A DNA stretch of 64,000 nt from the NCBI RefSeq assembly GCF_021278025.1, contig NZ_JAIBHJ010000006.1:124001-188000 (forward strand). The letters are read 5' to 3'. Positions 1-64,000 of this stretch are shown piece after piece (position 1 is the stretch's first letter; every line of letters starts with the position of its first letter). The notes below the pieces were generated by a model, which worked only from the letters and a program-made list of their open reading frames with translations, did not search any database and had not been told where the DNA came from. Source of the stretch: Motilimonas sp. E26 (lineage in GTDB: Bacteria; Pseudomonadota; Gammaproteobacteria; Enterobacterales; CBDFNC01). Position numbers and translations under genes: made by a program.

Positions 1-411
1 GTTTGCATGTTTTACTCCATAATTAATAGTGCGCTTTCGGCCTTCTATACCTATTTCACCAAGTTCTTGGATCAATAAATAGTAATATATTACTTTGATA
101 AGCTTTGCAGGCAAGGATTCGTGTTAGAAAACGTATCTGTAATTTGTTGTACTGTGGTATCTTTTATTGCTGTTTTCTAGTTTATTGCAAGAGTGTGACG
201 GGCTAGCTCTATTGGCAGAGCGAGTTTAGTGATACTTTGACAAAAATACCAACTATGTCACTGAGTAAATTGCTTTATGTTACGGGGTCGTTTAATTAGT
301 GCGCTAAAATCCAGTTTGTTTGGCCTTTTCACTTGGTGATTCATATCTGATGCTTGTTTTTAGCCAGTTGGAAAAGTACCATATTTCGCTCGATTATAAG
401 GAGATGTCTAA
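1..411. other. intergenic region upstream of dapA
   Basis: No convincing gene is visible on either strand. The stretch is AT-rich and ends with a good ribosome binding site (AAGGAG) a few bases before the dapA ATG. A TTGACA hexamer lies near 237, but I see no well-spaced -10 box behind it, so I do not call a promoter. Confidence 0.5.
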
Positions 412-1293
412 ATGCTAACGGGTAGTATTGTTGCTTTAATCACACCGATGGATGATGCCGGTGAAATTGATTTTCTAGCACTTAAAAGTTTAGTGGATTA
501 CCACGTTGAAGCAGGTACTGCGGCAATTGTTTCCGTAGGCACAACAGGTGAGTCGGCAACACTTAATGTTGATGATCACGTAAAAGTGGTAATGAAGACA
601 TTAGAATTCTCCGCTGGCCGTATCCCTGTGATTGCTGGCAATGGCGCTAACTCAACTTCTGAGGCTATTGCGCTAAGTAAATTGTTCCAAAGCAGCGGTG
701 TTGCAGCAGGCTTGAGTGTGACTCCTTATTACAATAAACCGACACAAGAAGGGTTATTTCTGCATTATAAAGCCATTGCGGAATCTTCAACCTTACCGCA
801 AATTTTATACAATGTACCCGGTCGTACCGCGGTAGATATGAAGCCAGAAACCGTCGCGCGTTTAGCCAAGTTAGATAATATTATCGGCATCAAAGAAGCG
901 ACTGGCGATCTACAACGCTTAGCAGATATTAAAGCGTTAGTGAGTGATGACTTTGCACTGTACAGCGGTGACGACGCCACTGGACTTGATTTTATGCTGC
1001 AAGGGGGCCATGGCGTTATTTCTGTTACGACTAACGTGGCTGCTGCGCAAATGGCTAAAATGTGTCAACACGCACAAGCGGGTGAGACTGAAGCGGCTAA
1101 GGCGATAGATCAACGTTTAATGCCAGTACATGATAAATTATTTGTTGAAGCTAACCCGATCCCAGTAAAATGGGCTTGCTACCGTTTGGGGCTGATCCCA
1201 AATAATACATTACGGTTACCTTTAACCACTCTTTCTTCACCGTTGCAACCGGAAGTGGAAGCAGCGTTAAAACAAGCAAGTCTCATCGATTAA
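412..1293 (+). CDS. dapA: 4-hydroxy-tetrahydrodipicolinate synthase
   Basis: DapA condenses pyruvate with aspartate semialdehyde, the first committed step of lysine and diaminopimelate synthesis, in the cytoplasm. The 293-residue protein has the expected length and TIM-barrel motifs: GTTGES near 43-48, YYNKP at 106-110, the catalytic Tyr133 in YNVPGRT, and the Schiff-base Lys161 in GIKEATGD. The start is supported by AAGGAG seven bases upstream. The stop lies 12 bases before bamC, so the two genes are probably co-transcribed, an order common in gammaproteobacteria. Identification is secure. Confidence 0.97.
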
Positions 1294-1305
1294 GGCGGTT
1301 ATTGC

Positions 1306-2403
1306 GTGCTAAAAAAACAAGGTATTTTCATTGGCGGCCTGTTAATTACAGTATTGGCTGGTTGTAGTAGTTTTGAGTCACGAAAAAAAGCGACAGATAA
1401 TTTTGATTATTTGGATGCTTCTTTAGCTCAACCCATTTCAACTGCCGGTATAGGTGAGGTTGCCCTTGATACTACTTACAATGTGCCTGCGCTAGGTAAA
1501 GGAGCGCTACCCACTTATTTAGGTGAACAGGTCGATGTGCGTTCGCCTGCTCAAGTTCTGACTGTGCTAGAAGGGACGCGAACAGATGACACGGCAGAAA
1601 ATACAACGGTCATCTTTACCGCCAAAGACCGTGGGGTGGCTGCAAAAGATGATGTGTGGAGCTTGTTACTCAATTTCTTCGAGCAACATAATGTATCGGC
1701 TAAAAATCTAGATAAACTTAAAGGTGAATTAGTTTCAGATACATTTGTGTTTGAACAAGAGTTTGGCTCTTTTTTCAATACGACAGATTATCGTTCAGAA
1801 GAGCAGTACAAATTTACACTCAAAGAGCCTTCATCATCGCGCACGGCAAGCTTAGCTGTTGAGCTGTTGAGTTTTAAAGAGTCGGTTGATGGTGACGTGA
1901 ACACTAAACCATTACTTGATGCGGAAAAGAAGCGTTATGAAATCGGTATGATTAACCGCTTCTTGGTATTTGCATTAGCAGAAAACCAACGTAAAAATGC
2001 ATCATTGCAATCACAAGATAATCGAGTTCCGCTAGACTTAGGTTTTGATGACAATGGTTTACCCGCTTGGGTAACGAAGAAAAACTTCGATATTGTATGG
2101 GCAAAATTACCTTTGGCTTTAGCTGAACTTAATTTTGAATATGAATCCAGCAATAAAATCTTGGGCGCTTATGTCATGGGTTTTAAACAGCCTTCTAATG
2201 ATTATTGGCGCGAGAAGGGGTTACGTAGATTTGAGTTAACTAAAGGTTCATATACTTTCCAGCTTGGTCAGTCTAAGCAGGGGGAAACCGTGATCACTAT
2301 TTTTGCTGATGATAAGCAACCGTTGTCAGTACAGCAAATAAGTGAAATGTATTTAAGCATTGTCGATTTAATGCAAAAGCACATGCGAGTCGAAAACAAT
2401 TAA
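1306..2403 (+). CDS. bamC: outer membrane assembly lipoprotein BamC (NlpB)
   Basis: BamC is an accessory lipoprotein of the BAM complex that inserts beta-barrel proteins into the outer membrane. The 365-residue product starts with a lipoprotein signal ending in the lipobox L-A-G-C near residue 20, followed by Ser-Ser rather than Asp, consistent with outer-membrane sorting. The remaining two-domain, mixed alpha/beta body has no catalytic motif, as expected. The start is GTG; the AAGG ribosome binding site overlaps the dapA stop codon, pointing to coupling. Similarity is recognised by lipobox, length and position after dapA rather than by a strong motif. Confidence 0.88.
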   Translation: MLKKQGIFIGGLLITVLAGCSSFESRKKATDNFDYLDASLAQPISTAGIGEVALDTTYNVPALGKGALPTYLGEQVDVRSPAQVLTVLEGTRTDDTAENTTVIFTAKDRGVAAKDDVWSLLLNFFEQHNVSAKNLDKLKGELVSDTFVFEQEFGSFFNTTDYRSEEQYKFTLKEPSSSRTASLAVELLSFKESVDGDVNTKPLLDAEKKRYEIGMINRFLVFALAENQRKNASLQSQDNRVPLDLGFDDNGLPAWVTKKNFDIVWAKLPLALAELNFEYESSNKILGAYVMGFKQPSNDYWREKGLRRFELTKGSYTFQLGQSKQGETVITIFADDKQPLSVQQISEMYLSIVDLMQKHMRVENN

Positions 2404-2410
2404 CCAACAG

Positions 2411-2436
2411 GGCGCGATAATATCGCGCCTTTTTTA
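2411..2436 (+). terminator. Rho-independent terminator after bamC
   Basis: An 8-bp GC-rich stem (GGCGCGAT / ATCGCGCC) with a 3-base loop is followed by six T residues, eight bases after the bamC stop. Confidence 0.9.
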
Positions 2437-2489
2437 ATTAACAATACTAGCTGTATTTCAGTTATTGCTATTTAAGAAGGCATACAAAC

Positions 2490-3596
2490 ATGAGTCTTGC
2501 TGACAAGGTATTGGCAGTCAATAATGATCTTCCAATCCGTACCGATAAACCCGTTCATAGTGGTAAAGTTCGTTCGGTTTACTGGTTAACCGAAGCTGAC
2601 AGTCGCCGTTTAATTGCGGAAAAAAATTACGACGTGGCGCCCGATACACCATTGGCTATCATGGTTATTAGTGATCGAATTTCAGCTTTTGACTGCATTT
2701 GGCACGGAGAAGGTGGCATGAATGGTGTGCCGGGTAAAGGCGCAGCGTTGAATGCGATTTCAAATAATTGGTTTCGTTTATTCAAAGAGCAAGGCTTAGC
2801 AGACAGCCATATTCTAGATATACCTCACCCGTTTGTATGGATAGTACAAAAAGCACGTCCTGTGATGATAGAGGCGATTTGTCGCCAGTATATTACCGGC
2901 TCGATGTGGCGCGCTTATGAAAAGGGTGAGCGTGAGTTTTGTGGCATTGAGCTACCAGATGGTTTAACTAAAGACCAAAAGCTACCTGAACTGCTGATCA
3001 CGCCATCAACTAAGGGCATTTTGCGTGGTATTCCGGGCGTTCCAGAAGCTGATGATGTAAATGTGACGCGCAAGAACATAGAAGACAACTTCGCAGCGTT
3101 TAATTTTACCAAGGCTGAAGACATTAACCTTTATGAAAAGTTGCTCAAAGAAGGCTTTAATGTCATTAGTGAAGCGCTAGAAAATATCGGTCAGATGTTT
3201 GTTGATACCAAGTTTGAATTTGGCTACGTCACAGATAAAAATGGCCAAGAAAAACTGATATACATGGATGAAGTTGGTACGCCGGATTCATCGCGCATTT
3301 GGGATGCCGCTGAGTTTGCCAATGGCAACGTGGTCGAAAACTCAAAAGAGCAATTCCGTCAATTACTGCTCAATCATTTCCCCGATCCGGACATCTTGCT
3401 AAATAAAGATCGCATGCCAGAGCGTGAAGCGCTAGCGCGTGATAATGCCTTACCAGAGTCAGTTTTGATGAAGGTATCAGAAATCTACTTAGGTGTGGCA
3501 GAAAAAATCACTGGTGAGAAGATTACCTTATCGGATAATCCAAAAGCCGAAATTATTGAGATCCTACGTGAGCAGTATCAGCTAATCGCTGATTAA
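2490..3596 (+). CDS. purC: phosphoribosylaminoimidazole-succinocarboxamide synthase
   Basis: PurC (SAICAR synthetase) joins aspartate to CAIR in purine synthesis. The sequence has the family landmarks: GKVRSVY at the start of the ATP-grasp-like fold, ISDRISAFD near 60, the [12 protein letters not shown] region near 130, and [13 protein letters not shown] near 257. At 368 residues it belongs to the long PurC type, not the ~237-residue E. coli form, with extra C-terminal sequence. AAGAAGG precedes the ATG. It stands alone between two terminators. Confidence 0.95.
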
Positions 3597-3621
3597 ATAG
3601 CGCGTCGAGAAATATCTTTAT

Positions 3622-3650
3622 AAAAAGCCAAACTGATGTTTGGCTTTTTT
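3622..3650 (+). terminator. Rho-independent terminator after purC
   Basis: The stem AAAGCCAAAC / GTTTGGCTTT with loop TGAT is followed by a T run. It sits between convergent genes and may serve both strands. Confidence 0.9.
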
Positions 3651-3665
3651 GTTCAGGTATAGGTG

Positions 3666-4169
3666 TTAGTGACTTTTTGCTTTTTCAACAATGTAATCGG
3701 TGAGGGCGAACAATACGCCCGAGATCACAAAGGTTAAGTGCACCATAATTTTCCAAAATATCTGCGCTTCGGTTAAGGCTTCTGCGTGAATAAAGAGCTT
3801 TAGCAGTTCGACAGCAGAAATCGCTACGATAGCGCCAATCAATTTCTGTTTTAAGCCCGAAAAACCTACTTTTCCCATCCAAGATGGTCTGTCTTCATGA
3901 TCATCAATATCAAGCTTAGACACAAAATTTTCATAACCACTAAAGATGATTATCAGTAGCAATCCCGCTAATAGGGCGGTATCTACAAGGGTTAAAATAT
4001 TAATAATGGTTTCTTCAGAGCTGGCAGTAAAAGCCGTTAGCACCATTAGGTATAAGGATTTAGTAAACTTAATTAACAGTATAATAATGGCCACAAACAG
4101 CCCGATAAAAAAGGGCGCTAACAGCCAGCGGCCTTGAAATATGACGGCTTCAATCTTTTTTTCCAACAC
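3666..4169 (-). CDS. yqhA: YqhA/UPF0114 family inner membrane protein
   Basis: This is a small integral membrane protein of unknown function. Family landmarks are RWLLAP near the N-terminus, the FSGYENFVS block in the middle (followed by LDIDDHE), and the VHLTFVISG segment near the C-terminus. About four hydrophobic segments are visible. I place the start at the GTG of VLEKKIEAV because AGGAAGA lies just upstream; a TTG five codons earlier is the alternative. It is oriented with the DUF2897 gene but about 75 bases away, and convergent with purC. Confidence 0.85.
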   Translation of the reverse strand: MLEKKIEAVIFQGRWLLAPFFIGLFVAIIILLIKFTKSLYLMVLTAFTASSEETIINILTLVDTALLAGLLLIIIFSGYENFVSKLDIDDHEDRPSWMGKVGFSGLKQKLIGAIVAISAVELLKLFIHAEALTEAQIFWKIMVHLTFVISGVLFALTDYIVEKAKSH

Positions 4170-4245
4170 AAGTCTTCCTAACAATTTGTTAAAAGGTAAA
4201 AAATAGAGGGATCTGGTATCTAAAGTTCATTCTATCCCGAGTTGT

Positions 4246-4383
4246 TTAGTTGTCATCTGTTTTATCGTTGTTTTTGTCTTTAGCTTTAAAATCCATCTTT
4301 GCAGTGTGTTTAAGTAACATAATATTACTGGCAATGATGCCAAGTACTAAAGCGATGATGATGACAATCCAAATTGTACTCAT
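4246..4383 (-). CDS. DUF2897-type small single-span membrane protein
   Basis: The 45-residue product has one N-terminal transmembrane helix (IWIVIIIALVLGIIASNIM) followed by a short, charged cytoplasmic tail rich in Lys and Asp. It fits the DUF2897 family, whose function is unknown. Its ATG overlaps the TAA of the upstream M15 peptidase gene (TAATG), so translation is probably coupled to that gene. The family assignment is from memory of its size and pattern. Confidence 0.7.
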   Translation of the reverse strand: MSTIWIVIIIALVLGIIASNIMLLKHTAKMDFKAKDKNNDKTDDN

Positions 4384-5072
4384 TATGGTGTGCTGATCTG
4401 AGTGATAAAACGCTGCCATATCGTGGGTAACATTATCCGCAGTGTTGATTTACCCAAAACACTCGACTGAGCTAATACGCTATCTAGCATATCAATGGTA
4501 AACATCTGTTGGTAGCGCGCAGCGACAGGGTGATAGCTTAAATGCCAGGGCTCAATAGCGACGCCGCCTAGCTGCTTTTGATAGGGTAAATAAAAGCCAA
4601 ATTTGGCCATGTTTTTCTCAAGCCATAATGCAAGAGGATGCTGACATCCACCTAGTTGATATTCACTGGGAACAAGTTGCAACTGATAGTTATCAGGCAG
4701 CAATGCAGGGCTGTATACATCGATATCGGTGCCCCAATGGTGTCGGCTGGCGCCGGGCAAGGCTGACCAATGTAAAATGGCCAAAATTTTATCTCGTGGG
4801 GTCAATAAAGCTGTATCAAGGGGACGAGAGAGGTGATCCAGTACAGGTCTTTCCCCACTCATTTTCCCATCCCAAATAAGCTGTTGCCGAGAAAAACCAC
4901 GAAAGCTACTGGCTATATCCAGTTCGATGCCATCATTTTTTGCCGCTTGTTGCATTGATAGAAAAGCGGCAAGGGCGTTGGCCTCTAACCAGTGATAAGG
5001 CCCATAAGGCGCCAAATGATCACTCACTTGGCCAGTTAATTTAAGGGCTATATCACGCTTAGACAGTTTCAC
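4383..5072 (-). CDS. M15-family D-alanyl-D-alanine carboxypeptidase-like protein
   Basis: The 229-residue protein carries the LAS/M15 zinc peptidase signature: SSFRGF near residue 56, SRHHWGTDIDV (His and Asp zinc ligands of the SxHxxGxAxD motif) near 110, and EPWHLSY (catalytic Glu and third ligand His) near 174. It likely trims D-Ala from peptidoglycan peptides. No clear signal peptide is seen, which is odd for an enzyme expected to act on the wall. It starts with GTG two bases after the dapE stop and overlaps the small gene downstream, so yffB-dapE-M15-DUF2897 looks like one operon. Confidence 0.82.
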   Translation of the reverse strand: MKLSKRDIALKLTGQVSDHLAPYGPYHWLEANALAAFLSMQQAAKNDGIELDIASSFRGFSRQQLIWDGKMSGERPVLDHLSRPLDTALLTPRDKILAILHWSALPGASRHHWGTDIDVYSPALLPDNYQLQLVPSEYQLGGCQHPLALWLEKNMAKFGFYLPYQKQLGGVAIEPWHLSYHPVAARYQQMFTIDMLDSVLAQSSVLGKSTLRIMLPTIWQRFITQISTP

Positions 5073-5074
5073 GG

Positions 5075-6220
5075 CTATACCGGATCACGGCTAAGTAATT
5101 TAGTGAGGGTAAGGCGGTACATATCAACCAGCTTCTCTAAATCGGCAATTTTAACGCATTCATTCACTTTATGAATGGTAGCATTAATTGGGCCTAGTTC
5201 TACCAGTTGTGCTCCGGTTGGCGCAATAAAACGCCCGTCTGAGGTGCCGCCAGAGGTAGAAAGCTCAGTATCAAACTTAGTTACCTCTTTGATTGCCGCT
5301 TTAACGGCATCAATCAGCTCACCTTCACCTGTAATAAATGGTACGCCGTTGTAGGTCCAATTAAGCTCATAGTCTAGGCCTTGCGAGTCTAATACATTAT
5401 GTGTGCGCGCCACCAAGTCAGCAGCCGTGCATTCCGTAGAGTAACGGAAATTAAACTGCGCCGTTAATGCGCCTGGTACGATGTTGGATGCGCCCGTACC
5501 TGATTGAATATTAGATATTTGGAAACTGGTTGGCGGGAAAAACTCATTACCGTTGTCCCACACTTTTTGCGATAATTCGGCAATCACTGGGCCTGCTTTA
5601 TGGATTGGGTTATCCACTAAGTGCGGGTAGGCGATATGACCTTGAATCCCCTTAATGACTAAATCACCGGTCAGTGAGCCACGGCGGCCATTTTTTACAA
5701 TATCACCAACCTCACGGGTACTGGATGGCTCACCCACAATACAATAATCAATTTTTTCATTGCGTGCTTCTAGCACCTCAACCACTTTGACTGTGCCATT
5801 AATAAATGGGCCTTCTTCGTCACTGGTAATTAAAAAAGCAATGGAGCCTTGATGATCATTATGTTGCTCAACAAATTGTTTTACCGCCACCATAAAGGCA
5901 GCAATTGAGCCCTTCATGTCAGCCGCGCCACGGCCATGTAGGAAGCCGTCGATAACTGTTGGCTCAAATGGTGGTGTATGCCAGTCTGCAAGTGGCCCGG
6001 TGGGGACGACGTCAGTATGGCCGGCAAAGCAAAAAAGTGGCTTAGCGGTGCCACGTCGTGCCCATAAGTTAGTGGTATCATCGAAGACCATGGTTTCACA
6101 TTCAAAACCAAGTGCTTCAAGATACTCGATCATCATTTGTTGGCATCCCGCATCTTCTGGGGTAACAGATTCTCGGCTAATTAAATCTTTTGCTAAGCTA
6201 AGTACGGCACTGTCTGGCAT
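5075..6220 (-). CDS. dapE: succinyl-diaminopimelate desuccinylase
   Basis: DapE is the dinuclear zinc amidohydrolase that frees LL-diaminopimelate in lysine and peptidoglycan synthesis. Motifs are [11 protein letters not shown] (His ligand), GRGAADMKG (bridging Asp), SDEEGP (catalytic Glu), VGEPSS and ATIHKVNE near the end (His ligand). From the ATG giving MPDSAV the protein has 381 residues, the usual length, and AAAGGAA lies correctly upstream of it. A second ATG six codons earlier lacks that support. It follows yffB closely, as in E. coli. Confidence 0.96.
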
Positions 6221-6253
6221 AATAATTCCTTTATTCATTCAATTTTTGCGAGA

Positions 6254-6598
6254 TTAAGCAAAGATTTCAGCGTATTGATCGGCTTTAAAGCCTAAGTAAT
6301 ATTGGCCATTATGGATCAGTAGCGGACGCTTGATCATGGCCGGATGTTCGACTAACAGGGCTAATGCGGTTTCGGCGGATAAATTCGCTTTGACCTCATC
6401 GCTCAATTGTCGATAGGTTGTGCCGCGCTTATTAACCACCTCTTGCCATGGCAAGTGAGCAAAAAAGTCCGCGATCATTTTCTCGTTAATCCCTTCAACA
6501 CGATAGTCATGAAACTCAAATGCAATGTCATTTTTAGTAAGCCAAGCTTTGGCTTTTTTGATGGTGTCACAGTTTTTTATGCCATATACAAGGGTCAT
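6254..6598 (-). CDS. yffB: ArsC/Spx-family thioredoxin-fold protein YffB
   Basis: The 114-residue ArsC-like protein has one N-terminal cysteine (Cys10 in KNCDT) and the family's KRPLL block near 90. YffB-type proteins sit next to dapE in many gammaproteobacteria; their substrate is not firmly established, and arsenate reductase activity should not be assumed. AAGAGG precedes the ATG. It is the first gene of the dapE operon. Confidence 0.88.
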   Translation of the reverse strand: MTLVYGIKNCDTIKKAKAWLTKNDIAFEFHDYRVEGINEKMIADFFAHLPWQEVVNKRGTTYRQLSDEVKANLSAETALALLVEHPAMIKRPLLIHNGQYYLGFKADQYAEIFA

Positions 6599-6834
6599 AT
6601 TGGCCTCTTACTACAATAAATTGATAGCATCATAACACGCTCTTTTATTATCATAAATTAGCAGTGAGGGTTTCTTCTTGTAATCAAGCAAAGTGGTCGA
6701 AAAAATACTGATGATCAATTTTCTTTTACGAAAAACCTGCAGTGCTAATTTGGAGGCATTAAGCCAATTAGGATTATTGCTATACTGTCACTATCGTTGC
6801 AATGGGCGTTATTTTACATGGTAGATCAAGCAAT

Positions 6835-7611
6835 ATGACGCTGAGACATTTTCGCATAAGCATATTTTTAGCGAGTCTTCTTTTTTGCTGTAGCGTAAGG
6901 TCTGAATGTGACCGAGAATATACGATTGGTTATGAGAAATATGGTGACTTTTTGCTTGTTGATGATGCTGACCAGATTATAGGTGGCATCGATTATGACA
7001 TCGTGAGCAGTATTTTTAATCGTTTAGGCTGTAAGTTAGTATGGATCTCAATGCCATGGAAACGCAATCTTGTTGCAATCAAAACGGGCAAAATCGACAT
7101 GGCGTCGGGCGCGAATGCAACACCAGAGAGGGCTGTTTGGGCAAATTTCTCCATTCCTTACCGACAAAACTTCCATGGGTTGTTTGTGCAAAAAGCAAAT
7201 AAGAAGATATTGCTCATTGATAACTTAAGCGACATAGTGGGAACCAGCTTGAGACTTAATTACCAACGTGGTGCTTTTTTAGGTCCACCATTTGAGGACT
7301 TGATGGAGCGACCTGAATTTAAGCAGCGGGTTAGCACTGTTACTGACGAAGAGCAGCAGATAGGCATGGTGGCCATTGGTCGAGTGGACGGTACATTTCT
7401 TAATATATCGGTTGGCAATGCTCTATTGAGAAAGAAGAAGTTAACTCATCAAATTATGGCTCACCCTAGTATCAAGCTTGGCGTTAAAGACTATGTATTT
7501 CTTTTTAGTAAAATGACGGTGGAAAAAGAGTTTATCGAAAGGTTTAACTTAGAGTTAGCAGCGTTAAAGCAGGATGGAACATTAAAGAAAATTGTTGAAC
7601 AATATCAATAA
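6835..7611 (+). CDS. periplasmic solute-binding protein (SBP_bac_3 type)
   Basis: From the second ATG the protein has 258 residues and starts with a typical signal peptide (MTLRHF then a hydrophobic run ending near CCSVRS). The mature part has the type 2 periplasmic-binding fold: YTIGYE, a GGIDYDIVSSIF stretch and a GKIDMASG segment. Such proteins bind polar amino acids or similar solutes. No permease or ATPase gene is adjacent, so it may be an orphan binding protein or sensor component. The earlier ATG at 6802 would add 11 residues ahead of the signal; neither start has a strong ribosome binding site. Confidence 0.75.
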   Translation: MTLRHFRISIFLASLLFCCSVRSECDREYTIGYEKYGDFLLVDDADQIIGGIDYDIVSSIFNRLGCKLVWISMPWKRNLVAIKTGKIDMASGANATPERAVWANFSIPYRQNFHGLFVQKANKKILLIDNLSDIVGTSLRLNYQRGAFLGPPFEDLMERPEFKQRVSTVTDEEQQIGMVAIGRVDGTFLNISVGNALLRKKKLTHQIMAHPSIKLGVKDYVFLFSKMTVEKEFIERFNLELAALKQDGTLKKIVEQYQ

Positions 7612-7663
7612 AAATACCGGACAAACCGAGAGCGTATTCCTTAGTCGTCATATTTAATGGCAC

Positions 7664-7690
7664 AAAAAAGCCCAGCTCAGCTGGGCTTTA
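7664..7690. terminator. bidirectional terminator between the binding protein and crr
   Basis: An 11-bp stem (AAAGCCCAGCT / AGCTGGGCTTT) has a one-base centre and A/T tracts on both sides. It lies between two convergent genes. Confidence 0.88.
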
Positions 7691-7718
7691 TCAATTAAAT
7701 TAGAACCTGGCAGTCTTT

Positions 7719-8228
7719 TTATTTAGTAATGCGTAATATCACTGAATCAGACAAGGTTACTGTTCCTGCAAGCTTGTGCAGATCTTTAATTTCATCCATG
7801 TTTGAAATAACAACAGGAGTCAATGTCGATTTTGCCTTTGATTCTAGTAGCGCAAGATCAAATTCAATGATGGGATCGCCTTTTTTCACGGATTGCCCTT
7901 CTTGCGCGATACGCGTGAAGCCTTCACCTTTTAGCTCAACTGTGTCGATACCAAAGTGAACAAACAGCTCTAAACCAGTATCAGATTCAATAGAGAATGC
8001 ATGGTTAGTTTCAAAGATTTTACCAATTGTACCATCACAAGGAGCAACCATTTTGTCACCCGTTGGTTTGATAGCGATACCGTCACCTACAATTTTTTCA
8101 GCAAAAACAACGTCAGGTACATCTTCAATTGGTACAATCTCACCAGATAATGGGGCAAAAATTTCAATGCCACCTGTTTCAGGTGTTGGATCTGAAACCA
8201 TTTTTTTTAGTTTATCGAAAAAACCCAT
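7719..8228 (-). CDS. crr: glucose-specific PTS enzyme IIA
   Basis: EIIA-Glc receives phosphate from HPr and passes it to sugar permeases; in enteric bacteria it also regulates adenylate cyclase. The 169-residue protein matches E. coli length. The histidines of the active pair are His76 (ETNHAFSI) and His91 ([10 protein letters not shown]), the latter being the phosphorylated one. It is the last gene of ptsH-ptsI-crr, 35 bases after ptsI. Confidence 0.97.
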
Positions 8229-8263
8229 TTTATTGCTCCTAAATTTAATCTATGCAGCGTTAC

Positions 8264-9985
8264 TTAACACACAGCTTGTTGTTTAATAAAGTCATCAACT
8301 AACGCTTCAATTTCAGCAGCTGTGGCAACAGATAATGCTTTGTCAGCCAATTCTTTTGCTGTCTTGTAGTTGGTATTACGGATTAGCTTTTTCACCGTTG
8401 GAATAGATATTGAGCTCATTGAAAATTCATCTAAACCCATGCCTAATAGCAGTAAAGTCGCACGGTCATCACCGGCCAGTTCACCACACATTCCAGTCCA
8501 TTTACCAGCCTCGTGAGAAGCATCAATCACACGTTTAATCAACGTTAATACTGATGGTGTTAATGGATTGTATAGTTTAGAAATTAGTTCATTACCACGG
8601 TCTACCGCAAGTGTATATTGTGTTAAATCGTTTGTGCCTATACTAAAGAAGTCAACTTCTTTGATTAAATGATGTGCAATTGCTGCCGCTGCAGGTGTTT
8701 CAATCATCACACCAATTTCGACATTTTCATCAAAGGCTAAATTTTCTTCGCGAAGTTCAGCTTTCAATGTGTTTAAAATGTCTTTTAGCGCACGAATTTC
8801 TTCAACAGCAATGATCATTGGGAACATGATACGTACTTTACCAAATGCAGATGCACGCAGTAGGGCACGTAATTGAGGGTTCATGATCTCTGGGCGATCG
8901 AAACAAATGCGGATTGCACGCCAGCCCAAAAATGGGTTCATTTCTTCTGGCAAGTCCATGTAAGGTAAATCTTTATCACCACCAATATCCATAGTACGGA
9001 TAATGACTGGCTGATTTGGCATCGCTTCAACAACGGCTTTGTAAGCAACAAATTGCTCTTCTTCCGTTGGCAGTTGGTCTCGATCCATAAACAAGAACTC
9101 AGTTCTGTATAGACCGATGCCTTCTGCGCCGTTACGCTCCGCGCCATCACAGTCTTTTACTGTGCCAACATTGGCACAGACTTCAACTTGGTGACCATCT
9201 AAGGTGATCGCGGGTAAGTCCTTTAACTTAGCTAATTCAGCTTTTTCTGCAAGGAATTTAGCTTGAATGGCTTTAAAGCGCGCTAGGTCTGCATCAGAAG
9301 GGTTAATGATAACTTGATTGTTTAACGCGTCTAGCACAACGGTGTCACCGTTTTTGACACGCTTAGTGATGTCGTTGGTACCGACAATTGCAGGAAGTTC
9401 TAAAGAACGCGCCATGATTGACGTATGAGAAGTGCGTCCACCAATGTCGGTAATGAAACCAAGCACTTTATCTAAGTTAATTTGTGCGGTTTCTGAAGGC
9501 GTTAAGTCATTAGCAATAAGAATAACTTCATCTTGGATTGTGCTTAGAGACACAATATCAATGCCAAGTGCATTTTTCAGCAAACGATTACCTATGTCGC
9601 GGAAATCCGTTGCTCGTTCACGTAAATAGGGGTCATCCAACTCTTGCAGCATGGTTGCGTTTTGTTCGATTACAAATTGAATGGCTGCGCCAGCTGAACT
9701 CTTATTATCCTTTAAGTAGGTTATGATATCCTGTTCTAACTCTTCATCTTCAAGCAGCATAATATGCCCTTCGAAGATTGCTTCTTTTTCTTCACCAAAT
9801 GTTTCAAGTGCTTTTTGCTTGATTAACTCAAGTTGGGCAGATGCTTTGTCTCGTGCTTCTAAGAAGCATTTTATTTCTGTTTCACTATCTTCAACACGGT
9901 TGGTGTTGATGACAATTTCGTCTTCTTGGAGCAATAGCGCTTTACCAAACGCTATGCCAGGTGATGCTTGAATACCTGATATCAT
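8264..9985 (-). CDS. ptsI: PTS phosphoenolpyruvate-protein phosphotransferase (enzyme I)
   Basis: Enzyme I takes phosphate from PEP onto a histidine and passes it to HPr. The 573-residue protein has the phospho-histidine motif [12 protein letters not shown] near 185-196 and the PEP-binding barrel with the active-site Cys in GMCGELAGD near 502. The N-terminal HPr-binding helical region and the C-terminal barrel are both complete. It lies between ptsH and crr. Confidence 0.97.
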
Positions 9986-10029
9986 AACCTATCCTTTAAC
10001 TGCAAAAAATGTCGGGTGATGGAGTGTGC

Positions 10030-10287
10030 TTATTCAAGTTCCGCCATTAACGCAACTAAAGTATCAACCGCTTTTTGCTCATCAGCACCTTCAGCTTTGA
10101 TTACAACGCTGGTGCCTTTGGTTAGGCCAAGAGTTTGTAGCTTGAACAGGCTTTTTGCACTTGCAGATTTACCGCCTACTTCAACAGTGATGTCAGATGA
10201 AAATGATTTTGCTTCTTTAACAAATTGAGCTGCTGGACGAGTGTGTAGGCCGTTTTCAGCAGTAATAGTTACAGTCTTGTTATACAT
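10030..10287 (-). CDS. ptsH: phosphocarrier protein HPr
   Basis: HPr shuttles phosphate from enzyme I to the EIIA domains. From the ATG of MYNKT the protein has 85 residues with phospho-His15 in GLHTRPAA and Ser46 in the conserved SAKSLF block. GGGGAAA precedes this ATG, so I prefer it over the in-frame start four codons upstream. It is the first gene of the pts operon. Confidence 0.97.
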
Positions 10288-10666
10288 GGTTTTCCCCATT
10301 TTTTAGTTTGAATGTTGCAGATATTTAAAAGAACATTGCACCTTTCTTTAAAATTCTGCTTTTTGGTTTTGTAATAAAGTAACGAAAAACGACGTAAAGA
10401 AGTTTAATCCACGTCAAGTTTTTTGCGACCTCTTGTGAAAATCCTATTTTAATTGATTAGCTGATGATGGCTCAGTTATGACTAATTGTCATCTAGGATT
10501 AACACATTATAAGAATACTTATTTTAGTAAGTAAAAAATCATCCTAAATTCGTGCTAGAAGATCAACGTTTTTCTAGTTATGTCACAAATTAATCTGACT
10601 TGCGAGTAACGATTTTCCTGTACTTTAATAAAGGTAAACTTATGTTTGTTGTTCTTTTTAAAAGGA
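10288..10666. other. pts operon control region
   Basis: About 380 bases hold no gene. On the minus strand a perfect TATAAT lies at 10511-10506 with a weak -35 (TTACTT) 17 bases upstream, a possible ptsH promoter that would give a leader of about 200 bases. Half-sites resembling CRP sites (TGTGA, GTCACA) occur, but no full palindrome is convincing. Confidence 0.35.
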
Positions 10667-10690
10667 AAAGGCGCACAGAGGCGCCTTTGA
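10666..10690 (-). terminator. terminator after cysK
   Basis: The stem AAAGGCGC / GCGCCTTT with a 6-base loop is followed on the minus strand by a T-rich stretch, about 20 bases past the cysK stop. Confidence 0.8.
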
Positions 10691-10708
10691 AGCAGGTTTA
10701 ATGCCTAA

Positions 10709-11677
10709 TTACGCTTCAAGCTCTTGGTCGGTGAAAATTCCAGCAAATAAAGCAGATGAAAGGTAGCGCTCACCAGAGCTTGGTAAAATTACTACAATAT
10801 TTTTATCGGCAAATTCTGGTAAAGCAGCAATTTGGTTGGCTGCAACAACTGCCGCACCAGATGAAATCCCGGCTAAAATACCTTCTTCTTCCATCAAACG
10901 GCGTGCCATGTCGATGGCCTCATCATTGGTAACAAGTGCAGTGCGGTCAACCATAGATAAATCTAGGTTCTTAGGTACAAATCCTGCGCCAATACCTTGG
11001 ATTTTGTGAGGACCCGGTTTAACTTCTTCACCAGCTAATGTTTGCGTGATCACCGGCGAGTCAGTTGGCTCAACGGCCACTGTTGTAATTTTTTTACCTT
11101 GCTTTAACTTTATGTAGCGGCTGACGCCTGACAAGGTGCCACCCGTACCAACACCAGCGACAAATACATCAATTTCGCCATCTGTGTCTTGCCAGATTTC
11201 TGGGCCAGTGGTCTGTTCGTGGATTTCAGGGTTGGCAGGGTTATCGAACTGTTGTAAAAGTACAAATTTTTCAGGGCTCTCTGCGACGATTTCTTCTGCC
11301 TTATTGATTGCGCCTTTCATACCTTTCGCGCCATCGGTTAGGATCAGGTTAGCGCCTAAAGCTTTAAGTAGTTTACGACGCTCTAAGCTCATGGTGTTAG
11401 GCATGGTTAGGGTAATTTTGTAACCACGAGCGGCAGCTACAAAAGCAAGTGCGATACCAGTATTACCACTGGTTGGTTCGATCAGCTCTTTTTCTTTGGT
11501 GAGGATACCTTTTTTTTCTGCATCCCAAATCATGTTCGCGCCAATGCGACATTTAACACTGAAGCTTGGGTTGCGGCTTTCTATTTTTGCAAATACATTA
11601 CCTTTAGCTACACGGTTAAGGCGAACTAACGGCGTTTTACCTATAGTCTGAGTATTGTCATCATAAATTTTGCTCAT
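10709..11677 (-). CDS. cysK: cysteine synthase A
   Basis: CysK (O-acetylserine sulfhydrylase) is a PLP enzyme making cysteine from O-acetylserine and sulfide. The 322-residue protein has the PLP lysine at Lys42 ([11 protein letters not shown]), the substrate loop [10 protein letters not shown] near 68-77, and the glycine-rich phosphate loop [10 protein letters not shown] near 176. The length is typical of CysK rather than CysM. It stands alone, divergent from the next gene. cysZ lies close by, which fits a sulfur-assimilation neighbourhood. Confidence 0.96.
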
Positions 11678-11893
11678 GGGTATTCCTTATATGCAGTAAA
11701 TGGCAATAAAACTAAAGTTAGCATACCTTGATGCTAAAAGATTTGAAGTGACAATTTGTTATAACGTTATGTTATTAAAAACTAAATTTTTATCACTTTA
11801 TTTTAGTGACTAGCCTAATAGTTTTTGCTGTATTTTTCATCTTATGATTTAAGCTGCTGCTTGTTTCGTCACACTTTTTTAAAGGGGTTTTTC

Positions 11894-12997
11894 ATGCTGC
11901 CATCTTTTCTCACCGCAACAGGTATCTTCATCCCACCATTTTGTGTAAAAAACCAAGAGTTGGTGGTGGCTTATAATCAATATGCGCAATTTTTTAACCT
12001 CGAGAATGCGGCCTCAATTGAGGTGGGGCAGGTGGCCGCCAAACTCAAATCTGATGATGAGTTTATTCTCCGGCATTCAGGTATTTTGCAGCGATATTAT
12101 GTCACGGATGAAGGTATTCTTGATCCTGATGTGATGTGTCCATTATTGCCCGAGATTGATGAAGAGCATACTTCATTAATGGCTGAGATGGGTAAAAATG
12201 CTGCCCTTGATGCGTTGCAGCAAGGGGCAGTTGAAGGCCATGAAGTTGATTTGATTATTGTTGCGGCTAGTAACGTGCAGCGTGCTTATCCGGCTTTAGC
12301 CATTGAAATTCAAGATTTATTAGGCGCATCCGGATTGGCCTTTGATCTCTGTGGCGCTGAGTGCTCTGCGGTGATGGCGATCCAGCTGGCGAGTCAAGCA
12401 ATTGCTTGCGGCAGTGCGACTAAAGCGTTAATTATCAGCCCTGAAATAGGCTCTGCTCAAACGGATTTTAGAGACCGGGAAAGCCACTTTTTATTGGGTG
12501 ATGCATGCAGCGCCTTGTTACTCGAAAATATTGCCAAAACGGGGGCGTTGGAGATCATCAACTTTAATATCGCCAGCCAATTTTCTAACCAGATACGCAA
12601 TAATTTCGGTTTTTTAAATCGCTTAGCGCCCGACTCGCTGTACAGCAAAGACAAGTTATTTCATCAAACGCCGCCAAGCTTTCCTGCGATTGCTGATGCG
12701 ATTTGTACCCATGTGCAGCAGCATCTTGCAGGGTTGAAGTTGCCTGTAGAGAGGGTGGCACAATACTTTTTACAGCCAACTAATCGAGTATTAAACCAAG
12801 TGATTGCAGATCAGCTTTTGACTGATGCTACAGATAAAACAGTGCCCGATTGCGTTGCGCAATACGGTGGCACAGGGGCCGCTGGACTCGGTTTAAGTTT
12901 TCATTTACATCAACAATTGGCGGCTGATGAATATTGCATGTGGGTTGCATTTGGTGCGGGATTTTGTGTTGCTTCAATGGTATTGAAAAAATGCTGA
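11894..12997 (+). CDS. KAS III (FabH)-fold protein with an altered active site
   Basis: The 367-residue protein has the thiolase fold of FabH-type enzymes. Landmarks are the candidate nucleophile Cys157 in GAECSA, LGDACSALLL near 201-210 (FabH FGDGAGAVVL), and a glycine-rich GAGFC near 354-358. The usual His and Asn of the Cys-His-Asn triad are not visible: the HQANxR block reads FLQPTNR near 292-298, and the GNTSAAS block reads GGTGAAG near 325-331. It may be an acyl transfer enzyme rather than a decarboxylating condensing enzyme; this is inference. The start is set by AAAGGGG upstream of ATG. I do not know its substrate. Confidence 0.72.
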   Translation: MLPSFLTATGIFIPPFCVKNQELVVAYNQYAQFFNLENAASIEVGQVAAKLKSDDEFILRHSGILQRYYVTDEGILDPDVMCPLLPEIDEEHTSLMAEMGKNAALDALQQGAVEGHEVDLIIVAASNVQRAYPALAIEIQDLLGASGLAFDLCGAECSAVMAIQLASQAIACGSATKALIISPEIGSAQTDFRDRESHFLLGDACSALLLENIAKTGALEIINFNIASQFSNQIRNNFGFLNRLAPDSLYSKDKLFHQTPPSFPAIADAICTHVQQHLAGLKLPVERVAQYFLQPTNRVLNQVIADQLLTDATDKTVPDCVAQYGGTGAAGLGLSFHLHQQLAADEYCMWVAFGAGFCVASMVLKKC

Positions 12998-13011
12998 TTC
13001 TTATTCAGTAA

Positions 13012-13041
13012 TGCGGTGCGCTCAAGGTCGAGCGCATCGCA
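13012..13041. terminator. stem-loop between the convergent KAS III-like gene and cysZ
   Basis: A 12-bp stem (TGCGGTGCGCTC / GAGCGCATCGCA, one wobble pair) has a 6-base loop. No T tract follows on the plus strand, so its role as a terminator is uncertain. Confidence 0.4.
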
Positions 13042-13104
13042 ACCCTTCGTACCTTAACTATGGATAGAGTTTACATGGCAATGAAGGGCTTAAGTTGGCG
13101 AGGT

Positions 13105-13869
13105 TTAACCTCGTCCCGTCATATCTTTACGATAATGGGCTACCCACATCGCCGTACCGCCACACACGCCCACGGGCATTACGATAAGGTTTACAATCGG
13201 TATTGCGCTTAAAATAGTTGCAATACAACCAAAACTTAAATTGCTCATTCGTCTCGTTTTTAGTGTGTCACGCATAGTAGGAAAGCTTATTTTATGGTTA
13301 TCAAAGCCATAGTCGACATACTGGATAGCCATCATCCAACAAGATAGTAAAAACCAAAGTACCGGCGCGACAGTTTGTCCAACTACAGGGATCAGGAACA
13401 AAATCAAGCAACCAATGGCTTTTGGTATAAAGTAAATCATTTTGTCCAGTTCACGTTTTAGAGCACGTGGTATGTCTTTCATTACTTGCATTAAACCATC
13501 ATCGTTGATGGGCTGGCCGGTAAGGTGTAATTCAACTTTTTCAGCTAATAAACCATTAAATGGTGCTGAGATAAGGTTAGCAACGGTAGAAAACAGGTAG
13601 GAAAAGATAAATAGGATACATAACAATAAAATGGGCCAAATAACGTACGATAACCAGCTCAGCATCTCGGGTACGTAGCTCATTAATTTGTCCATCCAAG
13701 GACCTAACTGAAGATAGAGCGCATAAAAAGCGCCGGAAAATAGTAGTAAGTTAATACATAACGGCACGAGGACAAAAGTTCGAAGCCCAGGCTGACGGAT
13801 CAAATTAAAGCCAGTAAGGAAAAACTCTAAACCACTCAGTGGCGCGGTTATTTTGTTGTTATTGTGCAT
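13105..13869 (-). CDS. cysZ: sulfate transporter CysZ
   Basis: CysZ is an inner-membrane sulfate permease feeding cysteine synthesis. The 254-residue protein has hydrophobic segments near 30-50 and 70-95, paired helical hairpins, and typical CysZ sequence such as SAPFNGLLAEKVE near 100 and FGCIATILSAIPIVN near 215. It is divergent from zipA across about 440 bases, the same arrangement as in E. coli. Confidence 0.93.
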   Translation of the reverse strand: MHNNNKITAPLSGLEFFLTGFNLIRQPGLRTFVLVPLCINLLLFSGAFYALYLQLGPWMDKLMSYVPEMLSWLSYVIWPILLLCILFIFSYLFSTVANLISAPFNGLLAEKVELHLTGQPINDDGLMQVMKDIPRALKRELDKMIYFIPKAIGCLILFLIPVVGQTVAPVLWFLLSCWMMAIQYVDYGFDNHKISFPTMRDTLKTRRMSNLSFGCIATILSAIPIVNLIVMPVGVCGGTAMWVAHYRKDMTGRG

Positions 13870-14314
13870 AATTAATTAAACTTTCCAATGTTGTAATGGT
13901 TTTATCTTGTGCGCTTGGTGTCATAGTAAATCAATTTAAATCATCACTAAAGTGAGACAAGGTATGAACCGCAATAAATAAATAATGCTTAATTTCAAAT
14001 TTATTTAGGCTTAAGATATAAAGGTTATGTTTACCTTATGAAATATTAACATTTATTCACCAGTTTTTCTGTTGGGTCACGGTTCACGACTGGACGAATA
14101 AAGGCTTTCAAGGTACTGTGCTCTTGTCAAAGGCGGGTTCGCTTGGGTACAGTAAACATAAATACATCAGATCAAGTTTCAGGAACACCATTTAGACGGT
14201 TAATTTGTTTACAAATAGGCTAAAAAGGCTACCATTATTAGCTTAGTCGATAGCCTTTTGACCGATTAAACGTTACTTATAACCGAGACTTAACATACAT
14301 TAAGAGATTGTTGA
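13870..14314. other. divergent cysZ/zipA control region
   Basis: No gene of useful length is seen. The region holds a stem-loop-capable inverted repeat at 14223-14259 (AAAAGGCTA / TAGCCTTTT, 19-base loop) about 55 bases before zipA. A smaller repeat (AAGGT / ACCTT) lies near 14021-14037. Promoters for both genes must lie here, but I cannot place them with confidence. Confidence 0.4.
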
Positions 14315-15508
14315 ATGCAGGATTTTCGTCTTGTTCTAATCATTGTGGGCGCAATTGCGATTGCCGCATTATTGATCCATGGCTTATGGTCAAATCATAA
14401 AAACAAACCTAAATCGCTTAAAGATAAGCCGGTACGTAAAGTAGAGCCCAAAGAAACCAGTACCGAAACTGAATTTGACGCCGACGGTATCGGTGAAGTG
14501 CGAGTGGTTTCTTCCGGTTTTAGTTCATCGAATGATCTAAAAGAGGAGCACCTTACTCGCGGGCCTAAAGTCAATTCAGACTCGTCAGAAGACTTGTACC
14601 CAAGCTTTTCAGCGGTTGAGACTGAACACCCAGAAAATACTGCGTCCATTGTTGAGCCGATGACAACGGCTAACAATCCTGTTGCGCCTCAACCAGCTGT
14701 AACCGAAGCGCAATATCAAGGAGAGAGAGTATCGCAGCAAAGCACTCATCAAGAGAGTGTTCCTGAATCTGATGAAGTGGAATACGTTACGCGCGCCCCT
14801 GCTTTTAGAGAGCCTTATTTCGATGAGCACGGCCAAAAGCATTATCACGAAGCGAAACCCGTTCAAGTAAAAGTTAAACCAGCAGCTCGCCCTGCTGCTG
14901 TTGAACACGTTGTTAAAGCTGAACCTGTCGTTAAGGCAATCGTTGAGCCAACAGTTGAAACAAATGTTGTACCTGAGGCTTCCGCGACTATTGACACCGA
15001 GCAACAAAAATACGAACAAGTTGAGCATCAGCAAGAAGCTGCCGAACAGCCAGCTAAAGCAGACGCGGCTTACGAAGGTCCACAAGATGTATTTGTACTT
15101 AACGTCATGTCGCGAGAAGGCACGTTATTTGCGGGCGCTGAATTATTACCAATATTGCTTAACTTAGGCTTTAAGTTTGGTGAAATGGATATTTTTCATC
15201 GCCATCTAAGTCCAACAGGTAATGGACCCGTATTATTTAGCATGGCTAATATGGTTAAACCCGGCACATTTGATGTTGACCATATGGAGCAATTCGAAAC
15301 CCACGGGCTATCACTGTTTATGGCGCTGCCTTGTGCGGGTGATGCATCCAATAATTTCCAGCTTATGCTCCACGCATCAGAGATGCTAGCATCTGAATTA
15401 AATGGTTTATTGCTTGACGGGACTAGACAGCCGTTGACACGCCAAAAAGTGAATGAATATAAGCAGCGTATTACCGACTTTGAACGCCAGCAAGCCTTAG
15501 TTGATTAG
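14315..15508 (+). CDS. zipA: cell division protein ZipA
   Basis: ZipA anchors FtsZ to the inner membrane at the division site. The 397-residue protein has an N-terminal transmembrane anchor (residues 5-24), then a basic stretch, a long Pro/Glu/Val-rich linker to about 255, and a C-terminal FtsZ-binding domain starting near FVLNVMSREG and including GPVLFSMANMVKPGTFD. Length and domain order are normal. A DNA ligase gene follows, as in many gammaproteobacteria. Confidence 0.95.
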   Translation: MQDFRLVLIIVGAIAIAALLIHGLWSNHKNKPKSLKDKPVRKVEPKETSTETEFDADGIGEVRVVSSGFSSSNDLKEEHLTRGPKVNSDSSEDLYPSFSAVETEHPENTASIVEPMTTANNPVAPQPAVTEAQYQGERVSQQSTHQESVPESDEVEYVTRAPAFREPYFDEHGQKHYHEAKPVQVKVKPAARPAAVEHVVKAEPVVKAIVEPTVETNVVPEASATIDTEQQKYEQVEHQQEAAEQPAKADAAYEGPQDVFVLNVMSREGTLFAGAELLPILLNLGFKFGEMDIFHRHLSPTGNGPVLFSMANMVKPGTFDVDHMEQFETHGLSLFMALPCAGDASNNFQLMLHASEMLASELNGLLLDGTRQPLTRQKVNEYKQRITDFERQQALVD

Positions 15509-15527
15509 TTCACTTATCATCGTTGAT

Positions 15528-15558
15528 AGCCTCTTCAGTTGAAGGGGCTTTTTTATTT
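15528..15558 (+). terminator. terminator after zipA
   Basis: The stem AGCCTCTTC / GAAGGGGCT (one G-U pair) with loop AGTT is followed by six T residues. It separates zipA from the ligase gene. Confidence 0.82.
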
Positions 15559-15585
15559 TAGCTTGACCGCAATGAGCCATTGAGT

Positions 15586-17544
15586 ATGACAACTTCTGAA
15601 CACTTCCAATTTAATAATGAGCAACTAGCGATTATCAATCAGCTTGACTTGGATATTGACCTTATCCCAATTCAGGAAGCCATTGGCCAACTTGAATTTG
15701 ATCACCTTTCAGAGCAAGCTTTGGTTGCGACCTTAAAGATCACCAATGCCCTTTATCGCTCTGGCGCGCCACTGATTACCGATCACCAATATGATGCACT
15801 CACTTTCAAGCTCAAGGATATTGCGCCAAATCATCCTTACCTTGCCACAGTAGAGCCGGAAGTATTGGCCGAAAGCAAGACGGTGCCATTGCCGCAAAAA
15901 ATGTTGTCAACAGATAAGGCCTATACCTTTGCTGAAATTGAGAAATGGGTTGACCGAGTGTTAAAAGCGGCACAAGAAATAAAAGTAGATACGAGCGAGA
16001 TAAAAGTGCGGGTAACGCCAAAACTCGACGGCTACGCGGCTTTTGATGATGGCACCACCCTTTATACTCGCGGTGATGGCGTGAGAGGGCAAGATATCAC
16101 CCGCGCTTTTAATCGCGGTTTACAAGTGGCGAATAATGGCGACAGAGGCTTAGGGCCGGGCGAAATCGTTATTAGTAAAAGCTACTTTGATGAAGTATTA
16201 AGTCAGCACTTTGAAAATTCTAGAAATATTCAAGCCGCAATCATTGCTGAAAAGAAAGTGGATGAGAATGTGCAAAAAGCCATTGCAGATGGCGCTTGTG
16301 TTTTTTATCCGTTTCAATTGATCGACAACTGGACTGGTGATTATCAGACCTTACTAGACGACTTTGAATCCATTGTGGAACAGATCTGGAATGCCGTTGA
16401 TTACGATATAGATGGCGTCATTCTTGAAGTGACTAATGAGCAAGTAAAGGCTCATATGGGCGCGACCAGAAAGCATCATAGATGGCAAATCGCTTTTAAG
16501 GTTAATGAGGCATCTGCGGACGTTGAAGTCTTAAGCGTGGTGCCACAAACCTCAAGAACGGGCCGAGTTTCTCCCGTTGCTTTACTAAAGCCGACCAAAC
16601 TCAGCGGTGCTACCATCAGCCGTGCGACAGTGCATCATTATAAAATGGTGAAAAATAATGGCGTTGGGCCAGGGGCGGTGGTGCGTTTAGTGCGCAGTGG
16701 TTTAGTTATTCCTAAAATTGAGTTAGTGGTTAAAAAAGCAGAGCCTGAACTGCCAGAGCATTGCCCTAGCTGCAATTCTGTACTCGATTGGGTGGGCGAC
16801 CATCTTATGTGTGGCAACCCCAACTGCCCAGCAAGGCGCGAGAATACCCTGATCCACTTTTTCAAAACCTTAGGCAATAATGATGGTTTTGGGCCAAAAG
16901 TGATTGAAAAACTTCACCTTTACGGCGTGGATGAAATACATCAGGTATATCAGCTGACTGAGCGTGATTTTGTGCGCTTTGGCTTTGGTGAAAAGACCTC
17001 ACGTAACTTAATCGACCAACTTAGAGCCAGTCGAGAGCTTGAAATTGAAGATTGGCGCTTTCTGGCGGCATTTGGGGTTAACCGTCTTGGCGCGGGAAAC
17101 TGTGAAAGATTATTGCAACACCATAAGTTACTGGCACTTTTTGAATTAACCGTAGAGCAAATTGTCGACTTAGATGGTTTTGCTAAGTTAAGTGCCGAGG
17201 CGATAGTAGCTGGTTTAAGCAGCATTAAAGGTGCGTTCTTTGAGGTGTATAATTTAGGCTTTAATTTGTCTGAAACACCACAAATTTCTGAGCTTGAAGT
17301 ATCGCAATCGCCTATTTCCGGCAAAATTATCGTCTTCACCGGCACTATGGTGCAAGGGGCGCGTGCCGACATGGAAAAGCAAGCCAAAGAGCTTGGAGCG
17401 AAAACCGCCAAATCGGTCACTGGTAAAACAGATTACCTAGTTGCAGGCCTCAAGGTGGGAGAGAGTAAAATTACTGCCGCGCGCGAGAAAGGCGTGCAGG
17501 TATTGAGTGAGCAAGAATACTTGGATTTATTGTCCGCTGATTGA
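15586..17544 (+). CDS. ligA: divergent NAD+-dependent DNA ligase (LigA family)
   Basis: The 652-residue protein has all LigA domains: a partial Ia region (YRSGAPLITDHQYD near 47-60), adenylation domain with nucleophile Lys146 (PKLDGYAA) and TRGDGVRGQDIT, OB fold (TSRTGRVSPVALL, SRATVHH), a four-cysteine zinc finger (CPSC...CGNPNC) near 388-411, helix-hairpin-helix repeats, and a C-terminal BRCT domain. It differs from typical LigA: the Glu of ExKxDG is Thr144, the lysine lies about 30 residues later than usual, and the HxxPMLSL block reads PQKMLSTDKAY. It occupies the usual ligA position after zipA. TTG at 15580 is a possible alternative start. Confidence 0.85.
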   Translation: MTTSEHFQFNNEQLAIINQLDLDIDLIPIQEAIGQLEFDHLSEQALVATLKITNALYRSGAPLITDHQYDALTFKLKDIAPNHPYLATVEPEVLAESKTVPLPQKMLSTDKAYTFAEIEKWVDRVLKAAQEIKVDTSEIKVRVTPKLDGYAAFDDGTTLYTRGDGVRGQDITRAFNRGLQVANNGDRGLGPGEIVISKSYFDEVLSQHFENSRNIQAAIIAEKKVDENVQKAIADGACVFYPFQLIDNWTGDYQTLLDDFESIVEQIWNAVDYDIDGVILEVTNEQVKAHMGATRKHHRWQIAFKVNEASADVEVLSVVPQTSRTGRVSPVALLKPTKLSGATISRATVHHYKMVKNNGVGPGAVVRLVRSGLVIPKIELVVKKAEPELPEHCPSCNSVLDWVGDHLMCGNPNCPARRENTLIHFFKTLGNNDGFGPKVIEKLHLYGVDEIHQVYQLTERDFVRFGFGEKTSRNLIDQLRASRELEIEDWRFLAAFGVNRLGAGNCERLLQHHKLLALFELTVEQIVDLDGFAKLSAEAIVAGLSSIKGAFFEVYNLGFNLSETPQISELEVSQSPISGKIIVFTGTMVQGARADMEKQAKELGAKTAKSVTGKTDYLVAGLKVGESKITAAREKGVQVLSEQEYLDLLSAD

Positions 17545-17601
17545 GCTCTGGTTGTTAATCCCTAGAGGAGCAAATAGCCCTTTCATGCTCAAGTGTCTAT
17601 C

Positions 17602-17630
17602 AAGCCCCATTTTAGGTGGGGCTTTTTGTT
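17602..17630 (+). terminator. terminator after the ligase gene
   Basis: The stem AAGCCCCA / TGGGGCTT with a 7-base loop is followed by T residues. Confidence 0.88.
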
Positions 17631-17721
17631 ATACGCAACAATAGTTAGCCCGCTAATGGTTATTTATTGATGATTTAATTTTCCGTTCACCTTAAATAAC
17701 TTAACCAGTAAATATTGGCAA

Positions 17722-18537
17722 TTATTTATCGCGATTCGAAAAGTAACGCGTGGGTGATTCACCATAGGCCCGACGAAACATAGCGATAAAGTTACTTGGC
17801 GTTGAGTAACCAAGAGCATACGCTACATCGCCAATTGGCTCTCCGCGCGCCATCATTTCTAGCGAATGTATTAGCAGTATCTGCTGCCGCCATTCATTAA
17901 AACTCATGTTCAACTCATTTCGAATTAACCTTCTTAACGTACGTGATGAGATGGCTCCTATTCGTGCCCAATACTCGACAGAATTTTTACTGTTTGGCTC
18001 AACTAAAATCGCTTGAGTTACCTTTTGTAGTCTTGGATCTTTAGGCTGTGGGAAATAAAGTGATTCGTGAGGGCTGTTGCAAATTTCATCAGAAATTACG
18101 TCAACTACGCGTAAATTTTGTGTAGATAGCGCTTCGGTTTTGCTCCAAGTGGATGCCCTGCTAGATAGGACTTTTAAGACATCACTCATTTCAATCACAC
18201 ATGGTTTCATTGGAAACTGACTACAGCTCTCGGGAGTAAATAATAATGACCGGCCTTTAAGGGAACCACAAAAATAAACACTGTGCATCGCGCTTGGAGG
18301 GATCCATCCAGCACGATGAGGCGGTAGTATCCAGGTTCCTTCATCGGTTTTAACTTGTATCAGCCCTTCATCGATACACAGAAGCTGACCGCGATAATGC
18401 TTATGCCAATTATGTGGCCGTTGATCCAAATGCCTGAAGTTACTCCGCTCATGTTGCCACTTCTTGGCAATTAACGCTGCGCCATTTTCCCATTCACTGT
18501 AATCACAGTTTGTTGTTTTTTCTACGTGCACCAACAT
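17722..18537 (-). CDS. AraC-family transcriptional regulator
   Basis: The 271-residue protein has an N-terminal cupin-like sensing region (HKHYRGQLLC and ILPPHRAGWIPP, residues 45-85) and a C-terminal AraC DNA-binding domain with two helix-turn-helix units, the second in IGDVAYALGYSTPSNFIAMFRR. It is divergent from the TauE/SafE transporter gene with 100 bases between starts, so it probably controls that gene. The ligand is unknown. Confidence 0.88.
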   Translation of the reverse strand: MLVHVEKTTNCDYSEWENGAALIAKKWQHERSNFRHLDQRPHNWHKHYRGQLLCIDEGLIQVKTDEGTWILPPHRAGWIPPSAMHSVYFCGSLKGRSLLFTPESCSQFPMKPCVIEMSDVLKVLSSRASTWSKTEALSTQNLRVVDVISDEICNSPHESLYFPQPKDPRLQKVTQAILVEPNSKNSVEYWARIGAISSRTLRRLIRNELNMSFNEWRQQILLIHSLEMMARGEPIGDVAYALGYSTPSNFIAMFRRAYGESPTRYFSNRDK

Positions 18538-18637
18538 TGGCCAGTATTCATTATTTTATGTCCTTTTAACGTTACCATGACAAGTTAGCTTTCGCGTAGC
18601 ATTTTCGCAACTAACATTTTTCGAAGGCAATACAATT

Positions 18638-19444
18638 ATGAACGAACCTATCTTTATCTTTTATTACATTGTAGCCGGCTTGGGGGTTGGCTTTCTCGCG
18701 GGACTTGTTGGCATCGGAGGAGGAGGGATGGCTGTCCCTATTTTTGCATTTCTGTTTTCAATTCAGGCTGTAGCTGATGCAGAAGTGGTTCATCTCGCAC
18801 TAGGGACATCGATGGCTTCGATGATTATTACCACATTGGGTAGTATGCGCGCTCACTACAAAAAAAAGAATGTTGATTCAACCATGGCTATAAAAATGTT
18901 GAGCGGCATTCTAGTAGGTACATTTTGTGCAACATTCGTAGCATCATATTTACAGGGGGTCTATCTAGCGGGATTTTTCAGCGTATTTATGTTGTATGTT
19001 GCCTATAAAATGTTTCGAAGTACGGAGCATGAGTACAACCCAAATCCACATGGAGTCATCGGCAATATCACTACTGGGTCAGTGATTGGTTCCATTTCGG
19101 CACTTGTTTCTATAAGTGGCGCGGGTTTAATTATCCCTTATCTTATCAAGCAAAATTATGAGGTAAAGCGCGCTATTGGCACGTCAGCTGCGATAGGTTT
19201 CCCTATCGCGTTGTCTGGAAGCCTCGGGTATATGATAAATGGTTGGGAAAATACAAACTGGGACAACTTAGTTTTAGGATACATATACCTTCCTGCAATG
19301 ATCAGCTTTTCCATCAGTAGTTTTTTAACGACTAGCCTAGGAGTGCGTTGCGCTGACCTTTTCCCGAGTAAAATACTCAAAAAGATAGTGGGTATTCTTT
19401 GCGTCCTTCTAAGCTTTAAAATGTTGCTACAAGTACTGAATTGA
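18638..19444 (+). CDS. TauE/SafE (TSUP) family membrane transporter
   Basis: The 268-residue membrane protein has about eight hydrophobic segments in two repeats. The first repeat has the family's glycine-rich GLVGIGGGGMAVP near 23-35, the second SISGAGLIIPYL near 154-165. TSUP proteins move sulfite, sulfonates or other organic anions; the substrate cannot be read from sequence. The divergent AraC gene is the likely regulator. Confidence 0.88.
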   Translation: MNEPIFIFYYIVAGLGVGFLAGLVGIGGGGMAVPIFAFLFSIQAVADAEVVHLALGTSMASMIITTLGSMRAHYKKKNVDSTMAIKMLSGILVGTFCATFVASYLQGVYLAGFFSVFMLYVAYKMFRSTEHEYNPNPHGVIGNITTGSVIGSISALVSISGAGLIIPYLIKQNYEVKRAIGTSAAIGFPIALSGSLGYMINGWENTNWDNLVLGYIYLPAMISFSISSFLTTSLGVRCADLFPSKILKKIVGILCVLLSFKMLLQVLN

Positions 19445-19542
19445 AACCAGCGATGGTACCTCATGCTGCATTAAAAAGCGCAGCAGCTGAAATATGGCGT
19501 GACCTTTATGAAGTCAATGCGATTACGCCATAGGTTTTAATT

Positions 19543-20439
19543 TCAGCGGTGGAGCAAGTCTTGTAGGGCTTCTTTTATATCTGGGTGTTTAAATTGATAG
19601 CCGGATTGGCTTAATTTCTGCGGTAATACATTTTGTCCGTTGAGCAATAAGTCACTCATTTCCCCTAATAAAACTTTGAGTACAGTGGCGGGAACAGGAC
19701 AAAAAGCAGGCCTGTTAAGAGTTGCTGCTAATTCCAGTGCGAAGGTTTTATTAGTTACAGGCTTAGGGGCAGTTAAGTTAAACACGCCTGACAAGGCTTC
19801 ATGCTCTAACAACCATATAATGCCATTCACCATGTCATCGATATGGATCCAAGACATGTATTGCTGGCCAGAGCCTATCCTGCCTCCCACGCCCATTTTA
19901 AAAGGGGGCAGCATTTTTTTTAAAGCGCCACCTTGGTTACTGAGCACGATACCGGTGCGAAGGATACAAACGCGACTAAAAGGCTGGGCTTGATTGGCTA
20001 TGTCTTCCCATTGTTGGCAAATAGTATGACTAAACTCTTCGTGATACTGGTCAAAGTCTTCGGTAATGGGCTGGGCACTTTGACGGCCATAGATGCCAAT
20101 AGCAGAGCCACTGATAAATGTTTTAGGTGGTTGTTCAGATACTTTAAATAGATCGACCAATTGTTGTGTGATGGCCCATCTACTTTGACAAATTGCGTGT
20201 TTTTGTTTTTCGGTCCAGCGTTTTTCAGCAATGGGTTCTCCGGCAAGGTTAATCACTGCATCAAATTGATTAAGATTTGTTAAAGACGCTAAATCCTCAA
20301 TGATGGTTATGTCAGAGCCTAGCAGTGAATGTGCTTTATGTTTGCTGCGGCTTAATACCGTTAATTGATGGGCGGAGTTAAGGGCTTTACAGAGCCTCTG
20401 ACCAATAAGCCCAGTGCCCCCAGTGATCAATATATTCAT
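19543..20439 (-). CDS. yfcH: TIGR01777-family epimerase YfcH
   Basis: The 298-residue NAD(P)-binding Rossmann protein starts ILITGGTGLIGQRL. It has the NLAGEPIAEKRW block near 66-77 and FISGSAIGIYG near 109-119, where the Tyr sits in place of the usual SDR YxxxK. The C-terminal PVPATVLKVLLGEMSDLLL region is the family DUF1731 domain. Biological role is unknown. It is divergent from the PerM-type gene. Confidence 0.9.
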   Translation of the reverse strand: MNILITGGTGLIGQRLCKALNSAHQLTVLSRSKHKAHSLLGSDITIIEDLASLTNLNQFDAVINLAGEPIAEKRWTEKQKHAICQSRWAITQQLVDLFKVSEQPPKTFISGSAIGIYGRQSAQPITEDFDQYHEEFSHTICQQWEDIANQAQPFSRVCILRTGIVLSNQGGALKKMLPPFKMGVGGRIGSGQQYMSWIHIDDMVNGIIWLLEHEALSGVFNLTAPKPVTNKTFALELAATLNRPAFCPVPATVLKVLLGEMSDLLLNGQNVLPQKLSQSGYQFKHPDIKEALQDLLHR

Positions 20440-20554
20440 ACCTGTCTCATTATTGACTATTTATTCTTAGTATTACGTTAAATTAGCAAAAAAGGATGTT
20501 ATTTTGAGATGAAAATTTTTTATTTCGTTTGTTGATAAATATATAGGGTAAAGC

Positions 20555-21601
20555 ATGGTTGATCAGTCTCTCATTAGCCGAGGTATTTTAGTACTTGCGG
20601 GGATCATTATCTGTTTAGCGGGGATCAAGCTTGCTAGTGCTATTATTGTGCCTTTTTTATTGTCCTTGTTTATTGCCATCATTTGTCACCCTGCTATTAA
20701 CTATCTAGTGCAGTTTAAGATCCCCAGAGGCATTGCTATAAGTTTGATCATTGGTGTTATTGTGCTGGCCTTTTTTATTATGGGCAGTGTAGTTGGGGCG
20801 TCGGTAGCGGAGTTTCGATCCCAACTACCGGAATATGAGGCACAGTTAACAGAGCGTTTTGTTGGCTTAACAACTTGGCTGCAAGCACATGATATTCAGA
20901 TTTCAATGGATGTATTTAAAGACTATTTCAATCCCAGTATCGCCATGAATATGGTGACGAATATGCTTTCGGGTTTTGGCAGTGTGCTAGCTAATGTATT
21001 TTTATTATTACTGACTGTGGTCTTCATGCTGGGAGAGGCAACCGGCATGCCGGCGAAGCTACATTTGGCTTTTCGCGATCCAGAGATGAAATTACAAGGG
21101 TTGGATAAGTTTTTAAGCTCGGTCAATCAATATATGGTGATTAAAACATTTGTCAGTATCGCAACCGGCATATTGGTGTCGATTATATTGTGGCTTATCG
21201 GGGTTGATTTTTTTATTTTATGGGGCGTGTTGGCTTTTTTACTTAACTATATTCCTAACATCGGCTCAATTATCGCGGCAGTACCTGCGGTTATTTTGGC
21301 ATTTTTACAGCTGAGTCTAGGCCATGCTGCTATCGTTGCCTTAAGTTATGTGATGGTCAATACCGTGATGGGTAATATGGTTGAGCCAAGATTTCTTGGT
21401 CGAGGGTTGGGCTTATCTACTTTAGTGGTATTTTTATCATTAATCTTTTGGGGTTGGTTGTTGGGGACCGTTGGTATGCTGCTGTCGGTTCCCTTGACCA
21501 TGATATTAAAAATAGCCCTAGAGAACAGTGAACAAGGGCGCTGGTTTGCAGTGCTATTAAGCTCTGAAAGTGATGTAATAAATTCGATCAAGCAAAAGTA
21601 A
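20555..21601 (+). CDS. AI-2E transporter/PerM-family membrane protein
   Basis: The 348-residue protein has paired N-terminal transmembrane segments, a central soluble stretch (80-130), and C-terminal segments containing the conserved LNYIPNIGSIIAAVPAV and the EPRFLGRGLGLS block near 277-288. Family members include permeases and autoinducer exporters. Which substrate is moved here is unknown. AGGGTAAAG precedes the ATG. Confidence 0.88.
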   Translation: MVDQSLISRGILVLAGIIICLAGIKLASAIIVPFLLSLFIAIICHPAINYLVQFKIPRGIAISLIIGVIVLAFFIMGSVVGASVAEFRSQLPEYEAQLTERFVGLTTWLQAHDIQISMDVFKDYFNPSIAMNMVTNMLSGFGSVLANVFLLLLTVVFMLGEATGMPAKLHLAFRDPEMKLQGLDKFLSSVNQYMVIKTFVSIATGILVSIILWLIGVDFFILWGVLAFLLNYIPNIGSIIAAVPAVILAFLQLSLGHAAIVALSYVMVNTVMGNMVEPRFLGRGLGLSTLVVFLSLIFWGWLLGTVGMLLSVPLTMILKIALENSEQGRWFAVLLSSESDVINSIKQK

Positions 21602-21628
21602 TCACTCGTTGTGAAAATAGCGCCATGG

Positions 21629-21656
21629 GGCGGTTCTAGTGTAGAATCGCCGTTTT
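21629..21656 (+). terminator. probable terminator after the PerM-type gene
   Basis: The inverted repeat GGCGGTTCTA / TAGAATCGCC (one wobble) with a 3-base loop is followed by GTTTT, just before the methyltransferase start. Confidence 0.6.
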
Positions 21657-21674
21657 ACTTTTTGAGCCTTCTAT

Positions 21675-22583
21675 ATGTCTTCTTTCAGTCAAATCCAAGG
21701 TCATTTTAATTGGCCCGAGTCGACCCAAGCTTGTAGGATCTTTCATGGGCGCGGTGGTCGATACCCTGAGTTTCGTTTTATAAATATCGATTGGTTTAGC
21801 CCTGTTGTGTTGATCATTTTATACAGCGAGGTGGAGCGTAAATGGCTTGATTCATTGACCGAGGTGATTAAAGCGCAGTTGGGTGAGCGTTGCTTGAGCA
21901 TTCAAGTTCAGTATCGTTTTCAGCATATGGCCCCCTATGAGCTGCTTTGGGGTGAAGACATTCCTGAGCCAGTTGCCGATGAAGCTGGGCTTAAATATCA
22001 ACTGCGTTTAGGCAAAAATCAAAACTATGGTTTATTTTTTGATATGGAGCAGGGGCGACGTTGGGTACAAGCGCACAGTGAGCAAGCTAATGTGCTTAAC
22101 TTGTTTGCTTACACCTGCGGTTTTTCTGTGGCAGCTATAGCGGGTAATGCCCGCCAAGTGGTTAATTTAGACATGAGTAAACCATCCCTTTCTGTTGGCC
22201 GAGAAAACCATCGCCTAAATCAACATGACTTGAGCAAAGTGAAATTCATGGCCCATGATTTATTCAAAAGCTGGGGCAAACTTAAAAAATCGGGGCCGTA
22301 TGATTTAGTGATTGCCGATCCACCGTCGCTACAAAAGGGAAGCATTAATGTTATTCGAGATTACCCTAAAATTATTAGACGGTTACCTGAGCTACTAGTG
22401 CCGGGAGGACGTGCGATGTTATGTTTAAATTCACCTGATCTTGATTTTGCTTTTTTGAAATCAGCGGTGGCGGAGCATTGCCCTGAATTAGTTTTAGAAG
22501 ATAAGATCGAGCCTTCTTCTGTGTTTATTAATCAACAACCAGATAAAGGCTTAAAAATCTTAATTTATAGGTTAGCGAGTTAG
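21675..22583 (+). CDS. class I SAM-dependent methyltransferase (RlmI-like C-terminal type)
   Basis: The 302-residue protein has the SAM-binding motif VLNLFAYTCGFSVAA near 139-153, followed by an acidic residue in NLDMSK, and a catalytic-type ADPPSLQKG near 214-222. This layout matches the methyltransferase half of RlmI/RlmK-type rRNA cytosine or guanine methyltransferases, without a PUA domain. The target is unknown. The last four bases overlap the convergent small gene. Confidence 0.82.
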   Translation: MSSFSQIQGHFNWPESTQACRIFHGRGGRYPEFRFINIDWFSPVVLIILYSEVERKWLDSLTEVIKAQLGERCLSIQVQYRFQHMAPYELLWGEDIPEPVADEAGLKYQLRLGKNQNYGLFFDMEQGRRWVQAHSEQANVLNLFAYTCGFSVAAIAGNARQVVNLDMSKPSLSVGRENHRLNQHDLSKVKFMAHDLFKSWGKLKKSGPYDLVIADPPSLQKGSINVIRDYPKIIRRLPELLVPGGRAMLCLNSPDLDFAFLKSAVAEHCPELVLEDKIEPSSVFINQQPDKGLKILIYRLAS

Positions 22584-22777
22584 ATTAAGTTTTGATCGAG
22601 TAATCCCGCTAGTTGGCTTTGTGTCGGGCTGTTCATCGCTTTGAGCTGCTCGATAATTACCCGTTGCTGGTTGTGACTGAACTGTTTTTTCTCTAGGTAT
22701 AACATTAAAGAGATATCATTTTCATCATGGAGTAGGTCGAACAGCTGTGCAGCTTGACCTTCTATCATTCCATTCAT
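22580..22777 (-). CDS. small hypothetical protein
   Basis: The 65-residue, Gln/Leu-rich, probably helical protein (MNGMIEGQAA start) has no motif I recognise. AAGGGGG lies seven bases before the ATG, so translation is credible. It is convergent with and overlaps the methyltransferase gene by four bases. Confidence 0.6.
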   Translation of the reverse strand: MNGMIEGQAAQLFDLLHDENDISLMLYLEKKQFSHNQQRVIIEQLKAMNSPTQSQLAGLLDQNLI

Positions 22778-23067
22778 ATTGCCCCCTTAAAATGCGTTGT
22801 ACATATTTAAGGTTAATCTACCTCTAGGTTTGTATTAGATTTTATTTGTCTAATGTCCGGTGTTTTTCTTGTGAAATGGAAATAATGTAAAAAATAGGGC
22901 TGTTTCATTCTTTACATGTGAATAAATATAAGTTAATAGGCGAATAATTTTTTATTTGTGTTAGTAACAATAGGGGGTTAAGCAAAGATATCCACAAAAT
23001 CTGTGTATAACTCTGTGGGTTAGCTGGTAGCGCTAATTAAGTGGGGGATTTGGCTGATGTATGTTAG
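22778..23067. other. intergenic region between the small gene and pta
   Basis: About 290 AT-rich bases hold no gene that I can support. ATCCACAAAATCTGTGTATAAC near 22990 resembles a DnaA-box-like TTATCCACA/TGTGGATAA stretch only loosely, so I do not call an origin. Confidence 0.35.
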
Positions 23068-23093
23068 AAAAAAGCCCTGTTAAACAGGGCTTT
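23066..23093 (-). terminator. terminator after pta
   Basis: A 10-bp stem (AAAGCCCTGT / ACAGGGCTTT) has a 3-base loop and T residues on the minus strand, seven bases after the pta stop. Confidence 0.9.
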
Positions 23094-23099
23094 AGTAAT

Positions 23100-25244
23100 C
23101 TAGCCTTTCAGTTGTGAAGCTTGTATTGCCGTTAAAGCAATGGTGTACACAATATCATCAACTAAGGCGCCGCGCGATAAATCGTTTACCGGCTTACGCA
23201 TACCTTGCAGCATTGGACCAATACTGATCAAGTCGGCACTACGTTGTACCGCTTTATAAGTCGTGTTACCGGTATTTAAATCAGGGAAAATAAATACCGT
23301 GGCCTTACCTGCCACAGGACTGTTTGGCGCTTTACTTTTAGCCACATTTTCCATGATAGCGGCATCGTATTGCAATGGGCCATCGATGATTAAGTCAGGG
23401 CGACGTTCTTTCGCTATCTTGGTGGCTTCTCGTACTTTATCAACATCTGAACCAGTACCTGAAGAGCCAGTAGAGTAGCTGATCATGGCTACTTTGGGCT
23501 CAATGCCAAATGCGGCTGCTGAGTCGGCAGACTGAATCGCAATATCCGCTAATTGCTCGGCATTTGGGTCAGGGTTGATGGCACAGTCGCCATAAACTAA
23601 TACTTGATCAGGCAATAACATAAAGAAGATAGATGACACTAAATTCGCACCCGGTGCTGTTTTAATTAACTGCAGCGGTGGGCGGATAGTGTTTGCCGTG
23701 GTGTGGATCGCACCAGATACCAATCCGTCTACTTCATCTTGTGCTAGCATCATAGTGCCGAGCACTACGTTGTCTTCTAGTTGCTCACGAGCAACTACTT
23801 CGGTTAGGCCTTTACCTTTACGAAGCTCAACCATAGGTGCAACGTATTTCTCACGCACTGTTTCAGGGTCAATAATTTCAACCCCTTCACCTAACACCAC
23901 ACCTTGTTGAGCAGCGGCTAAGTGAATACGCTCAGGGTTACCCAGTAATATTGGGGTTGCAATACCACGTTGGTCACATAAAGCTGCTGCTTTGATGGTT
24001 CTTGGTTCTTCACCTTCGGGTAATACCACGCGACGATTGACCGCGCGCGCTAATTCAGTGAGGTGGTAACGGAATGCCGGCGGTGACAGTTTACGTGGCA
24101 AGGTGGAGCCTTGGGTTAACGTTGCAATCCAATGTTTATCAACATGCCCCGCAACATAATCTTGCACTAGCTCGATGCGCTCTGCGTCATCTGTTGGAAT
24201 TTCAACGTTAAAGCTTTGTAGTCTAACTGAGGTTTGCCAAGTGTTCGTGCCGATCAACATAATCGGTAAACCAGTCGTTTCCATTGCGGTTTCACACAAC
24301 TTCATCACCTGTGGCTCTGGCTCGTAACCGCCTGTTAGTAATAAACAGCCAATTTTTACGCCGTTCATTGACGCTAAACAAGCTGATACAATCACGTCAC
24401 TGCGATCGCCCGAGGTTACTAGCATTGACCCCGGTTTAAAGTGTTCAACCATGTTGGGAATTGAGCGTGCACAAAAAGTAACACTTTGCAGTCGCCGAGT
24501 TGCCATTTCACCTTTATTTAGGATGGTGGCATTCATGTGCTCTGCGAGGTCTTTGGCGCGAGGGGCGACCAGACTTGGATTCCAAGGGATACAGCCCAAA
24601 ATGCGCAGCGGACTTTTGCCAAACATTTGTAGCACTTCGAGGTTGGCACCAGATTTATGGTGATGCTCAAACATTTCAGTTAAATCAGGGCGCGTTTTTT
24701 CGTGATCATCAAGGGGTGCACCTACCTTGTTGATGATACAACCGATGATACGTTTATTATCGTGGCCACCAAAGGCGGATACGGCAATTTCAATGCGCTC
24801 TTTCAGCTGTTGGCTTGAGTCGTTACTAGGATGAGTAACAAATACCATTTCGGCGCCGATGGCCTTGGCTATTTGGTAGTTAAGCTCGTTTGCAAACTGA
24901 AGTTTTCCGGTTGGGACCAGTCCCTCTACTACCACGACATCTGCACCAGAGGTGCCCGTTTGAAAACGAGCAACAATGTTCTCTAATAACTCTGAGGTTT
25001 GATTCGTAGAAATCATGTTCTCAGCGTATTGCATGCTAAAAGGCTCAGGCGGGACAAAATTAGTCGCATTGCGAATAATAGTGGTTGAGCGTTCTGGGCC
25101 GGTATCACCCGACTTCGGTTGGGCAATGGGTTTAAAGAAATTGACAATTACACCGTGACGTTCCATGGCACGAACCATGCCTAGGCTAACGGACGTTACT
25201 CCAACACCAGAGCCAATGGGAATAAGCATTATTGTACGAGACAC
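23100..25244 (-). CDS. pta: phosphate acetyltransferase
   Basis: Pta interconverts acetyl-CoA and acetyl phosphate in the acetate pathway. The 714-residue protein is the long form: an N-terminal P-loop-like domain ([13 protein letters not shown]), a central DRTGG domain near 220-330, and the C-terminal catalytic domain (from about 390) with [11 protein letters not shown] near 600 and [12 protein letters not shown] near 650. The start is GTG with GAGGAA upstream. It lies 100 bases downstream of ackA in the same direction, so the two form the ackA-pta unit. Confidence 0.97.
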
Positions 25245-25345
25245 AAGCGTTCCTCAAATTAGGTTGTTGAGCAATCGCGCTTCGTATAACGAACCACGCA
25301 CCATTGCTGCAAAAACTTGGGAGCGAAAGCTCCCAGCCGATTATT

Positions 25346-26542
25346 TTAAGCACTGACAAGAGCAGCAGAATCTTTTGCGATAACCCACTCTTCATTGGTG
25401 GGGATAACTAAGGCTATCGGGCTGTTTTCTTTAGTAATAATGCCTTCGTTGCCAAATCTTGCAGCTTCATTTTTTTCATCATCAACGGCAAAGCCAAAGA
25501 TAGCTAAGTTTTGCAAAACAATTTGACGAATTAAATTAGAGTTTTCCCCTATACCGCCGGTAAATACCAGAGCGTCGAGGCGCTGTAATGGTACGGTATA
25601 TGAAGCGATGTATTTTGCGAGGCGGTAGCAGAAAATTTCTAGCGCTAAGGTACACCCTTTGTGGCCTTCTGCGTAACCTTGTTCAATGGCGCGACAATCA
25701 CTCGATACTTCAGAAATGCCCATTAAACCGCTTTGCTTGTTTAATACATTATTTACTTCATCTAAGGTGTAGCCTAGCTTGTTAACCATATGTTGGATAA
25801 TGCTTGGGTCGATATCACCACTACGAGTACCCATTACTAGGCCTTCTAGAGGGGTGAGCCCCATGCTGGTGTCAACACTCTTACCATTTTTAATTGCGCA
25901 TATAGACGCGCCGTTACCAAGATGGGCGGTAATGACATTGGTTTCGCTTGGCTCTTTACCGAGCACTTTTGCGGCCATTTGACTAACAAATAAATGACTT
26001 GTGCCGTGCATACCATAGCGACGAATACCGTGCTCGCGGTAGAGTTTGTAAGGTAAGGCGTATAAATATGCAGACTCTGGCATACTCTGATGGAAGGCAG
26101 TGTCAAAAACTGCTACTTGAGGTAAGTTAGCAAAAGCGGCTTGAGCCGCGCGAATACCAATTAGGTGAGCAGGATTGTGTAATGGAGCCAAGGCCGCGCA
26201 GGCTTGAATACCTTCAATTACATGCTCATCAATGAGCACTGACTTAGTGAATTTCTCACCGCCATGTACCACTCGATGACCAATCGCAATTAAGTTTTCT
26301 AGTAGCTCAGGCTTAGTGCTGAGGATCTTTGATACGATATATTCAACTGCTTCACGGTGAGCAGAAAATGCACCTAATGACGCTTCTTGTTTAGTGCCGT
26401 CTAACTTCCATTTTATTCGGGCCTCTTCCAAATTAAAACATTCGGCTAAACCTGAGATGTACTCATCGCCATTTTCGGCGTTAAGCACTGCAAATTTGAG
26501 AGAAGAGCTACCGCAGTTAAGAACGAGAACAAGTTTGTTCAT
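25346..26542 (-). CDS. ackA: acetate kinase
   Basis: AckA makes ATP and acetate from acetyl phosphate. The protein (398 residues from MNKLVLVLN) carries NCGSSSLKF near 8-16, GHRVVHGGE near 88-96, the catalytic region [10 protein letters not shown] near 147-156, and the FTGGIGENS block near 328-336. AGGATTT lies upstream of the chosen ATG. It leads the ackA-pta operon and is divergent from yfbV. Confidence 0.97.
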
Positions 26543-26859
26543 TGGCAAATCCTAAAAATTACATTTCGATTACGAGTGGAAAACAATTGCGATTATGTCA
26601 ATTGCTTGACTTAATGTATCCTTAATACAAGTCGGACAAAAAAGCCGATAGTCGGTATCATTAACTGATCCGCGCTGTTTATAATCAACGTTTAACCAAG
26701 AGAACAATAGGGTAAACGTCTGTGGATACGCTTAGTTGTAACAAGGATACAGCTAATGTAAGAAAATAACAAAGCGAAGCGTCTTTAGAGTTAATTGAAA
26801 TCAATTTTTAACAAATTAGGCTCATTTTCTCGCCACTTTTAGCGGTAAGGCAGGTAAAT
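26543..26859. other. divergent ackA/yfbV control region
   Basis: About 315 bases hold no gene. I looked for an FNR-type TTGAT-N4-ATCAA box and found only an imperfect TTG...CAA pair near 26588, so no site is called. Confidence 0.4.
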
Positions 26860-27309
26860 ATGAAATTTTTTGGTGGAAAATTACAAACAGGTAAAGCCTA
26901 CATGAAAGTGTGGCCACAGCGAAAAGAGCTAAATGGTCTATTTCCTGAGAACCTAGTGATTAAGGCAACTGAGTTTGCTGAAAAGTTTATGCCGATGTTG
27001 GCAGTGTTAACGATTCTGCTGCAATACCAAGTTGGCCATGAAATGTTTTGGCCAACTACGGTAGGCATGGTTTTATTTATGGTTAGTTTACCGTTGCAGG
27101 GGCTTTACTGGTTAGGTAAGCGTGCGCAAAGCCCGTTACCGCCTAGTTTGGTGCGCTGGTATCACCAGATCCATCAAAAATTAGCGCAGCAAAGTAGTGA
27201 AGAAAATGAGCCGACAAAACAATCTGTTAGTAAACCCACCTATGGTGACTTAGCCTCTGTATTAAATCAGGGCTTTAAAAGTTTAGATAAAGCATTTTTG
27301 TTTGATTAG
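26860..27309 (+). CDS. yfbV: YfbV/UPF0208 family membrane protein
   Basis: The 149-residue protein has two close transmembrane segments (about 47-60 and 67-86) and the family sequence YMKVWPQRKELN at 14-25. The gene is normally divergent from ackA in enteric bacteria, as here. Its function is poorly known. A 7-bp tandem repeat begins at its stop codon. Confidence 0.9.
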   Translation: MKFFGGKLQTGKAYMKVWPQRKELNGLFPENLVIKATEFAEKFMPMLAVLTILLQYQVGHEMFWPTTVGMVLFMVSLPLQGLYWLGKRAQSPLPPSLVRWYHQIHQKLAQQSSEENEPTKQSVSKPTYGDLASVLNQGFKSLDKAFLFD

Positions 27310-27339
27310 CCATTAGCCATTAGCCATTAGACATTAGAC
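27305..27339. repeat. 7-bp tandem repeat, five units, at the yfbV stop codon
   Basis: Three copies of ATTAGCC are followed by two of ATTAGAC. The first unit contains the yfbV TAG stop. It looks like a simple slippage-prone repeat. Confidence 0.85.
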
Positions 27340-27528
27340 CGAGTGACACTCAATTTTATTTCAGTAAAGTTGAGTGTGTTACTTGCAACAAAGCTAGCAC
27401 TTTTGGCTTTGCCTTATGACTTTATTCAATATTTGTCATTTCGCTGTGATTGTAAACATGATTCCGCTCTATTAATTTTCCTCTAACCTCCTCATTGCTC
27501 TTGATAAATAATCTACAATTGCTTCTAG

Positions 27529-27542
27529 TTGATCTTGATCAA
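27529..27542. promoter_or_regulatory. FNR/EtrA-type box upstream of the gbsR-cyd genes
   Basis: TTGATCTTGATCAA is a perfect match to the TTGAT-N4-ATCAA consensus known for FNR. It lies 54 bases before the MarR-like regulator gene that precedes cydA. Oxygen control of cytochrome bd fits this placement. Confidence 0.75.
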
Positions 27543-27562
27543 TTCTTAAATAGTATTTAAAC

Positions 27563-27580
27563 TTTCAGAAATTTCTGAAA
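27563..27580. promoter_or_regulatory. perfect 18-bp palindrome, candidate operator of the GbsR-like regulator
   Basis: TTTCAGAAATTTCTGAAA is fully self-complementary and made of two TTTCNGAAA units. It ends 15 bases before the regulator's start codon, overlapping the likely transcription start or leader. Dimeric MarR/GbsR proteins bind such palindromes, so self-regulation is the simplest reading (inference). Confidence 0.55.
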
Positions 27581-27595
27581 CATGTATAGGTTGAT

Positions 27596-28162
27596 ATGGA
27601 AATCTCACCCCGTGTGCAATCTTTTGTATTCCATTTTGGCGAAATGGGCAGCCGTTGGGGGTTTAACCGTACGGTTGGGCAAATGTATGCCTTATTAGTG
27701 GTGACCGAGCGCCCATTAAGTGCAACTGAGCTGGCTGAAACGCTGAATATTTCACGTGGTAACGTCAGTATGGGCATGAAAGAGCTGCAATCTTGGCGCT
27801 TAGTGCAAGTGAGTCATATTCCTGGTGACCGCAAAGAGTATTATCGAGTGACTGGCTCAATTTGGGATATGGCCAACACGATTTTCGAAGAGCGGAAAAA
27901 GCGCGAAGTAGACCCAACCTTGTCTTTATTACGTGACAACCTACTTGAAGAGCCCAAAGACAAAGAAGAAGCCTTTGCATTTGAAAAAATGCAAGAAATT
28001 CATGATTTACTTGAAATGTTGACGCAATGGTCGGGGGAGTTGCAACGTTTGTCACCGGAAAAATTAAGTACCTTGATGAAGTTGGGCGCGGGGGTAAGCA
28101 AGATGTTAAGTATGAAAGATCAACTTTTTACTAAAAACAGCCAACCAACATCAGATTCATAA
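27596..28162 (+). CDS. GbsR/MarR-family transcriptional regulator
   Basis: The 188-residue protein has a winged helix-turn-helix (ALLVVTERPLSATELAETLNISRGNVSMGMKEL, roughly 30-62, given here as a region with key residues TELAETL and GNVSMG), then a wing with HIPGDRKEYY and a helical C-terminal dimerisation part. It matches GbsR-type MarR proteins. It lies 34 bases before cydA in the same direction, so it is likely co-transcribed with and regulates the cytochrome bd genes. The effector is unknown. Confidence 0.87.
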   Translation: MEISPRVQSFVFHFGEMGSRWGFNRTVGQMYALLVVTERPLSATELAETLNISRGNVSMGMKELQSWRLVQVSHIPGDRKEYYRVTGSIWDMANTIFEERKKREVDPTLSLLRDNLLEEPKDKEEAFAFEKMQEIHDLLEMLTQWSGELQRLSPEKLSTLMKLGAGVSKMLSMKDQLFTKNSQPTSDS

Positions 28163-28196
28163 TGTTTATATATTTGACGCAATTTAGGAGCGTTTT

Positions 28197-29783
28197 ATGA
28201 TCAACGAAACCTTAGTGGAGCTGTCTAGGTGGCAATTTGCAATTACCGCCATGTTCCATTTTTTGTTTGTACCATTGACTCTGGGAATGACATGGATCCT
28301 GTTTATTATGGAGTCTGTGTATGTCATGACTGGGCGAGAAATATACCGAGATATGACTAAATTTTGGGGCAAACTCTTTGGTATTAATTTCGCGATTGGT
28401 GTTGCCACTGGCTTAACTATGGAGTTTGAGTTTGGTACTAACTGGTCGTATTACTCACATTATGTGGGTGATATTTTTGGTGCGCCGTTAGCGATTGAAG
28501 GGCTAATGGCGTTCTTTCTAGAATCGACCTTTGTTGGTATGTTCTTTTTGGGTTGGGATCGGCTCACTAAACGTCAACATTTAGCTGCCACCTTCTTGAT
28601 GGCCTTAGGCACCAATTTATCTGCATTATGGATATTAATTGCCAATGGCTGGATGCAAAACCCAGTAGGCAGTGAATTTAACTACCTAACCATGCGCATG
28701 GAAATGGTCAGTTTTGCAGAGTTAGTGTTTAACCCTGTTGCTCAGGTTAAATTTATCCATACCGTGGCTGCAGGCTATGTCGCTGGCTCGATGTTTGTGA
28801 TGAGTATCAGTAGTTACTACATCTTGAAAGGCCGCGACTTGCCATTTGCGAAACGTTCATTCTCGGTTGCTGCGGGTTTTGGTTTGGCGTCTATTCTTTC
28901 GGTGATCTTACTGGGCGATGAATCGGGATACGAAGTTGGTGAAGTACAGCGGGTTAAGTTAGCGGCTATTGAAGCCGAATATGAAACGCAACCGGCACCC
29001 GCTTCATTTACTGTTATAGGCTTTCCCAATGATGAAACCATGGAAACGGAACATGCCCTGAAAATACCTTATTTAATGGGGATCATTGCCACACGTTCAT
29101 TAGATGAAGAGGTGGTAGGTTTACGTGATTTGCAAGCTGAACATGAAGTGCGTATTCGTAATGGCATGGTTGCTTATGAGTATTTACAAAAGCTGCGCAA
29201 TGGTGAAGACACGCCTGAAAATATCGCCCGCTTTGATGAACTTAAAGTGGATCTTGGTTATGGCTTACTGCTTAAAGCTTATACGCCGAATGTGGTTGAT
29301 GCCACGGAAGCACAAATTCAAGCTGCAGTAAAAGACTCTACGCCACCAGCTGCGCCATTATTTTGGAGTTTCCGTATTATGGTGGGCTGTGGTGTTGCGA
29401 TGCTCGGTTTATTCGTGTTGGCGTTTTACTACAACGCGAAGCGACAAATAGAGCAAAAGCGATGGTTACTTAAGGCTATTTTATTTGCGTTGCCTCTGCC
29501 TTGGATCGCGATTGAAACGGGTTGGTTTGTGGCGGAGTTTGGCCGTCAACCTTGGGCGATCAGTGAAGTGCTACCCACCTTCTTAGGCGTGTCAAACTTG
29601 ACGGTTAGCCAAGTGATAACGACGATGGTTGCCTTTATCAGTGTTTATATCATCTTGTTTATTATTGAAATGTTCCTCATGGTGAAGTTTGCCAAAATAG
29701 GACCAAGCTCGCTGCACACGGGCCGCTACCACTTTGAACAACAAGCAGATGCCACGGCATCACTGCGTCAAAGCCATTATTAG
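28197..29783 (+). CDS. cydA: cytochrome bd ubiquinol oxidase subunit I
   Basis: CydA carries haems b558, b595 and d and oxidises quinol at low oxygen. The 528-residue protein begins [20 protein letters not shown] with the haem-ligand His near residue 19-20. The Q-loop is of the long type ([15 protein letters not shown] near 288-302 and the stretch after it), as in E. coli. The C-terminal part has the [16 protein letters not shown] block. AGGAGCG precedes the ATG; cydB follows after nine bases. Confidence 0.97.
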
Positions 29784-29792
29784 GAGTCAGGG

Positions 29793-30932
29793 ATGTTTGA
29801 TTACGAAAGCTTAAAGCTAATTTGGTGGGTGTTAATTGGCGTATTAATGATCGGCTTTGCCATTACAGATGGCATGGACATGGGCGTGGGTACTTTGCTT
29901 CCTTTCGTCGGTAAGTCTGACGATGAGCGTCGCGTGGTAATCAATACGATTGGTGCCCATTGGGATGGTAACCAAGTCTGGTTTATCACCTTAGGTGGGG
30001 CGTTATTCGCTGCTTGGCCGATGGTTTACGCAACGGCATTCAGTGGTTTTTACTTCGCCATGATGCTGACCCTATTTGCATTGTTTTTACGCCCGTTAGG
30101 GTTTGACTACCGCAGTAAAATTGATAGTAAAAAATGGCGTAATAATTGGGATTGGGCGCTATTTGTAGGTAGTTCAGTACCGCCGTTAGTGTTTGGTGTT
30201 GCCTTTGGTAACTTATTACAAGGTGTTCCCTTTCATTTTGATGATCTCATGCGTGTTACCTATACCGGTTCATTTTTTGCTTTGTTCAACCCGTTTGCAC
30301 TATTGTGTGGGGTAGTGAGTGTGGCAATGGTGACAATGCATGGCGGTGCTTGGCTAGTGATGCGCACAGAAAAAATAGTGGCAGAGCGCGCTGCTCGCAT
30401 TGGTCAATGGGCTGCGTTAACTTTAGCTGTTGCTTTTATACTGGGTGGCATTTTGATTTGGCAAATGGTGCCGGGGTATCAAATTACCAGTGCTATTGAA
30501 ACGGCTGGGGTAGCTAATCCCACTTTGAAGCAGGTTGAGATCGTTTCTCAAGCTTGGTTACATAATTATTCTGTGCAGCCGTTAATGTGGTTATTACCTG
30601 CACTGGGGATAATTATGGCGTTATTGGCCAGCGTATTAATGAAAATGGCACGAGGTGTCGCGGCATTTATCGCCAGTAGCTTAGCAAATGTGGGGGTTAT
30701 TTTAACCGCTGGAGCTTCTATGTTCCCATTTGTTATGCCGTCTAGTTCAGTGCCAAACCACAGCTTAACGTTGTGGGATGCAGTTTCTAGTGAGATGACG
30801 TTGAATATCATGTTGCTTGTGGTCGTGCTGTTACTGCCGATAGTTTTAAGCTATTCGTTTTGGTGTTACTACAAAATGTGGCGTCGTGTCACGGTGGCTG
30901 AAATTACAGAGAATAGTCATTCATCTTACTAA
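29793..30932 (+). CDS. cydB: cytochrome bd ubiquinol oxidase subunit II
   Basis: CydB is the second membrane subunit. The 379-residue protein begins with IWWVLIGVLMIGFAITDGMDMG and contains GAHWDGNQVWF near 54-64, both strongly conserved. Around eight to nine transmembrane helices are visible. AGGAGTCAGGG precedes the ATG. Confidence 0.97.
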   Translation: MFDYESLKLIWWVLIGVLMIGFAITDGMDMGVGTLLPFVGKSDDERRVVINTIGAHWDGNQVWFITLGGALFAAWPMVYATAFSGFYFAMMLTLFALFLRPLGFDYRSKIDSKKWRNNWDWALFVGSSVPPLVFGVAFGNLLQGVPFHFDDLMRVTYTGSFFALFNPFALLCGVVSVAMVTMHGGAWLVMRTEKIVAERAARIGQWAALTLAVAFILGGILIWQMVPGYQITSAIETAGVANPTLKQVEIVSQAWLHNYSVQPLMWLLPALGIIMALLASVLMKMARGVAAFIASSLANVGVILTAGASMFPFVMPSSSVPNHSLTLWDAVSSEMTLNIMLLVVVLLLPIVLSYSFWCYYKMWRRVTVAEITENSHSSY

Positions 30933-30992
30933 TTATTTTTCACTCAGGTGATGGTTATAGGTTTCTATGCTATCACCAGATAAGGACAGTTT

Positions 30993-31118
30993 ATGTGGTA
31001 TTTCAGTTGGATATTAGGTGTGTTACTGGCGTGTGCTTTTGGCATTATTAACGTGATGTGGTACGAAATGCAGCAACATGTTGATAACGTGGCAAAAGAC
31101 CAAGACGTCGATAATTAA
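30993..31118 (+). CDS. cydX: cytochrome bd small subunit CydX
   Basis: The 41-residue protein starts MWYFSWILGVLLACAFG, then NVMWYE, the clear CydX signature of one transmembrane helix with conserved Trp residues. CydX stabilises the haem centres of the bd oxidase. AAGGACAG precedes the ATG. It follows cydB by 60 bases, in which a small inverted repeat (GGTGAT / ATCACC) occurs. Confidence 0.93.
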   Translation: MWYFSWILGVLLACAFGIINVMWYEMQQHVDNVAKDQDVDN

Positions 31119-31127
31119 GTACCTTGT

Positions 31128-31284
31128 TAGGGCCTGTTGACCTTTCGCGGTTAATTGTTGTTCGAGCGGGGACACCTTGTCTAAAAACGTTTTGAGCGTG
31201 GCGAGCAGTGTGTCGTTTAGTATTCTAAACAAATACTGCTCAACAAAGCGTTGCAAAACAATCTAGAAAGGTCAGCAGGCCCTA
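31128..31284. mobile_element. 157-bp MITE-like element between cydX and cydD
   Basis: Terminal inverted repeats of 19 bp (31128-31146 and 31266-31284, 18 of 19 matching) bound a short AT-balanced core with no gene. The ends read TAGGGCCTGTTGACC. No transposase is present, so it would need one in trans. I recall similar repeats in marine gammaproteobacteria, but copy number cannot be judged from this window. Confidence 0.55.
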
Positions 31285-31313
31285 GGCTCCTTGACAACGA
31301 GTTAAGGAGCCTT
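31284..31313. repeat. short hairpin after the MITE-like element
   Basis: The inverted repeat AGGCTCCTT / AAGGAGCCT has an 11-base loop and abuts the right end of the element. No T tract follows, so it may be part of the element or a weak attenuator before cydD. Confidence 0.45.
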
Positions 31314-31414
31314 GACTCATTCATGTTACTCCCCCCATTTTTTATGATGTATCTGGCTGTGTTTCAGTTTGTTGTTAACGTTTTTCAACTCATTGTCTCT
31401 AAGGGAATACTCAC

Positions 31415-33190
31415 ATGTCGCAACAACTTAATGCTGATGAAACAAAATTAGCCAATCGTTGGCTGAAACAGCAAAAATCGAAATCCCAAGGTTTATTGGC
31501 AAAAGCCATTGCATTTGGCTCGCTAAACGGCTTGGTGATGATAGGCCAGATGGCTTTGTTAGCATGGATCATCGATGGCGCAATATTTAAGCAGCAATCG
31601 TTACATGATTTAACCCCATGGCTAGCAACCTTGGGCTTGGTGGTGCTGTTAAGAGCGGGCTTAGGTTATGCTAGCGAGCGTTTTAGCCAGCGCGGCGCAG
31701 CAAAAATAAAGCAAGAGATACGACAAGAGTTATTGCAAAAAATTGTCTCATTGGGACCGGCTTATACGCGACAGTACGGGCAAACAGCACTCGCGCAGTT
31801 ACTGCATCAGGGAGTGGAATCGTTACAGGACTATTTTGCTGGCTATTTGCCTGTGGTTGCTTATTGCGCAGTGATCCCTTTGGCGGTGCTGGTACTAGTA
31901 TTTCCCTTTGATTGGGGAGCAGGCCTGATCTTTCTTTTTACCGCGCCATTTATTCCTTTTTTTATGATTCTGATTGGCAAGCGCGCCGAAGCCATGAATC
32001 AGCAACATTGGGCTAAGTTGTTGCGTATGAGTAGTCACTTCCTTGATATTATTCAGGGTCTTACTCAGTTAAAAGTATTTAATAGTGCTAAGCAAGAGCT
32101 GGCGGCGGTGAGAGAAATTAGTGACGACTATCGCCGTCAAACTATGAAAATTCTGCGCGTGGCTTTCTTGTCCTCGTTTTTTTTAGAGTTTCTTGCATCT
32201 GTGTCCATTGCTTTAGTGGCGGTAATTTTCGGTTTTCGTTTGTATTATGGCGAAGCCAGCTACCTTATCGCACTATGGGTATTGCTATTGGCACCGGAGT
32301 TTTATTTACCGTTTAGAAACCTAGGCACGCAATACCACGCTAAAATGGCGGGCGCGGCAGCGGCTGCAGATATGATTAAGTTACTTGCTGAGCCTGAGAT
32401 TTCTGAGTCTGATCACCCTACAACCAACGTTGCTCAATTTAAGGCGCCATTTACCTTATCTTGCGAGTCGCTAAATTATGCTTACCCTGGTCGCAGTCGC
32501 ACCTTATCGGATATTAATCTTACTTTTGAACAGAGCGGTATTTACGCCATTGTTGGTGAAAGTGGCGCGGGTAAGTCGACGTTAATCGATATTCTATTAG
32601 GTTTTAATCAAGCCGATTTTGGGCAGGTGTTAATAAATGGTCAGCAGTTAACTCCGGCCTTAAGAGATGCTTGGTTGCATCACTGTGGCTGGATTGCGCA
32701 ACAAGGACATATTTTCTTTGGCAGCATTGGTTACAATGTCGCTTTAACTAACGATTATGACACGACAAAAGTCAATGAAGCATTAGAGCAGGCGGGGTTA
32801 TTTGACTTTGCCAATGAACAGCCTGCACAACTTGAGACCGCGGTAGGTGAAGGTGGCCTTGGGTTATCAGGTGGTCAAAGTCAACGACTGGCATTGGCCC
32901 GAGCATTTTACCATCAACCGGATGTATTAATTCTTGATGAGCCGAGCAGCCATTTAGATAAAGACAGTGAAAAAAAAGTATTACAAGCCATCACAGCCTA
33001 TGCTAAAGACCATTTAGTGATAGTGATTGCTCACCGTCTGCACACGGTTAAGCAAGCAAAACAAATTCTTGTTATGTCTCAAGGTCAGATTATTGAGCAA
33101 GGCTCACATCAGCAGCTACTGGCTTTGCAGGGAAACTATCATGCTATGGTCAATGTGAGTCAGTCTCATGGAGGGCATCAAGATGCGTAA
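31415..33190 (+). CDS. cydD: thiol reductant ABC exporter subunit CydD
   Basis: CydDC exports glutathione and cysteine and is needed to assemble cytochrome bd. The 591-residue half-transporter has an N-terminal six-helix region and a C-terminal ATPase with Walker A GESGAGKST near 388, signature LGLSGGQSQR near 487, and Walker B VLILDEPS. It overlaps cydC by eight bases, so translation is coupled. Confidence 0.96.
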   Translation: MSQQLNADETKLANRWLKQQKSKSQGLLAKAIAFGSLNGLVMIGQMALLAWIIDGAIFKQQSLHDLTPWLATLGLVVLLRAGLGYASERFSQRGAAKIKQEIRQELLQKIVSLGPAYTRQYGQTALAQLLHQGVESLQDYFAGYLPVVAYCAVIPLAVLVLVFPFDWGAGLIFLFTAPFIPFFMILIGKRAEAMNQQHWAKLLRMSSHFLDIIQGLTQLKVFNSAKQELAAVREISDDYRRQTMKILRVAFLSSFFLEFLASVSIALVAVIFGFRLYYGEASYLIALWVLLLAPEFYLPFRNLGTQYHAKMAGAAAAADMIKLLAEPEISESDHPTTNVAQFKAPFTLSCESLNYAYPGRSRTLSDINLTFEQSGIYAIVGESGAGKSTLIDILLGFNQADFGQVLINGQQLTPALRDAWLHHCGWIAQQGHIFFGSIGYNVALTNDYDTTKVNEALEQAGLFDFANEQPAQLETAVGEGGLGLSGGQSQRLALARAFYHQPDVLILDEPSSHLDKDSEKKVLQAITAYAKDHLVIVIAHRLHTVKQAKQILVMSQGQIIEQGSHQQLLALQGNYHAMVNVSQSHGGHQDA

Positions 33191-34913
33191 CTTCTTTCGT
33201 TTACTTGAACTCATGCGCCCGCAGCTCGGCTTTATGTTACTAGGGGCGTTGCTGTCACTGTTAGCGTTACTTGCTAACATTAGTTTACTGGCGGTGTCGG
33301 GGTGGTTTTTAACCATCATGGCTATGGCGGGGTTGACAGGGGCGTCCATTAACTATTTTACACCCGGCGCAGTGGTGCGGTTTTTAGCCATAGTCCGTAC
33401 TGTGGGGCGTTACGCTGAACGGGTGATTACCCATGAGGCCACTTTTCGAATTTTGGCGCAGTTGCGCTATTACTTTTACCAAAAACTTGAGCCTTTGTTG
33501 CCTTACTATCAAGTTCAGTTTCAGTCCGCTGATTTACTCACGCGAATGCAGCAAGACATCGACAATTTGGATAATTTTTATTTGCGGATCTTATTGCCTG
33601 CGATCATTGCTTTGGTCAGTGTACCTTTGGTGTGTGCGGCAGTGGCTTATTTCTCTGTGTCATTAGCGCTAATATTGGCGCTGGTGTTAGTTATTCTTGG
33701 CTTAGGTTTGCCTTATCTCAGTTTTCATTGGGCTCGCAGTCAGCAACGGAAAAAGTTAGATCTCAATAATCAAATGCAATTGGGGTTGGTGGATGGCATG
33801 TTTGCGCTACGAGAATTGGTGATGTATCAAGTGGCGGAGCGTTATCAAGAAAGCATGTTGCAACTGTCTAGCCGTTTTTTGCAATTAGAATTAGCGCTGC
33901 AGCAAAAGAACAGTGTCAGTAATTTAGTTAATTTTTTACTTGTTAACGCTTTGGTGTTATGTAGTTTTATTATACTGATCCCGTTAGTAGGGCAAGGCCA
34001 GCTGGCCCCTGAGTATATTGCTAGTCTCTCGTTATTGATGTTAGTGAGTATTGAAACGGTTATGGCGCTGCCTTTGGCTTGTCAGTTGTTGCCACAAACC
34101 TTAGCAAGTGCACAGCGGCTATTTGATATAGTGGATATGCCTGTCCCCAACTTTAAGCAAGATAATCATGGGGCGGCTATTCAAGCGGGTGCGATTGCGT
34201 TTAATCACCTTAGTTTCAGCTATCCCGAACAATCAAGCTGCGCCTTAACGGATATTCACGTTACCGTCCAGCCCGGTCAAAAAGTAGCGATTATTGGGCC
34301 TAGTGGGGCGGGTAAGTCCACCTTAGTTAACCTACTAATGGGCTTTTGGCCGACCAAAACTGGGCAGCTAACCATTGCAGATCAAGATATTAATGGCTTT
34401 AGTAAAACCACGTTACGTCAACATATTGCCTTAATGAGTCAAGCTGGGCATATATTTAATGCCACCATTGCGGATAACCTGCGCTTAGCCAGTCCTGATG
34501 CGACCGTCGATGATATGGTTCAAGTGTGTCAGCAAGTGGGGTTAGGCGACTTTATTGCGTCATTGGAGCAGGGAATCGACACTTGGCTGGGAGAAACGGG
34601 AGCAGGGTTATCGGGTGGCCAAAAGCAGCGTTTACAGCTTGCTCAAGTGTTGTTACGTGATAGCCATGTGTTGGTTTTAGACGAGCCAAGTAAAGGGTTG
34701 GACGGGTTAACAGAGCAGAAAATGATGACCGAAGTATTTAGTCATGTTAATACCAAGCAGCAAACGCTGTTGATGATCACTCATAAACCGATTATGCTCC
34801 AGCAAATGGACCTAATTTTAGTGATGGCGCAAGGGCGTATCATTGCCCAAGGCGATCATTCGAGTTTAATGGAGACGAATGAATATTACCGCGACTTACT
34901 GGATTATTTTTAA
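33183..34913 (+). CDS. cydC: thiol reductant ABC exporter subunit CydC
   Basis: This is the partner half-transporter of CydD, 576 residues from the ATG preceded by GGAGG. The ATPase has Walker A GPSGAGKST near 374, signature AGLSGGQKQR near 475 and Walker B VLVLDEPS. The membrane part begins with two close hydrophobic helices. It ends the gbsR-cydABX-cydDC series. Confidence 0.96.
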   Translation: MRNFFRLLELMRPQLGFMLLGALLSLLALLANISLLAVSGWFLTIMAMAGLTGASINYFTPGAVVRFLAIVRTVGRYAERVITHEATFRILAQLRYYFYQKLEPLLPYYQVQFQSADLLTRMQQDIDNLDNFYLRILLPAIIALVSVPLVCAAVAYFSVSLALILALVLVILGLGLPYLSFHWARSQQRKKLDLNNQMQLGLVDGMFALRELVMYQVAERYQESMLQLSSRFLQLELALQQKNSVSNLVNFLLVNALVLCSFIILIPLVGQGQLAPEYIASLSLLMLVSIETVMALPLACQLLPQTLASAQRLFDIVDMPVPNFKQDNHGAAIQAGAIAFNHLSFSYPEQSSCALTDIHVTVQPGQKVAIIGPSGAGKSTLVNLLMGFWPTKTGQLTIADQDINGFSKTTLRQHIALMSQAGHIFNATIADNLRLASPDATVDDMVQVCQQVGLGDFIASLEQGIDTWLGETGAGLSGGQKQRLQLAQVLLRDSHVLVLDEPSKGLDGLTEQKMMTEVFSHVNTKQQTLLMITHKPIMLQQMDLILVMAQGRIIAQGDHSSLMETNEYYRDLLDYF

Positions 34914-35091
34914 CAAAGGCACTTAAGGTGCTAAATAAATTAGCTAAGTTTATGTAATAAAGATAAAAAACTAGGTGTTTAAATATACTTAACCCGAATA
35001 TTGGATAAGCGAACATAGTATGCTTCCCTGCAAAAACGCGGTGAATATGTCCCTATAAGCTTTGCGTTGTCATCTCTGAAAATGACATTTT

Positions 35092-35118
35092 GCCGCAAAA
35101 CATACTTTATTTTGCGGC
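35092..35118. terminator. stem-loop between convergent cydC and chemoreceptor genes
   Basis: The inverted repeat GCCGCAAAA / TTTTGCGGC has a 9-base loop. No clear T tract follows on either strand, so termination is only possible, not shown. Confidence 0.4.
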
Positions 35119-35180
35119 GTTAAGCTTAAGCAGACCCTAGGTTTGCTTGTTGCTTCAATGTTACTGACTACAGTAAATTA

Positions 35181-37061
35181 TTACACTTTAAACTGGCTCA
35201 GTAGGGTATCTTGCTCAGATACTTGCTGAGTCATCGCTTGGCAGTGATTAACTTGTTCAAGGGCCCCGTTAGAAACGTCTTGACTAATATCACGAATATT
35301 CGTGGTGTTACGGTTTATCTCTTCAGAGGTTGCTGATTGCTGCTCAGCAGCGGCGGCTATCTGTAAATTCATATCATTAATTTGCACTATTGCTGCGCGA
35401 ATTACATCGAGTGCTTGATTTGCTTTACCTGCTTCTTCTGAGGTCTCATTTGCCATTTCACGACTCTGTTTAATCTTGGTTTCAGCTTCTCTAACGCCAG
35501 ATTGTAGCTGCTCTATCATGGTTTTGATTTCGCTGGTTGATTTTTGCGTGCGTGAGGCAAGTGAGCGCACTTCATCTGCTACAACGGCAAAGCCTCGGCC
35601 TGTTTCACCTGCACGAGCGGCTTCAATCGCAGCATTAAGAGCCAGTAAGTTGGTTTGTTCAGCAATGCCTGTGATGACTAGTAAAATAGATTCGATATTG
35701 TCACTGTATTTAGCCAGCTCAACAACCGTTGCGACTGCTTGATCCATTTCAGTGGCCAAGTTTTTAATTGAAAGGCTGGCTTTAGAGACTATTTTCACGC
35801 CATTAGCTGTTTCTGTGTCAGCTGTTTGTGCCGATTGAGCGGCGACTTGAGCACTATTCGCGACTTCTACCGCACTTGATGCCATTTGGTTCATCGCGGT
35901 GGCGAGTTGGTCCAGTTCTGCTAGTTGAGTTGCCAGCTCTGACTCTGCCTTTTGCGATTCTTGACTTGTTAAATCGGTACTTTTCCTGATGTCATTGGAA
36001 ATCGATTTGACGTTAGTGATCATCTGTTGCAGTTGGCCAATAAACAGGTTGAATTGATTCGCAACTTCGCCAAATTCATCTTTGGATATGACCGGTAAAC
36101 GTTTAGTTAAATCGCCATTACCACTGTTAATTTCTAGTAGCGAGCTGCTTAATAAGCCGATGGGTTTGAGGATAGATTGCATCACTCCGCCAATAATCAC
36201 TATACCTATGATTATACTAATAACGCCACCAAATAATGATTGCCAGGCCATCAAATCGGCTGACGCCATCACGATATTTTCATCAACCACTACCGCTAGA
36301 TACCAATCTAATCCTTTCAAGCCCTCAAGCGGAATAAAGCTAACCCACAACGCTTTATTATTCACTTCAACTTCATTAATACCATGTTGCAAAGCGATTT
36401 TTTTACCGCCAAATACTTGGCTATAGTCCTTACCATTAAAATCCGCATTAGGATGAGAAATTACCTTTCCTGCCCCACTGAGCAAAAATGCATAGCCAGA
36501 GCCATTAAAATTAACGGTATTAAGAGCTTCAGAAACTACTTTTAGGCTTAAATCACCACCAAATGCGCCTTTAAAATCGCCTTTATCTGAAAATTTAGCC
36601 ACCACGGATATTAGAATATCTTTGGTAACCGCATCAGCATAGGGCTCAGTAATTGCCGCTTCGCGACTATTTCTTGCTACGTTGTACCAAGGACGTTTAC
36701 GGGCATCCCAATCGTTGGGTTGCCAACTAGGATCATTAGATATGCCTTTGCCATCTGTATCCAAGCCACCAAATATGAGTAGGAATTCTTGTTTTAGTAA
36801 CGGACTGTTAAACACCCTTTGGATATTTTCAGAAGTAAAATCGCTATCGATAACTTGAGCCACGAGATTGATGATATCAATTTTCCCGTTGAGCCAATGA
36901 GTTATTTGCTGGCTTAGTGCCGTGCTGGACTCTTGAATAGAGCTGTGTGATTGGGCTTTAAGGTTTTGAGTCATTTCACTGTATTGATACCATGACAATA
37001 TAGTAATGGTAATTGCTAAAACCAGTGAAGATGCCCCAACGACTTTCCATGCTACTTTCAT
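35181..37061 (-). CDS. methyl-accepting chemotaxis protein with dCache sensor
   Basis: The 626-residue receptor has transmembrane segments near 7-26 and 275-298, a periplasmic double-Cache domain between them, a HAMP region, and a cytoplasmic signalling hairpin with the tip sequence [18 protein letters not shown] near 470. The dCache domain keeps most of the amino-acid-binding motif: Arg123, Trp125, Tyr126, Tyr141, Asp143 and Asp170; but the first Tyr of that motif is Trp118. No C-terminal pentapeptide tether is present. AGGATCG supports the chosen ATG. Confidence 0.92.
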
Positions 37062-37203
37062 ATCTCGATCCTGCACAATAGATACAACTAGTTAGTTGTT
37101 AACTAGCACTGTAATATTTAGCTTAAGTTGGAATGAGATATTTGCTTGATTTTATGGTGAATTAGATATCATTTTTAAGTCAAATGTGAGGCGTGATTTC
37201 TAT

Positions 37204-37860
37204 CTAGTTAAGTTCTTTATACTTAAAAGAAGCAAGCCATTGTGGCCGATAGGTGGCCATTAAGGTTACTGCCATGCCATTTAATAATGCTTCTGGGAAA
37301 AGGAGTAAAGGCCACAAGTAGAGGTAATCCTCTGTTACTGCTGATGCGCGGTACTGGCCATCAACTAAGTAAAATAGCCCCAAAGCAAGATGACGCCCTA
37401 GCATGGCTAAGGCGGCACCAAAGAAACCACAAACAAAAATATAAATGAAAAAATGCTGTGGCAGATAACGTCGGTAGCCAGTTAAAACACCCATGGTGAC
37501 AGCAATAGGCAGTGCAACGCCAAGAAGAGCTTCAATAGTTAGTTGTGCAGGCGAGCTGCCTTGCCAGATGCCAAGGAGTATTAAATTAGCCACACCGACT
37601 AACAAACTTAAGTGCCAGCCAACCATCAGGGTTGCCACTGATAAACCAAGAAAATGCATTTCTAAGCCGGGATGTAGGCCTGCTTTTAACAACCACAAAG
37701 GCAATAAAGCGACAGCAATGCCTAAACAACGTTGCTGTATGTCGCTGGTAATACGGATAAAAGGGGAGGTGCGGTATAAACACCAAGCGACTAAAAAAAT
37801 CATGCACAATAGAGCAAGGCCACTAAGAAAGGTAAATTCAATAGCGGGACTATTATTCAT
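37204..37860 (-). CDS. CbiM-like energy-coupling factor permease homologue
   Basis: The 218-residue membrane protein has about six to seven hydrophobic segments. GLHPGLEMHFLGLS near 60-74 resembles the His-containing stretch of CbiM/NikM metal transporters, but no typical N-terminal metal-binding Met-His is present and no ATPase or small subunit is adjacent. The substrate is unknown. It starts five bases after pflA stops, so the pair is probably one operon. Confidence 0.65.
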   Translation of the reverse strand: MNNSPAIEFTFLSGLALLCMIFLVAWCLYRTSPFIRITSDIQQRCLGIAVALLPLWLLKAGLHPGLEMHFLGLSVATLMVGWHLSLLVGVANLILLGIWQGSSPAQLTIEALLGVALPIAVTMGVLTGYRRYLPQHFFIYIFVCGFFGAALAMLGRHLALGLFYLVDGQYRASAVTEDYLYLWPLLLFPEALLNGMAVTLMATYRPQWLASFKYKELN

Positions 37861-37865
37861 AATTA

Positions 37866-38666
37866 CTAAAAAATAACGTTGTGATGGTATTCACTTAAAA
37901 TCGCCTTGATGTTATTCATCACATCTCGAGAGGGTGGCGAGACCCCCTCTAGTGGGTATTCTTCACCCATGGCAATCCACTTATGGCGACCGAGTTCGTG
38001 ATACGGCAGTAGTTCGATTTTTTCAATGTTTTTCATTGGTTTAATGAATTCACCTAAATCACGCGCAGATTGCTCGTCGTCGGTATGACCGGGAACAATA
38101 ACATAACGTAGCCATGTTGCTTGGTTACGTTGTGCTAAGTGTTTGGCAAAGGCAAGGGTGTATTTGTTACTGACATGGGTTAACGCTATGTGGGCGTCAT
38201 TATGAATTTGCTTGATGTCTAGCATCACTAGATCAGAGACGTCTAATACTTCATCGACCAATGGTGTCATTTTACGAACAAAACCATTTGTATCAAGACA
38301 GGTATGGATACCTTCTTTTTGAGCCTGGCTAAATAAAGCATGCACAAACTCTTGCTGTAGCATAACTTCACCGCCAGAGGCGGTAATGCCGCCGCCTGAA
38401 GCATTCATAAAGTGACGGTATTGAACTAAATCATCCATCAACTCTTGCACTGTGGTTTCTTTCCCGCCTTCAGTATCCCAGGTGTCACGGTTATGACAAT
38501 ACTGGCAACGCATCAAACAACCCTGTGTGAATATAATGAAACGAATACCGGGACCATCGACAGTACCACAGGTTTCAACAGAGTGAATTCTTCCGGTTAC
38601 TTTACCAAAGTCTGGAGTGACATCGGTCTGAACATTGATGGCTTCAGAATTTGTTGTGACAGTCAT
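37866..38666 (-). CDS. pflA: pyruvate formate-lyase 1-activating enzyme
   Basis: PflA is a radical SAM enzyme that installs the glycyl radical on PflB. The 4Fe-4S motif is Cys50, Cys54, Cys57 ([11 protein letters not shown]). The SAM-binding GGG appears as [12 protein letters not shown]. At 266 residues it is about 20 longer than E. coli PflA because of an N-terminal extension, and AGGTATCT precedes the ATG used. It is 11 kb from pflB rather than adjacent. Confidence 0.95.
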
Positions 38667-39272
38667 AGATACCTAATCGAAAATGCATTCGCGCGAGCAA
38701 ACAATGGCTCGATTGTAACTAAATTACAGTCGCCATAAAAGAGTCACACCATAAGTAACCCTTAAAAATACATGCTTTTTACTGCCCATTAAGTGCAGTG
38801 CCTTTCAGGTTGTATGCTTTTTTGTTCTTAGCTGAGTTTTTCGGCATCAGTGGTTGTTAACAATGTTAACAAGTAGAATTGTTATCCTCATGCTGTATTC
38901 GCCTGTAGACCGTTTCATTTGTTGTGATTTTGCTCCGACTTTAACTGTCCGTAAATTAACAAAATCAGCTTTTTTACTATCTATTTCTAATCACTTTAAA
39001 GTAAATAATGATACTTTAGATTATTACTGGTTAATTGTATCTTGTTGTATTTAATTGATTTTATTATTTCTTCTTTGTCTTTTTTATTATACTTTATGTC
39101 TTTAATTTATTATTTTATGTTTTTGGTGAATTCAGAGCCAAATGTCATTTTTGTTCCAGCCGAATTAAGTTAATCAAATGTAAACTTGACCTAAATAGAA
39201 TGGTTATGGCTGTTAGATGCGATAAGACAATCAGCCAGTTACATGCTTCTTATCGTTAGGCTCAAGGATGAA
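38667..39272. other. AT-rich intergenic region between pflA and the cytochrome gene
   Basis: About 600 bases hold no gene I can support. The half nearest 39050-39125 is very T-rich. A near-palindrome is listed separately at 38854. The ATG at 39243 is in frame with the cytochrome gene but has no ribosome binding site. Such AT-rich DNA before an accessory block could be an H-NS-type target (inference). Confidence 0.4.
38854..38872. promoter_or_regulatory. inverted repeat, candidate operator
   Basis: TTGTTAAC-AAT-GTTAACAA has perfect 8-bp arms and a 3-base spacer. It lies about 190 bases upstream of pflA, divergent from the cytochrome gene. It looks like a dimer-binding site; the protein is unknown. 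Confidence 0.4.
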
Positions 39273-40802
39273 ATGTTGGTGTATAAACGCAAAACAAGCT
39301 GGCCTTTGGTGGTCGTCCATCTAATTGGCTTACTTGCTTTACTTCTGAGTTTCTTTTCAGGATTGCGGTTAGCGCAAGACAGCCTGTTTGCCTTGCCTAT
39401 GCCGCAATGGTTGATGCCGCAAGGTGATGTCTATTTTTGGCATGGTATTGGTGCATTGCTTTGGATTTTTGTGCTTATCGGATACGCCGGATTTGCATTA
39501 TTTCGCAATAAACCATTAAGTGCGGTGAAATCACGGCATTTGATTATTCAGCTGATTCGCGTTCTTACTCCGTTAGCTGTTATCTCTGGAACACTGCTTT
39601 ACTTGAGTCCAGCTTGGCTCAGCTACCTTCTACTACTTGAAGGCCATTACTATATTGCGTTACTGATGATGTTAGTTGTGACTTTACATGTTGTGGTGCA
39701 AATACAGGCTGGGCTAAAACGCACTTGGCCTATTTTTCTACCACAGCGGGCTACGTTATTGGAATGCCTGCCAATGTTAGGTGGCGTTGTTGTCATTGTG
39801 ACTTGTTTCTTGTTCTATCCCGCAATCACGCCAAAATTAGTCAGTCTGCGCACAACTGACAACATTGTGATTGATGGACTTAATAACGAATGGGATAGGG
39901 CTGAAAAAACGACGCTATTGGTTACTCAAGGCGCTAATCAAGCAACCAGTGTGACGGTTACTGCGCAGTCTATGCACGATGGTGAAGTGGTCTATTTTTT
40001 GTTTCAGTGGCCTGATGCTAAAGCAGATCTAATGCATTTACCTTTGGTTAAGACTGCACAAGGTTGGCAGGTAGAGCATCAAGGCTTTGAAGTTGATGAT
40101 GAAATCACGTTCTATGAGGATAAATTTGCACTGATGTTGAGTGAGTCCGCTCGGATCGGCGGAGCAGGTAGCATTCACCTAGGGCCAGCCCCTATCAATG
40201 GTGCGCCGCCATCGCGCTCCGGTCGTGGTTACCATTATATGAAGCAGGGTATGGTAGATGTATGGCAATGGAAGTCGGTGCGGTTAAATCATATGTCAGT
40301 GCTTGATGATGATCATTTTGGTCAACCTGCGCCACCATGTGATTTTTGTCCTCGCTATACCGCTGGCTATCAAACTGATCCAAAAGAAGCAGGTGGCTAT
40401 CGCATGAACTGGCAATGGTTTAAGCAAGAGCAGGTTTTACCGTTGCGCTTACCTAAGCAAGCAGCATGGCAGCGCCTTGAGCAGCGCGACCAATTTGCCA
40501 TTAGTTGGTGGGATACCCAGCCTTACAGTGAGCATTTAGATACTTATCCCATTGGCACCCGTTTACCTAGCGTGTTATGGATGGATAGTTTTGAAGGTGA
40601 CCGCGCTGATGTGCAAGCAAAAGCACATTGGCAAGACGGTGTATGGAGTTTAGAGATAGCACGCAATCGTGATACGGGGTCTAAGTTCGATTTGCCCTTG
40701 GTGAATGGCTTGTATTTGTGGCCGGCGACCTTTGACGCGAGCCAAACTCGCCACAGTTACTCGCAACAACCTTGGCAGCTAGTGATGGAGCAAAAAGGAT
40801 GA
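39273..40802 (+). CDS. membrane cytochrome b fused to an ethylbenzene dehydrogenase-type haem domain
   Basis: From the ATG preceded by AAGGA the protein has 509 residues. Residues 1-190 form about five transmembrane helices with well-placed histidines (VVVHLIG, YFWHGIG, LEGHYYIAL, VTLHVVV), typical of a di-haem cytochrome b. From about 205 a periplasmic part follows with the EB_dh/DMSO-reductase gamma-like pattern: VIDGLNNEWDRA, HDGEVVYFLFQWPDAK, FYEDKFALML and a C-terminal GVWSLEIAR. A CDFC pair (about 353-356) is extra. It probably moves electrons across the membrane. The next gene overlaps it by four bases. Confidence 0.75.
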   Translation: MLVYKRKTSWPLVVVHLIGLLALLLSFFSGLRLAQDSLFALPMPQWLMPQGDVYFWHGIGALLWIFVLIGYAGFALFRNKPLSAVKSRHLIIQLIRVLTPLAVISGTLLYLSPAWLSYLLLLEGHYYIALLMMLVVTLHVVVQIQAGLKRTWPIFLPQRATLLECLPMLGGVVVIVTCFLFYPAITPKLVSLRTTDNIVIDGLNNEWDRAEKTTLLVTQGANQATSVTVTAQSMHDGEVVYFLFQWPDAKADLMHLPLVKTAQGWQVEHQGFEVDDEITFYEDKFALMLSESARIGGAGSIHLGPAPINGAPPSRSGRGYHYMKQGMVDVWQWKSVRLNHMSVLDDDHFGQPAPPCDFCPRYTAGYQTDPKEAGGYRMNWQWFKQEQVLPLRLPKQAAWQRLEQRDQFAISWWDTQPYSEHLDTYPIGTRLPSVLWMDSFEGDRADVQAKAHWQDGVWSLEIARNRDTGSKFDLPLVNGLYLWPATFDASQTRHSYSQQPWQLVMEQKG

Positions 40803-41422
40803 AGTCTTTAATGCTTTGTATTTTAGTTGTAACAATGATTAACAGTGCACAAGGCGCTGAGTTACGCTTCGCTAAGGTACATCAGCAAGGGCAGATCATT
40901 TCACCTAAATCGGGACCATGGCATTGCGTTCTCGATAAACAAACTGGCTTACTTTGGGAGGTGAAATCTGCTCAAGAGGGGGCGCACTATTATAAGTCAA
41001 CTTATTCATGGTGGGAGCGGCAAAGCTCGCAAGGTAGCGAAAAGGGTGGCAGTTGTGCGGTAGGAGATGGCTTTGTGCCTTGTGACAGCCAAGATTTAGT
41101 GGACTTATACAATCAATTGGAATTGTGCGGCGTCAAAAATTGGCGAGTTCCGCAACTTGATGAGTTATCAAGTTTAGTGAATTCATCTGCCTATCCCGGC
41201 CAACCATTGGTACCCGCTGGCCTGTTTCCATTAACCGTTAAAGGACCTTATTGGACTCAGACCTGGAGTGACGACAACAAACAATTAGCCATGGTGCATT
41301 TTGGCTCAGGAGAAGTTGGATTTTTGAAACCCAGTGGGGCGGCATGGCTGCGTTTAGTGAGCAGTGTAAAGGGTCATTCCTCTTCAGCTAATCAGCAACA
41401 CAATCAAGACAAGGAGCAGTAA
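40799..41422 (+). CDS. secreted DUF1566 (Lcl C-terminal) domain protein
   Basis: The 207-residue product begins with a signal peptide (MKSLMLCILVVTMINSAQGA). The rest is a DUF1566 domain: DKQTGLLWE near 45-53, then NWRVPQLDELSSLV near 115-128 and YWTQTWSD near 151-158. This domain occurs in secreted or surface proteins, often as a possible glycan- or adhesion-related module; its role here is unknown. Its ATG overlaps the cytochrome stop codon (ATGA), and the next gene follows after one base. Confidence 0.75.
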   Translation: MKSLMLCILVVTMINSAQGAELRFAKVHQQGQIISPKSGPWHCVLDKQTGLLWEVKSAQEGAHYYKSTYSWWERQSSQGSEKGGSCAVGDGFVPCDSQDLVDLYNQLELCGVKNWRVPQLDELSSLVNSSAYPGQPLVPAGLFPLTVKGPYWTQTWSDDNKQLAMVHFGSGEVGFLKPSGAAWLRLVSSVKGHSSSANQQHNQDKEQ

Positions 41423-41423
41423 G

Positions 41424-44006
41424 ATGCAAAGTCGAAAAAAACAGGGTTTTCGTTTGGCAATGTTGCCTACGTTAGTCATGGCCAGTATGAGTATTACCGC
41501 GCAGGCGGCCACCGAGCAAGTGCGCGTGGTGTGGGATAGTGATCCTGCACGCAATGCTGTGATTGGTTTTTCACCAAAAGGCCAATCAAGTAACGCGTAT
41601 GTATTATATGGACAAAATGCAGATGAAACTAAATGGCAACGTAAAAGCCCATCAGCGTCTTATGTATTCGATGCAACATTAGAAAGTCAGTTCGTGCGCT
41701 TGAGTAACTTAGTGCCTGATAGCACAGTGTATTTTAAAGTATGTGACGACAGCGGTTGTGGTCCGAATTATTTATTCAAAACCGCGGCCAATGTTGCATC
41801 TGACTTTACTTTTGTCGCCGGTGGTGATTCGCGAAGTAACGCATCCACACGTCGCTCAGGTAACCAACTGGTGAGTAAAGTTCGGCCATTGTTTGTTATG
41901 TTCGGTGGTGATTTAACCTACGGTAATGAAGCGCATGAAGTCTCTCAGTGGCTTACAGATTGGCAAAGCACTTTTAGTCAAGATGTAGTGAATGGCAAAA
42001 GCTATCTTGCCATTCCTGCGTTAGTGCCAACAGTCGGTAACCATGAATCCAATGATCATACCTTTATGTGTAAGGTGTTTGGTATTGACGCAAACAACAA
42101 TGGCCGCTGTGAGTTAGATGACACCTATTATGCCTTTAACGTTGGCGGCAACCAGTTGCGTGTTTATACCCTAAACACAGAATTTCGAAGCTCAGGTTAT
42201 CAAACTCAGTGGAGCCGACAAAAAAGTTGGCTTAGCAGTGATTTGTCAGGAGCCGGAAGCAGCGCTAAGTGGCGTATCAGTCAATATCATAAGCCAATGT
42301 TTCCTCGTACCACTGCCAAAGGCTACGTAAACAGCAAAATGTTTGAATGGGCTAGTGACTTTTACAACAAGAAAATGAACTTAGCAGTGGAGTCGGATAG
42401 TCATCTAGTGAAGTATTCTTGGCCGGTGAAGCCTGCGAGTAATGACATGGAGCAAGTCACCGCGGGAACGGTGTTTATTGGTGAAGGTAGCTGGGGAGCC
42501 CCAACACGTCCCGCTGATCGTTACTCGCCTTGGATTGCTGACCAAAGCAGTTTTGCACAGTTTAAGATCGTGCAAATGAAAGGCGAGGAAATGTGGATCC
42601 GCACTGCACGCTTTTCGGGTAATCCGCAAGCCCTTAGTCAACAGGCGCGAGAGAATGATCCATTAGCATTGCCAACCGGTTTAAGTATTTGGAATGCAAA
42701 TGGTATCGGTGATGTTTATCGCCTTGGTCAAGACAGCAGTGGTCGCACTGTGGTGGCAGATGCAGCGATTGCACCGGAAGCTAAGTTTGTCGCCAGTTGT
42801 AATCAACTAGCCTGTCGTTTTGATGGCACAAGCTCGGTTGGGGCAGACTTAAGTTATAGCTGGAATTTCGGTGATCAGAACAGCGCATCAGGCGCGCAAG
42901 TTAGCCACAATTTTAGCAGTGCTGGGCAATATTCAGTTACGTTATCGGTACAAGATGGTAAAGGCCAATCGGCCCAATTTAAGCAATCGGTTACAGTGCA
43001 AGCGCAACCCGATGAAGATAGGGTTCTGATTAACAATCAAGCGAAAACCAACTTATCGGGTCTGAAAGGGCAAGATCAAGTGTTTACCTTTACCAATGAA
43101 ATGGTCAGTCAGCTAAGTATTACGACACAAGGTGGTAGTGGTGATGTTGATCTATTAGTGAAATTTGGCGCGGTGCCAGCAGGGGCGGATGCAGATTGTC
43201 GTCCTTATAAAAATGGTAATAATGAAAGCTGTGATATAGCCAATGCCAAAGTGGGGACTTACTACATCGTGCTCAATGGCTATGACAATTACAGTGGTGT
43301 TTCGCTTAAAGTCGTTGCTAGCCAAGGTGGCAGCAATCAACCTCCTGTTGCAAACTTTACCAGTACGGCCCAAGGCTTAAGTTTGAACTTAGTTGATAAC
43401 AGTAGCGACAGCGATGGTGAGGTGACGTCTTGGCAGTGGTTACTTGGTGATGGTTCATTGGCGAATGGTCAAGTGGTTAGCCATAACTACCAAGCTGCTG
43501 GCAATTATACCGTTAAGCTCACGGTGACTGATGATCAAGGAGCGAGTCACAGTGTTAGCAAAACCATTAACGTTGCTTCATCAGGCGCTGGTAACACCTG
43601 GTCGAGCACTGCGGTTTATGAAGCTGGCGACCAAGTTACCTACCAAGGTGAGGTCTACCAAGCTCAGTGGTGGAACAAAGGCGTTGAGCCCGGTGCATCA
43701 CAATGGGGACCATGGCAGCTAATTAGCGGTGGCACCTTACCGACACCAACTCCTACTCTAGCCCCCACACCAACGCCAACGGTGGCCCCAAGTGTTACCC
43801 CTACTGTCATTCCCACCACCACGCCGACACAAGCGCCGGGTAATGGCTGCACCAGCGAGAGCTGGAACGCCCAAGCTTCTTATGGTCCTGGTGATGAAGT
43901 CAGTTATAACAATCAACGCTGGAAGGCGACGTGGTATAGCACCAACTTAGCCCCTGGTTCTAGCAATGCTTGGAGCAGTTGGGAAAATCTAGGTAGTTGT
44001 AATTAA
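41424..44006 (+). CDS. secreted metallophosphoesterase with PKD, PPC and CBM5/12 modules
   Basis: The 860-residue protein has a signal peptide (1-28), a fibronectin-like purple-acid-phosphatase N-terminal domain (30-122), a metallophosphoesterase domain (125-395), PKD (452-526), PPC (533-632), PKD (640-717), CBM5/12 (724-768), a Pro/Thr linker (772-806) and a second CBM5/12 (809-860). Metal ligands visible are Asp135, Asp163, Tyr166, Asn206-His207, His289 and His327; the first His of the usual GHxH is Asp325. It is likely exported and bound to chitin or similar polymers. Substrate is unknown. Confidence 0.85.
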   Translation: MQSRKKQGFRLAMLPTLVMASMSITAQAATEQVRVVWDSDPARNAVIGFSPKGQSSNAYVLYGQNADETKWQRKSPSASYVFDATLESQFVRLSNLVPDSTVYFKVCDDSGCGPNYLFKTAANVASDFTFVAGGDSRSNASTRRSGNQLVSKVRPLFVMFGGDLTYGNEAHEVSQWLTDWQSTFSQDVVNGKSYLAIPALVPTVGNHESNDHTFMCKVFGIDANNNGRCELDDTYYAFNVGGNQLRVYTLNTEFRSSGYQTQWSRQKSWLSSDLSGAGSSAKWRISQYHKPMFPRTTAKGYVNSKMFEWASDFYNKKMNLAVESDSHLVKYSWPVKPASNDMEQVTAGTVFIGEGSWGAPTRPADRYSPWIADQSSFAQFKIVQMKGEEMWIRTARFSGNPQALSQQARENDPLALPTGLSIWNANGIGDVYRLGQDSSGRTVVADAAIAPEAKFVASCNQLACRFDGTSSVGADLSYSWNFGDQNSASGAQVSHNFSSAGQYSVTLSVQDGKGQSAQFKQSVTVQAQPDEDRVLINNQAKTNLSGLKGQDQVFTFTNEMVSQLSITTQGGSGDVDLLVKFGAVPAGADADCRPYKNGNNESCDIANAKVGTYYIVLNGYDNYSGVSLKVVASQGGSNQPPVANFTSTAQGLSLNLVDNSSDSDGEVTSWQWLLGDGSLANGQVVSHNYQAAGNYTVKLTVTDDQGASHSVSKTINVASSGAGNTWSSTAVYEAGDQVTYQGEVYQAQWWNKGVEPGASQWGPWQLISGGTLPTPTPTLAPTPTPTVAPSVTPTVIPTTTPTQAPGNGCTSESWNAQASYGPGDEVSYNNQRWKATWYSTNLAPGSSNAWSSWENLGSCN

Positions 44007-44044
44007 TGATAAAAATTTATGGTCCTAGGTGCCATAAACACTCG

Positions 44045-44072
44045 CGTTACCTTAGGTTTGCCTGAGGTAACG
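44045..44072. repeat. 12-bp stem-loop before the astacin gene
   Basis: CGTTACCTTAGG / CCTGAGGTAACG (one wobble pair) with loop TTTG lies 46 bases before the protease ATG. No T tract follows. It may be a processing or attenuation hairpin between the two secreted-enzyme genes. Confidence 0.6.
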
Positions 44073-44117
44073 TATGAAAAAAAACTGAAGGCAACTCTGC
44101 CTAACAAGGATGATAAA

Positions 44118-45584
44118 ATGAACTTTAAAATGACCCCCATTGCAGTTTGTATTGCGCTGGCACCACTTGCAGCAAACGCTGTCACAGAGGCAGAAGTAAA
44201 CGAAGTGTTTACTTCCCAAGGTGAGCAAATTGCTACAGTGATCGGCTCAAATCAAGAGATTGAATATCAGCTTAAACAGCTAGACGGAAAGCAATTAGCC
44301 GTTTATGAAAGCGATATTATTTTAGGTGAGCATGAAGAAATGCAACAAATGGGCGCTGTGCCTCTAGAAATCCAGTCTTTTAGCAGCAATATGCAAGCTA
44401 AAGCGTCTTGGGGCGGACGCACAACTTGGCCCAATGGTGTGGTGCCTTATGTGATCACGTCAGGCGTACCTGCCGGAGATGTCACAACCATTAAAGCTGC
44501 GATGAAATGGCTTGAGGACGCGGCTGATGTTACTTTTGTAGAGCGCAGTAACCAAAGCAGCTACATCAATATTATTCGTGGTGACGGTTGTTATTCGATG
44601 GTGGGGCGCACTGGGTCTAAGCAAGACTTATCTATCGGGAGCGGCTGTGGTACACGGGGTATTGTTGCCCATGAGTTTTTACATGCACTCGGTTTTTATC
44701 ATGAACAATCTCGAGCAGATCGTGATCAGCACGTGAATATTCATTGGGAAAATATCAGACCGGGCATGGAGTCTAACTTCAAGCTAGGCGCAAGTGTTAC
44801 CGCATCGGTTGGCCCATACGATGTGCGCTCAATTATGCATTATGGCTATCGTGCATTTAGTAATAATGGCCAGCCAACCATTACCTCTAAAAACCCGAAT
44901 GTACCAAATTCGGCATTAGGCCAGCGCACCGCGCTAACGGATTTAGATATTTCGGCATTACAAACCATTTACGGTTTGCCAAATGGCGGCACTAAGCCAA
45001 CGCCGGAGCCAACGCCAATACCTAATAGTAAGCTGAATAATGGCCAAACTGTTTATGCCGCTGGTAGCAAAGATAACAATGTGTTCTACAGCATTGACGT
45101 ACCAAGCGCGAGTCAGCTGACGGTATCCATTGCGGGTGGTTCTGGTGATGCGGACCTATATGTTAAGCAAGGTAGCAAACCAACAACAACTAGTTACGAT
45201 TGTCGACCATATAAAGACGGTAACAGTGAATCTTGTACCTTAGAGAATGCCTCGGGTACGGTGCACGTTATGTTACGTGGCTATGCTGATTTTGCTAATG
45301 TGGGCTTAACAGCAAGTTATACCGCAGGTACAAAACCAACACCTGCGCCGACACCTGTGCCAACCATTACACCAACACAACCGCCTGTGCCTACCACTGA
45401 GCCAACGCCGCCACCATCAGGTGCTTGTGGTGAAAACTGGAGTGCCTCAGCAGTTTATACTGCAGGTAATTTAGCTGTTGATGGCAATAAGCAATATAAA
45501 GCTAATTGGTGGACGAAAGGTGATCAGCCTTCGAGTAACAATGGCCAATGGCAAGTATGGTCTTTTGTTAAAAACTGTAACTAA
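44118..45584 (+). CDS. secreted astacin-family (M12A) zinc protease with PPC and CBM5/12 domains
   Basis: The 488-residue protein starts at the ATG followed by a signal peptide (MNFKMTPIAVC... ending about 21). The astacin catalytic domain spans 96-286 with HEFLHALGFYHEQSRADRD (zinc ligands His185, His189, His195, catalytic Glu186) and the Met-turn SIMHYG (Met240, Tyr242). A propeptide region lies between 22 and 95. Then come a Pro/Thr linker, a PPC domain (305-402), a second linker and a C-terminal CBM5/12 (435-488). The PPC and CBM resemble those of the gene before it. Confidence 0.93.
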   Translation: MNFKMTPIAVCIALAPLAANAVTEAEVNEVFTSQGEQIATVIGSNQEIEYQLKQLDGKQLAVYESDIILGEHEEMQQMGAVPLEIQSFSSNMQAKASWGGRTTWPNGVVPYVITSGVPAGDVTTIKAAMKWLEDAADVTFVERSNQSSYINIIRGDGCYSMVGRTGSKQDLSIGSGCGTRGIVAHEFLHALGFYHEQSRADRDQHVNIHWENIRPGMESNFKLGASVTASVGPYDVRSIMHYGYRAFSNNGQPTITSKNPNVPNSALGQRTALTDLDISALQTIYGLPNGGTKPTPEPTPIPNSKLNNGQTVYAAGSKDNNVFYSIDVPSASQLTVSIAGGSGDADLYVKQGSKPTTTSYDCRPYKDGNSESCTLENASGTVHVMLRGYADFANVGLTASYTAGTKPTPAPTPVPTITPTQPPVPTTEPTPPPSGACGENWSASAVYTAGNLAVDGNKQYKANWWTKGDQPSSNNGQWQVWSFVKNCN

Positions 45585-45629
45585 TAAATATTGTCAGCTG
45601 TTCAATAATATTCAATAGATTATAAGTCT

Positions 45630-45656
45630 CAGGGCGGCATAGTTCGCCCTGTTTGA
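45630..45656 (+). terminator. possible terminator after the astacin gene
   Basis: The stem CAGGGCG / CGCCCTG with an 8-base loop is followed by a short GTTTG. It is a moderate candidate. Confidence 0.55.
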
Positions 45657-45747
45657 TTGACTTTATCAAAACTAACTGCTCAAATTCTCCGCTCATGTTT
45701 GCTACGGCGACAACCATTACGTTAATAGAATTAAGTCAAAGGATATG

Positions 45748-48700
45748 ATGAAAATTCTTTATCTGTGTTGCTACTTATTGTTTTTTATTTGCTTCAAGCT
45801 GGCAGCCTTTCCTTATCAAGGGGCGCACCACTTTGAATCAATTGGCCTAGAGCAAGGTTTGTCTCAAGCGACAGCGGTTGCTATGGTGCAAGACAGTCAG
45901 GGATATATTTGGATTGGTACACAAGACGGTCTCAATCGTTATGATGGCCACAATATTGTGCATTACCGTTATTCGGCCAATGATGAGCAAAGTTTATCTG
46001 GCAATTATATCTCTAGCTTGGCCCTTGATAGCCAGCAACGCCTTTGGGTGCTGACACCCCAAGGTCTCAATTTATTTCAACAGCAAAGTAATAATTTTAA
46101 ACGCTTCAATGTGCCAATATCGGCCCATCAACGTAATGCGACTAGCCCTTGGCAGTTAAAATCTGATCATCAAGGCCGGCTTTGGATAAAAAGTGCTGGT
46201 GGAATGAGTGTTTTTGACCCTGACTCAGGGAAAGAAACCATATTACCGTTACCTGACGCTCAGTTACCTATCTCTGATTTCATTTTTAGTTCAGATAATC
46301 GTTTATGGTTAACGAATCAGAGCCAATTGTATCTATGGTCAAAAGAGCGCCAGCAACTAGTGCTGCAACCGCTAAAGCTTCGAGATAACGATGAAATCAT
46401 TACTCTAGCTAGTCCAGATGGTGCGTCCTCTGCAATATTATGGTTGGTAGGCAATAAAGGGTTATATCGGTTTGATGCAGAGAGCCAGCTTACGCAATTC
46501 TACGACAAACAGACGCTCGGTATAAATGCTAAGTTGACGGATTTAACTTTTGATAGTGATGGAACGCTATGGCTAGGGAGCCAGTCCGGTTTGTATGTAT
46601 GGTCAACGGCGATGGTGCGCAGTCAACTAGTGCATCATAAAGTGGGTGATCGAGTGGGGCTTAAAGATCAATATATTCGTCAATTGTATTTTGACCGTAC
46701 TGGGGTGTTGTGGATTGGCACGCGGTTGGGGGGCGTCAGTAAGTTAACACCACAAGCAGCGCAGTTTCACTTATTGAATCAGGCACAAGGGATGATGCAC
46801 AGTAATGTCGTGATGTCGTTGGCCAAGTTTGGCTCGCAACTGTGGCTAGGCACAACGGATGGCGCCATTAGCCAAATACAGTTGGATCGACCAGAGGTTC
46901 AGAGATGGCGGCCGCTGTCGGAAACGGGGCAAGATCTGGGGGTCATCGTTGATATCGAAATGGATAAGCAAGGTGATATCTGGTTCGCTTCAAACCGTGG
47001 CTTAACAAAATACCTGCCAGAACAACATTCGTTTCAGCCCTATCCCATTACTGGGCCATCAGGGGAGCGAGACAACTATATTAGCCAATTGTTTACATTT
47101 CGGGGGCAACTTTGGCTGGCTAGTGCGCGTTATGGGTTAGCAAAATATGACGAACAGACGGATAATTTTGTTTTTTTAGAGCAGGGCCGTTCGGTTGTTT
47201 TACAAAATATATCCAGCGTACTCGTGGACGGTAACCAGCTTTGGCTGGGGTCGTTCGACGGTCAACTATGGCAACTAAGTTTCACGGATGACGTTCATTA
47301 TGAGCTTCAAAAACATGAGCTTAATTATTTAGGTCAAGCCCTCAAACTCGACATTATCACAACACTTTACCAAGATGCCGATGGCTCTATCTGGGTAACT
47401 AACCGTAATGGTTTAATTATTTATCAACCGGGTAGGGGAGATGTAAAGTTTTTAAGTAGTCAAAATGGCTTCCCAGACGGCGCATACTATGAAGTGTTAC
47501 CTGATGCGCAAGGCAATATTTGGGTGACCTATGCTCATGGCATATTACAGCTTAACCAGCAAGGTGAGTTGATGGGGCAGATTGATAGCGAAAGAGGGCT
47601 ACCGGTAAATGAGTTTAATGGTGCCAGTGCACAAAGTGATGACGGTACATTATTTCTAGGCAGTGTTGATGGCTTATTGGCATTTAATATCAGCCAGCCC
47701 CTAGCTGTTACTTCGACATTACCTGTGGTTTTCACTGATATTCATACCCAATTAATGCAGCATAACACCCAAGGTACAAGGCAATGGCATAAAGAAAACG
47801 GCTATCAAAGTGAACTGGCGTTATCTTATGATAATGCCACTATTAAATTGGGTTTTTCGGATCTTGATTTTGGCCATTCTCCTTCTTATTTTCGTTATCG
47901 ACTCAATGGCTTAGATCAACATTGGAATCTCGCTGAGCTGGGGCATAACGAAGCCATATATCATCAGTTAGATCCTGGTGAGTACCAATTTGAAGTGGAG
48001 GTGAGTAAGCACCCTGAGCAATGGACAGGCTTAACTAACATGCTACCTATTACTGTTGCTACCCCTTGGTGGCGAGAATGGTGGGCATATGTATGTTATT
48101 TAAGTAGTTTGTTACTTATTGTTTACTGCTATATTCGCTTTAGGTTAAGGGTTGCGGAGCAGCAAGCACGTAAGCTTAGAGTTCAAGTAAAGCAGCGTAC
48201 CCGAACGATCGAACAGCTGTTACGACAAAAGGTGCGTATTTTTACCCATGTTGTGCATGATCTCAAAACGCCTTTAGCCTTGATTTTAGCGCCTGTTCAG
48301 CTTTTAAAGCAAGAGGTTAGAGAGTCGAGTCAACTGCAGCAATTAACCCTTGTTGAGATGCAAACAACACAGTTGTTGGAGCAAATAGATCGGCTTGTCA
48401 AATTAACCGACTCTAGCTCAATAAATAACGCCCCAGTTGTGGGAGTTTATGATTGGCAAAGGATTATTAACTCTGTATTAGAGCAATTAAGCCATTCCTT
48501 TGAGCTGAACCGTGCGAAAACAAAGTTAGATATAAATGGCCCACTATGGGTCAAAGGCTCCGTTTCTGAACTAGAGGTGATCGTATTTCATTTATTGACT
48601 TACCTTCTTACGCTTGCGAAAAAAGGTGCTGTTATTTCAACCTATGGACGCACTTGGGACCAAGAAATTAAGATTTGGCTAAGTGTGCAGGGGCTTTGTC

Positions 48701-49686
48701 TTGGGCAAGCACAGTGTCAAGCTTTGTTAGCGCCATTTCATGAGATCAGTGTGGTGGATGCGCTAAGGCTAGATGAATTTGGTTTAATGATGTTAAAAGA
48801 GCCCCTCAGTAGCTTGCATGGGGTAATGACGGTAGAGCATCGCCGTCAACAAAGTTATATTGTGGTTACTTTACCGCTGGCAAGGCAGCAAAGTGAGCAT
48901 AGGAATACCAATGCCGTTAGGGGGGATTTGGCTTCTTGGTTAAAACAAAAGAAACCCGTTGATCTCAATGCTGCGCCGATCTTACTTTTAGCAACTTCAA
49001 GTAAAAACATGGCCGATTTTCTTCGTAGTTTATTTAGTGAAGAATACTCCGTGCTGCTTGCCAGTGATCATCAAGCCACCTTATCACTGGCGCAAAAACA
49101 CTTACCCAAAGGCATTATTTTAGATTTTGACGATGCCATCGATCTTTGTGCCAAGCTAAAAAGTAATGCCACACTAGGACAAATTCCACTATTGATGCTC
49201 ACCACTGAAATGGATAAAGAGGCAAAGCTAGCTGCGTGGCAGTCAGGCGTGTATCAAATTTTACATAAACCCTTTGAGTTGGCAGAGTTAAGGGTGTTGG
49301 TGTCCAATATGATGCAGCTTAGCGTTCAGGTAGAGCAGGAGGCTGATGTTGGTGAAAAATCGTCTTTTATGGCTCGTTTAGATGGCATTTTAGCGTTGGA
49401 TTTTGCCGATCCAGAGCTAAACATTAATTTGATCGCCGATAAAATGGGCACTAATACTAAGCAGCTACAGCGTAAGTTAAAACAAGCGGTTGATATGACC
49501 CCAAATGAATACTTGCGTCAATATCGCCTAGCAAAAGCGCAGCAAATGCTTGCCGAGCCGCTAACCATTCAAGAGGTTGCGCTAAGGTGTGGCTTTAATT
49601 CACCGAGTTATTTTACCAGTTGCTATAAGAAAGCGTTTAAGCAAACGCCAAAACAGGCACAGGTTCAAGGCGTAGAAGTTGAATAG
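45748..49686 (+). CDS. hybrid two-component regulator with beta-propeller sensor, degraded kinase/receiver and AraC output
   Basis: The 1,312-residue protein has a signal sequence, a periplasmic sensor of repeated Reg_prop blades (such as GYIWIGTQDGLNRY), a Y_Y_Y domain near 700-770, a transmembrane helix near 778-797, a HisKA helix with the phospho-His in VVHDLKTPLAL near 837, a HATPase-like region, a receiver-like domain (about 1076-1195) and a C-terminal AraC helix-turn-helix (VALRCGFNSPSYFTSCYKKAF). The kinase N-box reads HLLTYLLTL, and the receiver lacks the acidic pair. It follows the secreted enzymes and may control them (inference). The second ATG fits the AAAGGA spacing better. Confidence 0.85.
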   Translation: MKILYLCCYLLFFICFKLAAFPYQGAHHFESIGLEQGLSQATAVAMVQDSQGYIWIGTQDGLNRYDGHNIVHYRYSANDEQSLSGNYISSLALDSQQRLWVLTPQGLNLFQQQSNNFKRFNVPISAHQRNATSPWQLKSDHQGRLWIKSAGGMSVFDPDSGKETILPLPDAQLPISDFIFSSDNRLWLTNQSQLYLWSKERQQLVLQPLKLRDNDEIITLASPDGASSAILWLVGNKGLYRFDAESQLTQFYDKQTLGINAKLTDLTFDSDGTLWLGSQSGLYVWSTAMVRSQLVHHKVGDRVGLKDQYIRQLYFDRTGVLWIGTRLGGVSKLTPQAAQFHLLNQAQGMMHSNVVMSLAKFGSQLWLGTTDGAISQIQLDRPEVQRWRPLSETGQDLGVIVDIEMDKQGDIWFASNRGLTKYLPEQHSFQPYPITGPSGERDNYISQLFTFRGQLWLASARYGLAKYDEQTDNFVFLEQGRSVVLQNISSVLVDGNQLWLGSFDGQLWQLSFTDDVHYELQKHELNYLGQALKLDIITTLYQDADGSIWVTNRNGLIIYQPGRGDVKFLSSQNGFPDGAYYEVLPDAQGNIWVTYAHGILQLNQQGELMGQIDSERGLPVNEFNGASAQSDDGTLFLGSVDGLLAFNISQPLAVTSTLPVVFTDIHTQLMQHNTQGTRQWHKENGYQSELALSYDNATIKLGFSDLDFGHSPSYFRYRLNGLDQHWNLAELGHNEAIYHQLDPGEYQFEVEVSKHPEQWTGLTNMLPITVATPWWREWWAYVCYLSSLLLIVYCYIRFRLRVAEQQARKLRVQVKQRTRTIEQLLRQKVRIFTHVVHDLKTPLALILAPVQLLKQEVRESSQLQQLTLVEMQTTQLLEQIDRLVKLTDSSSINNAPVVGVYDWQRIINSVLEQLSHSFELNRAKTKLDINGPLWVKGSVSELEVIVFHLLTYLLTLAKKGAVISTYGRTWDQEIKIWLSVQGLCLGQAQCQALLAPFHEISVVDALRLDEFGLMMLKEPLSSLHGVMTVEHRRQQSYIVVTLPLARQQSEHRNTNAVRGDLASWLKQKKPVDLNAAPILLLATSSKNMADFLRSLFSEEYSVLLASDHQATLSLAQKHLPKGIILDFDDAIDLCAKLKSNATLGQIPLLMLTTEMDKEAKLAAWQSGVYQILHKPFELAELRVLVSNMMQLSVQVEQEADVGEKSSFMARLDGILALDFADPELNINLIADKMGTNTKQLQRKLKQAVDMTPNEYLRQYRLAKAQQMLAEPLTIQEVALRCGFNSPSYFTSCYKKAFKQTPKQAQVQGVEVE

Positions 49687-49707
49687 CGTGGTATCTAGAG
49701 AAAAGTG

Positions 49708-49833
49708 ATGAAAATTAAAACCGTTTTCAAGTATGTTGCGAAGGCAATGTTGGTTTTTGCTGGCATTGCGGGTGTATTTGGTTTATTTGACGTAAAAATA
49801 GTGCTTACCTCAGAAGTGCCAACAGGTTATTAA
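49708..49833 (+). CDS. small hypothetical membrane protein
   Basis: The 41-residue product has one hydrophobic helix (AMLVFAGIAGVFGLF) after a lysine-rich start and a short tail. GAGAAAAG precedes the ATG by four bases. It begins 21 bases after the hybrid regulator stop, so co-transcription is possible. No family is recognised. Confidence 0.5.
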   Translation: MKIKTVFKYVAKAMLVFAGIAGVFGLFDVKIVLTSEVPTGY

Positions 49834-49997
49834 TGAGTCAAAAATATTGAGTGGCTCAGATTGGTAGTTTTTTCACTTAGTTGGTGTCTATCTTAAAAAG
49901 AAGCGCAGTTTCAATAGAGGTTCCAGTCAAGGCGATAAATGAACAAGGCCCGCTATTGCTATATCTTTAATCAGTATTGGGCTTGAAAAGCGGCTAT

Positions 49998-50030
49998 AAA
50001 AAAGCCTTGCTGAGCAAGGCTTTTTGTTTT
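49998..50030. terminator. bidirectional terminator downstream of pflB
   Basis: An 11-bp stem (AAAAGCCTTGC / GCAAGGCTTTT) with a 3-base loop has A and T tracts on both sides. It serves the converging regulator and pflB units. Confidence 0.9.
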
Positions 50031-50052
50031 CAAGTTAATCCCTGATATCAGG

Positions 50053-50091
50053 ATTAAAGCGAGCTATTAAAGCGAGCTATTAAAGCGAGCT
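50053..50091. repeat. 13-bp tandem triplication covering the pflB stop codon
   Basis: ATTAAAGCGAGCT is repeated three times exactly. The copy at 50079-50091 contains the pflB TAA (50080-50082) and the codons for its last Ser-Leu; the other two copies lie after the stop. Confidence 0.95.
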
Positions 50092-52365
50092 AGTAAAAGT
50101 ACGCGTGATAACGTCGTTTTGCTGCTCTTTAGTCAGCGAGTTAAAACGTACCGCGTAACCTGATACACGAATGGTTAGCTGAGGGTACTTGTCAGGGTTT
50201 TCCATCGCGTCTAGTAGCATTTCACGGTTCATAACGTTTACGTTCAAGTGCTGACCACCTTCGGTGTTCGGCGTGTGCTTGAAGTAGCCATCCATCAAAC
50301 CTGCTAAGTTAGCGCGTTGCGAATTGTCATCTTTACCCAGTGCGTTTGGCACGATAGAGAAGGTATACGAAATACCATCTTGTGCGTAAGCAAACGGCAG
50401 TTTAGATACCGATGTTAATGATGCAACCGCACCTTTCTCATCACGACCGTGCATTGGGTTAGCACCTGGAGCAAACGGTGTACCTGCGCGACGACCATCA
50501 GGAGTGTTACCTGTTTTCTTACCGTATACCACGTTAGACGTGATAGTCAGGATAGATTGCGTTGCACGGGCGTTACGGTACATTGGACGTGCTTTGATTT
50601 TCTTCATGAAGCTTTCAACAAGTTCACATGCAATGTCATCAACGCGTGGGTCGTTGTTACCAAATTTCGGATAATCGCCCTCAATTTCGAAATCAACCGC
50701 AATACCATCTTCGTCGCGTACAGGCTTAACTTTAGCGTACTTAATTGCAGCCAGTGAGTCAGCAGCAATAGACAGACCGGCAATGCCACATGCCATGGTG
50801 CGAGATACATCGCGATCATGCAGTGCCATTAGCGCAGCTTCGTAGCTGTACTTGTCGTGCATGTAGTGAATACAGTTAAGTGCTGTGACGTATTGCTCTG
50901 CTAGCCAGTCCATGAAGTGGTCTAAGTTAGCGTAAACTTCGTCGTAGTTAAGCACTTCGCTAGTGATTGCAGGGATCGTCTTAGGACCCACTTGCATTTT
51001 CATTTTCTCATCTACACCACCGTTGATGGCGTAAAGAAGCGTTTTCGCAAGGTTGGCACGCGCACCGAAGAATTGCATCTGTTTACCAACAATCATTGGT
51101 GAAACACAACATGCGATAGCGTAGTCATCGTTGTCAAAGTCGTTGCGCATTAAGTCATCGTTTTCGTACTGAATAGAAGACGTATCGATAGATACTTTGG
51201 CGCAGTACTGCTTGAAGTTTGCTGGCAAGCTTTCTGACCACAATACAGTAATGTTTGGCTCAGGTGATGGGCCCATAGTGTATTGGGTGTTTAGGAAACG
51301 GAAAGCGTTCTTTGTTACCAAAGTACGGCCATCTGTCCCCATACCACCGATTGACTCAGTTGCCCAGATTGGGTCGCCAGAGAATAATGTATCGTATTCA
51401 GGCGTACGTAGGAAACGTACCATACGTAGCTTCATCACTAGGTGGTCGATTAGCTCTTGCGCTTGCTCTTCAGTAATTTTACCCGCTTTTAGGTCACGCT
51501 CAATGTATACGTCTAGGAACGTAGCAGTACGGCCGAAAGACATTGCTGCACCGTTTTGTGATTTAACCGCAGCGAGGTAGCCGAAGTAAGTCCACTGAAT
51601 CGCTTCTTGTGCCGTTGTTGCTGGATTAGAAATATCGAAACCGTATTTCGCAGCCATTTCTTTCATTTGGCCTAGAGCACGGTATTGCTCGAAAATTTCT
51701 TCACGTAGCTTAATGGTGTCTTCGAGTTTAGTCCCTGCTACTAGCTCAGCTTCAAGTGATTTGTGTTGTTTGGCTTTATCCGCCATTAGGAAATCGATAC
51801 CGTATAGTGCTACGCGGCGGTAGTCACCAATAATACGACCACGACCGTATGCATCTGGTAAGCCTGTTAGTACGCCAGATTTACGACATTTCATAATGTC
51901 GCCAGTATAAACGTCGAACACGCCTTGGTTATGTGTTTTACGGTAATCGGTATAGATTTTCTTAACTTCAGGGTCAAGTTCGCGATCGTATGCAGCAATA
52001 CCGCCTTCAACCATACGAATACCACCGTTAGGGATAATCGCACGTTTAAGTGGCGCTTCAGTTTGTAAACCAACAATGGTCTCAAGGTCTTTATTTACGT
52101 AACCAGCATCGTGAGAAACAATGGTAGAAATAACAGAAGTATCGAAATCTACTGGAGCGTGAGTGCTGTTTTCTTGCTTGATACCTTCCATCACTTTTTC
52201 CCAAAGTGTGTCGGTCGCAGCCGTTGGGCCAGCTAAGAAAGAATCATCGCCTTCATATGGGGTGTAGTTCTTTTGGATAAAGTCACGAACGTTTACCTCT
52301 GTTTGCCAGTCACCTTCGGTGAAGCCAGCCCAAGCTTGGGTAAGTTGCTCTTTAAGTTCTGCCAT
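50080..52365 (-). CDS. pflB: formate C-acetyltransferase (pyruvate formate-lyase)
   Basis: PflB cleaves pyruvate to formate and acetyl-CoA under anaerobic conditions. The protein has 761 residues from the ATG of MAELKEQL, which is preceded by AGGAAT. The catalytic adjacent Cys pair is in AIACCVSPM near 418-419, and the radical glycine is in [11 protein letters not shown] near residue 736. It stands alone; no focA formate channel gene precedes it, unlike in E. coli. PflA lies 11 kb away. Confidence 0.97.
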
Positions 52366-52601
52366 AACGGTATTCCTACAGTATGTATTACTAATTTTCA
52401 TTAATGGACTAAGCCATTAACAGCTATATGTTTAACATGCCATGTTGCTTTAATACTTCAAGATGATGGACTGGAAACCTTAACCATGGCCATAAGCAGT
52501 ATTCACCTTGTTGTTATTTATTTACCACTTTATTTTGACCTTCTAGCCTAATCCACCATTAATGCTTTTACCAGTACTAGTTTTTGTTATTAAATCAATC
52601 G

Positions 52602-52808
52602 TTAAGCAAGGCGTGGGCCTAGTATGCTGATGTGATTTACAAGACAAAAAGCAGTGTTGTTGTTAGTTGTAAGCTCTTGGTTTGGCAGCGTTAAAGAAGT
52701 TAATTGGGTGGTATGATAAACGCGAGGTGAAACGACTAAGGCTAGCATTTTTTGCGCTATCTGGGCGACATCTAGAGTGTGCATTAGTTGAATCATTAAT
52801 GTCATCAT
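52602..52808 (-). CDS. possible short gene upstream of pflB
   Basis: A 68-codon reading frame begins MMTLMIQLMHTLDVAQ after a strong AGGAG ribosome binding site (GAGGTGAGGAGTGAGA). The composition, rich in Thr, Leu and Asn, does not look like a known fold. It lies just downstream of the FNR-type box, in the direction of pflB. It could be a leader peptide or a chance frame. Confidence 0.35.
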   Translation of the reverse strand: MMTLMIQLMHTLDVAQIAQKMLALVVSPRVYHTTQLTSLTLPNQELTTNNNTAFCLVNHISILGPRLA

Positions 52809-52876
52809 TCTCACTCCTCACCTCTACGTTTCATTTTCTCTGAAACAAAATATAGCAGAGGGGTGGAGGGGGAAAA

Positions 52877-52890
52877 TTGATCATGATCAT
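52877..52890. promoter_or_regulatory. FNR/EtrA-type box upstream of pflB
   Basis: TTGATCATGATCAT matches TTGAT-N4-ATCAA in nine of ten fixed bases. It lies about 510 bases before pflB and 70 before the doubtful short gene, consistent with anaerobic induction. Confidence 0.65.
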
Positions 52891-53055
52891 TTATCATGAT
52901 TTTGTTTTGTAATTTTACTACATTTCTAGTGGTAACCTGTTTTTCCAGTCTCTAGGCATTTATCACGATTAAAATGGCGCTGAACCTTTTGTATAAAGGC
53001 ATAAAACCATAATAAACCTAGGGGAAAGAGGGAGGTTGAAGAAGAGTGGGGGGGA

Positions 53056-53086
53056 AACATAAGCAGCATAAAATGCTGCCTATGTT
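53056..53086 (-). terminator. stem-loop after ycaO
   Basis: The inverted repeat AACATAAGCAGCAT / ATGCTGCCTATGTT (one mismatch) has a 3-base loop and starts 20 bases after the ycaO stop. The following tract on the minus strand is TTTCC rather than a clean T run. Confidence 0.5.
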
Positions 53087-53105
53087 GTAATTGACCGAAA
53101 ATTTG

Positions 53106-54899
53106 TTACAGCTTGTGCTGTTTAGTCGCGTGAGTAGTTTTAGCCTGTTGCAGTTTATCGTAGGCTGTTAGTAATTTTTGATGTAAAGCATGACCTTCTA
53201 GTTTTTGATTGATTGGGCTTAAACCAAAATTAGGCTGTTTTAAATCAATCAGATCAAATACTTGTTGTACTAACTCGGCGCTGTACATGCGCTCAAACAC
53301 CTTGATGTACTGTTTACGCTTACGATTTTCATCAAGCTCAAGTTGCAATGCTTGGCTTAAGCAGTCATAAAAACGCATGCGTGCTGGGCTAAGGGTCGAT
53401 TGACCGTAATCTAACGTCCACTGCGCCCATTCTTGCGCTTCTTCTAGTTCGCATAATGTCAGTGAAAGTAAGCAACGAAGCTCGCCAACACGCAGGGTTT
53501 TCCATGGATTACCAGCTTCAAACGCTAACCCAATCAGCTCAAATACCCGCTCTTGTTCGCTATAGTCTTGCGCATCTAAGTAATCGAGCACTTTACTTGC
53601 TTGTTTTTGGTCAAACCAATTCTTCGATAGCTTGAACATCAACTTACGCAGCTTGTTCCCACCGCTATTATTGCGCCATACTAAATCTTCAACGGGGTAA
53701 ATCTCCGATAGACCAGGCGCCAAAATACGACATGAGTATACATTTAAGTGTTCGTAATCGGCGATATAAACAGGTTGTTTGATTTCGTCAAATGCCGCGA
53801 TGAGTGCATCAAATTCATCGGGCGAACTGCCTTCGCTGTTCCAATGAACAAACTCATAGTCGGCTTTTTTCTTGAATAAATCCCAAGAAATTAAACCGGC
53901 ACTATCAATAAAGTGGGTTTCAAGGTTGTGGTGATCGGCCACGTCATCATTATCAAATGTTGGTGGGTAGAACACGTCTAAGTCTTTTAAACTGCGGCCT
54001 TGTAATAACTCGGTTACGGTGCGCTCAAAAGCCACTTCAAATTTAGGGTGTGCGCCAAAAGAAGCAAAGCAAGTGCCATTAGTAGGATTTAGCAATACCA
54101 CGCAAATAACTGGGTACTTACCCCCTAATGAAGCGTCATAGCTATAAATAGGAAAGCCTTCCGCTTCTAGTTTATCAATCGAGGCTTTAATACCGGGGTA
54201 ACTGGCAATGACTTTAGCTGGGATTTCTGGCAGGCTGATGCCATCAGCAATGATTTTGTTTTTTACGCTTCGCTCGAATAATTCAGATAAGGCTTGTACG
54301 CGCGCTTCGGTGCGTGTATTACCTGCTGACATGCCATTACTGACATACAAGTTTGCCACGATATTCATTGGAATATAAACGGTTTCTTGATTGTCTTGGC
54401 GCGTGAAAGGCAAGGCACAGATCCCGCGCTTATCATTACCTGAGTTAAAATCAACCAAGTGCCGCGCGGTTAGCTCATTATGTGGGTTGTAGTGTTGGTG
54501 TAAATAATCATCCAGTATGCCTGTTGGTAGGCTGTTGTCATCGGTTAAGCTAAACCATTTTTCATTGGGATAATGCACGAAATCACTTTGCGAATTTTTT
54601 TTACCTAAGTAGAAATCAGCCCAAAAATAGTTACAGCTTAAACGTTCAAAAAACTCACCTAAGGCACTGGCTAGAGCGGCTTTTTTACTGGCCCCTTTAC
54701 CATTGGTAAAACACAGCGGACAGTCCTTGTCACGAATATGCACAGACCACACATTAGGAACAGGGTTCAACCACGACGCCTCTTCAATATCAAAGCCAAT
54801 GCTTTTTAGCTTGGTTTGCATGGTTTCAATAGAGTCTTCCAGAGCGGCGTCTTTACCTGTAATAAAGGTGAGGGCAGAGTTGGTTTCAATACGTGACAT
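53106..54899 (-). CDS. ycaO: YcaO, RimO-associated cyclodehydratase-like protein
   Basis: The 597-residue protein matches E. coli YcaO along its length: EEASWLNPVPNVWSVHIRD near 36-54, FTNGKGASKKAALASALGE, the YIPMNIV...NLYVSNGMSAGNTR block, and GRSLKDLDVFYPPTFD. The ATP-binding YcaO domain fills the first two-thirds, with a TPR-like helical end. In E. coli it helps RimO methylthiolate ribosomal protein S12. It is near pflB, as E. coli ycaO is near focA-pflB. Confidence 0.95.
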   Translation of the reverse strand: MSRIETNSALTFITGKDAALEDSIETMQTKLKSIGFDIEEASWLNPVPNVWSVHIRDKDCPLCFTNGKGASKKAALASALGEFFERLSCNYFWADFYLGKKNSQSDFVHYPNEKWFSLTDDNSLPTGILDDYLHQHYNPHNELTARHLVDFNSGNDKRGICALPFTRQDNQETVYIPMNIVANLYVSNGMSAGNTRTEARVQALSELFERSVKNKIIADGISLPEIPAKVIASYPGIKASIDKLEAEGFPIYSYDASLGGKYPVICVVLLNPTNGTCFASFGAHPKFEVAFERTVTELLQGRSLKDLDVFYPPTFDNDDVADHHNLETHFIDSAGLISWDLFKKKADYEFVHWNSEGSSPDEFDALIAAFDEIKQPVYIADYEHLNVYSCRILAPGLSEIYPVEDLVWRNNSGGNKLRKLMFKLSKNWFDQKQASKVLDYLDAQDYSEQERVFELIGLAFEAGNPWKTLRVGELRCLLSLTLCELEEAQEWAQWTLDYGQSTLSPARMRFYDCLSQALQLELDENRKRKQYIKVFERMYSAELVQQVFDLIDLKQPNFGLSPINQKLEGHALHQKLLTAYDKLQQAKTTHATKQHKL

Positions 54900-55080
54900 A
54901 AGGTTTCCGTTAAATTGGCGCTAAACACAGGGCGCTAGAATATCACAATGAAAAGCAGGGTGAAGTGATATCGAAATAGCGACCTGTAAATTCATCTTTT
55001 GTAGGCATACCCAATCTATATTTGTAGTAATTCAGTAGACAAATTAATAAACGGATTAACTTGTCTACCTTGTTTGACGG

Positions 55081-56262
55081 TTATGATTGAGCGCTAAATC
55101 TGGATTGATTAGTTAGCACAAACAAAAACAGCACCGCCATCAGTGAGGCAGCAAACCAATAGGGTAAACATTGATTAGTTTGGTACAGCAAAGTGGCCAC
55201 AACCGGTGCCAAGATAGAGCATAGCCCTTGAATCGCGGAGAGGGTTCCCGCCGCAGCGCCTTGTTCAGATCTAGCGACCGAATTGGCTGTGATTGCTTGG
55301 ATCGCGGGAAACAGTAACGCGAGCCCAATTGCCATAAATATGTAACCTAAGCTAAGCATGGCTGCAGAATAGGCAAATGACACAATACATAGCCCCGCGA
55401 ATGCGGCTAGGGGACCCAATATTAAGCTTTTATATAAAACGTTGTGCTTAATTTTGGCCAGCAAACCTTGAGTAATACCTAATGTGATGCCGGTGATGGT
55501 TAATACAATGCCAGCGAGTTGTGCGGCTGATTCTGGCGTGTCTCGAATGCGATCCAAGATAAAAAAACCTATGATGATTTGGGCGGTGATAACCGCAAAC
55601 ATAGAAGCAAACATCGCCAGAGCAGGGAAGCGAAGACGAGCATCAAATAAGCGTACAGTGGCTTCTGGAGGCGCTTTGTTTATTTCGGTTACCGGTAGGT
55701 GAAGTTTAATAAATACCCAAGCAAGGACTGGTAAAAGCGACAACACATACAGCGGTAGGATCAGCGAGTACTGTGACAACCACCCACCCAGCGCTGGCCC
55801 CGCAACTAAGCCAATAGCACTTGCTGCGCCAATGCTGGCCATGGCACTTTGACGCTCTTCTGCTGTTGATATGTCGGCAACAAATGCATTGCTAACTGGT
55901 GTAATGGCGGCCAAAAACAACCCCACCAACGCGCGTAAAAAGATCAAACCAACCAGCATAACAAGGGAGTTAAAGCTAGCCTGTAATGACAAATCTAGCC
56001 ATATCGTCATTAGGATAAAAGAGAAGGCGTAGCCGAAAGTGGCTACCAGCAATACCGACTTTCGGCCTATTCTATCACTGCTGTCACCCCATTTTTTGGC
56101 GCTGAGAAACCAAGTAATTCCTGACATCGCAACCACTAACCCGCCATGCCACTCAAGTAATCCCACTTCTCGGATAATGGGCCCAATCACAGGGATAATC
56201 GACATCATGGCTGTCATACAAGCTGCATTTAATATAAATAATTGTTTGATAGGGCTCATCAT
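55081..56262 (-). CDS. MFS transporter, probable siderophore exporter
   Basis: The protein (393 residues from MMSPIKQ) has twelve predicted transmembrane helices and the MFS loop motif KKWGDSSDRIGRKSVL near 57-72. It lies next to a siderophore gene group and its start region contains a Fur-like box, so export of the siderophore or a precursor is the likely role (inference). The start is uncertain: upstream in-frame starts add 10 residues. Confidence 0.8.
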   Translation of the reverse strand: MMSPIKQLFILNAACMTAMMSIIPVIGPIIREVGLLEWHGGLVVAMSGITWFLSAKKWGDSSDRIGRKSVLLVATFGYAFSFILMTIWLDLSLQASFNSLVMLVGLIFLRALVGLFLAAITPVSNAFVADISTAEERQSAMASIGAASAIGLVAGPALGGWLSQYSLILPLYVLSLLPVLAWVFIKLHLPVTEINKAPPEATVRLFDARLRFPALAMFASMFAVITAQIIIGFFILDRIRDTPESAAQLAGIVLTITGITLGITQGLLAKIKHNVLYKSLILGPLAAFAGLCIVSFAYSAAMLSLGYIFMAIGLALLFPAIQAITANSVARSEQGAAAGTLSAIQGLCSILAPVVATLLYQTNQCLPYWFAASLMAVLFLFVLTNQSRFSAQS

Positions 56263-56335
56263 ATTGACTTTAAAAACAAAATAGCTAGACACATGGGGTG
56301 GAATATACAGGTAATATATTTTTATTAAAAGTGCT

Positions 56336-56357
56336 AATGAAAAGCGTTATCATTATC
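56336..56357. promoter_or_regulatory. Fur-like box between the MFS gene and the hydrolase gene
   Basis: AATGAAAAGCGTTATCATT at 56336-56354 matches the AATGANAATNATTNTCATT consensus at 15 of its defined bases. It sits between two divergent genes, so iron-Fur could repress both. Confidence 0.7.
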
Positions 56358-56458
56358 CAATGATCCTCCGTAGCAATATCTCAGCCATTGGCGCTGCGAC
56401 TGCAACAGGAAGGCGTTTATTTTTGCTTACAGCAATAGACAAGTCGTCTGGCGGTAAA

Positions 56459-57247
56459 ATGATAATTAAAACTGGTTATATAGAGGTAAACAGCTCAAGG
56501 GTGTATTACCAAATCTCAGGTAATCGGGCTGGCGAGCCGTTGCTAATGCTTCACGGTGGCCTTGGCTCTGGCCATGAATTAAAGCCCATTCATCAATACT
56601 TAGGGGATGATTTTCAGCTAATAAGTGTGGACTTTCGCGGTCACGGCAAGTCATTAATAGGCTCTTTGCCACTCAGCTACCAGCTGTATCAGCAGGACGT
56701 GGAAGCTGTACTACGCTATCTCGCCATTGATCGGTATGCCATTTTCGGTTTTAGCGATGGCGGGATTGTAGGCTACCGATTGGCTGCACAAGCGCCAAGT
56801 CGAGTCATTTCTTTGATCACCTTGGGTGCACAATGGCGACTCAATGCTGAGGATCCATCAATGCAGTTGTTGGCTAACTTAACGGCTGACTTTTGGCGTG
56901 TTCGGTTTGCTGACGATGTCGCGCTATATGAACGGTCAAATCCCGAGCCTGACTTCTCAAAGCTACTCACTGCGGTTAAACACGCTTGGTTTGATAGCAC
57001 CAAATCAGGTTACCCCGGTGACCTAGTGAAGCAAATCATTTGTCCCACCTTGATCATGAGGGGGGACAACGACTTCATTTTTTCCCTCGATGAAGCGATA
57101 GCATTAAAGAGCAAGATTAGCGCTTGCAGCTTTGCCAATATTCCACTGACAGCCCATGCCACGCATCAAGAAGCGCCAGACATAGTCGGTGCTATGGTTA
57201 AACGCTTCATATTAAAGCAACGTAAATTACTAGGTAATAAGTCATGA
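56459..57247 (+). CDS. alpha/beta hydrolase coupled to the condensation-domain gene
   Basis: From MIIKTGYIEV the protein has 262 residues with the alpha/beta hydrolase fold: MLHGGLGSGHE near 30-40 (oxyanion HG), nucleophile Ser in GFSDGG near 97-102, acid in RGDND near 203-207 and His in HATHQEAP near 237. The start is set by GGCGGTAAA; the longer frame back to 56360 lacks a ribosome site. Its stop overlaps the next gene by four bases (ATGA). It may be a thioesterase or siderophore esterase (inference). Confidence 0.72.
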   Translation: MIIKTGYIEVNSSRVYYQISGNRAGEPLLMLHGGLGSGHELKPIHQYLGDDFQLISVDFRGHGKSLIGSLPLSYQLYQQDVEAVLRYLAIDRYAIFGFSDGGIVGYRLAAQAPSRVISLITLGAQWRLNAEDPSMQLLANLTADFWRVRFADDVALYERSNPEPDFSKLLTAVKHAWFDSTKSGYPGDLVKQIICPTLIMRGDNDFIFSLDEAIALKSKISACSFANIPLTAHATHQEAPDIVGAMVKRFILKQRKLLGNKS

Positions 57248-58512
57248 TGAGCCATGCTTGGCAACCCCTTACCAATGCGCAACAAGCCTATTGGGATGAA
57301 TTTGTTCGACACCCAGACCAGCCTCTATCGATCGTCGCTCATTGCTTGGCAATCTCTGGCGCCGTGGATATTAATAAACTAGCACAGGCCATTAACCAAG
57401 CCGTTGCAGAGGCACAAGCCTTGCACCTTAAGTTTCAGTGGGCGGACAGTGCGTCTTATCCACAGCAAATGGTCGCTCGCCATCAACAACCTAGCGTCGA
57501 GGTGGTGGATCTCCGTGACCAAGATAATGCACTAGAGCAAGCCGATGCTAATATGCGCTTGGATGTCGCGACGCCGATCGACTTGGTGCAAGACACCATG
57601 ACCAAAGTCCAGCTCTATTTGATTAATAATGAAAAGGTGCTTTGGTATCTACGCACTCATCATATCGCGGTCGATGGCTATAGCATGTATTTGATTGAGC
57701 AACGCTGTGCCCATATATATCAGTGTTTACTGAATGGGACAGATGCGTCACAGCGCGCCTTTAAACCGTTTGATACTTACCTGAAAGAGCATGGGGATTA
57801 CCAGCAAAGCAGTCGTTTTGAAAGTGATAAAGTCTATTGGAATCATTACCTCGATACAGCCAACCTCGCACTCAGTAACATGGTTGCAGAGGTGACAAAT
57901 ACGACGGTGGCAGAACGAGATGTTACCGCTTCAGTCAGTTGTGCACTGGTTACGACCGCGCAAAAGTTAATGATAGGTTGGGGTGATATGCTTACCTTAC
58001 TGTGCGCTACTTATCTCTACCAACATTGGCGCGGTGAGCCAGAGCGTGACCCACTGCCAGTATGGTTACCTTATATGAATAGGATGGGTAATCCGTGCGC
58101 AAATACACCTGGCTTGATGGTGAATACTATTCCTTATTTGGTGAGACTTGACCAGAATGAAGCGATCGATCTCTTCTTAAAAAGAGCGGTAACTGAACTA
58201 AGAAATCACTATCGTCACGGTCGCTACCGAGTCGAAAATAAACAAAGGTCAAGTGGTCATTATTGCCTTTCTCCTTTTATTAATGTTTTACCTTTTGACC
58301 CTCCTGAGTTTCAAGCTTGTTCTGCACAGCAGCGTGTTATTGCTGGTGGGGTGGCTGACGGCTTCAATGTGACTTTTCGGTGTGCCAGGCAAGCAACCAA
58401 ACTGTCATTAAAAATAGAAGCGGAAACGCGTTTATTTAGCCCATCCCAATTACAGCGACACGCAGATGATTTATTGCAATATTTAACTAAAACCCTGCAA
58501 CAGCTGGAGTGA
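57244..58512 (+). CDS. free-standing NRPS condensation domain, VibH-like
   Basis: The 422-residue protein is a single condensation domain. It has the catalytic HHxxxDG as THHIAVDGYS (His139, His140, Asp144). It also has LPYMNRMGNP...NTPGLMVNTIPYLVR and the SPFINVLPFDPPEF block. These resemble VibH of vibriobactin biosynthesis, which joins an aryl group from a carrier protein to the free amine norspermidine. Similar length (VibH about 440) and the adjacent aryl-acid genes support the same reaction type; the amine here is unknown. It overlaps the hydrolase gene. Confidence 0.85.
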   Translation: MMSHAWQPLTNAQQAYWDEFVRHPDQPLSIVAHCLAISGAVDINKLAQAINQAVAEAQALHLKFQWADSASYPQQMVARHQQPSVEVVDLRDQDNALEQADANMRLDVATPIDLVQDTMTKVQLYLINNEKVLWYLRTHHIAVDGYSMYLIEQRCAHIYQCLLNGTDASQRAFKPFDTYLKEHGDYQQSSRFESDKVYWNHYLDTANLALSNMVAEVTNTTVAERDVTASVSCALVTTAQKLMIGWGDMLTLLCATYLYQHWRGEPERDPLPVWLPYMNRMGNPCANTPGLMVNTIPYLVRLDQNEAIDLFLKRAVTELRNHYRHGRYRVENKQRSSGHYCLSPFINVLPFDPPEFQACSAQQRVIAGGVADGFNVTFRCARQATKLSLKIEAETRLFSPSQLQRHADDLLQYLTKTLQQLE

Positions 58513-58916
58513 AATAGAGGGCTGATTAGTCGTCTATTTCACTAAAAGTAGCTTACAACAAAAAAAATAAACAGAAACAATAATTACTTATTTTTATAAA
58601 TGAGAATGCTTTACATTTGTCTTGTTGATCTATAAAGTTCGCTTCGTCATTCGTCAAGCTATTGAAAGAAGTAACTATGTGTTTTACTTATTGGCTTTTT
58701 TTGAGCGTTTTTTACGTTCCATTAGCCTGACGATGTTTAATCAAAATTTTGGCCCATGTACCAAAGCAGAGGTCAATGAGGAACATCGGAAGTTCAGCTT
58801 ACTACTCATTCTTTGAGCCCATGCCTTTTCAACTCAGTTTGAAATGCTTCCAAATCACTCATTCATCTCGGTACATCAACGTACCTACTGTTAATGCTAA
58901 ATGAAGGAGAGTTTTA
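58513..58916. other. leader and control region of the receptor gene
   Basis: Four hundred bases with a Fur-like box (58599-58617) and the receptor ribosome site AAGGAGAG at its end. A 64-codon frame from 58622 starts with TTG and lacks a ribosome site, so I do not call it. Confidence 0.5.
58599..58617. promoter_or_regulatory. Fur-like box upstream of the TonB-dependent receptor
   Basis: AATGAGAATGCTTTACATT matches AATGANAATNATTNTCATT at 15 of 17 defined bases. It is about 300 bases before the receptor start, so the leader would be long. Confidence 0.7.
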
Positions 58917-60980
58917 ATGACGGCATTACGTCAAACGCCAGAGAGTGAGTTAGGAAGCGGCACATTTAAGTTGCGTACATTATCTGTGATCATCTTGGGT
59001 CTCTGTGTGAGTGGTCAAGCTACTGCAGAAACAGATAAAAGCACTGCTGCAACCACTAAAGACAATTCAAACCAAACCATTACGGTATACGGTGAGAAAA
59101 CAGAACGATCAATTTATGATACTGGCTCGAGTGTCAGCGTATTTGACGAAGACCGCATCGCTACCACCCCTGGTGCGACTGAGGTTGATGACCTGATACA
59201 GTTAACACCCAATATTGTGGATTCTGGTGTTGGTAACAACTTACCTTCGGTTCGTGGTGTTGATGGCTCAGGTCCTTCGATTGGCGGACTTGCAGCATTT
59301 GGTGGCTCGATGCCAAGACTGAACCTTTCCGTTGATGGCCGCTCCTTAGGCTATTCCGAAGCTGCATTTGGCCCGCTTTCGCTGTGGGATATGCAGCAAG
59401 CTGAAATTTACCTAGGGCCGCAAAGCTATGTTCAAGGCCGCAATGCATCGGCTGGTGCCATTGTTTTAAAATCAAATGACCCGACCTATGAATTTGAAAC
59501 TAAAGCCCGAGCGGGGCTTGGTCAACAAGACTTTTCGCAGACAGCTGCTGTTATTTCCACTCCGATTATTGATGATCAGCTAGCATTCAGGTTGAGTGTT
59601 GATCAGCAAAAACGCGACAGTTATGCAAATCTAACAACTTACCAGCCAATAGGCGATCCAAACCGCATTGAGATGATGACGGCGCGCGGTAAGTTCTTGT
59701 TTGAACCGATGGGATTGCCAGGATTTAAAACCACGTTGACGTTTGCTCATATGGATACGCGTGGACCACAATCTGAAACTGAGCAAAATGCAGATATGCG
59801 TGCCATTTACGAAACCCAATCCGCTAGCGGCATTTGGGATTTATCTTACAAAATATCCGATACGCTAACGTTCGAAAACAACCTGATTTACACCGATCTT
59901 TCGTACAATCGCTACTCAGATCCGGCTGCGCGTCGCGGCAAACAAGATATCAGCTCGGATAGTAAGCAATTTCAAGTTGAACCCTTGCTGCGATTTAATT
60001 CGCTCGGTGGCGATGTGTCTAGCCTAGTGGGTGTGCGCTACTTTAAGTCTGACGATGATGAAGCCTATGAAGAGTTAGGTTCATCAACACCAATGAAAGG
60101 TAAAAACGAAACCATGTCAGCTTTTGCTGAGGTAACTTACGCCATCACCGAGACATTGGATGTTGTCGCTGCAGGTCGACTCGAGCGTGAAGGTAAAAAG
60201 CGTAACATCGATTCAGGTTTTTATGGCTTAGATTACGATGAAACATCGACGGTATTTTTACCTAAGCTTGAGTTTGCTTATAAGCCACAACAAGATCAAA
60301 CAATCGGTATTCGCGCAGCTAAAGGCTTTAGTTCTGGTGGCGCAGGTTTAGGCTTTAATGGCATTAACTTTGCGGGCTTTACACCTTATGAGTACGAAAA
60401 TGAATACGTTTGGAACTATGAACTATTTACTCGTCACAGTGTATTGGACAATGTGTTGGAATTAACGTCTAACGTCTTTTATAACGACTTTGACAACTAC
60501 CAAGTGCTACAAACTGCCCTCAATGGTGATGTGCGTGTAGATAACGTGGATGGTGCCTACACCTACGGTGCAGAGCTTGGCAGTCGTTGGTTTACTACCG
60601 ATAACTTAGAGCTATTTGCTGGTGTTGGTTTGCTGGAAACTCACTTTGAGTCGCCAACGGGCGAGTCAAACGAGCTACCACGAGCTCCTTCTCTCACTGC
60701 TAACATTGGTGCCTTGTACACCATCGCTGAGGGTTTTGAGCTCAGTGGTAACGCACGTTACACAGGTGGCTACTTTACCGATGTTGAAAACACTAGCAAT
60801 GAAAAAATCGATGCTTACTGGGTTGCTGACACTCAACTAGCTTATGTATTTGATCATGGTCGTGTTGCGCTGTTTGCAACCAACTTATTTGATTCAAACG
60901 ACGATATCTACAACTTCCGTGGTGTATTAACCAAGCAGCAGCCTCGACTATTTGGAGGTTCGGTAGAACTTTATTTCTAA
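58917..60980 (+). CDS. TonB-dependent catecholate-type siderophore receptor
   Basis: The 687-residue outer-membrane receptor has a signal region (20-40), a TonB-box-like QTITVYGEK near 53-61, a plug domain (SVSVFDEDRIATTP, LIQLTPNIVDSG, the GASAGAIVLKS-like RNASAGAIVLKS near 179-190) and a beta-barrel ending in the aromatic residue Phe (LFGGSVELYF). It is preceded by AAGGAGAG. Its gene lies within the siderophore locus, so it probably imports the ferric form of the product. Confidence 0.93.
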   Translation: MTALRQTPESELGSGTFKLRTLSVIILGLCVSGQATAETDKSTAATTKDNSNQTITVYGEKTERSIYDTGSSVSVFDEDRIATTPGATEVDDLIQLTPNIVDSGVGNNLPSVRGVDGSGPSIGGLAAFGGSMPRLNLSVDGRSLGYSEAAFGPLSLWDMQQAEIYLGPQSYVQGRNASAGAIVLKSNDPTYEFETKARAGLGQQDFSQTAAVISTPIIDDQLAFRLSVDQQKRDSYANLTTYQPIGDPNRIEMMTARGKFLFEPMGLPGFKTTLTFAHMDTRGPQSETEQNADMRAIYETQSASGIWDLSYKISDTLTFENNLIYTDLSYNRYSDPAARRGKQDISSDSKQFQVEPLLRFNSLGGDVSSLVGVRYFKSDDDEAYEELGSSTPMKGKNETMSAFAEVTYAITETLDVVAAGRLEREGKKRNIDSGFYGLDYDETSTVFLPKLEFAYKPQQDQTIGIRAAKGFSSGGAGLGFNGINFAGFTPYEYENEYVWNYELFTRHSVLDNVLELTSNVFYNDFDNYQVLQTALNGDVRVDNVDGAYTYGAELGSRWFTTDNLELFAGVGLLETHFESPTGESNELPRAPSLTANIGALYTIAEGFELSGNARYTGGYFTDVENTSNEKIDAYWVADTQLAYVFDHGRVALFATNLFDSNDDIYNFRGVLTKQQPRLFGGSVELYF

Positions 60981-60999
60981 TCAGTTAGAACCAGCCTAA

Positions 61000-61030
61000 A
61001 AACGCCTTGCCTAGAGCAGGGCGTTTTTTT
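61000..61030 (+). terminator. terminator after the receptor gene
   Basis: The stem AAACGCCTTGC / GCAGGGCGTTT (one wobble) has a 5-base loop and is followed by a T run. Confidence 0.85.
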
Positions 61031-61033
61031 GGC

Positions 61034-61071
61034 ATAAAAAAAGCAGCTCAGTGATTTAGCTGAGCTGCTTT
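61034..61071 (-). terminator. terminator after the carrier-protein gene
   Basis: A perfect 12-bp stem (AAAGCAGCTCAG / CTGAGCTGCTTT) has an 8-base loop and seven T residues on the minus strand. It lies beyond the decayed carrier-protein remnant. Confidence 0.88.
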
Positions 61072-61087
61072 AAATAGATTTTGGATG

Positions 61088-61174
61088 TTATGCCGTGGCT
61101 TTAGGTGAAGTGATGATGGCTTGCCATGAGGTTAATGTAGGGTTCGCCATTAGCTAAACAAAGTAAATGTCTAG
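61088..61174 (-). pseudogene. decayed tandem copy of the carrier-protein 3' end
   Basis: Bases 61110-61173 match 61190-61253, inside the intact gene, with about four differences in 64. Read in the same frame the remnant gives LDIYFV, a stop, then LMANPTLTSWQAIITSPKATA and TAA; the live gene has LDINFAQLMANPTLTSW and ends TSTEAD. The repeat offset is 80 bases. It appears to be the former or a second C-terminus left after a tandem duplication. Confidence 0.8.
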
Positions 61175-61479
61175 TCTGCTTCAGTTGATGTGATGATGGC
61201 TTGCCATGAAGTTAATGTAGGGTTCGCCATTAGCTGAGCAAAGTTAATGTCTAACCCCGCATTTCTCAGCTGGCCCGTTAGGCGCATCATGCTGATGGAG
61301 TCTAAGCCGAGTTCAATTAGGTTCACGTCGGGGGTAACCGATTCGGCAGGCACATTGAGTAACTGGCTGACCATGGTTAACAAATCAATATTCGCTTCTT
61401 GCTTTGACAAAATTATTTCCTTGTTGTTCGGAAGCAAAACTTCCAATAGTGACTTCAAATTCGCGGTACACAATATCAT
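61171..61479 (-). CDS. free-standing aryl/peptidyl carrier protein
   Basis: The protein of up to 102 residues has the phosphopantetheine site LGLDSISMM, with Ser61 in the long form. The following GLDINFAQLMANPTLTSW closely resembles the aryl carrier end of EntB/VibB. It likely holds an activated aryl acid for the VibH-like enzyme. The start is uncertain: ATG at 61479 gives 102 residues, while TTG at 61410 has the better ribosome site (AAGGA) and gives 79. It is divergent from the aryl-AMP ligase gene. Confidence 0.82.
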   Translation of the reverse strand: MILCTANLKSLLEVLLPNNKEIILSKQEANIDLLTMVSQLLNVPAESVTPDVNLIELGLDSISMMRLTGQLRNAGLDINFAQLMANPTLTSWQAIITSTEAD

Positions 61480-61498
61480 TACTTGATTGTTTGATACA

Positions 61499-61517
61499 AA
61501 TGATTATCATTGTTATT
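61499..61517. promoter_or_regulatory. Fur-like box between the carrier-protein and ligase genes
   Basis: AATGATTATCATTGTTATT matches the Fur consensus at 15 of 17 defined bases and includes the perfect core AATGAT-T-ATCATT. It could control both divergent genes. Confidence 0.75.
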
Positions 61518-61605
61518 CGTTTTTATGGGTAAGCACCCATTGTAGCCCCAAGCGGAAGGAGGGATGGCCTCTTAACTGCATACGCCAATTATAAAAGGGA
61601 ATAAC

Positions 61606-63264
61606 ATGGAAACTGCGTTGAAGGAGAATACGGTTCAACATGGCCTGTTGGACGGCTTTGTGGATCAGCCAGCCCATCAAGCCAAGAAATTTAGTGATGC
61701 CAACATTTGGCAAAACACACCACTATGGGGAATTTTAAGTGAAGGCGTTGCAAGGCATCCGACTAAAACGGCGGTAGCGGATCCCAGTGGCGCATTAACC
61801 TATGCCGATTTGTTGCAAGCTGCAGACGAAATGGCGGCGGGTTTACAAGACGCCGGTTTAACAGCTGGGGATCGGGTTGTTTTCCAGATTGCCAATAGTC
61901 TTTCTTTTGCCAAGGTATTTTTTGCCTTACAACGTGCGGGTTTAGTACCCGTGCTGGCGCTGCCTGCTCATGGCATTGCCGAAATTAGCCACTTTATCAA
62001 GTTGGCTGGTGCTAAAGCTTATTTTGGCTCTAATTTAGACAACGACGGCAAAGCCTTGAACATTGCCGATGCCTTAAGTCGCGAATTTGAACAGCAATTA
62101 AGTCATATTTATATCGCTGGCGAGGCGGGCAAGTATTCAACCTTGCCTCAAGGTAATGCGGCTCAATTTATTCCCGTCGCATCAGCTCCCGAGCACCCTG
62201 CCTTGTTTTTAGTGTCAGGCGGCACCACAGGCCTGCCTAAGTTGATCCCTAGAACCCACAACGACTACCGCTTTAATATCCAAAGTTGTGCCGCTGCCAG
62301 TGACTTCTCCAGTGAAGAAGTCTATCTCGCTGTATTGCCTGCGGCGCACAATTTTACCTTAGGTTGCCCCGGCTTATTGGGGGCGCTACAGGTGGGTGGC
62401 AAGGTGATTTTCACTGCTAACCCTAGCCCGGATTATTGTTTTGCAGTGATCGAGCAAGACAAGGTAACGGCGACCGCATTAGTCCCTGCGTTGGCACAGC
62501 TATGGACTGCGGCCAAGGAGTGGGAAAACGCCGATACCTCCAGTTTGCGAGTGATGCAAATTGGCGGTTCCAAGCTAGCCTACAGCGATGCGTTGGCGGT
62601 GCAAAAAGCCTTTCCCGGTGCCTTGCAGCAAGTTTTTGGCATGGCGGAAGGTTTGATCGCCTGTACGCGCCTGAATGATGACGAAGAGTTAATTGCCGCT
62701 AAGCAAGGACGGCCAGTCAGTCAGTGGGATGAGGTTCGCATTGTCGATGACGAAGGCGCTCCCGTTGAGTTAGGCGAAGAAGGTGAACTGCTTACGCGGG
62801 GCCCTTATACCTTAAGAGGCTACTATCGCGCTCAAGAACATAATGCGCGTGCCTTTACCCAAGAGGGCTTCTACCGCAGTGGCGATCGCGCCATCTTAGA
62901 TGAAAACGGCTATATCGTGGTGACAGGTCGGATCAAAGATGTGGTTAACCGCGCCGGCGAATGTATTGCCACCGACGAAATAGAAGAACAATTGCTGATG
63001 CATCCGAATGTGGCACAAGTGGCGGTAGTGGCTGTGCCCGATCAGCATTTAGGCGAAAAAATTGGCGTTGCTTTGGTCAAAAAAAGCCTTGTTCCCACGC
63101 TGCAAGAATTGCGCAGCTTTCTCAAGCAGCAAGGGTTGGCCTCATTCAAGTTGCCCGATGAGCTGCATATAGTGCCTAGCTTGCCTAAAACCGCGGTGGG
63201 AAAAATTGACAAAAAGCGCGTACTAGGTCCAGACGGAAGCCCTTGGGTCAATACACAAATTTAA
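61606..63264 (+). CDS. entE: aryl-acid-AMP ligase (EntE/DhbE/PchD family)
   Basis: The 552-residue adenylation enzyme has A3 SGGTTGLPK near 204-212, A5 VFGMAEG, A7 YRSGDR, A8 GRIKDVVNRAGECI and the catalytic A10 lysine (Lys533 in GKIDKK). It activates 2,3-dihydroxybenzoate or salicylate and loads the aryl carrier protein. In the pocket motif AHNFTLGCPG, Asn249 is kept and Cys254 falls where DhbE has Ser240; salicylate enzymes are reported to carry Cys there. AAGGGAA precedes the ATG. Symbol reflects family only. Confidence 0.9.
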   Translation: METALKENTVQHGLLDGFVDQPAHQAKKFSDANIWQNTPLWGILSEGVARHPTKTAVADPSGALTYADLLQAADEMAAGLQDAGLTAGDRVVFQIANSLSFAKVFFALQRAGLVPVLALPAHGIAEISHFIKLAGAKAYFGSNLDNDGKALNIADALSREFEQQLSHIYIAGEAGKYSTLPQGNAAQFIPVASAPEHPALFLVSGGTTGLPKLIPRTHNDYRFNIQSCAAASDFSSEEVYLAVLPAAHNFTLGCPGLLGALQVGGKVIFTANPSPDYCFAVIEQDKVTATALVPALAQLWTAAKEWENADTSSLRVMQIGGSKLAYSDALAVQKAFPGALQQVFGMAEGLIACTRLNDDEELIAAKQGRPVSQWDEVRIVDDEGAPVELGEEGELLTRGPYTLRGYYRAQEHNARAFTQEGFYRSGDRAILDENGYIVVTGRIKDVVNRAGECIATDEIEEQLLMHPNVAQVAVVAVPDQHLGEKIGVALVKKSLVPTLQELRSFLKQQGLASFKLPDELHIVPSLPKTAVGKIDKKRVLGPDGSPWVNTQI

Positions 63265-63299
63265 GTTGCATCAGGGAAATAAGATTAAAGGAAACTAAC

Positions 63300-63635
63300 G
63301 TGTCATCTTTAAAGAAACCAGAAGCATGTGAAAACCTCAATGATATTCGGATAGGGATAGATACGCTCGATAAAGAAATCGTGCAAATCCTCGCTAAGCG
63401 CATGGGCTATGTCAAAGCCGCCGCCCAATTTAAGCCGGATGAACAGAGTATTCCTGCGCCCGAGCGCGTGGTAGTGATGTTGCAAGACAGAAAGCAGTGG
63501 GCCGAAGAAGCCGGTATGTCGGCCGAGTATGTCGAAAACTTGTTTACCAACATCATAGATTGGTACATCAACCAGCAAATTAAACATTGGCGTGCCGAAA
63601 GAGGGCTAGCCGAGCCCGACAATGCCGTCACTTGA
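63300..63635 (+). CDS. pchB: isochorismate-pyruvate lyase (PchB-like)
   Basis: The 111-residue AroQ-fold protein closely resembles PchB, with the active-site Arg17, Arg34, Lys45 and Gln93 at the same spacing as PchB Arg14, Arg31, Lys42 and Gln90, and shared IPAPERV and WYINQQIK-type blocks. It would split isochorismate into salicylate and pyruvate. The start is GTG, set by AAAGGAAA upstream; it lies 35 bases after entE in the same direction. Confidence 0.9.
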   Translation: MSSLKKPEACENLNDIRIGIDTLDKEIVQILAKRMGYVKAAAQFKPDEQSIPAPERVVVMLQDRKQWAEEAGMSAEYVENLFTNIIDWYINQQIKHWRAERGLAEPDNAVT

Positions 63636-63787
63636 TTTTACGATTTTACATTATCAGCTGGGGTAGCAACGAGCGCATTTCGCTGCTCTGTTTTCACATT
63701 TTTACTTTAGTTGCTGAGCACACAAGATTTGATTTATCAGGCTGCATCATGAACCGGCGCTGATGAAAGTATTAAGGACAATTACGA
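63636..63787. other. gap between the lyase and isochorismatase genes
   Basis: About 150 bases with a small hairpin near 63674 (AGCGCATTTCGCT). No gene is visible. AAGGACA at its end serves the next gene. Confidence 0.5.
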
Positions 63788-64000
63788 ATGGCGATACCAA
63801 AAATAGCAAGTTACGACTTGCCAACGCACACCGAGTTTCCAACTAACACAGCCAATTGGCAAATTGAGCCAAGTAAAGCCGTGCTGCTGATCCACGATAT
63901 GCAGGAGTATTTTGTTGGATATTATGAGCTGAATGCCGCGCCAATGGCGGATATTTTAACGAATATTCAAGAGCTTAAAAAACAAGCCAAAGCTGCGGGT
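63788..64000 (+). CDS. entB: EntB-type isochorismatase, partial (runs off the window)
   Basis: The first 71 codons are present. [13 protein letters not shown] and the [13 protein letters not shown] segment match the start of EntB/DhbB/VibB isochorismatases, with the conserved Asp of HDMQ. The full enzyme turns isochorismate into dihydro-dihydroxybenzoate; many also carry a C-terminal aryl carrier domain, which cannot be seen here. AAGGACA precedes the ATG. Confidence 0.9.

Follow-up and report, generated by a model that had tools for sequence, protein, structure and literature searches.

The closest described systems are the hybrid two-component regulators (HTCSs) of the Bacteroides type, which carry Reg_prop, Y_Y_Y, HisKA, HATPase_c, Response_reg and HTH_18 domains in that order. 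In most of them a conserved S/CHIP latch holds the unphosphorylated protein off DNA, and latch substitutions in BT4124 lead to phosphorylation-independent DNA binding, according to the available part of the source (PMC11253607). The same part of that source describes BT4236 of B. thetaiotaomicron, an HTCS with Gln in place of the phospho-His and a CSIP latch, and suggests that it is phosphorylation-independent. TfoS of Vibrio combines an HTCS-type periplasmic sensor with regulation from the membrane (PMC7564644, PMC11856585, in the portions available), and is reported in the accessible text of PMC7564644 to lack a two-component signature domain. At native levels TfoS requires ChiS, a requirement which over-expression bypasses (PMC7564644, PMC11856585, same portions). 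ChiS of Vibrio cholerae is described, in the part of the source at hand, as a membrane hybrid kinase which binds DNA directly (PMC8092284); its DNA-binding domain is of another type than that of the regulator described here. A pseudo-histidine kinase is, in the excerpt of PMC12632262 available, an HK-related domain lacking at least one HK function, a definition which is functional.

The regulator studied here lies in a stretch of 64,000 nucleotides from the marine bacterium Motilimonas sp. E26 (the window). It belongs to a cassette of secreted hydrolases, 11 kb long and flanked by pflA and pflB. The cassette genes and the parts of the regulator are as follows:

39243..40802, + strand: cassette gene, EB_dh domain protein (Pfam, 124.3 bits)
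40772..41422, + strand: cassette gene, Lcl_C domain protein (Pfam, 66.3 bits)
41424..44006, + strand: cassette gene, phosphoesterase-like protein with PKD, PPC and CBM_5_12 (Pfam)
44019..45584, + strand: cassette gene, astacin (M12A) metalloprotease with a PPC domain (Pfam)
45745..49686, + strand: whole gene, encoding a hybrid two-component-type regulator of 1313 aa whose kinase and receiver are dead (intact ORF; Pfam architecture)
45814..47709, + strand: periplasmic propeller sensor, residues 24-655 (Reg_prop, six stretches, Pfam, 108 bits)
47710..48060, + strand: Y_Y_Y domain, residues 656-772, outer limits drawn by hand (Pfam, 31.3 bits, best stretch 716-761)
48067..48147, + strand: hydrophobic membrane-spanning stretch, residues 775-801 (sequence read by eye)
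48223..48459, + strand: DHp/HisKA-like domain, residues 827-905 (HisKA, 28.1 bits)
48256-48258, + strand: codon of His838, inside the DHp/HisKA-like domain
48460..48894, + strand: dead CA (ATPase) domain, residues 906-1050 (N-box H949/Y953, G1 V981, G2 L1009-E1011)
48895..48975, + strand: CA-receiver linker, residues 1051-1077 (RGDLxSWLKQxKP, common to M. eburnea only)
48976..49329, + strand: pseudo-receiver, residues 1078-1195 (T1084/S1085 for the acids; Asp1127, Thr1153 and Lys1175 kept)
49177..49188, + strand: lost latch between receiver and DNA-binding domain, GQIP, residues 1145-1148 (S/CHIP in most HTCSs)
49357..49662, + strand: AraC-type HTH_18 DNA-binding domain, residues 1205-1306 (Pfam, 76.7 bits)

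The domains run from propeller and Y_Y_Y through the membrane stretch to DHp, CA, receiver and AraC HTH, and the Pfam matches to sensor, HisKA, receiver and HTH follow one another in a single chain of the order and length of a canonical HTCS. In contrast to the latter, the protein has no HATPase_c match, no receiver acids and no S/CHIP latch. The presence of sensor, membrane stretch (the latter judged by eye) and DNA-binding domain in one chain is as in transmembrane one-component regulators.

The first-pass annotation had described an intact phospho-His motif followed by a degraded ATPase and receiver, and its residue-level reading holds throughout. The motif VVHDLKTPL occupies residues 836-844 and includes His838. 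In the N-box (FHLLTYLLTL, 948-957) H949 and Y953 replace the Asn residues of the relatives, in the G1 stretch (VQGLCLGQ, 981-988) V981 replaces the Asp, and HATPase_c gives no Pfam match at E<=1. The receiver starts with ILLLATSS (1079-1086), T1084 and S1085 standing at the positions of the acid pair, and keeps Asp1127 (IILDFDD, 1124-1130), Thr1153 and Lys1175. The N, G1 and G2 boxes of an HTCS ATPase, and with them the CA residues for ATP binding, are thus missing; a Response_reg match without the acids and with the phosphorylatable Asp retained is the pattern of a pseudo-receiver. Additional features, beyond those first annotated, are the loss of the G2 glycines (L1009-E1011), a shortened beta3-alpha3 loop in the pseudo-receiver, the loss of the latch, and relatives in the dead state. 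A CA profile built for the survey gives 17.7 bits for the window protein, no match for the M. eburnea relative, and 133.8 bits for the M. pumila relative, itself a row of that profile.

Comparison within the genus reveals a series of three states: intact in M. pumila, dead with His in the window, and dead without His in M. eburnea. The M. pumila relative has all HTCS Pfam domains (HATPase_c, 88.6 bits). The M. eburnea relative, with 1336 open codons and 49% identity to the window protein, has no HATPase_c match in Pfam at E<=0.001; its receiver acids are gone as well, and its phospho-His is replaced by Asn. The CA-receiver linker is 60-73% identical to M. eburnea and 7-13% identical to M. pumila in 15-column windows. 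An intact paralog is present in the E26 genome itself (C1:131835-135767). The M. pumila gene was rejected as a syntenic ortholog, since its cassette sits on a separate contig from pflA and pflB, which are adjacent there.

The wider comparison rested on an initial scan of contigs with two propeller patterns, from which the best 80 of at least 578 relatives were taken, and on a search with the Y_Y_Y region in 394 genomes. Among the matches listed in that search, 60 places were picked by hand by frame length (1298-1514), and 20 further places were added; these 80 regions supplied 32 of the final proteins. Ninety-six proteins longer than 600 aa had an HTH match above 25 bits; two TfoS-like ones without DHp and receiver matches were removed, and the resulting survey of 94 proteins, four pairs of which are more than 95% identical, is therefore blind to proteins without these domains. 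Catalytic residues were scored at ten positions; G1 counted as intact with either Asp or Asn, the first acid with either Asp or Glu, and the Thr position with either Ser or Thr. All ten are present in 90 of the 94 aligned regulators; five are absent from the window protein and eight from the M. eburnea relative, while the remaining two proteins lack two and one, respectively. The known dead sequences are just these two.

The latch follows the receiver chemistry. It is kept in M. pumila and lost in both the window protein and the M. eburnea relative. The latch His, present in 90 of the 94 proteins, is lost in all three proteins without receiver acids and in one of the 91 others (Fisher 3e-5, a test which counts sequences and covers at most two independent losses). 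The Asp of the DNA-binding-domain half (S/CHIP-DK) was rejected as an indicator because it is absent in 26 of the 94. These data open the latch model of HTCSs to a test by evolution: in the small number of cases observed, the latch has died wherever the receiver chemistry has. BT4236 resembles the window protein in its deviating latch and suggested function without phosphorylation; the losses named for it in the available part of PMC11253607 are the His and the latch only, whereas the window protein adds those of the ATPase and receiver acids and keeps the His.

Could the gene simply be dying, with only its reading frame surviving in these lineages? The cassette is absent from the closest genome (G002), which has an empty site; the regulator is missing there, which makes it dispensable, and neither the astacin nor the phosphoesterase-like protein, the two neighbours tested, has a full-length relative. 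The regulator (49% identity) also diverges faster than its intact paralog (76%), the adjacent astacin (80% to M. eburnea, 70% to M. pumila) or the phosphoesterase-like protein (69% and 64%, respectively). Against these observations, the frame is open over 1313 codons in the window and over its full length in M. eburnea, and the sensor and HTH are constrained: the E26 and M. eburnea proteins are 53% identical in the propeller and 62% in the HTH (55% to M. pumila for the latter), compared with 38% in DHp, 31% in CA and 39% in the receiver. This pattern is reversed relative to the pair of intact paralogs, in which the propeller is 71% identical and DHp (86%), CA (78%), receiver (92%) and HTH (95%) are all more so. 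Moreover, the dead domains are more conserved than neutral decay permits. In 2000 simulated runs at the observed third-position divergence, identity reached at most 0.17 in CA, 0.29 in the receiver and 0.27 in DHp, against 0.31, 0.39 and 0.38 observed, and a mean of 3.6-6.8 stops arose per domain, whereas the actual domains have none. Hydropathy correlation at differing sites (CA 0.56, receiver 0.53, DHp 0.32) likewise lies above the neutral 99% values (0.17, 0.28 and 0.29). Segments 961-981 and 1054-1078 are common to the two dead proteins and absent from M. pumila. We consider a dying gene unlikely.

The residual identity of these domains could partly be inherited from before the decay. In a domain tree of 10 of the 11 aligned sequences, much of the acceleration falls on the branch that the window protein has in common with M. 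eburnea, with 1.93 for CA and 0.41 for the propeller. Along the branch leading to the window protein alone, CA (0.34) and the receiver (0.25) are near the propeller (0.31), and DHp (0.64) evolves at twice the propeller rate; in the M. eburnea regulator decay is continuing.

It is also quite unlikely that the dead module remains a phospho-switch, phosphorylated in trans by another kinase acting on His838 or Asp1127. The intact paralog in the same genome would be a candidate, and the persistence of His838, Asp1127, Thr1153 and Lys1175 would suit such a route, but both species have lost the receiver acids, the M. eburnea protein has no His, the latch is lost, and the DHp of the window protein is just 30% identical to that of its own paralog.

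Structure prediction gave a divided answer. The first AF2 model recovered kinase and receiver folds, Bergerat-like and receiver-like, at pLDDT 83.4, from an alignment in which 44 of 46 rows came from outside the dead pair, so the good CA and receiver folds may reflect those relatives; a control alignment restricted to the dead pair failed to recover the fold (pLDDT 41.6). DivL was among the structural matches of the first model; like pseudo-receivers, it shares with the window protein a kept fold and missing catalytic residues. DivL acts on other proteins of kinase pathways, whereas the window protein holds kinase, receiver and HTH in one chain with every catalytic step affected. That displaced or substitute residues still hold ATP and Mg in a weak working enzyme is very improbable: the kept His and Asp, the modelled folds and weak NCBIfam kinase matches across the CA stretch (VanS 36.7 bits, 801-1044; CreC 36.2, 832-1045; LvrA 51.9, 813-1198; all far under the cut-offs of those models) speak for it, but the G2 box lacks its glycines, the M. 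eburnea relative is without the His too, and the displaced residues that the first-pass annotation named as counter-evidence are absent at the sequence level, the only Asn residues of CA (909, 922, 931) all lying ahead of the N-box, and D1091 being the first acidic residue beyond beta1.

As judged from sequence, the sensor and AraC HTH are under constraint, while the kinase and receiver lack the residues for ATP and Mg binding and phosphoryl transfer, and the latch is lost. The regulator is thus rather likely to be a conserved pseudo-HTCS, a protein of this type turned membrane-tethered one-component regulator and working without phosphotransfer. Since the working residues are lost and yet the protein is kept, the signal is probably passed by shape change. 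The first-pass annotation had suggested such conformational signalling, to which the His-less relative, the constraint on the dead domains, the latch loss and the TfoS precedent lend weight. His838, Asp1127, Thr1153 and Lys1175 sit less easily with it, as do HisKA and Response_reg matches which narrowly pass the Pfam cut-offs (28.1 against 26.9 bits and 31.7 against 30.2, respectively).

In the mechanism we propose for this pseudo-HTCS, the periplasmic propeller would bind a degradation product, perhaps of material associated with chitin, and a change in the sensor dimer would travel through the membrane stretch and the DHp coiled coil to the two HTHs, the dead CA and receiver serving as a scaffold in the signal path. 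The HTHs would bind promoters from the membrane with no phosphate involved. Either DNA binding would be constitutive and activation gated, or DNA binding itself would be gated. The predicted targets are the genes of its own hydrolase cassette. No operator was recognisable as shared in three-way alignments upstream of the cassette or of the regulator, or in a repeat search; a stretch near 45566-45586, conserved between the window and M. eburnea, was rejected because the astacin ORF ends there.

A related route may be seen in 15 TfoS-like proteins of a family which appears Vibrio-like from genome form and architecture. Their CA domain is decayed, and no receiver lies between this remnant and the HTH, where the window protein has one at 1078-1195. 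No TfoS model was among the 25 best NCBIfam rows of any of them, and they are accordingly called TfoS-like here. As an analogy, TfoS is a precedent which the ChiS requirement makes not clean. Because these proteins have a decayed CA and no receiver, the route from HTCS to one-component regulator appears to have been followed on two or more occasions.

Whether HTCSs repeatedly become one-component transmembrane regulators, their kinase dying in place, is a proposition that we regard as evenly balanced. If true, the Motilimonas pair would be midway, keeping all domains, dead and with the latch released, and TfoS-type regulators would be an end point, carrying a fossil histidine-kinase ATPase domain after loss of the receiver. 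The dead kinase and receiver would then not be junk but a retained mechanical or binding module. The series within one genus makes it possible to ask what a fused sensor-kinase-regulator gains from phosphorylation, and how a sensor may drive DNA binding directly. It may also indicate an origin for TfoS-type regulators, described in the available text as lacking a two-component signature domain.

The hybrid regulator of Motilimonas sp. E26 (genome of 4,625,348 bases in 84 contigs) is like the hybrid two-component regulators built in one chain (HTCSs) in its architecture, but unlike them in its catalytic features. Its gene is located as follows.

45745-49686, + strand: hybrid regulator gene, a single open frame of 1313 amino acids

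A Pfam search revealed six stretches of Reg_prop in the protein, then Y_Y_Y, HisKA at 28.1 bits (cut-off 26.9), Response_reg at 31.7 bits (cut-off 30.2) and HTH_18 at 76.7 bits, and no HATPase_c at E<=1. Across the CA stretch, the NCBIfam models VanS (36.7 bits, 801-1044) and CreC (36.2 bits, 832-1045) match weakly, far below cut-off, and by these whole-kinase matches the CA domain is kin to kinases rather than foreign. The first-pass annotation had described an intact phospho-His motif, an N-box without its Asn residues, an unrecognisable G1 box and a receiver deprived of its acids; the motif strings and positions that it gave proved right on re-check. The G2 glycines are also gone (L1009-E1011), and the loop after Asp1127 is partly missing. 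Since the HTCS architecture is present and the catalytic features fail, the protein is filed, on its sequence, as a pseudo-HTCS and not as a full HTCS member. The nearest printed precedent found, in the portions of the literature consulted, is BT4236, whose phospho-His is replaced by Gln.

Ten catalytic residues were checked (accepting Asp or Asn at G1, Asp or Glu at the first acid, Ser or Thr at the Thr) in 94 aligned hybrid regulators, of which the genus and a first genome search supplied 12, a search of genome contigs (best 80 of 578 relatives) 50 and fetched regions 32. All ten are kept in 90 of the 94, and the four exceptions miss eight (M. eburnea relative), five (window protein), two (L202, in the receiver only) and one (L049, at G2). 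As a published background for single losses, the accessible part of PMC12632262 gives 0.9% of HisKA domains without the His and 2.0% of receivers without the Asp.

The regulator is found in three of four genomes of the family, and the three proteins group together with 100% support in a tree of 10 sequences. The M. eburnea relative (49% identity to the window protein) lacks the N-box, G1, G2 and both acids, as well as the phospho-His (ANELKNPL); its HisKA (20.0) and Response_reg (22.3) scores are under the Pfam cut-offs, and no HATPase_c was found at E<=0.001. The M. pumila relative (38%) is intact, with 88.6 bits for HATPase_c, 78.7 for Response_reg and 42.7 for HisKA. The E26 genome also has an intact paralog elsewhere (28%), which adjoins an M4 metalloprotease with CBM_5_12; a similar reading frame follows the M. 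eburnea paralog.

An AlphaFold2 model of residues 798-1313 (46 alignment rows) reached pLDDT 83.4 and pTM 0.41. Its receiver part resembles PleD (Z 20.9, rmsd 1.5, 128 aligned) and its CA part ThkA (Z 19.8, rmsd 2.4, 147 aligned), while Foldseek matches include the kinase regions of DivL and RetS. An alignment of just the two dead sequences gave a pLDDT of 41.6, and the predicted kinase and receiver folds are therefore only plausible.

Between the dead pair (window and M. eburnea proteins), identity is lowest among the large parts in DHp (38%), CA (31%) and REC (39%) and highest in the HTH (62%), whereas the intact paralog pair shows 86, 78, 92 and 95%, respectively, against 71% for the propeller. 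However, the dead domains are more similar than neutral change permits in simulation, and their hydropathy pattern is retained. The codon positions concur, with (p1+p2)/2p3 at 0.70-0.72 for DHp, CA and REC, at 0.52 for the propeller and at 0.38 for the HTH. Much of the burst of change falls on the branch common to the pair, as indicated by its lengths (CA 1.93, DHp 1.44 and REC 0.89, against 0.41 for the propeller and 0.33 for the HTH). Along the branch that leads to the window protein alone, CA (0.34) and REC (0.25) come close to the propeller (0.31) and DHp is higher (0.64), and the M. eburnea branch is still faster (CA 1.43, DHp 1.36, REC 1.15, against 0.54 for the propeller). Segment 961-981 (YGRxWDxEIKxW) and linker 1054-1078 (RGDLxSWLKQxKP) are alike in the dead pair but hardly in M. 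pumila, as is 1165-1190, less sharply. The dead domains are thus kept, not rotting, with the reservations that the sequences are few, the domains short and the third positions saturated, and that some of the identity may be older than the decay.

In HTCS receivers, the S/CHIP motif keeps the HTH inactive without phosphate (Gao et al., PMC11253607, accessible part). This latch reads CHIP in M. pumila, GQIP in the window protein and GPIP in M. eburnea. The latch His is kept in 90 of the 94 aligned regulators; it is absent from all three proteins that lost the receiver acids and from one of the 91 others, the three representing at most two independent events because two are close relatives. L202 (G033:C4:3668000-3672500), HTCS-type with a HATPase_c match, has DG as receiver acid pair and SAIP as latch, which by sequence is a separate case of receiver and latch loss. 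L218 (G006:C41:27500-32000), the one among the 91 and an HTCS with the full catalytic set, has STIP, the latch His being gone without receiver decay. The partner Asp in the HTH, considered as an indicator, was uninformative, being absent in 26 of 94.

The regulator belongs to a cassette.

38771-49997: 11-kb cassette between pflA and pflB in the window

On the same strand, 5' of the regulator, Pfam identifies one protein with EB_dh, one with Lcl_C, a phosphoesterase-like one that carries PKD, PPC and CBM_5_12, and an astacin. M. eburnea and M. pumila have the cassette too; its phosphoesterase and astacin were matched there by sequence, the EB_dh and Lcl_C counterparts by position and size only, and M. 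pumila has one extra gene between them, for a trypsin-like protein. In M. eburnea it likewise lies between pflA and pflB, with about 13 kb more that include the intact paralog. In the closest genome, pflA and pflB are adjacent (empty site): the match to the window runs to 38770 and resumes at 49998, with about 130 bases between, and this genome has no full-length relative of the regulator, astacin or phosphoesterase. The two genes are adjacent in M. pumila as well, the cassette being on another contig. Given the empty site and the displaced cassette, the 11 kb behave as one unit, which may have been acquired, relocated or deleted.

TfoS is described as a regulator with an HTCS-type sensor, without the two-component signature domain and dependent on ChiS (PMC7564644, PMC11856585, accessible parts). 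TfoS-like matches occur in 15 of 41 genomes of a Vibrio-like family, and 14 of the 15 proteins carry a decayed kinase, with its CA domain, between TM and HTH. A CA profile built from 51 HTCSs, searched against the 15 sequences, matches 12 of these 14 with E below 1e-4 (5.5e-14 for the best); for the remaining two, E is 0.0023 and 0.016. Pfam HATPase_c appears, under cut-off, in three of five tested. None of the 14 has the His at the aligned place, in a DHp part that aligns weakly; the second N-box Asn is retained in 4, the G1 Asp in 8, the G1 Gly in 14 and the G2 Gly in 1. No receiver was found in any of the 15; in the fifteenth (L233), both DHp and CA are intact, and HATPase_c scores 77.9 bits. 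Among the papers listed, and in the accessible parts of PMC11856585, PMC13316777 and PMC10269533, TfoS is nowhere said to contain a kinase remnant, although such a statement may be in print elsewhere.

Residue loss, latch loss and constraint are read from the sequence of the window protein; its signal, its targets and a direct coupling of sensor to HTH we infer. Phosphorylation in trans or a dying gene would be less likely readings, and a weak enzyme the least likely. Most likely, the window protein is a transmembrane one-component regulator, in which sensor movement would pass through the dead kinase and receiver to the HTHs without phosphate.
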